A stretch of 29,900 nt of DNA from a virus. The notes below the pieces were generated by a model. The model searched no databases and had not been told where the DNA came from. It saw only the letters and a list, made by a program, of their open reading frames with translations. Location: positions 1-29,900 of IMG/VR virus record IMGVR_UViG_3300041809_000248, one strand, 5' to 3'. Made by a program: the position numbers and the translations under genes. Positions 1 through 29,900 of the stretch are shown piece after piece. Numbering within the stretch: the stretch's first letter is position 1; each line of letters starts with the position of its first letter.

Positions 1-2
1 TC

Positions 3-1910
3 CTCGACGTACAGCCGGCGGATCTGGAAATTATCGAGCGCGTCGAAGGCGCGGCGCAATTCCGCGAGCAAGTCGGCGGTTTCCTCGCGGACCTCGGCCA
101 CGAACCGGCAACTCTCACCGCGGCTCGCCCCCTCGGCCCTCACGCGGTCGAATTGCCAGTGATTCAACTCAACGCGCGCAATCTGCGCGACATGATCGCC
201 GACGCCTGGGCGGCGTATTTCCTGCTCTCGTGCAGAATTCCCGAAGCCGCGCACCTGTACCAGCGAAACGGCGAACTCGTGCGCCTCGTGACGAACCCCG
301 ACAATGGCGCGCCGTTCGTCAAAGCGGTCGGCGAGGCCGAACTGTTCAACCTCATGGGAACGTGGGCGACGTGGGCGAAAATCACCGACACCGCAATCAT
401 CAATGGTTTTCCCCCTGTTTCGGTTGCCAAGGCCATGCTCGCCATCCCGCACCCCGACCTGCTGCGCGTCGAGGAAATTGTGACGGTCCCATTTTTCGAC
501 GAAAACCTCGACCTCGTTGCCGCGCCAGGACATCACGCGGCCTCGCGCGTGTTTTTGCACGGCGACGACGGCGCCCTGCCGGAAATTCTGGAAGTCCCGA
601 CTGCGGATGACGTCGCCGCGGCCGTTTCGCTGCTGGTCGATGACCTCTTTATCGACTTCCCTTTCGTGTCCCAGGCCGACCGTTGCCATGCGGTCGCCAC
701 GTTCCTGTTGCCCTTTGTGCGGCGCGCCATCGACGGCCCGACCCCGATTCACTTGCTCGAAGCGCCCGCGCCCGGTTCGGGCAAGTCGCTGCTCGCCGAC
801 CTCGTGCAGCTTGTTTTCTCCGGCATCGCCTCGGCGACCACGACCGGCCGCGACGAAGAAGAAACCCGCAAGAAAATCACGTCGCTGCTCGAACGCGGCG
901 AGCGCATCATCGTCATCGACAACGTGCGCGCCGGCATCGACTCGGCGCAAATCGCGTCGGCCCTGACTTCGACCGTGTGGACCGATCGCGCCCTTGGCTC
1001 GAATCGCATGATCGCGGCCCCAAACCGCGCCGTGTGGATTTTCACCGGCAACAATCCCGACCTCAGCCTTGAACTCGCGCGGCGGTCAATCCGAATCCGC
1101 ATCGACGCGGAAACTGACCGCCCGTTCGAGCGCGTGGGATTCAAACACGACCCGATCAGAGAATGGGCTACAGAAAATCGGCGCGCTTTGATCTCGGCCG
1201 CGCTGACTCTCGTGCAGAATTGGAAGGCGTGTGGTTGCGTACCTGAAACCAAGAAGCGCCTCGGCTCGTTTGAGGCGTGGTCGGCCCTCGTCGGCGGCAT
1301 CCTCGCCGCGGGCGGCGTCCCTGGCTTTCTCGAAAATCAGAGCGACCTCTACGACACAAGCGACTCCAAAACGGCCGACTGGAAAGCCTTTGTCGAACTA
1401 TGGGGCGAAAAACTTGGCGCGGCGACATATTCTTCGGTTGATTTGGTAGATTTTGCCGTCGAGAATGACATGCTCGCTGAGTTATTAGGCGACGATTCGC
1501 GCCGCGTTCAATCAATTCGCATGGGTAAACAGCTTCGGCGGGTCCGTGACACCACTATCCGCAAATGGAAGATCGTTTCGCGCCGGGACCATCACGCAAA
1601 AGCGCAACTCTGGAAACTAGAGCCTGTTCACCTTCAAATCCTGCCGCCGCTTGCGGGTAGTGCGGGGAGTGGCGGAAAAGTCGAAACGGCACTACCCGCC
1701 GATCAACTACTTGAAAATAAAGCGTTTGCGGATAGTGCGGGTAGTGATTCTCTTATACTCACACACGAGAAAAAAACTGATGCTTTGTTAAATGCCATAG
1801 ACGAGCCGCGGGGAGCACTACCCGCAACTCCCCGCACTATCCGCAGCCAAAAATTCGACGAAAACAGCGCCGATCAACAAATGAAAATCGACCTCGCAAA
1901 ACTCGATTAG
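3..1910 (+). CDS. Phage helicase/primase-type ATPase (5' end outside window)
   Basis: Probably the ATPase/helicase part of a replicative primase-helicase. Counting from the TTG at 153, a Walker A motif (APGSGKS) lies near residues 206-212, a Walker B strand (RIIVID) at 251-256, a sensor-1-like segment (WIFTGNNP) at 295-302 and an arginine-finger-like ARRSIRIR at 309-316. This order fits P-loop helicases attached to phage primases. The frame stays open from 153 back to base 3 without a stop (reading LDVQPADLEIIERVEG...), so 153 is probably internal and an N-terminal, perhaps primase, part lies to the left. The last ~100 residues are low complexity and contain the 9-bp repeats listed separately. 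The TAG at 1908-1910 is followed by the ribosome binding site of the next gene. Function is inferred from motifs only; a plain AAA+ DNA-replication ATPase is the alternative. Confidence 0.75.
   Translation, partial: LDVQPADLEIIERVEGAAQFREQVGGFLADLGHEPATLTAARPLGPHAVELPVIQLNARNLRDMIADAWAAYFLLSCRIPEAAHLYQRNGELVRLVTNPDNGAPFVKAVGEAELFNLMGTWATWAKITDTAIINGFPPVSVAKAMLAIPHPDLLRVEEIVTVPFFDENLDLVAAPGHHAASRVFLHGDDGALPEILEVPTADDVAAAVSLLVDDLFIDFPFVSQADRCHAVATFLLPFVRRAIDGPTPIHLLEAPAPGSGKSLLADLVQLVFSGIASATTTGRDEEETRKKITSLLERGERIIVIDNVRAGIDSAQIASALTSTVWTDRALGSNRMIAAPNRAVWIFTGNNPDLSLELARRSIRIRIDAETDRPFERVGFKHDPIREWATENRRALISAALTLVQNWKACGCVPETKKRLGSFEAWSALVGGILAAGGVPGFLENQSDLYDTSDSKTADWKAFVELWGEKLGAATYSSVDLVDFAVENDMLAELLGDDSRRVQSIRMGKQLRRVRDTTIRKWKIVSRRDHHAKAQLWKLEPVHLQILPPLAGSAGSGGKVETALPADQLLENKAFADSAGSDSLILTHEKKTDALLNAIDEPRGALPATPRTIRSQKFDENSADQQMKIDLAKLD
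1653..1844. repeat. Cluster of eight 9-bp iteron-like repeats (candidate replication origin)
   Basis: The word GCGGRKAGT occurs at 1653-1661, 1662-1670, 1728-1736 and 1737-1745 on the + strand and in reverse complement at 1691-1699, 1817-1825, 1827-1835 and 1836-1844. Tandem pairs are head-to-tail and the outer clusters face each other. The DNA between them (about 1700-1727 and 1746-1805) is clearly AT-richer than the surroundings. Direct copies encode A-G/D-S, while inverted copies in the same frame encode LPA or TPRTIR, so the DNA word rather than a peptide is repeated. Phage lambda carries its origin iterons inside gene O, which supports an origin reading, but binding is not shown. Confidence 0.6.
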
Positions 1911-1929
1911 TTATTAGAAGGAGCACGAA

Positions 1930-2055
1930 ATGACCAGAAATCCGCATACGCCGTCAAAGCCTTTCAACCCCTGGCCCTGGCCTGTCTGCATCGCCTGTTA
2001 CCTCGCCGGCGCGGCATCAATCCTCGGCTTTTTGTTCTGGCTGGCGAAACCATGA
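1930..2055 (+). CDS. Small single-span membrane protein, 41 aa
   Basis: A short gene with a strong Shine-Dalgarno sequence (AAGGAG, 1918-1923) six bases before its ATG. The product begins with a Pro/Asn/Trp-rich segment (NPWPWP) followed by about 20 hydrophobic residues (VCIACYLAGAASILGFLFWL) and a short LAKP tail, consistent with one transmembrane helix. Its TGA overlaps the ATG of the next gene as ATGA, which argues that it is translated. No family is recognised; small membrane proteins in such places can be inhibitors of host functions or lysis accessories, but nothing here decides that. Confidence 0.65.
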   Translation: MTRNPHTPSKPFNPWPWPVCIACYLAGAASILGFLFWLAKP

Positions 2056-2696
2056 CGCAGCCGGCCGTCGAACCGTTTTTCAACGCCTCGCAATTTCTTT
2101 ATGTTTCGACCTCGCTCGATCACATCTTGCTCGACGACGACAGCACCCAGGACCATGTTGACCCCACGACCAAAAAAATCTACCGCCGCCTCGACCCCGC
2201 TTTCTACTCGTGGATTCGCGCCAGTATGGAAAAACTGAAAACCAAAAAAGACCGCCTCGACCCGGCTTGGATCGACCTCAAGGCGCGGTTCGCCATCCTG
2301 CACACCTGGGCCGTCGATCACTACGGAATGCAAGCCCTCGTCGATCAGGTCAACAAGAACAACACGGCGCAATACTCGCCGCCGCGCCCCAAAATGCCGG
2401 ACGACCTCACTGACGACGCCGTTGCCGGCTTGTGTGCCCTGCTCTCGTCTCACCCTGACGGCGTTTGCGAGATCGAAGTGAAGTGCAGCGCCGGCCGCTT
2501 CACGCTCGTCGTGGCGTACTCTGAACCCAAACGCACAGACCGCCTCGAAATTTCCCTGCACGACTTCTCGTACATGGTCGAAATCAAACGCCTGTTCCCC
2601 GCGGCGCACTTCGACCTCTTTGACCAGCAGAAAGCAGCAACAGCCACGGCCGCGAAATCAGCACAACGTCGCTTTCGCTCGACGAGGAAACCATGA
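2052..2696 (+). CDS. Hypothetical protein, 214 aa
   Basis: Function not recognised. The start overlaps the 41-aa gene and the stop overlaps the next gene (ATGA at both ends), so the three are co-translated. The protein is soluble, rich in Asp/Lys, with a helical N-terminal half (residues ~50-110, including YSWIRASMEKLKTKKDRLDPAW) and a C-terminal half with alternating beta-like segments (EIEVKCSAGRFTLVVAYS). It ends in an Ala/Arg-rich basic tail. Its position after the replication ATPase suggests an early or DNA-metabolism accessory role, which is inference only. Confidence 0.75.
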   Translation: MTQPAVEPFFNASQFLYVSTSLDHILLDDDSTQDHVDPTTKKIYRRLDPAFYSWIRASMEKLKTKKDRLDPAWIDLKARFAILHTWAVDHYGMQALVDQVNKNNTAQYSPPRPKMPDDLTDDAVAGLCALLSSHPDGVCEIEVKCSAGRFTLVVAYSEPKRTDRLEISLHDFSYMVEIKRLFPAAHFDLFDQQKAATATAAKSAQRRFRSTRKP

Positions 2697-3139
2697 TTCA
2701 CCGCAAGCAAACGCCTGTTTCCCTGCTCATCACCGGATATTTGATTTACCATCGCCACGGTATGCGGCCCTGCATCACAGACAAGGCGCTCGACGTGCTG
2801 ATGACCGGGATTGTCGCACGAGGCGGTTACAACGTCGGTGAAAAACAAGCAGACATAAAAGCGTTCTGGTCCGCGGTCGGCCTCGCTTTCTGGCGCGCGG
2901 ATAAAGAGCGAAGCATCCTCATTCACTACGCCGCCTATTGCATCGGCGGACGGCAAATAAAATACGTTCGCAAGCAGCTTCACCTTCGTCATCGCGCCGC
3001 CTGGGACTGGATTGATCGCATCGAGTGGAAAATTCAGGGCGAACTCGACCGGCTCGGCATCGAAACCGCGAAAAATGAACATTTTGCCCCGAACCTCTTG
3101 CATGACCTCGCCGGCGCGCCAGCTTCGGCACTCGACTAA
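2693..3139 (+). CDS. Hypothetical protein, 148 aa
   Basis: Function not recognised. The ATG overlaps the preceding stop as ATGA and a GAGGA lies just upstream (about 2681-2690). The product is basic and partly helical, with several His, Tyr and Trp residues (residues ~60-110, e.g. WRADKERSILIHYAAYCIGG), and has no signal peptide or clear membrane helix. It is the last gene before the 172-bp control region, so it probably ends the upstream operon. Codon use matches its neighbours. Confidence 0.75.
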   Translation: MIHRKQTPVSLLITGYLIYHRHGMRPCITDKALDVLMTGIVARGGYNVGEKQADIKAFWSAVGLAFWRADKERSILIHYAAYCIGGRQIKYVRKQLHLRHRAAWDWIDRIEWKIQGELDRLGIETAKNEHFAPNLLHDLAGAPASALD

Positions 3140-3146
3140 CCATGCC

Positions 3147-3170
3147 AAAACGCAAGCGTTTTTATTTATT
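3147..3170 (+). terminator. Weak terminator-like hairpin after the upstream operon
   Basis: AAAACGC (3147-3153) and GCGTTTT (3156-3162) are complementary, and the right arm runs into a T-rich stretch (TTTTTATTTATT). The stem is short and A/T-weighted and the loop is at most four bases if the innermost pair is open, so efficiency is doubtful. Its place just after the stop at 3139 fits an operon end. Confidence 0.35.
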
Positions 3171-3186
3171 TTACGGATTTCCGTAA
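3171..3186. promoter_or_regulatory. 16-bp palindrome, possible operator
   Basis: TTACGGA and TCCGTAA form 7-bp perfect inverted arms separated by TT. The centre lies about 14 bp upstream of the predicted -35 hexamer at 3193. This is a common position for an activator or a regulator-binding site. No regulator gene is visible in the window. Confidence 0.4.
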
Positions 3187-3192
3187 TTTCGC

Positions 3193-3222
3193 TTGACTTC
3201 GGAACTTTGTTTTCCCTAGAAT
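3193..3222 (+). promoter_or_regulatory. Predicted sigma70-type promoter for the late genes
   Basis: A -35 element TTGACT (3193-3198) and a -10 element TAGAAT (3217-3222) are separated by 18 bp, each matching five of six consensus bases. The site lies in the only long gap of the window and in locally AT-rich DNA. Transcription would start near 3229 and run toward the terminase genes, meeting a hairpin terminator at 3271-3290 first. Confidence 0.6.
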
Positions 3223-3270
3223 CCTTACGCTACCGATCAGTACGGGAACCAAGAAAACGCCAGTTGTTGC

Positions 3271-3298
3271 AGCCGGGAATCTTCCCGGCTTTTTCTTT
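3271..3298 (+). terminator. Intrinsic terminator in the late leader
   Basis: AGCCGGGAA (3271-3279) pairs with TTCCCGGCT (3282-3290), followed by TTTTCTTT. The inner loop is very small unless the closing A-T pair opens. It lies about 40 nt past the predicted transcription start and 14 bases before the next ATG, so it would end most transcripts as a ~65-70-nt RNA unless read through. Confidence 0.7.
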
Positions 3299-3311
3299 AT
3301 GGAGCGCATTC

Positions 3312-3518
3312 ATGGCGAACCTTGCGGGCCAACAGACGAAAAAACGCGCCTCGTGCATGAACTCGACCGACCGTTCCATTATTTTGTTCGTTCGCTCGCT
3401 CATCAGATCGCATTTCCCGGCCCGCGATGACCCGTCGCAAAAACGTTTCCTCGACATGATCGCGGAAATTGAAAATACCATCATCGCCAAAATCCGCACC
3501 GCGGAATCGAAAGGCTGA
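3312..3518 (+). CDS. Hypothetical protein, 68 aa
   Basis: Function not recognised. The ATG at 3312 is chosen because GGAG (3301-3304) stands seven bases upstream; the frame is open back to 3012, but that part overlaps the upstream gene, the promoter and the terminator. The product is basic, with a helical C-terminal half (DDPSQKRFLDMIAEIENTIIAKI) and codon use like its neighbours. It is the first gene after the control region and lies directly ahead of a membrane protein and the terminase genes. A 43-codon frame starting at 3299 competes but has poorer codon use. Confidence 0.65.
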   Translation: MANLAGQQTKKRASCMNSTDRSIILFVRSLIRSHFPARDDPSQKRFLDMIAEIENTIIAKIRTAESKG

Positions 3519-3523
3519 CCACA

Positions 3524-3931
3524 ATGAACCCTGCAATCCAAGCCATCGCCGGAAAATTGCTTTCTCGTAAACTGCTCGGCATGAGCGGCGGCATCGGCGG
3601 CCTCGTCGCCATTGCCCTAGCTGTCGGCGCGGGCACGATTGCCCTGCCTGTCGGCCTCGCTTTTGGCGGGATTGTCGCGGCCCTTACCGCAACGCAGATC
3701 ATCACGCAGTACAAAATCGACATGGCGCAGATCGTCGCGGACGCGAAAGCAAAAGGCATCCCGATCGTGCCGCCTACCATCGGCCAAATCATCAAAGAAA
3801 TTACGGCCCCCACGGTTGAAATTCCTGCGCCGGCGCATAGCGCGCCCTCTGACGCTGCGGCTGGCGCGGGAATCCCTGCCGCGCCGAAAAAAGTTGACCC
3901 CTACAACCCTGGCCCTGACAACGAAGGCTAA
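3524..3931 (+). CDS. Two-span membrane protein, holin candidate
   Basis: 135 aa. Residues ~22-43 and ~44-62 are two closely spaced hydrophobic, Gly/Ala-rich segments separated only by a Pro/Gly turn (IALPVGLAFGG). The soluble tail (residues 65-135) is rich in Pro and Ala and ends PYNPGPDNEG. The short loop, small size and polar tail resemble phage holins, but no specific holin family is recognised. The only candidate lysis hydrolase is 7 kb away (11191), which weakens the call. Another membrane-linked virion or superinfection protein is possible. Confidence 0.6.
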   Translation: MNPAIQAIAGKLLSRKLLGMSGGIGGLVAIALAVGAGTIALPVGLAFGGIVAALTATQIITQYKIDMAQIVADAKAKGIPIVPPTIGQIIKEITAPTVEIPAPAHSAPSDAAAGAGIPAAPKKVDPYNPGPDNEG

Positions 3932-3946
3932 AATCGAATTTCCAAA

Positions 3947-4459
3947 ATGACCGAAAAAAAATCCCGCAAGCCTCTGAAAGCCACGGCTGAGGAAACAAAA
4001 AAAAAAGAGCGCGGCACGACGGGCGCGACCTCGCCAGCTTGGAAACCGCTGGATTACGCGAAGATCGAACAGGCGGGTTATGAGGGGCTTTCGGTGCCTT
4101 ACGGCGTGGCGCGGCGGTTGCAAGTCGATTACGACACGGCGCGGCGGCATTTTGACGCCGACCCTTTGTGTTGGGAATCGTATCAGGCGGGACAGGCGCT
4201 TTTTCAGGACCGGCTAGAGCAGTTAGGGCGCGGCAACGCGGTCGGCGACAAGGCCATGCCGGCGCTGAAACCCGGTCAAGCGACGATGTTGATTTTCGCG
4301 CTCAAGTGCAAGGTGAATTGGACCGAGATACAGCGCGTCGAGCACACGGTTGACGTGACTGCAAAGGCGCGGGAACTCGCGGATAAATTCGGCATCAGCA
4401 TCGACGAGGCGGAACGGCGGCTTGCCGACAAGCTGGCAACGGTGAAGGTGAAAAAATAA
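3947..4459 (+). CDS. terS: Terminase small subunit
   Basis: Probably the DNA-recognition subunit of the packaging motor. The 170-aa protein has a Lys-rich start, then a helix-turn-helix-like region (residues ~35-65: YAKIEQAGYEGLSVPYGVA, then a helix with ARRLQVDYDTARRHF). A segment PGQATMLIFALKCKVNWTE (~108-126) strongly resembles the conserved C-terminal part of many phage small terminases. A helical tail follows (KARELADKFGISIDEAERRLADKL), which could contact the large subunit. It sits immediately before the large terminase gene, the usual order. No sequence run was possible, so the family name is by resemblance. Confidence 0.75.
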   Translation: MTEKKSRKPLKATAEETKKKERGTTGATSPAWKPLDYAKIEQAGYEGLSVPYGVARRLQVDYDTARRHFDADPLCWESYQAGQALFQDRLEQLGRGNAVGDKAMPALKPGQATMLIFALKCKVNWTEIQRVEHTVDVTAKARELADKFGISIDEAERRLADKLATVKVKK

Positions 4460-4482
4460 CGCGCGGAAGGGCGGCGGACGCA

Positions 4483-6009
4483 TTGACCAGCATTGACTAC
4501 AAGAAGCTGGCGCAGACCGCCAAACGGCACGCGAAAATGTTGCCCCCTGTCAACGCTGGCGGGCCTACGGCGCTTGACCTCGCCGCGGCGCAAGTCGCCC
4601 TAGAAATTGAGCTTGAACGCGACCGGGCCGCTGGCGTCGGCGTCGAAAGCTGGCGCAACGGCATCGCGTCGTTTGCGCAACATCTGAGCCGCGGCGCGTG
4701 GCAACCCTATCGGCATTGTGTTCATGCCGCGACGGTCATCGAGCGCGAGCTTGCCAAGGGCGCGGCGCGCGTCATCGTGAACATGCCGCCGCGATACGGC
4801 AAGAGCCAACTGTTCTCTTACTGGTTGCCGGCGTGGCTGCTGGATCGCAACCCTGACACGCGCGTTTTGGCGTGCAGCTATTCGGCCGACCTCGCGGTTG
4901 ATTGGGCGTGGAAGGTTCGGAATCTCGCTGAGGAATGCGCCGAGTTGAATTTCGCGGTCGCGCACGGCAAGGGCGACAAAGCATATTGGGGAACGGCCGA
5001 CCGTTCGGGCAAGACGCGGACGGGCGGCATCAAAGCGGCCGGCGTCAACGGTTCAATAACAGGCTTCGGCGGCAACGTTCTCATCCTCGACGACCCGGTA
5101 AAGAATTGGGCCGAAGCGCACAGCCCTGCTTTCGACGGCGCTTTCGACGGCTGGTGGGGTTCGACGTTTTTCTCGCGGCTCGAACCGGGCGGCTCAATCG
5201 TGATCGTGATGACGCGATGGACAGACCACGACCCGACCGCGAAGCTAATCAAGTCCATGCCTGGGAAATGGACGGTAATACGGCTTCCTGAACTTGCCGA
5301 GGACCACGACCCGTTAGGGCGCGCAATCGGCGAGGCGCTTTGTCCTGAACGTTACCCGTTGACCGAAGTGCTCGAAAAGAAAGAGACGGTTGGCCCCTAC
5401 GTTTGGGCTGGTATGCACCAGCAGCGCCCTGCGCCGATTGGCGGCAACATCGTCAAGCGGGACCAATTTCAATACTACACGGAACAGCCGGCGCTCTCGC
5501 AGTTTGAAAAGACCTCGCAGTATTGGGATTTCAACGTCAAAGAGACCGTCCGCGGTTCCTACGTTTGCGGCCAAGTATGGGGCCGACGCGGCGCGGAATA
5601 CTGGCTGCTCGACCAAGTACGCGGCCGATGGGGTTATCCAGAAGCACGCGAGGCGGTGCGCTCGCTGTCGTCGAAGTGGCCCGCCGTGATTCAAAAGATG
5701 GTCGAGGCGAAGGCGAACGGCCCTGCGGTCATGGCCGACTTGCAATCGACGATTGACGGCTTCATGCCCTTCGAGCCTTACGGCGACAAGGTGCAGCGGT
5801 TCATCGGCGTGTCGCCGCTGATTACGGCGCACAACGTTTTCATTCCTGACCCGACCATCGCCCGATGGGTTCACGACTACGTTGACGAGACAACGACGTT
5901 CCCGAACTCGACCAACAACGACCAAGTGGACACTACGAGCATGGCCTTGGCCGATCTCCGCGACTTCAATTTCAAAATCCTCATCGGCAGACCGGATCGA
6001 GATAACTGA
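4483..6009 (+). CDS. terL: Terminase large subunit (packaging ATPase/nuclease)
   Basis: Motor that drives DNA into the prohead and cuts it. The ATPase domain shows Walker A MPPRYGKSQ (residues 101-109) and Walker B VLILDDP (199-205), with a TRW coupling-like motif (244-246). The C-terminal nuclease domain shows the three expected acidic patches: YWDFN (D349), MVEAKANG (E408) and NNDQVDTT (D480/D483). At 508 aa it is full length. The start is TTG at 4483, with a GGAAGGG some 11 bases upstream; an ATG at codon 19 (4537) is an alternative. Portal follows three bases after the stop, standard gene order. Confidence 0.95.
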   Translation: MTSIDYKKLAQTAKRHAKMLPPVNAGGPTALDLAAAQVALEIELERDRAAGVGVESWRNGIASFAQHLSRGAWQPYRHCVHAATVIERELAKGAARVIVNMPPRYGKSQLFSYWLPAWLLDRNPDTRVLACSYSADLAVDWAWKVRNLAEECAELNFAVAHGKGDKAYWGTADRSGKTRTGGIKAAGVNGSITGFGGNVLILDDPVKNWAEAHSPAFDGAFDGWWGSTFFSRLEPGGSIVIVMTRWTDHDPTAKLIKSMPGKWTVIRLPELAEDHDPLGRAIGEALCPERYPLTEVLEKKETVGPYVWAGMHQQRPAPIGGNIVKRDQFQYYTEQPALSQFEKTSQYWDFNVKETVRGSYVCGQVWGRRGAEYWLLDQVRGRWGYPEAREAVRSLSSKWPAVIQKMVEAKANGPAVMADLQSTIDGFMPFEPYGDKVQRFIGVSPLITAHNVFIPDPTIARWVHDYVDETTTFPNSTNNDQVDTTSMALADLRDFNFKILIGRPDRDN

Positions 6010-6011
6010 CA

Positions 6012-7328
6012 ATGTGGCCTTTCTCGACGAAAGCAAAGACGCCGGCCCGCGGCAACGCGGCAAGCGCGACGGATCGCTTGCCTAATTTCGTCGCGGATAT
6101 TGCGCCTACGATCGTGCCGGTTTGGCTGGCGAACAAAGCCAAGTACAACGCCTGGAAGATCGACCGCGCCGTTCGTGACGGCATGGTGGCGACGACCTGG
6201 GTGTATGTCTGCGTAACGCGCCTGATGGACGCCGTGGCGTGCGTGCCTTGGAAAGCGAAGCGTCTGACTTCGCCGGGAGTGTACGAGCAGCGGGACGACG
6301 ACCCCCTCGGCGCGCTGATCGCGCGGCCGAACGCCTTTTTCTCGTGGGGTCAACTGGCGAAAATCTGGACCGCGCACATGAACCTGGGCGGCAACGCGGT
6401 TTTCAAGATGGTCATGGTCAACGGCCAATGCGCCGAAATTTGGCCTTTGTTTCCCGATTGCGTGCTGATCTGGCCGGATACGCAAGAGTACATTCAAAAA
6501 TACCAGTACAATTTGAACGGCGTGCTGACCGACATGCCGACCGACGAAATAATCCACGATATGTTTCCGAACCCGGCCGACACGTTTTGGGGTTTGGGGC
6601 CATTGCAAGCGGCGGCGAAAATCGTGGACACGGACGCCGAGGCGGTCGATTTCAACAAGATCGCTCTGCAAAATTTCGGCGTACCTGACGCCATCGTGTC
6701 GTTCAAGCATCCGCTCAACCAAGTGCAATTTGACGACGCGCGGGCCGCCATCAAAAAGTCGTTTCAGGGGCAAGAAAACGCCCACATGCCGGTCATCATG
6801 GGGAACGACGCCGTTTGGCAGCAGATTACGCAAACGATGAAAGAATTGGATTTTATCGCCTCGCGCCGAATGACCGCGGTTGAAATTTGCGGCGCGTTCA
6901 AAGTGCCGCCCCCGGTCGCGGGCCTGTACGAGTCGGCGGCGCTCAAGGTCGAAACCGCGCGCATGATTTTCTGGCTAGACACGGTTATCCCCTTTCTCGA
7001 AGGGATGAAAAGCGTCCTGAATCGCTCGCTCGCGCCGAAATTCGGCCCTGACGCCTATCTCGATTATGACGTGTCGGGCGTCGAGGCTTTGGCCGCGGTG
7101 TTTTCCGCGAAAGTCGATACGGGTTTCAAGCTCTGGTCGATGGGCGTGCCGTTCAACACGGTCAACCACCAGCTAGGGTTAGGTTTCGACGAAATAGAGG
7201 GCGGCGACATTGGTTGGCTGTCCTCCACGTTGACGCCGGCCGAGGCGAACGCAGGGCCAACGCCTTCTGTGGCGGGCGGCAAGCCTGACGAGCAGCCGGC
7301 CGCGCCACCAAAGGGCGGCGGCGGCTGA
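6012..7328 (+). CDS. Portal protein (HK97 type)
   Basis: Dodecameric vertex ring through which DNA enters and leaves. The 438-aa length fits HK97-type portals. Recognisable parts are the early helix TTWVYVCVTRLMDAVACVPW (residues ~57-76), the crown/stem region FGVPDAIVSFKHPLN, and the conserved block IASRRMTAVEICGAFKVPP near residues 280-298 with the following long helix. The C terminus is Pro/Gly/Ala-rich (PAAPPKGGGG), probably flexible. Its stop overlaps the next start (TGATG), so portal and minor head protein are coupled. Confidence 0.92.
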   Translation: MWPFSTKAKTPARGNAASATDRLPNFVADIAPTIVPVWLANKAKYNAWKIDRAVRDGMVATTWVYVCVTRLMDAVACVPWKAKRLTSPGVYEQRDDDPLGALIARPNAFFSWGQLAKIWTAHMNLGGNAVFKMVMVNGQCAEIWPLFPDCVLIWPDTQEYIQKYQYNLNGVLTDMPTDEIIHDMFPNPADTFWGLGPLQAAAKIVDTDAEAVDFNKIALQNFGVPDAIVSFKHPLNQVQFDDARAAIKKSFQGQENAHMPVIMGNDAVWQQITQTMKELDFIASRRMTAVEICGAFKVPPPVAGLYESAALKVETARMIFWLDTVIPFLEGMKSVLNRSLAPKFGPDAYLDYDVSGVEALAAVFSAKVDTGFKLWSMGVPFNTVNHQLGLGFDEIEGGDIGWLSSTLTPAEANAGPTPSVAGGKPDEQPAAPPKGGGG

Positions 7329-8440
7329 TGTGCGGCCACTGTGAGGCCAACGCCGCGCTGAACTGCACGAAGGACGGCGACGGTTACAAGCCTCGCCGGC
7401 CCCCGATTGGCAGCGACCCCTACGGCGCGACGAAACCAAGCGCCATACCGCGCCCTGGGCCTCGTGGGCGCGAGATCGTGCCGAAGCCTGGGCTGCCGGC
7501 TGAATACCCCAGGTATTTGAAGCCTATCCCGGTGAACGACCGGGACATAGAGGCGAAGCTGCAAAGCTACGTCAAGGCTCATACCGGGGAGATCGAGCGG
7601 TGGCTGTATTCGACGTGGGAAGCGGACGCCGAGGCGATCAAGTATCAGGAAATCAGCAACGCAATCCGCGACGGCGAATTGCCGAAAGGATGGGTCGAAC
7701 GCTGGCAGCAGAGTTACGCGCGTTTCATCAACGACAAGCTCGCGCCGGATTGGGTCGCGTCGATGGCGGCGGGCGGCGGCTACATGGCCGACCAGCTTGC
7801 AAAGAAATTCGGCATCAACGCGCTGTTTCCCGACTCGGCGCAACGGCTGAACGACTGGATCAAGCACCGGGCGGCGGAACTGGCGGTCAATTTCAGCGAC
7901 CAGCAGACCTTGGCCGTGCGGGCGCTGATCCGGCATTTGGGCGTCGATGAGGGCATGGGACCAACCGCGCTCGCGCGCTACCTGCGGCCAGTGATCGGCC
8001 TGACGTTCAAAGAAGAAGCGGCCGTTATGAAATACCGGCAGGCGCAGCTTGCGCTTGGTCGGCCGGAAAAGGCGGTTGAGCATCTTGTCGGCAATTATTC
8101 GGGGTTCCTGCATCGGCGGCGTGCGGAGCGCATTGCGCAAACCGAGCTTTCGTTTGCGTACAACAACGGCGCGCTCGAAGAAATGCGCCACGTCCGCGAC
8201 AAGGGAATAATCCGCGACCCGATTGTGAAGAAATGGCTCACGGCAGGGACCGAACACACTTGCGAATTTTGTGAAGGGCTGAACGGTCAAATCGTTGACC
8301 TCGAAGAAACGTACCCCGGCGCGACTGACACGCTTCCAAACACTTACGTCCCGCCGGCTCATCCGAAATGTCAATGCACGTTGCTCTATGAGCTATTGAC
8401 GATAAACGGGCGACCGAACATCTGGCTCGCGGCGGCGTAA
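7328..8440 (+). CDS. Mu gpF-like minor head protein
   Basis: Head morphogenesis protein of the Mu gpF / SPP1 gp7 family, associated with the portal. The family signature is clear at the C terminus: RRRAERIAQTEL followed by WLTAGTEHTCEFC and PPAHPKCQCTLL. C312, C315, C348 and C350 with H345 could form a metal site. Unusually, the N terminus also starts with a Cys cluster (C2, C5, C13). The protein is 370 aa. It begins at the ATG overlapping the portal stop and precedes the protease gene, as in many HK97-like head clusters. Confidence 0.85.
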   Translation: MCGHCEANAALNCTKDGDGYKPRRPPIGSDPYGATKPSAIPRPGPRGREIVPKPGLPAEYPRYLKPIPVNDRDIEAKLQSYVKAHTGEIERWLYSTWEADAEAIKYQEISNAIRDGELPKGWVERWQQSYARFINDKLAPDWVASMAAGGGYMADQLAKKFGINALFPDSAQRLNDWIKHRAAELAVNFSDQQTLAVRALIRHLGVDEGMGPTALARYLRPVIGLTFKEEAAVMKYRQAQLALGRPEKAVEHLVGNYSGFLHRRRAERIAQTELSFAYNNGALEEMRHVRDKGIIRDPIVKKWLTAGTEHTCEFCEGLNGQIVDLEETYPGATDTLPNTYVPPAHPKCQCTLLYELLTINGRPNIWLAAA

Positions 8441-8466
8441 ATATCATCACAAAATCGAGGCGGCAA

Positions 8467-9366
8467 ATGGCGGGTTTCAAAACGAAATCGGTCCCTTTCG
8501 ACTATCAGGTGAAGGCCGATGGTCGGACGTTTGACGGACACGCGGCGGTTTTCAACAACCTCGATTCATACCGGGATCGGATTTTGCCCGGCGCCTTCGT
8601 CAAAACGATCAAAGAGGGCTTGCCGGCGAATCGGATCAAGGTGCTTTGGCAGCATTGTTGGGACCGGCCTATCGGGTTGCCCCTCAACATGAGCGAGGAT
8701 TCGACGGGTCTGCTCGTCGAGGCGCGCGTGTCGGCCGTGCCGGACGGCGACATGGCGCTTCAACTGATGCGCGACAAGGTGGTTGACGCGCTCTCGATTG
8801 GCTACCGCACCGTCAAATTCAACCAGACAAACCCCGGCGACGGCACGCCGCCGATCACCGATCTCGTCGAATTGAAGCTGCGCGAGTTTTCGCCGGTCAC
8901 ATTCGGCGCGAACGACCAAGCCCTGATTACAGGCGTGAAGGCGACCGAAACGTTGCGTCAAATTTTGAGCGACGACCCCCAGGCGGTCGCGGCTTTTCTC
9001 GCCGAACTGCAAGAGGCGCAGCGAAAGGCAAAGGCGGCGGGCAATCCCCCGCCGAACGTCGGCGACGTGAAAGCGGGGCGCATGATCTCGGCGGCAAACG
9101 CGAAGATCATCCAAGGCGCATGTGACGCGCTGGCCGCGACGGGCGGCGCGTTGAGCGATTGCAGCGATGCCTTGCAAGCACTCTTGGCCGACTCCGCCAG
9201 CGACGACGACTCGGCGGCTGGCGGCGACGGGCAGCCCCCTGAGCCGGCTTCGACCACTCAGCAGGGCGACAAGCAAGAGCCGCTACCCTTCAACGTGGAC
9301 CCGGCAGCGTTCCAGTCCGCGCTCGAAAAATTGGCAAAGCTGGCGAGCTTGGGACAGCGACCCTAG
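8467..9366 (+). CDS. HK97-type prohead protease with C-terminal extension
   Basis: Serine protease (peptidase family S78) that trims capsid precursors during maturation. Residues 1-158 form the protease core: FDGHAAVFNNLDSYRDRILPG near the start, the catalytic His in LWQHCW (H63), the catalytic Ser in ALSIGYR (S110), and the ELREFSPVTFGAN-type segment at ~135-150. The remaining ~140 residues are Ala/Asp/Pro/Gln-rich and helical in parts, likely a scaffold-like extension. GAGGCGG lies before the ATG. The capsid gene follows. Confidence 0.92.
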   Translation: MAGFKTKSVPFDYQVKADGRTFDGHAAVFNNLDSYRDRILPGAFVKTIKEGLPANRIKVLWQHCWDRPIGLPLNMSEDSTGLLVEARVSAVPDGDMALQLMRDKVVDALSIGYRTVKFNQTNPGDGTPPITDLVELKLREFSPVTFGANDQALITGVKATETLRQILSDDPQAVAAFLAELQEAQRKAKAAGNPPPNVGDVKAGRMISAANAKIIQGACDALAATGGALSDCSDALQALLADSASDDDSAAGGDGQPPEPASTTQQGDKQEPLPFNVDPAAFQSALEKLAKLASLGQRP

Positions 9367-9433
9367 CGACAAACGGCCGCGGCCATTCGGCGGCGGTAAG
9401 TCTTCAACATCAAAACGGACGGGGGAAAGAAGC

Positions 9434-10861
9434 ATGACGGCCGAAGAACTGAAAAAACACTTCGACGACGCGATTGCGGCCCTGACGGCTTCGCTCGTGA
9501 AGCGCGACGAGGAAATCAAAAACCTCGGTGACGTGACGGCGGCGACGAAAAAGCAGTTGACGGACGCCGAAGGGCGATTCGACGCGATCACGGCGGAACT
9601 GGCGGGCGCGAAAAAGCGCGCCGACGACCTCGAACTCAAATTCGGGCGTCCCGGCATGGCCCGCGGCCACGGCGGCGAGCGCAAGAGCGCGGCCGATATG
9701 TTCACCGAGAGCGACGAATTCAAAAACATGATGACGAAGAATCTGCTGTCGTGCGGCGCGGTGCCGGTCGGCGACGGGTTCTCGCGGAAAGACTTGTCGG
9801 GCGCGAGCGGCAGCGCCGGCATGGTCGTCATTCCCGACATTCAGGCGACGGTCATCGTGCCGCCGCAGCGCCAGTTTTACTTGCGCGGCCTATTCGGCGG
9901 GCAAACGACCGTGAGCAACCTCGTGGAATTCATCTGCGAAACGGGCTTCGCAAATCTGTTCACGACCCTGGCGGCGGCGGCAGCGGCCGGTGCGCAGCAG
10001 ATCACGGTTGCCAGCGTCGCGGGCCTCTACCGCAACCAAAAGTTGTGGGTCGATGTCGAAGGCCCGTTCTCGATCTCCGACGTGGCGACGGACGGCTCGA
10101 ACGTCGTGTCGCTGAACGCGCCGCTGGTGTCCGCGAAGGTCGCCGGCATGTCGGTCGTGTCGAACACCTACGGCCCGAAGGCCGAAGGGACCGACGCGCC
10201 CGAAATGAACATCACCTACGACCGGCAGACGGTCCCGGTGAAAACCCTTTCGTCCTGGGTGCCTGTGACGCGCCAAATCCTGCTGGACGCGCCGCAGTTG
10301 AACGCGCTCATCAACATCAAGCTGGCCTACGGCTTGAAGATCACCGAAGAAGAGCAGTTTTTGTACGGCGACGGGACCGGCGAAAGCCTGCTCGGCGTCC
10401 TGAATACCCCGAGCATTCAGCATTACGCCTGGTCGTCGGGCGTCAAGACGGACACGAAAATCGACGCGCTGCGCCGCGCGATGACACTCGCCCGGTTGGC
10501 TCACTACCCGGTCGATGGCATCATTCTGCACCCCTATGACCTGGAAAGCATCGAACTCATCAAGGACACGATGGGCCGGTACATTTGGGTCAACGTGAAC
10601 GACGGCGGCGTGCCGCGGTTCTGGCGCGTCCCGGCTCTCGAAACCGAAGCGATCCGGCCGGGAACCTCGCTGCTCGGCGCGTTCTCCCTCGGCGCGGCGG
10701 TCGTGGACCGCGAGCAGACCACCGTGCGCGTGAGCGATTCGCACAGCGACTTTTTCGTGAAGGGCAAGATGGCAATTCTGGTCGAGGAACGGCTGGCGCT
10801 GAAAGTCGAGCGGCCGGAAGCGTTCGTCGAAGTCGCCTTCGACGCGCCCCCCTCGTACTAA
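9434..10861 (+). CDS. Major capsid protein (HK97 fold)
   Basis: Main shell protein, 475 aa. ATG at 9434 is chosen because GGGGGAAAG (9421-9429) precedes it; the frame is open upstream but overlaps the protease. Residues 1-72 are a predicted coiled coil (delta-type scaffold), expected to be removed near residues 72-125. The mature part has the HK97 pattern: SGSAGMVVIPDIQ, TVPVKTLSSWVPVTRQILLDAP (267-288), EEEQFLYGDGTGESLLGVLN (306-324), the ILHPYDLESIELIKD helix (~364-378) and the C-terminal DFFVKGKMAILVEERLAL strand. A ~70-residue insert sits in the E-loop region (about 173-247). A strong terminator follows. Confidence 0.93.
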   Translation: MTAEELKKHFDDAIAALTASLVKRDEEIKNLGDVTAATKKQLTDAEGRFDAITAELAGAKKRADDLELKFGRPGMARGHGGERKSAADMFTESDEFKNMMTKNLLSCGAVPVGDGFSRKDLSGASGSAGMVVIPDIQATVIVPPQRQFYLRGLFGGQTTVSNLVEFICETGFANLFTTLAAAAAAGAQQITVASVAGLYRNQKLWVDVEGPFSISDVATDGSNVVSLNAPLVSAKVAGMSVVSNTYGPKAEGTDAPEMNITYDRQTVPVKTLSSWVPVTRQILLDAPQLNALINIKLAYGLKITEEEQFLYGDGTGESLLGVLNTPSIQHYAWSSGVKTDTKIDALRRAMTLARLAHYPVDGIILHPYDLESIELIKDTMGRYIWVNVNDGGVPRFWRVPALETEAIRPGTSLLGAFSLGAAVVDREQTTVRVSDSHSDFFVKGKMAILVEERLALKVERPEAFVEVAFDAPPSY

Positions 10862-10873
10862 CCGACCTCCGCG

Positions 10874-10897
10874 AAGGGCGTTAGCGATAACGCCTTT
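10874..10897 (+). terminator. GCGA-loop hairpin after the capsid gene
   Basis: AAGGGCGTTA (10874-10883) and TAACGCCTTT (10888-10897) pair over ten positions, one a G-U pair, around a GCGA loop. There is no useful T tract, so it may protect the capsid mRNA 3' end or act together with the stronger terminator 18 bases downstream. Confidence 0.45.
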
Positions 10898-10914
10898 CGA
10901 TCCTGGGTGGTGGT

Positions 10915-10948
10915 GGGGCCGCGTCTGGTCAACGCGGCCCCTTCTTTT
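10915..10948 (+). terminator. Strong intrinsic terminator after the capsid gene
   Basis: GGGGCCGCGT (10915-10924) pairs perfectly with ACGCGGCCCC (10932-10941) around a 7-base loop, followed by TTCTTTT. Downstream genes lack an obvious promoter here, so partial read-through probably sets a high capsid-to-downstream ratio. Confidence 0.85.
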
Positions 10949-10979
10949 CCCAAACCTAATTCAACGGGGAGCAGAAAAA

Positions 10980-11174
10980 ATGACAAACGTGCAGCGAATT
11001 CTTACCGCGGCTATGACCAACAACCCGAAGGGGGGAATTGCGGCGCTCGCCGGCATCGCCGTCGAGATCGCCACGGTTCCGAATATCTCGTCAACGGCCG
11101 TTCAAGTTTTCAACGGCGCCTCGGTCGTGATTCTGGCGCTCGCCAGCGTCGTGCCGGGCACGATTATTCAGTAA
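10980..11174 (+). CDS. Small hydrophobic protein, 64 aa
   Basis: Function not recognised. GGGGAG (10965-10970) stands before the ATG. After a short polar start (MTNVQRILTAAMTNNPKGG) the chain is almost uncharged, with hydrophobic runs at residues ~19-33 and ~42-64 (SVVILALASVVPGTIIQ). It ends 16 bases before the hydrolase gene, so a holin role is possible. A capsid decoration or membrane-anchored protein cannot be excluded, since it directly follows the capsid gene. Confidence 0.6.
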   Translation: MTNVQRILTAAMTNNPKGGIAALAGIAVEIATVPNISSTAVQVFNGASVVILALASVVPGTIIQ

Positions 11175-11190
11175 AGGGACGGGGAAAAAC

Positions 11191-11610
11191 ATGCAGGGAA
11201 CATTAGACGTTGCCGCGAAATATCTTGGCGTTGCCGAAGCGCCGGCGGGCGCGGCCCCGAATCCGACCATCCTCAAATTTCAGGCGGTCGTTCACAACCC
11301 GGCCGACGACGAAGTGCCTTGGTGCGCCGCTTTCGCCAACGACGTTTTGAGCGAGGCGGGCATCGAGGGAACGAACAAGCCGAATGCGCGCTCGTTCATG
11401 GATTGGGGCGTCGAAACCGACAATCCCGAACCGGGCGACATTGTGGTTTTCTGGCGCGGCGACCCGAACGGCTGGCAGGGCCACGTTGCGTTTTTCGTGG
11501 AATTTCTCGAAGGCGCGCTGGTCCGCGTACTCGGCGGCAACCAGCACGACAGCGTTTGCTATGCGAATTTCCCGACCGCGCGTGTTTTGGGTTATCGGCG
11601 CGCGGCGTGA
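11191..11610 (+). CDS. NlpC/P60-CHAP-like peptidoglycan hydrolase (probable endolysin)
   Basis: Likely cleaves peptide links or the sugar-peptide amide of cell-wall peptidoglycan. The 139-aa protein is a single cysteine-peptidase-like domain, resembling the TIGR02594 family: catalytic Cys in VPWCAAF (C45), the SFMDWG and PEPGDIVVFWRG segments, His in WQGHVAFF (H98) and a polar third residue in GGNQHDSV (N117). It has no signal peptide or binding domain, so it would need a holin to reach the wall or be a virion-associated enzyme. The ATG follows AAAGGGACGGGG. Finding it between capsid and connector genes is unusual for a lysis gene. Confidence 0.8.
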   Translation: MQGTLDVAAKYLGVAEAPAGAAPNPTILKFQAVVHNPADDEVPWCAAFANDVLSEAGIEGTNKPNARSFMDWGVETDNPEPGDIVVFWRGDPNGWQGHVAFFVEFLEGALVRVLGGNQHDSVCYANFPTARVLGYRRAA

Positions 11611-11628
11611 ACGAAAGAACGGACGGAA

Positions 11629-12030
11629 ATGCAAAACACGAACATGGGCGCGCCGACCAGATTGCGCGCCCTTCGGTCGTTCACGAATCGCACGCCCATC
11701 GCGACCGGCTATCGCGTGCTGCGAATCAGCGCGGGCGCGGTGTTCACGGTAACGTGGCGGCGCGCGGCCGAACTCATCGCGGCGAAAATGGCGGTCGTCT
11801 ATCGGGACGACGACGTGCCGGCGAAACCGCGGCGGGAAACGCCCCACGACGCGCCGCACGGCCCGCAGGATGAGACTTTCGAGACCAAGGCGAATACGGC
11901 GACGGGCGAACCGCTCGTCGTGCAGAACGGCGTCCCTGGGAAGCGTGGCCGCGGCCGTCCTTCCAACGCGGAACGTGCGGCCTGGGCGGCGGCTGAGGCA
12001 GCGGCCGGGGGCGGCGGGAGCATCCCATGA
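11629..12030 (+). CDS. Hypothetical protein with AT-hook-like motif, 133 aa
   Basis: Function not recognised. Residues 1-65 look folded (YRVLRISAGAVFTVTWRRAAELIAAKMAVVYRDDD), and residues ~66-133 are disordered, basic and then Ala/Gly-rich. The segment KRGRGRPSNAERAA (residues 105-118) has the RGRP core of AT-hook minor-groove DNA-binding motifs. Its stop overlaps the connector start (ATGA at 12027). A role in the head, touching packaged DNA, or in head-tail joining is possible but unproven. Confidence 0.7.
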   Translation: MQNTNMGAPTRLRALRSFTNRTPIATGYRVLRISAGAVFTVTWRRAAELIAAKMAVVYRDDDVPAKPRRETPHDAPHGPQDETFETKANTATGEPLVVQNGVPGKRGRGRPSNAERAAWAAAEAAAGGGGSIP

Positions 12031-12620
12031 TCGACGACCAAAACGAGTGCATCGGCGACAACGGCAACGGGACCGGGGGCAACCAAACCATCGGCGTGCT
12101 CGATTGCATCTACGGGGAGCGGCGCGTGCCTCTCAAGCCGCCCCCGCCACTCACGGCAATCAACGACCGTTTCGCTATTTCGCTCGACGACGTGCGCGGC
12201 TGGCTTGAATTGCCGGCGTCGTATGACGACGCCTCGCCGGAAAACAAACGCCTCGTGATGATGGCGACGGTCGCAAAGCAGATCGCCGATTCGTTTTGCA
12301 ACAATCCTTTCGTCGATGACCAGGATGCGCCCCTGCCGATCCCCGAAGGCGTGCAGTTTGCGGTGATGAACCTGATTGCCGACCTGTATTGGGAACACAA
12401 AGCGCGGGCGAAAAAGCAGCAGCAGGCGGGCGGCGCCGTGACGCAACGGCGCGCGGGCGAATTGTCGGAAAGCTACGCGGCGGCGGAAAAAACCGAACTG
12501 TCCGCGACGGTTCAAAACGCGCTCTTGCCCTATCGGCTGATGCCGCGCAGCCGCGAGGTCAAGCGGATTACGCGCCTGCCTCTCACGAGCATGAGCGTCA
12601 TCCCGGAGAACGGCATGTGA
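12027..12620 (+). CDS. Head-tail connector (HK97 gp6-like adaptor)
   Basis: Adaptor ring below the portal. Residues ~48-150 have the helical pattern of the gp6-like head-tail connector family: FAISLDDVRGWLELP, a long helix (PENKRLVMMATVAKQIADSF), and the PIPEGVQFAVMNLIADLYWEHK helix. Near the end VQNALLPYRLMPR matches the usual C-terminal LL.PYR motif. The N-terminal 45 residues are an extra, flexible Asn/Gly/Pro-rich piece. Position between head and neck genes supports the call. The start overlaps the previous stop. Confidence 0.8.
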   Translation: MIDDQNECIGDNGNGTGGNQTIGVLDCIYGERRVPLKPPPPLTAINDRFAISLDDVRGWLELPASYDDASPENKRLVMMATVAKQIADSFCNNPFVDDQDAPLPIPEGVQFAVMNLIADLYWEHKARAKKQQQAGGAVTQRRAGELSESYAAAEKTELSATVQNALLPYRLMPRSREVKRITRLPLTSMSVIPENGM

Positions 12621-12621
12621 A

Positions 12622-13170
12622 ATGGGCGGCGACGCGACGACGGACACCGACCGCGGGTGGATCAAAATATCGGAAGCGGCCGAAGCCCTGGCAAAGAGCG
12701 CGGTCGAGGTCGGCATCTTCGGCGGCATTCACAATCTGCTCGGCCAGTCCATCGCCGATTACGCGATCGACAACGAATTCGGCGCGCCGAAGGCGCACAT
12801 TCCCGAACGGTCGTTCGTTCGGGCGACGGTGGACCGCAACCGCGGAAAATACGACAAGTTGGTTGACCAGCTAATCGACGACATTCTCGAAGGGCGCGGG
12901 ACCGTGCAGGGCGGTCTCGTCATCCTGGGGATGATGGTCCAGAACGACATAAAGCTGTTCATCACGAACTTTCGCAGCCCGGCCGACGCTCCGGCGACGA
13001 TTCTGAAAAAGCTGAACCGGCACGACTTCAAGCGTTTCAAGAAGCTCGGCGTGCTGCCGATTGGCGCGAACCATCCCTTGATTGATACGGGCGCGATGCG
13101 AAACGCGGTGTTATTCCGCGTCATCGACACGACGGGCGGCGGGCAAGAGCCGGCCGGCGAAGGGGCATGA
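12622..13170 (+). CDS. Tail-completion/neck protein (HK97 gp10 or Mu gpG type)
   Basis: Probably a head-tail joining or tail-terminator-like protein. The signature is VEVGIFGG (~28-35), then IADYAIDNEFGAPKAHIPERSFVRATVDRN (~44-73), the neighbourhood of a conserved NEFG...IP.RPF.R motif seen in these families. A C-terminal segment HPLIDTGAMRNAVLFRV (~150-166) also matches the usual PLIDTG.L..sI ending. 182 aa is within family range. It starts two bases after the connector and overlaps the next gene by ATGA. Confidence 0.78.
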   Translation: MGGDATTDTDRGWIKISEAAEALAKSAVEVGIFGGIHNLLGQSIADYAIDNEFGAPKAHIPERSFVRATVDRNRGKYDKLVDQLIDDILEGRGTVQGGLVILGMMVQNDIKLFITNFRSPADAPATILKKLNRHDFKRFKKLGVLPIGANHPLIDTGAMRNAVLFRVIDTTGGGQEPAGEGA

Positions 13171-13526
13171 AAATGGTTTTCTTTCTGCTCGCCCCTTTCT
13201 CGGAAGTGTTCTTGCTGCGCCGAACCGCGCCCGGTGTGTTTATCAAAGGGCGATGGGTCGAGGGCGCGACGACGGAAACGCCAGTGACCGGAAGCGTCCA
13301 GCAAGCCAACGACCGCGACATTCAACTGCTGCCGGAAGGCTTGCGCACGAACGAAACGCTCAAGATTTTCACCGAAGTCGAGATTAAGACGGAAAACCAA
13401 CCGGCTCACCAAAGCGCCGACGTGATCGTGCGTAAGGGCGTCGAGTATTTAGTGATGAGCGCGGCGACGTTCGGCGCGCCGCTGCCTCACTGGCGCGTCC
13501 TGGCGCGCAAGATCGAGGGACAATGA
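13167..13526 (+). CDS. Head-closure/stopper-like protein
   Basis: 119 aa. The central GRWVEGATTETPVTGSVQQAN...IQLLPEGLRTNETLKIFT block is typical of small phage proteins placed between connector and tail terminator, where head-closure (stopper) proteins lie. A C-terminal part, DVIVRKGVEYLVMSAATFG...HWRVLARK, is beta-rich as in that family. The first ~18 residues are hydrophobic (FFLLAPFSEVFLL), which may be a buried strand rather than a signal. Overlapping starts and stops on both sides (ATGA) imply coupled synthesis. Confidence 0.68.
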   Translation: MKMVFFLLAPFSEVFLLRRTAPGVFIKGRWVEGATTETPVTGSVQQANDRDIQLLPEGLRTNETLKIFTEVEIKTENQPAHQSADVIVRKGVEYLVMSAATFGAPLPHWRVLARKIEGQ

Positions 13527-13708
13527 GCCTTGCAGACGCCCCCACCGCGAAAAACAGCGCGGACGACGACCGCCGGGCGCGCGGCGAAAAAACGATCATT
13601 CAAAGATTCGCGGCCCTCTTGCACGAGGGGGTCGGCCGACCGTGGCGACCGCGCGTGAAACTCGAAGGCGCGACGGCGCATGAACAACGAGAGCGCCGGG
13701 GGCAATAA
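13523..13708 (+). CDS. Hypothetical protein, 61 aa
   Basis: Function not recognised. A small, highly charged protein (Arg/Glu/Asp-rich ends) with a short amphipathic middle (TIIQRFAALLHEGV, residues ~24-37). The start overlaps the stopper gene (ATGA at 13523) and its stop overlaps the neck gene (TAATG at 13706-13710), so the frame is very probably translated, if only to couple the neighbours. Confidence 0.6.
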   Translation: MSLADAPTAKNSADDDRRARGEKTIIQRFAALLHEGVGRPWRPRVKLEGATAHEQRERRGQ

Positions 13709-14571
13709 TGGCAACGCGCAGACAAATCGAGGACGCGCTGCACGCCTGGTTTGTCGCGGCGACGGGGTACGACGCCGCTCAAGTCATTTGGGCGAATCAA
13801 AGCGCGGTCCCGCCTGAATTGCCTTACGCGACGTTGCAGATCATCGCCGGCCCGACCAGCATCGGCATCTTCGACGACTTATCGACGCCGCCGCGGGGTT
13901 CGCCCTCGGCGGAAGTCATCTTGTCGGGCGTGCGCGAGCAAACGCTGTCCTGCCGGCTGTTCGGCGACGGCGCGAGCGACAAAGCGGAGTTAGTGAATTC
14001 TGCTTTGAGCGAGCCGATTCCGTCGAGCAACTTGCAAGCGGCGCAGATCGTGACGTTCACGCTCAACCGGGGAGAATACTACGCGGCCCATCTCGTAACC
14101 CTCGGCGGCGTCGAGATCGTCGTGCCGGCCGTTCTTTCCTTAATAACCAGCGTCACTCGCGCGCTCTTGGTCGAAAAGATCAACGCAAATCGTTGGTGTA
14201 AGGAAAACAACCTGCACGCCGCCAAGGTCGCGGGACACGGCAACCATCACGAATTCACGGTTACGTCGCGCCGCGGCTGCGAGTTTTCTTTTTCGGCGGG
14301 CGCGACGATGACGGCGGCGTTGACGCAAGCGGCAACCGACATTTCGCTCATCGACACGCCGGCCGGGGTCGTGGACCTGGGCGTGCAACGTGAAACCGAC
14401 TTCGAGGACGCGGCGAACATCGACGTGCGCTTTTACATTTCCAAGCACCGCGTCGTGGTCGGCGTTTCGACCATCGAGAGCGTCGAGATCGGCGCAAAGC
14501 TATTCACTGACGCGGCCGGAACCCGCCACGCCAATAAATTTACTTCGGTTGTCGCACCGAAAACCGAATAA
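13708..14571 (+). CDS. Neck/tail-terminator protein with inserted domain
   Basis: Probably caps the tail and joins it to the neck. Residues 1-115 (ATRRQIEDALHAWFVAATG, then IWANQSAVPPELPYATLQII and an SCRLFGDGA strand) and ~206-287 (ETDFEDAANIDVRFYISKHR...VESVEI) resemble the phage neck-terminator family of contractile-tail phages. Between them lies ~90 residues, about 116-205, that the family core does not need (AAHLVTLGGVEIVVPAV, a helix VTRALLVEKINAN, then HHEFTVTSRRGCEFSFSAG). A similar kind of insert occurs in the sheath and baseplate J. It precedes the sheath gene, as expected. Confidence 0.72.
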   Translation: MATRRQIEDALHAWFVAATGYDAAQVIWANQSAVPPELPYATLQIIAGPTSIGIFDDLSTPPRGSPSAEVILSGVREQTLSCRLFGDGASDKAELVNSALSEPIPSSNLQAAQIVTFTLNRGEYYAAHLVTLGGVEIVVPAVLSLITSVTRALLVEKINANRWCKENNLHAAKVAGHGNHHEFTVTSRRGCEFSFSAGATMTAALTQAATDISLIDTPAGVVDLGVQRETDFEDAANIDVRFYISKHRVVVGVSTIESVEIGAKLFTDAAGTRHANKFTSVVAPKTE

Positions 14572-14594
14572 CAACGAAATCAGGAGGCCGGAAA

Positions 14595-16280
14595 ATGGGC
14601 GCGTTGACAGACGTCTGTAATGTGAACATCAGCTTGCAGGGCGCCGGCGTGACGCAAGAAGGTTTCGGCACGCTGCTCTGCCTGACGCCGCACGTCGCTT
14701 GGACGGATCGCGTGAGAGAGTACGCGAGCGCGGCCGACATGCTCACGGACGGGTTCAAACAGTCGGATGCGGCATATCAGGCCGCGGAGATTTATTTCTC
14801 GCCCCTCGTCAACGCGCCGACCAACATCAAAATCGGACGTGTGGCCGTGCAAAAGGTGGCGGTCGCGTTCAGGCAGAGCGTACCTGACCCCACGGTTCCG
14901 GGGACAACGTATACGCTGACGATCAACGGGCGGCCCTGTTCATATACCGCTCCCTCCAATGCCGACCACTCGCAAACAATGGCTTTCGACGGCATCGCCG
15001 CGGCAATCAGCGCGGCATTTCCGGGGGGCGATATTACTACGCGCGTCATGGGGCCGGGATCGGGCATCGTGTTTATGCTCATCCAGAACACCACCGGCGA
15101 GCCGTGGACCGTCGCGCCGGATTCACACCTTCTGATGGCCGTGGGCGGGATCGAGGTTTCGACTAAGAGCATCGGCGTCGGCGACTATTCGTTGACGGCA
15201 TTCGGCAAGACGGCAACATACACCGCGGGCAGCAACGACACCGAAGATACGATTCTCGCAGGACTGGCGGCGGCGACCAACATGCAGGGCGCGCCGTATT
15301 TCGCAATCGTGGCCGACGGCAACACGCTGCTGCTGATGTGCTACCCCGGCGACGACACGATTGACCCGATTCAGATGCAGCAAACCATGTCGGCATACGC
15401 CGTGAGCGACAATCTCAACGTCGTCGATTTCGTCGGCGAAACGGTCGCCGCGGCCCTGGCGGCGTGCGTTGACGCCGACTCGGATTTCTACGGCGTGATG
15501 GTCACGACGCGCTCGGCCGACGTGCAGCTTGCCGCGGCGGAATGGATCGAACAGAGCGGTCGTTTGTACGGCACGGCGAGCGCCGACCCGGCTGTTTCCG
15601 GCACGACGCCCCAGGCCGACACGACCAGCATCGCGGCGCAACTGATGGCCTTGCAGCGTTACCGCACCTGGGGCTTGGACGACCCGAACGCGAACGGCGG
15701 GAACGGCGACCCCTGGCCCGAAGCGGCTTGGTTCGCCGCCATGCTCCCGATCGACCTCGACGAAGCCACGGCGACGTGGAAGTTCAAGCAACTGGCCGGC
15801 GTGGCGGTCCCGAAGCACACGACGAATCAGATTGCGAATCTCGTCGGCAACCCGCAGCTCGGCAGCGGCGGGAAAAACTGGAATCTCTACGACAGCATCG
15901 GCGGTCAGGGCATCACGCGCGAGGGCAAAGTCTGCGCCGGCGAGTGGATCGACATTATCATGGGGCGCGATTGGCTCGAAGCGCGCATGACCGAGGCGGT
16001 TTTCAACGTGCTGCTCACGTCGGCAAAGGTGCCGTTCACGGACGGCGGCGTTGCGCTCGTGGTCAACCAGATCATCGCGTGCCTCAAGACCGCTTTCAAC
16101 ACGCAGTTTTTGGCCTTTGACAGCACCCTCGGCAACCTCGGTTTCTCGCTGACCGTGCCGGCCGTTCTGGACATGAACCCGACCGATCGTTCCAACCGCG
16201 TGTTGAAGGGGATCACTTGGTCGGCGCGCGTCGCCGGCGCGATTCACGTCGCGGACCTGAACGGCGCGATTGCGGCGTAA
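14595..16280 (+). CDS. Tail sheath protein
   Basis: Contractile sheath subunit, 561 aa. The strongest Shine-Dalgarno of the window, AGGAGG (14582-14587), lies seven bases before the ATG, fitting a very abundant product. The N-terminal part (LTDVCNVNISLQGAGVTQEGFGTLLCL, YASAADMLTDGF, then APTNIKIGRV) and the C-terminal part (DSIGGQGITREGKVCAGEWIDIIMGRDWLEARM and NRVLKGITWSARVAGAIHVADLNG) resemble DUF3383-like sheaths. Residues ~104-272 hold two tandem beta-rich modules, each with a YTLTINGRP.SYTA or YSLTAFGKTATYTA opening and a later helix. These probably decorate the outer surface. A perfect terminator follows. Confidence 0.88.
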   Translation: MGALTDVCNVNISLQGAGVTQEGFGTLLCLTPHVAWTDRVREYASAADMLTDGFKQSDAAYQAAEIYFSPLVNAPTNIKIGRVAVQKVAVAFRQSVPDPTVPGTTYTLTINGRPCSYTAPSNADHSQTMAFDGIAAAISAAFPGGDITTRVMGPGSGIVFMLIQNTTGEPWTVAPDSHLLMAVGGIEVSTKSIGVGDYSLTAFGKTATYTAGSNDTEDTILAGLAAATNMQGAPYFAIVADGNTLLLMCYPGDDTIDPIQMQQTMSAYAVSDNLNVVDFVGETVAAALAACVDADSDFYGVMVTTRSADVQLAAAEWIEQSGRLYGTASADPAVSGTTPQADTTSIAAQLMALQRYRTWGLDDPNANGGNGDPWPEAAWFAAMLPIDLDEATATWKFKQLAGVAVPKHTTNQIANLVGNPQLGSGGKNWNLYDSIGGQGITREGKVCAGEWIDIIMGRDWLEARMTEAVFNVLLTSAKVPFTDGGVALVVNQIIACLKTAFNTQFLAFDSTLGNLGFSLTVPAVLDMNPTDRSNRVLKGITWSARVAGAIHVADLNGAIAA

Positions 16281-16318
16281 CGGCGCCGCGCCCGCGGCGG
16301 GGCAACCACGCAACAACA

Positions 16319-16353
16319 AGCGGGCCTGATGCTATTCAGGCCCGCTTTCTTTT
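16319..16353 (+). terminator. Strong intrinsic terminator after the sheath gene
   Basis: AGCGGGCCTGA (16319-16329) pairs perfectly over 11 bp with TCAGGCCCGCT (16336-16346) around TGCTAT, followed by TTCTTTT. A GC-rich inverted repeat (CGCCGCG/CGCGGCG, 16284-16299) lies just upstream. The next gene begins 14 bases after the T tract, so read-through must supply the tube and later genes unless an unseen promoter exists. Confidence 0.88.
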
Positions 16354-16367
16354 GAGGGGTAACGGCA

Positions 16368-16793
16368 ATGCAGACGAAAACGTTTGACCTTAAGAAAATG
16401 ACCGTGGCGATTGGCCCGGTTACGCTTGGCGACTTCGCCAAGGGCGACGTTATCAAGGTAATCCGCGACGAGGACACGTTCAAGAAAGAAGTCGGCGCGA
16501 CCGGCGAAGTGGGCCGCTCGAAAACGAACAACCGCGCCGGGAAAATCACGTTCTCGTTGCTTTCGACCAGTCCGGCAAACGCGGGCATGTCGGCCGTGAT
16601 GCTCTCGGACGAAGTGAGCAACGGCGGCATCGTGCCGATTACGATTATGGACAAGGGCGGCGCTGACGTTCACGTCGCGCCCGAATGCTGGATCGTCAAA
16701 CCGCCCGATGCGATTTACAGCAACGAAGTCAAAGACCGCGCCTGGGTTTTCGATTGCAGCGACGTGGATATGTTTTTCGGCGGCAACAAGTAA
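16368..16793 (+). CDS. Tail tube protein
   Basis: 141 aa. Inner tube of the contractile tail. The sequence DLKKMTVAIGPVTLGDFAKGDVIKVIRDEDTF, then VGATGEVGRSKTNNRAGKITFSLLSTSPANAGMS, follows the DUF3277-type tube pattern: a beta strand start, the R.ED.F turn, the GE..RS motif, and a strand ending in TSP.N. The position straight after the sheath agrees. GAGGGG (16354-16359) is the ribosome site. Confidence 0.82.
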   Translation: MQTKTFDLKKMTVAIGPVTLGDFAKGDVIKVIRDEDTFKKEVGATGEVGRSKTNNRAGKITFSLLSTSPANAGMSAVMLSDEVSNGGIVPITIMDKGGADVHVAPECWIVKPPDAIYSNEVKDRAWVFDCSDVDMFFGGNK

Positions 16794-16849
16794 AACGGCG
16801 CGCCGCGCGAAGCGTTTGACCCCACCTCCAAAAACCAGCGGAGATACCT

Positions 16850-17284
16850 ATGCCTTTGCAAAATGCAGACCGCCAGATCGACGGCCACAAGTACACGGTG
16901 CGGACCTTTCCGACGCGCGTTTCGCTCGAAATTCTGGCGCGGTTGACGCGGCTGTTCGGGCCGTCGCTGGCGGAATTCGACGAAGACGGTTTCGGCGCAG
17001 CCGCGGCGGCAAAAACGCTCGTCGGCAGTATGGACAAAGTTGACGTTTGCCAACTGGTCTTGGACATGGCCGAAACGCATCACAACGTCCTGGTGGACGG
17101 CGAAAAAATGCAGGGCGAAAACATTTTCGACTTGCATTTCGCCGGTCGCCTGGGCGCGCTTATCGCGCTCGTGACGTTCGTAATGGAGTGCAATTACCGG
17201 GATTTTTTCGACTTGATGAGAGCCGCCGTCGCTACCGTCAAGAATGCGACGAAGAAGGCGGCAGCGGAAACGGGCCAGCCGTAA
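16850..17284 (+). CDS. Tail assembly chaperone, short (zero-frame) form
   Basis: 144 aa, the G-type product of a frameshifting chaperone pair that binds the tape measure during tube assembly. It lies between tube and tape measure, the standard place. The protein is mainly helical and acidic (YTVRTFPTRVSLEILARLTRLFG, then DKVDVCQLVLDMAETHHNVLV and FAGRLGALIALVTFVMECNYRDFF) with a Lys/Ala-rich tail. CGGAG lies before the ATG. The heptamer at 17203-17209 is in register for -1 slippage into the second frame, described as the longer product. Confidence 0.82.
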   Translation: MPLQNADRQIDGHKYTVRTFPTRVSLEILARLTRLFGPSLAEFDEDGFGAAAAAKTLVGSMDKVDVCQLVLDMAETHHNVLVDGEKMQGENIFDLHFAGRLGALIALVTFVMECNYRDFFDLMRAAVATVKNATKKAAAETGQP

Positions 17285-17460
17285 CCATCCCCAAGGCGCT
17301 GCAAGCCGATTGGCTCGTTTGGCGAGTCTGGTTGTCGGGCCTCGCCACCCTGCAAGAGATCGACGCGGATTGGTCCCTCGCCGACTTGGTGCAGGCCAAC
17401 ATGGCGCTCGACCTGAAAGACCACGCCGAACGGTTGGCGAACAAACCGACCGAAACGTAG
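16850..17460 (+). CDS. Tail assembly chaperone, long form by -1 frameshift
   Basis: Predicted GT-type fusion of 203 aa: 120 residues in the start frame through NYRDFF, then a -1 shift at T TTT TTC and 83 more residues to the TAG at 17458. The second frame has no good start of its own but encodes a convincing segment (TIPKALQADWLVWRVWLSGLATLQE, DADWSLADLVQANMALDLKDHAER), typical of the T domain that contacts the tape measure. Such programmed shifts are conserved in tail gene clusters. The ratio of products cannot be read from the sequence. Confidence 0.75.
17203..17209 (+). promoter_or_regulatory. -1 ribosomal slippery heptamer TTTTTTC
   Basis: The codons are GA-T TTT TTC, an exact X XXY YYZ site in the frame of the gene starting at 16850. 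A -1 slip keeps both tRNAs paired (TTT TTT) and leads into the frame that stays open to 17460. No clear stimulating stem-loop was identified. Confidence 0.75.
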
Positions 17461-17478
17461 AACCGAACAGGTGCAAAA

Positions 17479-19638
17479 TTGCCAGTCGTTCGTGAACTCA
17501 TAACCCGATGGGGCTTCGCCGCCGACACCGCGAAAGTGACGGCGTTCAACAAGGAGATCGCCGGGGGAAAAGTTGCGGCCAACGAGTCGGCGTCGGCGTA
17601 CAGCGGGTTAACCGCCGTCATCGGCAAATACATTGCGGCAATCGGCATCGTCGGCATCGCCACGAAGAAGGCGCTCGACACCGCGAACTTCAAAGACGCG
17701 ATGCTCAACACGATGACGATAGTTGAGGCGACCGGCGACAAGCTGGCGGCAATTCAGGACGGATTGGAAAAAAAGGCGCGGGAACTATCTGATCGGTTCG
17801 GGATCTCCGCGCAGGAAATCGGCGGCGCGGGTTTCTTCCAAGTGTTGACCGATGGCGCGCAGCCCGCGACAAAAGAATTCGACGCGCTGGCCGAAACGGG
17901 CATCAAGGTCGCAAAACTCACCAACCAGCAAGTCGCGCCGGCCATCGAAGGGGTTACGGCGCTGCTTCACGGTTTCAACATCGAAGCGACCGACGCGCCG
18001 GCGCTGATGGACAAGTTTTTCAAGGCCGGCAAGCTCGGCATGTCAACGAACGTGCCGCAGATGATGGCCGCGTTGCGTATTTTCGGCCCGACCGCTCGTT
18101 TAGCCAAGATGGACATAAGCGAAGCGATTGCCGTGTTGGGCGGATTCGCCAAAGTAAACTTGAAAGGTGAAGCGGCGGGCGAATCGCTAAATATGTTCCT
18201 GACGAAGCTGCAAACGCCGACGCCGACCTCCGAACCGTGGTTGCAAAAAATGGGTTGGGATATGCACGACCCGAAGAACCACCCGTTATATGACGCGACC
18301 GGCAAGATGCGGCCGCTGCTCGATATTATCGAGCGATTGCAGCACGGCGTTGCGAAACTCAGCGACGCGCAGCGCAACGAGGCGATGAAGGAACTGTTCG
18401 GCGAACGCATTTGGAAAAAATTTGCCGGCATTTTGAATCTCGACATTGAAACGTTGCGTAAATTCCGCACGGAGATCGCCGGCGCGGGCGGCGACATGGA
18501 CCAGGCGCTTGCGGTCAAAATGGATTCGCCGATTGGAAAATTCAACAAACTAAAGGAAAACATCAAAAATTCCTCGATTGAACTGCTGGAAGGTTTGATT
18601 CCGGCCGTCAACGAGTTTATGGCGGATTTGCTCCAAGGAGTGACCGACAACAAGGAAGCCATCCACGACTTCGCCACGGGCGCCGTCGCGGACCTGGGCG
18701 AAACGATCAAGTGGATTGGCAAATACCGAACGGCCCTTGAGGACGCCGCGAAAATCGTTGTCACGATTTGGGCGGGCGTTACCATTGCCGGCTGGCTTCC
18801 GGCTCTGGCAAAGATCGTCGGGTACGTTATCGGCGCGTTAATTCCGGCGTTCACCCAGGCGACGGTTGCGGTCGCGGCGTTCGCCGGGGAAGGCGCAACG
18901 ATCTTCACGGTCCTGGCGGGTTCTCTCGCCTTGGTCGTCGGCGGCATCGTGGCGCTCGCCGCCGAAATAGGCGGAATAATTTATTATATGTATTCGGCGA
19001 TTGCCGCGTGGCAACAGGCCGACGCCCTAATAAAAGCCCAAGGCGAGTCGCGCGTTCAAAACGGCAAAACTTTGAGTTATTACGCCGAAATCGACAGGAT
19101 GACCGGCACGGGCAACCAGAAAGGCACGAAAGAGCAGCGAAACGCCTATGTGAAGGCGCGCAACGCCGGCAAGACCGCCGATGAAGCATGGGAAATCGCG
19201 TTCAAAGACGAAAACGACGCAAACGCGAAAATGTACCGGAAGGGAAAAGACGCCGGGACTAATTGGATGGACGGGCTGCAAAAAGGGCTGAAAGACGGCA
19301 AGGACAAGGCCGAGGACGAACTGAAATTTTTGCATCCCGGCTTCGACAAAGGCACGATGCAGGACTTTGCCGAATTCATACGATCGGGCTACGCGCGCAA
19401 GGGCGGCGGCGAGGCCGACCAGATCGGCGCGTGGCTTGGCGGGCGCAAAGTGCCGCTCGAAACCTTCGGCGGCAAAGCGGGCGGCGGCGTGACGCACGAC
19501 AACCGGACCTACAACATCAACGGGGCGCAAGACCCGGCCGCGGTCGCGGCTGAGATCGGGCGCCTCGACCGCGGCAATACGCTGGACTTTCTCGGCCCTC
19601 AGAAATTGCCGGTGTCGTCAATCCAACCAAATCTCTAA
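17479..19638 (+). CDS. Tail tape measure protein
   Basis: Sets tail length and is ejected ahead of the DNA. 719 aa, the longest gene. Residues ~70-350 resemble the TP901-type tape-measure core (FKDAMLNTMTIVEATGDKLAAI, SDRFGISAQEIGGAGFFQVLTDG, VTALLHGFNIEA, FGPTARLAKMDISEAIAVLGGF, FGERIWKKFAGIL). A hydrophobic stretch lies at ~424-510 (membrane-insertion type). The start is TTG at 17479 with a weak AGG upstream. Using the known ~0.15 nm per residue rule, tail length would be about 105-110 nm. The tube, chaperones and this gene are in canonical order. Confidence 0.88.
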   Translation: MPVVRELITRWGFAADTAKVTAFNKEIAGGKVAANESASAYSGLTAVIGKYIAAIGIVGIATKKALDTANFKDAMLNTMTIVEATGDKLAAIQDGLEKKARELSDRFGISAQEIGGAGFFQVLTDGAQPATKEFDALAETGIKVAKLTNQQVAPAIEGVTALLHGFNIEATDAPALMDKFFKAGKLGMSTNVPQMMAALRIFGPTARLAKMDISEAIAVLGGFAKVNLKGEAAGESLNMFLTKLQTPTPTSEPWLQKMGWDMHDPKNHPLYDATGKMRPLLDIIERLQHGVAKLSDAQRNEAMKELFGERIWKKFAGILNLDIETLRKFRTEIAGAGGDMDQALAVKMDSPIGKFNKLKENIKNSSIELLEGLIPAVNEFMADLLQGVTDNKEAIHDFATGAVADLGETIKWIGKYRTALEDAAKIVVTIWAGVTIAGWLPALAKIVGYVIGALIPAFTQATVAVAAFAGEGATIFTVLAGSLALVVGGIVALAAEIGGIIYYMYSAIAAWQQADALIKAQGESRVQNGKTLSYYAEIDRMTGTGNQKGTKEQRNAYVKARNAGKTADEAWEIAFKDENDANAKMYRKGKDAGTNWMDGLQKGLKDGKDKAEDELKFLHPGFDKGTMQDFAEFIRSGYARKGGGEADQIGAWLGGRKVPLETFGGKAGGGVTHDNRTYNINGAQDPAAVAAEIGRLDRGNTLDFLGPQKLPVSSIQPNL

Positions 19639-19715
19639 TCGACATACTCGGAAGGCCGAAACGGTTTGCGTGTTGCAACCCGTGTGCGGTTTTCCGCTTT
19701 CAAGAAGGGGTCAAT

Positions 19716-19922
19716 ATGCCTACGCAAGTCACGATCACCGATCCGAAACTCGTCGCTTTCGTGGAAGCCCTCGAAGCGAAAAACCCGGAAGCGGCGGCGG
19801 TCGCCGCGGTCCCGGTTGCGACGGAAATCCTCGCCGTGCTTTGGCCGAAGTTGAAGCCGGAACTCGCCGTTGCGGCGACCATTTTGCCTTACGTGGCGCG
19901 CGATCTGCCGACGCACGTCTAG
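19716..19922 (+). CDS. Hypothetical protein, 68 aa
   Basis: Function not recognised. AAGGGGT lies just before the ATG. The chain is helical and Ala/Val-rich, with Pro breaks (VTITDPKLVAFVEALEAKNPEAAAVAA, then EILAVLWPKLKPELAVAATILPYVAR), moderately hydrophobic but without an obvious full transmembrane span. It stands between tape measure and Dit-like genes and is followed by a hairpin, suggesting the end of a transcript segment. Confidence 0.6.
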   Translation: MPTQVTITDPKLVAFVEALEAKNPEAAAVAAVPVATEILAVLWPKLKPELAVAATILPYVARDLPTHV

Positions 19923-19936
19923 GCAGATTCAAAACC

Positions 19937-19970
19937 GCAAACCGCCCTGGGGCAACCTGGGGCGGTTTGC
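19937..19970 (+). terminator. Terminator-like hairpin with weak T tract
   Basis: GCAAACCGCCC (19937-19947) pairs with GGGCGGTTTGC (19960-19970) over 11 bp around a 12-base loop. CCTGGGG occurs as a direct repeat in the loop region. The following AATCTCGTTT is a poor U tract, so it may be a partial terminator or an mRNA-stability element ahead of the baseplate genes. Confidence 0.5.
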
Positions 19971-19992
19971 AATCTCGTTTCGGGAGTAACCG

Positions 19993-20670
19993 ATGCCGCT
20001 CGGTTTTCTGGTCAACGTACCGATCAAAACTCGCTTTCAAGTGAGTGGGACCGGCACCGAGGTTGACCCAATGCAAGCCCTGTTCGGGCAATTCACCGGG
20101 GCGGCGAGCGGCGTGCTGCTCGAACTCGACGCGGCGATCACCGAAGATCACGAGGTCAACGCGGAAACGACCGACTACCCGATTGAAACCGGCGCGATCA
20201 TTTCCGACCACTATTTTCTGCGACCGCGAAAATACAGCGTTACGGGCATGGTGAGCGATTCGCCGGTTCAATACTTGTCGGCCCTCTCGACGGGCCTTGG
20301 CAGCGTTACAAACGTCATGGGAATCAGCACCGGCGAGTTGTCGCGCTCGCTGACGGCGTATCAGGCCATGCTCAGTTTGATGGTTTCGGCAACGCCTTTT
20401 GAAGTAGTGACCGGCCTCGATTTTTTGAAAAACATGGTCGTGAGCAGCCTTCGCGTGCCGCGCTCGGCGGTTCTCGGTCGGCAGTTTCGGTTTTCCGCCG
20501 AACTCAAGCAATTGAACATTTTGAAAAAGGGCAAAGGGTCGAACACGACTGAGGATTTATTCGCCGACACCGACGAACTCGGTTACTTGTCGGGGCAAAT
20601 TCCAAACGCGGTCGTCATTGCCGGCGCGGCCCTCTTTCTTGGGCTGGTCGGCTACCAGCTTTTGAAATAA
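19993..20670 (+). CDS. Dit-like baseplate/tail protein with hydrophobic C terminus
   Basis: 225 aa. The core (LDAAITEDHEVNAETTDYPIETGAIISDHYFLRPRKYSVTGMVSD, residues ~45-90) matches the Dit-like N-terminal pattern VT.YPVE.GA.ISDH seen in simple contractile baseplates. It probably forms the ring at the tube tip that links tube and hub. Residues ~202-225 (NAVVIAGAALFLGLVGYQLLK) form a hydrophobic helix, unusual for this family. A GGGAG is upstream of the ATG. Confidence 0.78.
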   Translation: MPLGFLVNVPIKTRFQVSGTGTEVDPMQALFGQFTGAASGVLLELDAAITEDHEVNAETTDYPIETGAIISDHYFLRPRKYSVTGMVSDSPVQYLSALSTGLGSVTNVMGISTGELSRSLTAYQAMLSLMVSATPFEVVTGLDFLKNMVVSSLRVPRSAVLGRQFRFSAELKQLNILKKGKGSNTTEDLFADTDELGYLSGQIPNAVVIAGAALFLGLVGYQLLK

Positions 20671-20681
20671 CGGGGCCGACC

Positions 20682-21020
20682 ATGATCGACATTCCAATCA
20701 ATGCAAGCTCGCCGTCGCAAACGATGACGGTCGTGCTCGGCACGCAGACCTTTCGGTTGTCATTCGACTGGAACGGCCGCGAAGAAACCTGGGTCATGGC
20801 GATTGCCACGAGCGACGACAACGTGCTGCTGGCCGGCGTGAAACTCATCGCGGGCTGGATGCCGTTGCGCTCGGTCGTGATGGCGGGCCTTCCTGACGGC
20901 GAATTTGTCGTGGTCGATACGACCGGGGCGAACGATCGGGTGACGCGCGACGACCTGGGGCCGGACCTTCGGTTTCGGTTGCTTTTCCTGACGACCGACG
21001 AAATCGGGGCGGCGGCATAA
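20682..21020 (+). CDS. Baseplate plug/hub-associated protein (Pam3 plug-like)
   Basis: 112 aa, beta-rich. IDIPINASSPSQTMTVVLGTQTFRLSFDWNGREETWVMAIATSDDNVLLAGVKLI and LPDGEFVVVDTTG...RDDLGPDLRFRLLFLT resemble the small plug-type baseplate proteins (Pam3-like) placed between Dit and hub genes. It likely fills the channel or links hub to tube. Its TAA overlaps the hub ATG (TAATG at 21018-21022), so the two are coupled. Confidence 0.75.
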   Translation: MIDIPINASSPSQTMTVVLGTQTFRLSFDWNGREETWVMAIATSDDNVLLAGVKLIAGWMPLRSVVMAGLPDGEFVVVDTTGANDRVTRDDLGPDLRFRLLFLTTDEIGAAA

Positions 21021-21985
21021 TGTTCGGACGATTGATTTACGTGGCCGTCGATGCGAACACGACGGTGCCGGCGCCAGCGGTCGAGATCATGCCGCGGACC
21101 CTGCGCGTGACGTTCGACGTTGAAAAGAAGATCGACCCCGAACCGAACCGCGTCAAAGTCAGCATTTACAACCTAAACCGGCAAAGTCGCGCGGCGCTCG
21201 AAGCCCCCGGCCCCCCACAGGCGATTACGGTGCGCGCCGGCTACGCCGACGAGTTGGGGATTGGACTCAACGACACGGTTAAAGTCGCGTCGTTGCCGGC
21301 CGTGACGATTGCCGACATTACAAACGTGGTTCACAAGCACGAGGGCGCGGACTGGATTACGACCGTCGAAGGCGGCGAGGGCGATTTCGCCTATCGTTGC
21401 GGCGTCGTGAACGAAGAAGTCGCGCCCGGGCAAATTGCGGCGTATGTGTTCGGGCGGCTTTTTTACAGTTTCGGCGCGGCGTGGAAGGGGCAGACCGACC
21501 GCGCCTTGTTGTGCGCGAACGCGATGCAAGTTTTTGCCAACAACACGGTGCTGGCGACGAGCGACCGCCTCAACCACGGCGCGATGGCGGTTTACCAACA
21601 AGCATTTTACCGCTCGGTTTCGTTGTCGGGGTTCTCGCGCGACATTCTCAAACGCATGTGCGAACGGCACGATCTCGTTTGGTTTTTCGACAACAACGTG
21701 GCCGTCGTCGCGCCGGTCACTGGCGACATCGGGAACACGCCGACCGAGATTAGCGCGAAAACGGGCCTCATCGCGTACCCCGAACGGATGGATCACGGCG
21801 GCGTGCGCTTTCGCTCGCTCTTGCGCCCCGATCTGGCGATTTGGAGCAAGCACAACGTAATTCACACGACCGACGACAAAAAGGATGCTTTTTCGGGCCT
21901 CTATAAATTCGGGCGCATCGTTCACAAGGGCGATTCGCACGGCGGCGACTTCACGACCGAAGTTGAAGGTATTTTATGCCAGTAA
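21020..21985 (+). CDS. Baseplate hub protein (T4 gp27/Mu gp44-like)
   Basis: Trimeric hub that joins the tube to the spike. 321 aa. Opening residues (LRVTFDVEKKIDPEPNRVKVSIYNLNRQSRAAL) are the usual phage hub N-terminal fold. The middle, SRDILKRMCERHDLVWFFDNNVAVVAP, is the helix-strand pattern of hub domain two. C-terminal RMDHGGVRFRSLLRPDLAIW continues the hub fold. The gene order plug-hub-spike-gp25-J supports the call. Its stop overlaps the spike gene by 10 bases. Confidence 0.83.
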   Translation: MFGRLIYVAVDANTTVPAPAVEIMPRTLRVTFDVEKKIDPEPNRVKVSIYNLNRQSRAALEAPGPPQAITVRAGYADELGIGLNDTVKVASLPAVTIADITNVVHKHEGADWITTVEGGEGDFAYRCGVVNEEVAPGQIAAYVFGRLFYSFGAAWKGQTDRALLCANAMQVFANNTVLATSDRLNHGAMAVYQQAFYRSVSLSGFSRDILKRMCERHDLVWFFDNNVAVVAPVTGDIGNTPTEISAKTGLIAYPERMDHGGVRFRSLLRPDLAIWSKHNVIHTTDDKKDAFSGLYKFGRIVHKGDSHGGDFTTEVEGILCQ

Positions 21986-22881
21986 TGAAGGGGTCCGACA
22001 GCACGTCGGCCGCGATCAAACAATGGGTCGCGGACCACACGCGCGACATGCGCGTCATGCTGCCGGCGCGGGTGTTGACCTACTACCCGGCCACGCAATC
22101 GGCCGACGTGCAGCCGGTATTGTTGACGACGATTTTAGGGCAACCCCCCGCCCTCTTGCCGCCTGTCCGCGGCGTGCCGGTTATTTTTCAACGGACGGCA
22201 AAGACGTATTTCGTTCTGCCGCTTGCGGCCGGCGACATGGTGACGTTGTTTTTCAGTGACAGCAGCCTCGATATTTTTCTCACTGGCGCGTCCGCGCAGA
22301 ACGTGGACCCCCTCGACACGCGGGCGCACAATTTGACCGACGCCGTGGCGTACCCCGGTTTGTACCCTTTTGGCGAAGCCATTGCCCCCGCCGCTGGCGT
22401 CAACGCGACCGACCTTGTAATGGGTCGCATCTGCGCCGCGGGCAAGGCCGAGGTTCGTATTGGGCCGGATGGCACAATCACGATCACGAACGGCGCGAAC
22501 TTTGTGAAGGTCGGCGCTGATGGGGCCGTTCAGGCGAGCGCGGCGAAAGCGGCGAGTTTGATCGGCGGGGAATCGGCCGCGGTTGATGCCCCTGTCGTCG
22601 ATGTTAATGCCAGCCAGGGAGATTGCGACATTCAGGCCGCGGCCAAGATTCACCTTGGCGACCCGAACAATGGGTTAGGCGTAGTCGGTTTGGGGGCCGC
22701 GACCAGCGAGCAAGCGACGGAGATCATCAACGCCCTGGCGACCGCGATTGTCGCCATTTTGGCGGCTGGCGCTCCCTCAATGGTTATCACGAACGGCCAA
22801 GTTACGCCGCTGCTCTTGACCGCCTTTCAGTCGATCATTCCGGCTGTGCAATCGCAAAAAACGCTCGTGTCGCTCTTATAG
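21976..22881 (+). CDS. Baseplate spike protein (gp138/Mu gp45-like OB fold)
   Basis: Central membrane-piercing spike, 301 aa. Residues ~24-135 look like the gp138-type OB-fold domain (MRVMLPARVLTYYPATQSADVQPVL, then GVPVIFQRTAKTYFVLPLAAGDMVTLFFSDSSLD). The following ~100 residues (GPDGTITITNGANFVKVGADGAVQASAAKAASLIGGE) are a short beta-helix stalk. The last ~60 residues are helical and Ala-rich rather than the pointed, metal-binding end common in Mu-like spikes. No PAAR gene is visible. Confidence 0.8.
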   Translation: MPVMKGSDSTSAAIKQWVADHTRDMRVMLPARVLTYYPATQSADVQPVLLTTILGQPPALLPPVRGVPVIFQRTAKTYFVLPLAAGDMVTLFFSDSSLDIFLTGASAQNVDPLDTRAHNLTDAVAYPGLYPFGEAIAPAAGVNATDLVMGRICAAGKAEVRIGPDGTITITNGANFVKVGADGAVQASAAKAASLIGGESAAVDAPVVDVNASQGDCDIQAAAKIHLGDPNNGLGVVGLGAATSEQATEIINALATAIVAILAAGAPSMVITNGQVTPLLLTAFQSIIPAVQSQKTLVSLL

Positions 22882-22899
22882 GCGATTGGATAACGCACA

Positions 22900-23283
22900 A
22901 TGGCAACCGATCTCCAACTCGACAACAACCCCGCTTCGCCGAACTACGGCGACTTGCTGCTCGACCAGAACGGGGCGCTTGGCATCGTGGACGGCCCCGA
23001 CACCGTGCGTCAAAGGCTGCTCGTGCGGCTCGGCACGTTTTTGGGAACGTGGTTTGATGACCCGACTTTCGGCGTGCCGTACTACCAGCACGTTCTCGGC
23101 CAAAGCCTCAACCCGACCGTCCTGAATTCGGTTTTCGTCGATGCGATCTTGACGACGCCGGGAGTGGCGCGCCTGACGGCCCCGATACAGTACGCGCTCG
23201 TGAAGCGAGTTTTGACCGTGAGTTTTACCGTTCAACTGATGACCGGCGACACGTTATCCATGTCGTTTGGGGGGATTTCGTGA
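22900..23283 (+). CDS. Baseplate wedge protein (T4 gp25/Mu gp46-like)
   Basis: 127 aa. The sequence TVRQRLLVRLGTFLGTWFDDPTFGVPYYQHVLGQ is the characteristic gp25/gp46 middle (R..L.. .GEW..D...G.P....I), followed by a helix and beta ending (FVDAILTTPGVARL...VLTVSFTVQL). The wedge subunit starts sheath assembly at the baseplate. Its TGA overlaps the next start (GTGA at 23280). Confidence 0.85.
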   Translation: MATDLQLDNNPASPNYGDLLLDQNGALGIVDGPDTVRQRLLVRLGTFLGTWFDDPTFGVPYYQHVLGQSLNPTVLNSVFVDAILTTPGVARLTAPIQYALVKRVLTVSFTVQLMTGDTLSMSFGGIS

Positions 23284-24791
23284 CGCAAGAAATTTACGGC
23301 GTGACGCCGGCCGGGTTCGTGCGGAAACGTTACCCCGAAATCGTGAGCGAAATTCAAGCGGCGCTGCAAGGCGCGCCGGCGTTCGGGCCAACGGTTAACC
23401 TTTTACCGGACGGCGCGCTCGGCCAACTCGTGAACATTGCCGCGGAGCGCGAGGCGGATTTATGGGAACTGACCGAGGCGGTGTTTAATTCGCAGAATCC
23501 TGACTACGCAGAGGGCGCGGCGCTCGCCGCGGTGGGCGCGCTCGCCGGGATCAAATATCTCAAGGCTACGCAAAGCACGGCCGTCTGCTCGTTCCTGGGC
23601 GTCGATGGGTCGGTTGTCGCCGTGGGGTCGGTTGTCGCGGTGGCGATAACCGGCGACCTTTTCACCGCAACGGAAACGGTTGTCGTGGCGGGCGGCATTG
23701 CCACGGTCAACATGCTCGCCGCGGATTTCGGCCCGATCGCGGCGCCGGCGGGGCAGTTGAACACACTCGTAACGCCGATCCCCGGCATTGCTTCGGTCAC
23801 AAACGCCCTCGATGCGGAAATTGGCCGCAACATCGAAACGGACGCGCAGTTTCGGGTTCGCCGCGCCAATGCCATGCAATCGACCGGCGCGGGCGTCATC
23901 GACGCGATTCAAAACCAGCTTTTGCAAGAAGTCGCGGACGTAGCCGCGGTGCTGGTGATCGAAAATGCGACGGACAACACGGACGCGGACGGCAGACCGC
24001 CGCACAGCGTCGAGGTCATTGTGAACGGCGGCGACGACGCCGCGGTTGCGGCGGAACTTTGGGCGGTCAAGGGCGGCGGCATTTCGTTCTGCTCGACCGC
24101 GACGAACCCGGCGAACACGATTACGAAAACCGTCGTCGATTCGCAGGGCGACCCGCAAACGGTCGTGTTCACACGCGCGGCGCTCGTGCCGGTTTGGATG
24201 CAAGTCGCCCTTGTGGTCGGCCCCGACTACATCGACGGCGTGCCGATGGTTGCAACGGTCGAGATCGGCACGGTGCAGGACAACACGAACTACGCCGTCA
24301 TCATCAACGGCAACACGTTCACCGTAAATTCGGGCGTCGGCGCGACCACGGCCAGCGTTCGCACGGCTCTTTTGGCCGTAATCAACGGCAGCAGCGGCTT
24401 GTCGTTCGTCCCGGTTACGGCCGCGGCGACGGCGAACAACGGCGAATTTACCCTGACGGGCAATTTCGACGGCTACACGTTCTCGTATGCGGTCCTGGCC
24501 GGTTTGACGGCGACGACGACGACGGCGGCGACGGGCGCGCAGCTTGACACGATTGCGGCCGTGCTCGCCCAGGCGACGGCAATCCAAAACATTCACACGA
24601 ACGTCGTGCCGAACAAATACCTGGGGCCGATTACGTCGTTGCCGAACGTCGAGGACTCGACCCTTACGCTTTCGCGGACCACGGCCGACCCGGCAGGGTT
24701 CGGCACGACGAAGCTGATTATCGGGTCCGGCGAGATTGCCGACTTCGACTCGACGCGCGTAACCGTGACGGTGACTCCCGATGACGACTGA
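23280..24791 (+). CDS. Baseplate J protein (Mu gp47/T4 gp6-like) with inserted domain
   Basis: Wedge ring component, 503 aa. The start is GTG overlapping the gp25-like stop. N-terminal YGVTPAGFVRKRYPEIVSEI and LLPDGALGQLVNIAAEREADLWELTEAVFNSQNPDYAEGAALAAVGALAGI, then DAEIGRNIETDAQFRVRRANAM, are classical baseplate J features. Residues ~322-417 are an added beta-rich module (YAVIINGNTFTVNSGVGAT..., helix VRTALLAVI). The C terminus returns to the J fold (YLGPITSLPNVEDSTLTL...FDSTRVTVTV). Confidence 0.88.
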   Translation: MTQEIYGVTPAGFVRKRYPEIVSEIQAALQGAPAFGPTVNLLPDGALGQLVNIAAEREADLWELTEAVFNSQNPDYAEGAALAAVGALAGIKYLKATQSTAVCSFLGVDGSVVAVGSVVAVAITGDLFTATETVVVAGGIATVNMLAADFGPIAAPAGQLNTLVTPIPGIASVTNALDAEIGRNIETDAQFRVRRANAMQSTGAGVIDAIQNQLLQEVADVAAVLVIENATDNTDADGRPPHSVEVIVNGGDDAAVAAELWAVKGGGISFCSTATNPANTITKTVVDSQGDPQTVVFTRAALVPVWMQVALVVGPDYIDGVPMVATVEIGTVQDNTNYAVIINGNTFTVNSGVGATTASVRTALLAVINGSSGLSFVPVTAAATANNGEFTLTGNFDGYTFSYAVLAGLTATTTTAATGAQLDTIAAVLAQATAIQNIHTNVVPNKYLGPITSLPNVEDSTLTLSRTTADPAGFGTTKLIIGSGEIADFDSTRVTVTVTPDDD

Positions 24792-25413
24792 ATTGCTCCC
24801 CCTCTATCCGACCCCGAAAATAACGGACCATGAAACCGCTGCGGTTGCGCGATTGACGGACCCGTTCATCGGCAAGCCGCGCATCGTGGCCTTGGCGGCG
24901 CTGATCGGCGACCGCGCGCAGAGCCTTGAAAACGTGCTTTACGACGTGCTGGCGCGCCGAATGCTCGGCGTATTCTTCGATCGGTCGGCTTACGGCTTCG
25001 ACCCGTCCATGCCAGGGGCCGAAGGCACGCAGCTTGACGTGATCGGCAAGATTTTGGGGCTGCCGCGCGTCAACGGCCAAACCGATGACAGCTACCGCCG
25101 CGACCTGGGATGCTGGTATTTGTTCCTTCAAAGTTGCGGCGAACCGGAAACGCTGATTGCGATTCTGGCCGAACTGACGCAATCGACGGCGGGCGGCGTC
25201 CATTTCCGCGAATTCCCGCCCGCGTCGATGATGATGTATTTCGACGGCTCGGCTGCTGCGCACCCGAACATCAACAGCATCATGCAGCGCGCTCGCCTCG
25301 CGGGCGTGCGCCTCGACCTCGTAAGCACCGGGCCGGAAACCGCCGCGTTTTGCTTCGAGGGCGGCGTCGGCCTCGGCTTCGACCAGGGGCAAATGGCCGT
25401 CATCGTCGAATAA
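24781..25413 (+). CDS. Baseplate wedge/tail protein (DUF2612- or gp48-like)
   Basis: 210 aa. The pattern GTQLDVIGKILGLPRVNGQTDDSYRRDLGCWYLFLQSCGEPETLIAILAELTQS (residues ~80-135) is typical of the small wedge proteins found just after baseplate J, which link the baseplate to the fibres. It overlaps the J gene by 11 bases. The C-terminal part contains a Met/Tyr-rich strand (SMMMYFDGS) and a helix (INSIMQRARLAGVRLDLV). Confidence 0.78.
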   Translation: MTTELLPLYPTPKITDHETAAVARLTDPFIGKPRIVALAALIGDRAQSLENVLYDVLARRMLGVFFDRSAYGFDPSMPGAEGTQLDVIGKILGLPRVNGQTDDSYRRDLGCWYLFLQSCGEPETLIAILAELTQSTAGGVHFREFPPASMMMYFDGSAAAHPNINSIMQRARLAGVRLDLVSTGPETAAFCFEGGVGLGFDQGQMAVIVE

Positions 25414-25434
25414 CAAAAATTCACGGAGCAAGCT

Positions 25435-27393
25435 ATGACCGTTCGCCCGAACGAAACGCCGGCGTTTGCCAGCGGCCCGAATGCCTCGATCACGGAACCC
25501 TCGGCCGGCGAAAAATTGCTCGGATGGGTCGGCGGCGCGGGAAGCCAGCCGCCGCCAGCGGGATTTTTCAACTGGCTGCATAAGACCACGAACGATTGGG
25601 TCAATTATTTTGACACCTATCACGCGGGCGTGCAGCGCCGGGGCGTCTGGTCGGGCCTTCGCTTAACAAGTCTCGGCGGCGGCTCATTCTCGTTGACCGC
25701 GGGAACGATCATCACAGACGAGGGGCGGCGTGTCGATGTGGCCGCGATCCCGTCGCTCATCGAGATCACGCCCCCTAGCGGCTTCTCGGCCAGCGCCGGC
25801 TATCGCATCGACGCGATCATTGCGACGTACAACCCGGCCGCTTGCACGCTGGTGTTTTCTTACGTCCAGGGGTTCAACGGCTCGCCGGTCGTCGATCGGT
25901 ACATTATCGCCCTGCTCGCCGTGAAATTCAGCACGGCCAACCCGCCGACGTACAACCTCGCGGCGAAGATGTACTCCCCGCGCATGGGCGAACTCGGCAA
26001 CGTCCTTTTCCTTAATAGTGGCCGCGGCACGCGCGCCACGATGGGCGGCGACAACTCCCAGGCCGACATGACCATCCAGAACGCGATTGACGCGCTCAAC
26101 GCGGCCGGGGGCGGCACGTTGTATCTGGCGGGCGATTTTGGCGAATTTCAGGGCGCGAACGCCGGAATTGTTTTGAAAAGCGGCGTCAAAATCGTCGGCC
26201 TTGGCGAAACGATGTTGCACGCGAAAGCGGGCGGCGAAACGATGTGGCTCTTGCGCATGGAAGGCATGACAACCGCGCAGGGCGTGATTTCGGGCGGTAA
26301 TGCAATTCAGGTTGCACAGATCGCGCCGCCGTTTTCCTGGCAGGATTACGGCCTCGGCGCCGTCGTCAACATCGCCGGTACGCATTACACGGTCTATTCG
26401 ATTTCCGGCGACGGCCATACCGCGCTGGTGAAGGATCAAAACGGCGACATTCCGACATTGGCCGACGCGACCGGGGTTTCGTTTGAAATTCTGATCGTCG
26501 GCGCGGGCGTCGAAAACGTTGTCGTCGTGCCGAAAAACATCTTTGTCCCGCCGGTCGGCGTCGTCGGCGCCCTGCCAAGCTGCGCCGTTCATTTTGCATA
26601 CACCTACCAGTGCGCCGCGAATCGCGTGTTTCTGCGCAAAGGGCCGGCAACAGCGGTCGCCGGGTTCCTGCTCACCGGGAACAATTACAAGATGCAGATT
26701 GAAGATTGCGATGCGCCGGCCGGTTACAGCTATTCCCTGTCCGTCGATGCGGCGGCGGGCGTCAATTACGCCAGTATCCAAAACAACCGATGGGGTTCAA
26801 ACGTGTCGCTGACGCCGGCGACGTGCATCGGGTCGCAATACCTCGGCAACGCGCTCATCGGCGGCGCGACGGAAACATTCAGCGCCGCGGCGCAAGCGGG
26901 TTTCGGCTGGCAAGGCAGCGTCGAAACGAACCAACACAACACGGACGGCTCGCACCGCGTCGTCGGCCTTTGGTGTGCGGCCGACGCGACGGGGCAACCG
27001 GGCCAATGGGGCGGGAGCGACCGCTACGCACCAGGGTACACGACCGCGGCGGTCGTGTACCTCGGCACGGCGCCATTTCCGAGTGCGAATGGCGTCAATT
27101 ATCCAAATTGGTATTTGCGGCACGAATCGACGGGGAATTATGAAATCAGGCCGCCGTACTCGATTGCGGCAAACGGCGCGGTAACGCAACACGTCGCCGG
27201 CGACTTCGCGCTGCCTTCGGTCCAGTTGACGGCCGTGGTCCCGGTCATGCTGGCGTTCTCCTTAATGTGGGAAAACGACACGGCGGGAAATTGGTTTTTC
27301 CTGCTTTCCTTTTTCTTGCCGCCCATTCTCGGGAATCCGTGTATGCGCGTTGACTCCGAATTCTACTTCTCAACCCTGCAACTGAAAGCGTAA
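25435..27393 (+). CDS. Tailspike/receptor-binding protein with beta-helix
   Basis: 652 aa. Residues 1-175 look like a particle-attachment region (PSAGEKLLGWVGG, PPPAGFFNWLHKTTNDWVNYF). Residues ~208-250 (MTIQNAIDALNAAGGGTLYLAGDF, then GIVLKSGVKIVGLGETMLHA) are the entry of a right-handed beta-helix of the pectate-lyase/tailspike type. Beta-rich turns continue to ~500. Such spikes bind, and often cleave, host surface polysaccharide. No catalytic residues can be named. The last ~50 residues are unusually hydrophobic (FSLMWENDTAGNWFFLLSFFLPPIL). Confidence 0.8.
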   Translation: MTVRPNETPAFASGPNASITEPSAGEKLLGWVGGAGSQPPPAGFFNWLHKTTNDWVNYFDTYHAGVQRRGVWSGLRLTSLGGGSFSLTAGTIITDEGRRVDVAAIPSLIEITPPSGFSASAGYRIDAIIATYNPAACTLVFSYVQGFNGSPVVDRYIIALLAVKFSTANPPTYNLAAKMYSPRMGELGNVLFLNSGRGTRATMGGDNSQADMTIQNAIDALNAAGGGTLYLAGDFGEFQGANAGIVLKSGVKIVGLGETMLHAKAGGETMWLLRMEGMTTAQGVISGGNAIQVAQIAPPFSWQDYGLGAVVNIAGTHYTVYSISGDGHTALVKDQNGDIPTLADATGVSFEILIVGAGVENVVVVPKNIFVPPVGVVGALPSCAVHFAYTYQCAANRVFLRKGPATAVAGFLLTGNNYKMQIEDCDAPAGYSYSLSVDAAAGVNYASIQNNRWGSNVSLTPATCIGSQYLGNALIGGATETFSAAAQAGFGWQGSVETNQHNTDGSHRVVGLWCAADATGQPGQWGGSDRYAPGYTTAAVVYLGTAPFPSANGVNYPNWYLRHESTGNYEIRPPYSIAANGAVTQHVAGDFALPSVQLTAVVPVMLAFSLMWENDTAGNWFFLLSFFLPPILGNPCMRVDSEFYFSTLQLKA

Positions 27394-27397
27394 CGCC

Positions 27398-28480
27398 ATG
27401 TTGAGACCTTTGGAAAAATCCCCCTGGGGCCGCAGACGGGCCGCGCCGGCGCCGGCGCCGCGCGCCGCGCGTGAAAAGCCGGTTCTCGTGCATGTGATTC
27501 CCTTCGGCCTCGTCGAGCATGGCGTTCAATCGCTCGTGCAGGACATTTGCCGCTTCGAGGGCGGCAAGTGGGAAATGCACGTCGTTCATCTTGGGCCGTG
27601 CAGAATCAAAATCGAAAATGCGGTCGTTCATTCGGGCGTCGATTACGGCCGCGCGCCGTCGCTGGTCGCGTCCCTCGACCCGGACGCCGTGATCTACCAT
27701 ATCCCGCTGATGAACTACGGGCGCATCAATCCGGCCCTGTGCCCGATTTTCTTCTTCTTTCACATTCCGGCGAACTTGCGCGCCCCCAAGCCGGATTGGT
27801 GCAAGCCCGCGGGGGTCTTTTCCAACTACATGCCGTCGCCGGGAAACCTCGGCCCCGGCTGGAAGCCCGAAGAAATAACGGTCGTGCCGTTGGGCGTCGA
27901 TCTGCACGCCTGCACGCCGGCCTCGAAACGCGAGCGCCTGGTCGCGGGCTACGTCGGCCGGCTGGTCGAGGGCAAAATCCCGATGGCCTGGGTTGACGCG
28001 CTGCTCGCCTGGGGCAACCCCGGCCGGAAATGGCAGTTTGAATTTTACGGCGACGAAACCGGCGCGCACGCCGACGAAGTAAAAGCGAAGCTGGCCGGTC
28101 TGAATTGGGTTTCATTCCACGGCATCGTGGCGCGCAACCTGTTGCCGGTCATCTATCGGTCTTTCGATGTGCAGGCGATTCCCTCGAAGTCGGAAGCGGG
28201 CAGCTTGGTCGCCGTCGAGGCGATGGCGTCGGGCGTGCCTGTCCTGGCGCGGCGCATCGACGGCTTGCCGACCACCATCGAGCGCGGCGGCCTGTTTTTC
28301 GACACGGACGCCGAATTTTTCGCGCTGTTGGCGGAAATGGAAAACGCGGACTACCGCGCCGTCGTCGGCGAGGTCGCGCGCGAAATGGCGGAAACGCGCC
28401 CTCTCGCGGTGCAGGCGCAAAAATACAGTGACGCGATTTTCGCGGCCCTGAGCCGAGGCGACGGTTATGCGGGCTATTGA
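27398..28480 (+). CDS. GT4-type glycosyltransferase
   Basis: Retaining GT-B glycosyltransferase. The donor-binding half is clear: GYVGRLVEGK (residues 184-193) and the EX7E motif in KSEAGSLVAVEAMASGVPVLA (E266, E274), with a GLPTTIERGG loop after it. The N-terminal half has VLVHVIPFGLVEHGVQSLVQDI, a GT4 acceptor-domain opening. About 25 Arg/Pro/Ala-rich residues precede it, so a downstream start is possible. Typical members add sugars from UDP- or GDP-donors to polysaccharides or small acceptors. It starts four bases after the tailspike gene and overlaps the acyltransferase gene by 14 bases. Confidence 0.85.
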   Translation: MLRPLEKSPWGRRRAAPAPAPRAAREKPVLVHVIPFGLVEHGVQSLVQDICRFEGGKWEMHVVHLGPCRIKIENAVVHSGVDYGRAPSLVASLDPDAVIYHIPLMNYGRINPALCPIFFFFHIPANLRAPKPDWCKPAGVFSNYMPSPGNLGPGWKPEEITVVPLGVDLHACTPASKRERLVAGYVGRLVEGKIPMAWVDALLAWGNPGRKWQFEFYGDETGAHADEVKAKLAGLNWVSFHGIVARNLLPVIYRSFDVQAIPSKSEAGSLVAVEAMASGVPVLARRIDGLPTTIERGGLFFDTDAEFFALLAEMENADYRAVVGEVAREMAETRPLAVQAQKYSDAIFAALSRGDGYAGY

Positions 28481-29270
28481 GGCGGCGGGGCTGCTGGCGA
28501 AGGCCGGTGTCGCGTCGTCGCTGATTGGCGACCCTGACATGGAATTCGGGGAGTTTCGGCCGTTCTGGCAAGGCGTGGCCGGCTGTGCGGTGTTTCTGTG
28601 GCGCGCGAGCGCGAGCTATCCGGCGATGGACGGGCCGGCGAGCGTGCCGTCGCTGCTGATTACAACGTCGGCGCTGGCGGCGCAATTTGTCGGCAAAATC
28701 CCGGCCATTATCACGGTCGCGGCGCCGCGCGCGGCGTTTGCGGTGGTTCAAACGGCGCTGCTCGGCATCGGGGCGGCGCAGATCAGCCCCCTCGCCGTCG
28801 TCGAGCATTGCCTCGTCGGGCGCGACGTTCAGATTGAGCCGTTCTGCCATGTCGGCGGCGATGGCCTCAGCGCGAACCGAACCGGGAACCGCCAACTGCA
28901 CACGCCCCACGGCGGCATCGTGCGCCTGGGCGACCGTGTGCGGCTTGAATCCATGACGGTAATCGAGCGCGCGGTGATGGGCGAAACCGTCGTCGGCGAT
29001 GATTGCCAATTTGGCAACGGCAACAACGTCGGGCATGGCTCAGTGATCGGCAAGCGTCTCGCGTGCGCCGCCCGCGTCATCATCTGCGGACATTGTGAAA
29101 TCGGCGACGACGTGCGGCTCGGGGCCGGCGTCGTGTTGCGGGAGGGTACGCGCGTCGGCGACCGGGCGTTTGTCGGCATGGGCGCGGTCGTGGTTCGTGA
29201 CGTGCCGGCCGATGTGGTCGTGGCGGGGAATCCGGCGAGGATTTTGAAAGGGTCGGTTGCACCGTGGTAA
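28467..29270 (+). CDS. LpxD-like hexapeptide acyltransferase
   Basis: 267 aa, left-handed beta-helix transferase. Residues ~105-245 are hexapeptide repeats (ISPLAVVEHCLVGRDVQIEPFCHVG, then AVMGETVVGDDCQFGNGNNVGHGSVIGK, then EIGDDVRLGAGVVLREGTRVGDRAFVGMGAVVVRDVP). H190 in NNVGHG is a candidate catalytic base. Residues ~1-100 (SLITTSALAAQFVGKIPAIITVAAPRAAFAVV) look like the nucleotide-sugar-binding N-terminal domain of LpxD, which N-acylates UDP-linked glucosamine. The C-terminal VVAGNPARILKG is common in sugar N-acetyltransferases. Substrate and acyl length are not known. Confidence 0.8.
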   Translation: MRAIEAAGLLAKAGVASSLIGDPDMEFGEFRPFWQGVAGCAVFLWRASASYPAMDGPASVPSLLITTSALAAQFVGKIPAIITVAAPRAAFAVVQTALLGIGAAQISPLAVVEHCLVGRDVQIEPFCHVGGDGLSANRTGNRQLHTPHGGIVRLGDRVRLESMTVIERAVMGETVVGDDCQFGNGNNVGHGSVIGKRLACAARVIICGHCEIGDDVRLGAGVVLREGTRVGDRAFVGMGAVVVRDVPADVVVAGNPARILKGSVAPW

Positions 29271-29866
29271 ATCTTGACGTGGGTTGCTCGCGGCTGCTGG
29301 CGATCGGCGCGCACGCCGACGATGTGGAATATGGCATCGGCGGCTGGTTGCAACGCTTTTCGTCGGCGCGGGTCGTCGTTGTCACCGATGGTCGGCCGGC
29401 GCGCGTGCGCGAGACTGAGGCCGCGGCGCGGATCTTAAACTACCAGCCCGCGATTCTCGACTACGCCGAGAACGACGTGAACCTTTCGCGGCTGGTCGTC
29501 GCCCTCGATGCGATCCTCGCCGGCGAGCGGCCCGACCTGATTGCGGTTCATTGGCCGAACGACACGCACCAGGACCATCGGGCGGCGGCGGCGGCGACCC
29601 TGGCCGCGGCGCGCAACTTCGACGGCGCGATTGTGTTCTACCGCAGCCCGTCGTCGGCCGATTTTGCCCCCAATTTCCTCGTGGCGCTGACCGACGACGA
29701 ATGGCGCGACAAGCTCGCGGCAATCCGCGCGCACGCTTCGCAGATGAGCAAACCGTTTTTGAGCGACAAGGCGCTGCGCGCCGTCGCCCTGTCCTGGCCG
29801 GTCCTGTGGCATCAAGACGCAAAACTGTGCGAACCGTTCGCCCTTCACCGTTTGATCGTGGGGTAA
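29264..29866 (+). CDS. PIG-L/LmbE family N-acetylglucosamine deacetylase
   Basis: Zinc-dependent hydrolase removing N-acetyl from amino sugars, as in MshB and BshB. The fingerprint GAHADDVEYGIGG (residues 15-27) supplies H17 and D20, and NDTHQDHR (99-106) supplies H105 as the third metal ligand; D19 is the probable base. 200 aa is a compact length for the family. The start is GTG at 29264, inside the acyltransferase end (7-base overlap). Together with the two upstream enzymes it forms a single overlapping block. Confidence 0.85.
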   Translation: MVNLDVGCSRLLAIGAHADDVEYGIGGWLQRFSSARVVVVTDGRPARVRETEAAARILNYQPAILDYAENDVNLSRLVVALDAILAGERPDLIAVHWPNDTHQDHRAAAAATLAAARNFDGAIVFYRSPSSADFAPNFLVALTDDEWRDKLAAIRAHASQMSKPFLSDKALRAVALSWPVLWHQDAKLCEPFALHRLIVG

Positions 29867-29869
29867 AAA

Positions 29870-29900
29870 ATGGCGGCAATCGTCGAACAGGACGGTCGCG
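29870..29900 (+). CDS. Start of next gene (cut by window edge)
   Basis: An ATG at 29870, with GGGG (29860-29863) six bases upstream and three bases after the previous stop, opens MAAIVEQDGR and runs out of the window. Too little is present for identification; tight spacing suggests it belongs to the same transcript as the sugar genes. Confidence 0.5.
   Translation, partial: MAAIVEQDGR

Follow-up and report, generated by a model that had tools for sequence, protein, structure and literature searches.

An LpxD-like acyltransferase paired with a PIG-L deacetylase in a phage gene cassette: a candidate glycan-tailoring module

Sugar genes of phages have mostly been read as glycosyltransferases or O-acetyltransferases. 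The stretch of DNA analysed here (the window), an entire linear IMG/VR record of 29,900 nt, carries on its plus strand, at 27,398-29,866, three intact and overlapping genes for a GT4 glycosyltransferase, an LpxD-like left-handed beta-helix acyltransferase (LbH) and a predicted de-N-acetylase of the PIG-L family. What could a phage do with these three enzymes together, and on which molecule? We consider it reasonably probable that the cassette is a module for N-deacetylation and N-acylation of a glycan, whatever the target. Phage glycan tailoring is already known as a kind; the LbH/PIG-L pair within the cassette is real, recurring and apparently co-inherited.

Gene order at the end of the window

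The earlier note had recognised a trio of overlapping genes with EX7E, hexapeptide and HADD/HQDH signatures, and the open reading frames, Pfam matches and motifs confirmed it (Table 1). The GT4 and LbH genes overlap by 14 nt and those of LbH and PIG-L by 7 nt, and the matches to Glyco_trans_1_4 (E 1.6e-14), Hexapep (1.5e-17) and PIG-L (7.5e-15), all over the curated cut-offs, are not chance. Since the sequence stops 34 bp past PIG-L, it shows only one flank of the cassette; up to that end, no flippase or membrane glycosyltransferase was seen in the window.

Table 1. Positions of the cassette genes and of the features flanking them in the window
Feature	Position	Strand	Remarks
Putative tail spike	25435-27393	+	652 aa, directly upstream of cassette
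GT4 glycosyltransferase	27398-28480	+	360 aa, EX7E E266/E274, PF13692
LpxD-like left-handed beta-helix acyltransferase (LbH)	28467-29270	+	267 aa, Hexapep, putative catalytic His190
PIG-L (LmbE-like) de-N-acetylase, predicted	29264-29866	+	200 aa, GTG start, PF02585
Possible start of further gene	29870-29900	+	ATG at 29870; record end cuts ORF

The upstream genes encode a terminase, a tape measure protein, baseplate proteins including baseplate J, a DUF3383 protein and the putative spike. A contractile tail is suggested by baseplate J and the sheath-like DUF3383 protein, and the 29.9 kb are read as a myovirus fragment. The spike is named as such from its position, after the baseplate J and gpI-like genes, and from weak similarity (E 2e-9 in the N-terminal and 3e-5 in the C-terminal part) to the protein in the equivalent position of another phage, G002, which is described below; Pfam and PHROGs returned no match for it. 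As the GT4 gene starts 4 bp behind the spike stop, spike and cassette are probably carried on one transcript. Recent acquisition from a foreign source, considered from base composition, was set aside: GC3 of the cassette (0.79-0.81) is within the range of the tail genes. A shorter, near-identical contig of the same virus (L014, positions 1-5813; protein identity 99-100%) ends within the spike and therefore cannot show presence or absence of the cassette. It should be added that a gene for a CHAP-domain (amidase/peptidase-like) protein is situated at 11,191-11,610 of the window, amid head and neck genes.

The three predicted enzymes

GT4 has, besides its EX7E motif, a C-terminal domain of the GT-B fold, recognised both by PF13692 and by fold match. 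Its nearest solved sequence is MshA, and a predicted model of low confidence (pLDDT 68.6) matched MshA, PimB', PimA and WaaG. The closest relative among all loci searched was the GT4 part of a protein from locus L016, where it is fused to GT2 and methyltransferase domains and has an altered EX7E motif.

For LbH, the proposal of an LpxD-like acyltransferase holds as regards fold and catalytic histidine, and does not extend to identity with LpxD. Alignment to E. coli LpxD with hhalign (probability 99.4, E 5.9e-21; columns 16-264 against 14-308) spans the N-terminal domain and the left-handed beta-helix, and the predicted model (pLDDT 73) had LpxD as its top fold match, at low overall TM-scores (0.28). 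His190 corresponds to the catalytic His239 of LpxD and is invariant in nine aligned LbH proteins; Phe41 of LpxD is kept as F43. On the other side, the score against the LpxD model TIGR01853 (2e-23, 83 bits) is below the equivalog cut-off of 242, and LbH lacks equivalents of the uracil-site Tyr47, of His276 and of the LpxD C-terminal tail. Judged by its sequence, LbH is not LpxD itself, and a UDP-sugar acceptor is doubtful, because the uracil-site Tyr and His276 are lacking. The known reaction of LpxD-like enzymes is N-acylation of the glucosamine amine, and the fold, His190 and the pairing with PIG-L point to LbH as a candidate sugar-amine N-acyltransferase.

PIG-L scored 56 bits against PF02585 (cut-off 28.2). 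Its AHADD motif begins at residue 16 and HQDH at 102, so that the putative zinc ligands and catalytic Asp are present among H17/D19/D20 and H102/D104/H105; H17, D19 and D20 were invariant in 27 aligned rows, and H105 was found in all but one. The earlier note's reading presupposes that catalytic and metal residues are kept in homologs, and LbH His190 together with PIG-L H17, D19 and D20 is indeed conserved in the cassette relatives. The protein distantly resembles diacetylchitobiose deacetylase and BshB. It also matches phrog_11796 (7e-21), listed in PHROGs as of "unknown function", which recognises all three PIG-Ls of this kind (that of the window, L015:6001-6630 and L016:6001-6621).

Recurrence and co-inheritance of the LbH and PIG-L pair

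Relatives of the cassette were found by scanning IMG/VR with a profile built from phage PIG-Ls (A1); profile scans were needed, as single-protein scans of viral_contigs with LbH and GT4 returned no relatives. Two further phages, represented by L015 and by L016/L017, share the gene order of the window, with a like LbH immediately before PIG-L, an overlap between the two genes and a C-terminal Pro-Trp. L016 and L017 differ by one base in 12.6 kb; they were therefore counted as one virus and yield no signal of selection. In this virus the cassette stands behind a spike-like gene, with GT4 upstream and a sulfotransferase downstream. A third locus, L175, has an LbH of the cassette kind at the edge of its contig, which ends there. 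The earlier note had counted recurrence of the whole trio as support, and such recurrence was found for LbH and PIG-L; a GT4 beside the pair is common only to the window and L016/L017, and L015 has GT2-type enzymes. The conserved unit is thus LbH with PIG-L, and the glycosyltransferase varies. Neighbouring genes in the related phages encode GT2, GT9 and GT8 enzymes, methyltransferases and a sulfotransferase, which supports a decorated glycan as the product. In the related phages L015 (622-1641, E 5e-58) and L175 (2565-3578) a DUF6765 gene separates the sugar genes from that of a small one-helix membrane protein. MW202455, a distant relative by its baseplate, lacks a cassette of this kind downstream of the tail genes, and human-gut "phage" matches (L010-L012) were set aside, as their ORFs look like those of bacterial contigs.

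The phages sharing the pair differ in their relationship to the window. The structural module of the 57.7 kb record that contains L016 (G002) matches the window gene by gene at ~21-45% identity, which makes G002 a distant relative of the window phage. In the parts compared, the records of L015 (G001) and L175 (G012) matched none of the structural genes of the window. The L015 phage is temperate, with two integrases, one of which adjoins the sugar cluster, and is unrelated to the window phage. In the LbH tree the window, L015, L175 and L016 formed a clade (support 99/95) outside the housekeeping LpxD clade, and in the PIG-L tree the window, L015 and L016 did so (96/93); the window was closer to L015 than to L016 in both (95/81 and 96/84, correspondingly), in trees that have several long branches and in which the window rows were flagged for deviating composition. 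The two trees agree with each other and conflict with the structural genes, by which the window matches the phage of L016, not that of L015. The simplest reading seems to be that the pair has been exchanged between phages as a unit.

Pairing of this sort extends beyond the cassette. A hexapeptide acyltransferase adjoins PIG-L in 13 of 84 viral PIG-L clusters, upstream in 12 of the 13, and two types of enzyme occur there, LpxD-like and longer; the neighbour enrichment (13/153 versus 12/1131, p 9e-7) is to be read as exploratory, since some of these loci had gone into building the LbH profiles. An LpxD-like gene also lies beside PIG-L in bacterial chromosomes (L282, L283, L287 and L288; a further pair, L284, was not relied on, being a long ORF in a GC-rich contig). 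At L282 the order and overlap are those of the phage cassette, whereas the other three differ in order or strand. The L282 pair is part of a cluster for an amino-sugar polysaccharide, which also encodes a UDP-GlcNAc 2-epimerase, a DegT aminotransferase and a UDP-sugar dehydrogenase. Across ~1,340 bacterial genomes of four phyla, the bacterial loci returned reached at most 172 bits over the full length of the cassette-type LbH, against 261 bits for the held-out phage LbH of L175 on a related profile, a rough comparison as the profiles differ. The PIG-Ls of the bacterial pairs form a clade separate from those of the phage cassettes, so that LpxD-like enzymes and PIG-L seem to have become paired on more than one occasion; this in turn suggests that the two activities belong together.

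Two other arrangements were met among the viral loci. At L003:797-2669 and L004:5925-7153 a PIG-L gene has a WbqC-like gene (PF08889, E at most 1e-44) next to it or close by, possibly another polysaccharide pairing. At L018:5228-7712 a fusion of polysaccharide deacetylase and GNAT acetyltransferase domains adjoins a hexapeptide acyltransferase-PIG-L pair, and is a second deacetylase/acyltransferase combination.

Candidate target and competing readings

The deacetylation followed by re-acylation put forward in the earlier note is the best reading of the cassette, owing to the LpxD-like character of LbH over its full length and to the bacterial pairs, one of them in a polysaccharide cluster; what we infer here is the chemistry itself, including the sequence of steps, the donor and acceptor, the target and the purpose. 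The cassette would tailor a glycan in the cytoplasm by means of soluble enzymes, and its genes are probably expressed together with the late genes of the tail. GT4 would add a HexNAc-type sugar to an acceptor, PIG-L would remove the N-acetyl group of this sugar, and LbH would place a different acyl group, from an acyl-CoA or acyl-ACP donor, on the freed amine, giving a glycan that bears an unusual N-acyl amino sugar. Within the same module LbH could instead act as an O-acyltransferase or restore an acetyl group.

As to the target, few membrane segments are predicted in the cassettes and no flippase match was obtained, so the acceptor is likely cytoplasmic, either a virion protein or a precursor of an envelope glycan. 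We place a precursor of the host envelope glycan ahead of the virion, with confidence and doubt in about equal measure. It would be modified on the cytoplasmic side of the membrane, and the change would alter the receptor that other phages use. A host-surface change is favoured by the sugar cluster of L015, which adjoins an integrase, where genes for lysogenic conversion are usually situated. A PADLOC search with seven proteins gave no match to known anti-phage defence models.

The strongest competitor is the same chemistry with a spike or capsid protein of the phage itself as acceptor, which would change how the particle adsorbs or would conceal it; virion glycosylation has been reported for mycobacteriophages. 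The few membrane segments and the lack of a flippase match speak for such an acceptor too, and the string of spike and cassette, with its 4 bp spacing in the window and its recurrence in G002, fits equally well. It is weakened by the integrase-adjacent cluster of L015 and by the bacterial relatives of the pair, which are chromosomal and in one case part of a polysaccharide cluster. We regard virion modification as a tentative second choice. The fuller proposition, a mobile phage module by which an amino sugar on the phage's own virion would have its N-acyl group exchanged, is unlikely in our estimate; to our knowledge, such an exchange has been described in no virus.

The two enzymes may also serve different sugars, the amine left by PIG-L being the final product and LbH acting as an O- or N-acetyltransferase on another residue of the same glycan. 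The occurrence of both LpxD-like and longer hexapeptide enzymes beside viral PIG-Ls agrees with this, as do the further hexapeptide proteins and methyltransferases of related clusters. The apparently repeated pairing with LpxD-like enzymes, whose known substrate is an amine, argues against it, and we hold it to be rather improbable.

Hypermodification of DNA, in which a hydroxymethylated base would receive a sugar that is then deacetylated and re-acylated, protecting the phage DNA, was suggested by isolated phages. Those with PIG-L matches are mostly Arthrobacter phages, and the best matches come from ones with a TET/JBP-like gene, a glycosyltransferase and a "glucosaminyl deacetylase", a cluster that we take to serve DNA hypermodification. 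In the two Arthrobacter phages examined, Klevey and Altadena (L007:5057-7582 and L013:5296-7585), the TET/JBP-like, glycosyltransferase and PIG-L genes stand in a row. A glycosyltransferase beside a PIG-L of the same broad family is common to these phages and the cassette; the cassette differs in having LbH as well. The TET/JBP search found nothing in 15 virus records (the window and 14 others) and matched the two control phages below the family cut-off, and absence from the window counts for little, as this is a fragment. A well-supported branch (98/97) separates the PIG-Ls of the TET phages from those of the cassettes. This reading is very unlikely.

The synthesis of a small thiol-like molecule, drawn from the parallel with mycothiol and bacillithiol in the earlier note and from enzymes of the MshA/BshA and MshB/BshB kinds, is the least credible: GT4 and PIG-L score far under the MshA/BshA and BshB equivalog cut-offs (MshA 52 versus 462 bits, BshB1 49 versus 182), neither pathway has an LbH, and the related clusters resemble those of glycan synthesis.

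The preferred reading, deacetylation and re-acylation of a glycan, has several counterparts. With LpxC/LpxD of lipid A synthesis the cassette shares N-deacetylation of a GlcNAc derivative followed by N-acylation through an enzyme of the LpxD fold with its catalytic His; there the deacetylase is LpxC and here it would be PIG-L, and the cassette LbH differs from LpxD in its place in the tree and in the missing residues and tail. The same logic of GlcNAc transfer, N-deacetylation and N-acylation underlies Nod factor synthesis by NodC, NodB and NodA, and teicoplanin; NodA, NodB and the teicoplanin acyltransferase belong to other protein families than the cassette enzymes. Phage sugar-enzyme genes with a proposed role in altering the host surface occur, as here, in the host-recognition cluster of pelagimyophages, where glycosyltransferases stand beside tail fibres (PMC7029224), and in the capsular clusters of jumbo cyanophages (PMC7824862); a word search of both texts found no PIG-L/LbH pair. 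In Stenotrophomonas phage DLP3 a PIG-L gene is followed a few genes later by a glycosyltransferase gene annotated as BshA-like (PMC7326821). A search of the open-access literature on phage PIG-L/LmbE and acyltransferases returned no description of the LbH/PIG-L pair.

The cassette suggests a function for phrog_11796 and for the LpxD-like/PIG-L pairs of bacterial chromosomes. If the reading is true, a deacetylase and an acyltransferase that are inherited together and mobile between unrelated phages would amount to a defined and testable change of the amine of a surface sugar, of relevance to receptor masking, superinfection exclusion and phage glycobiology.
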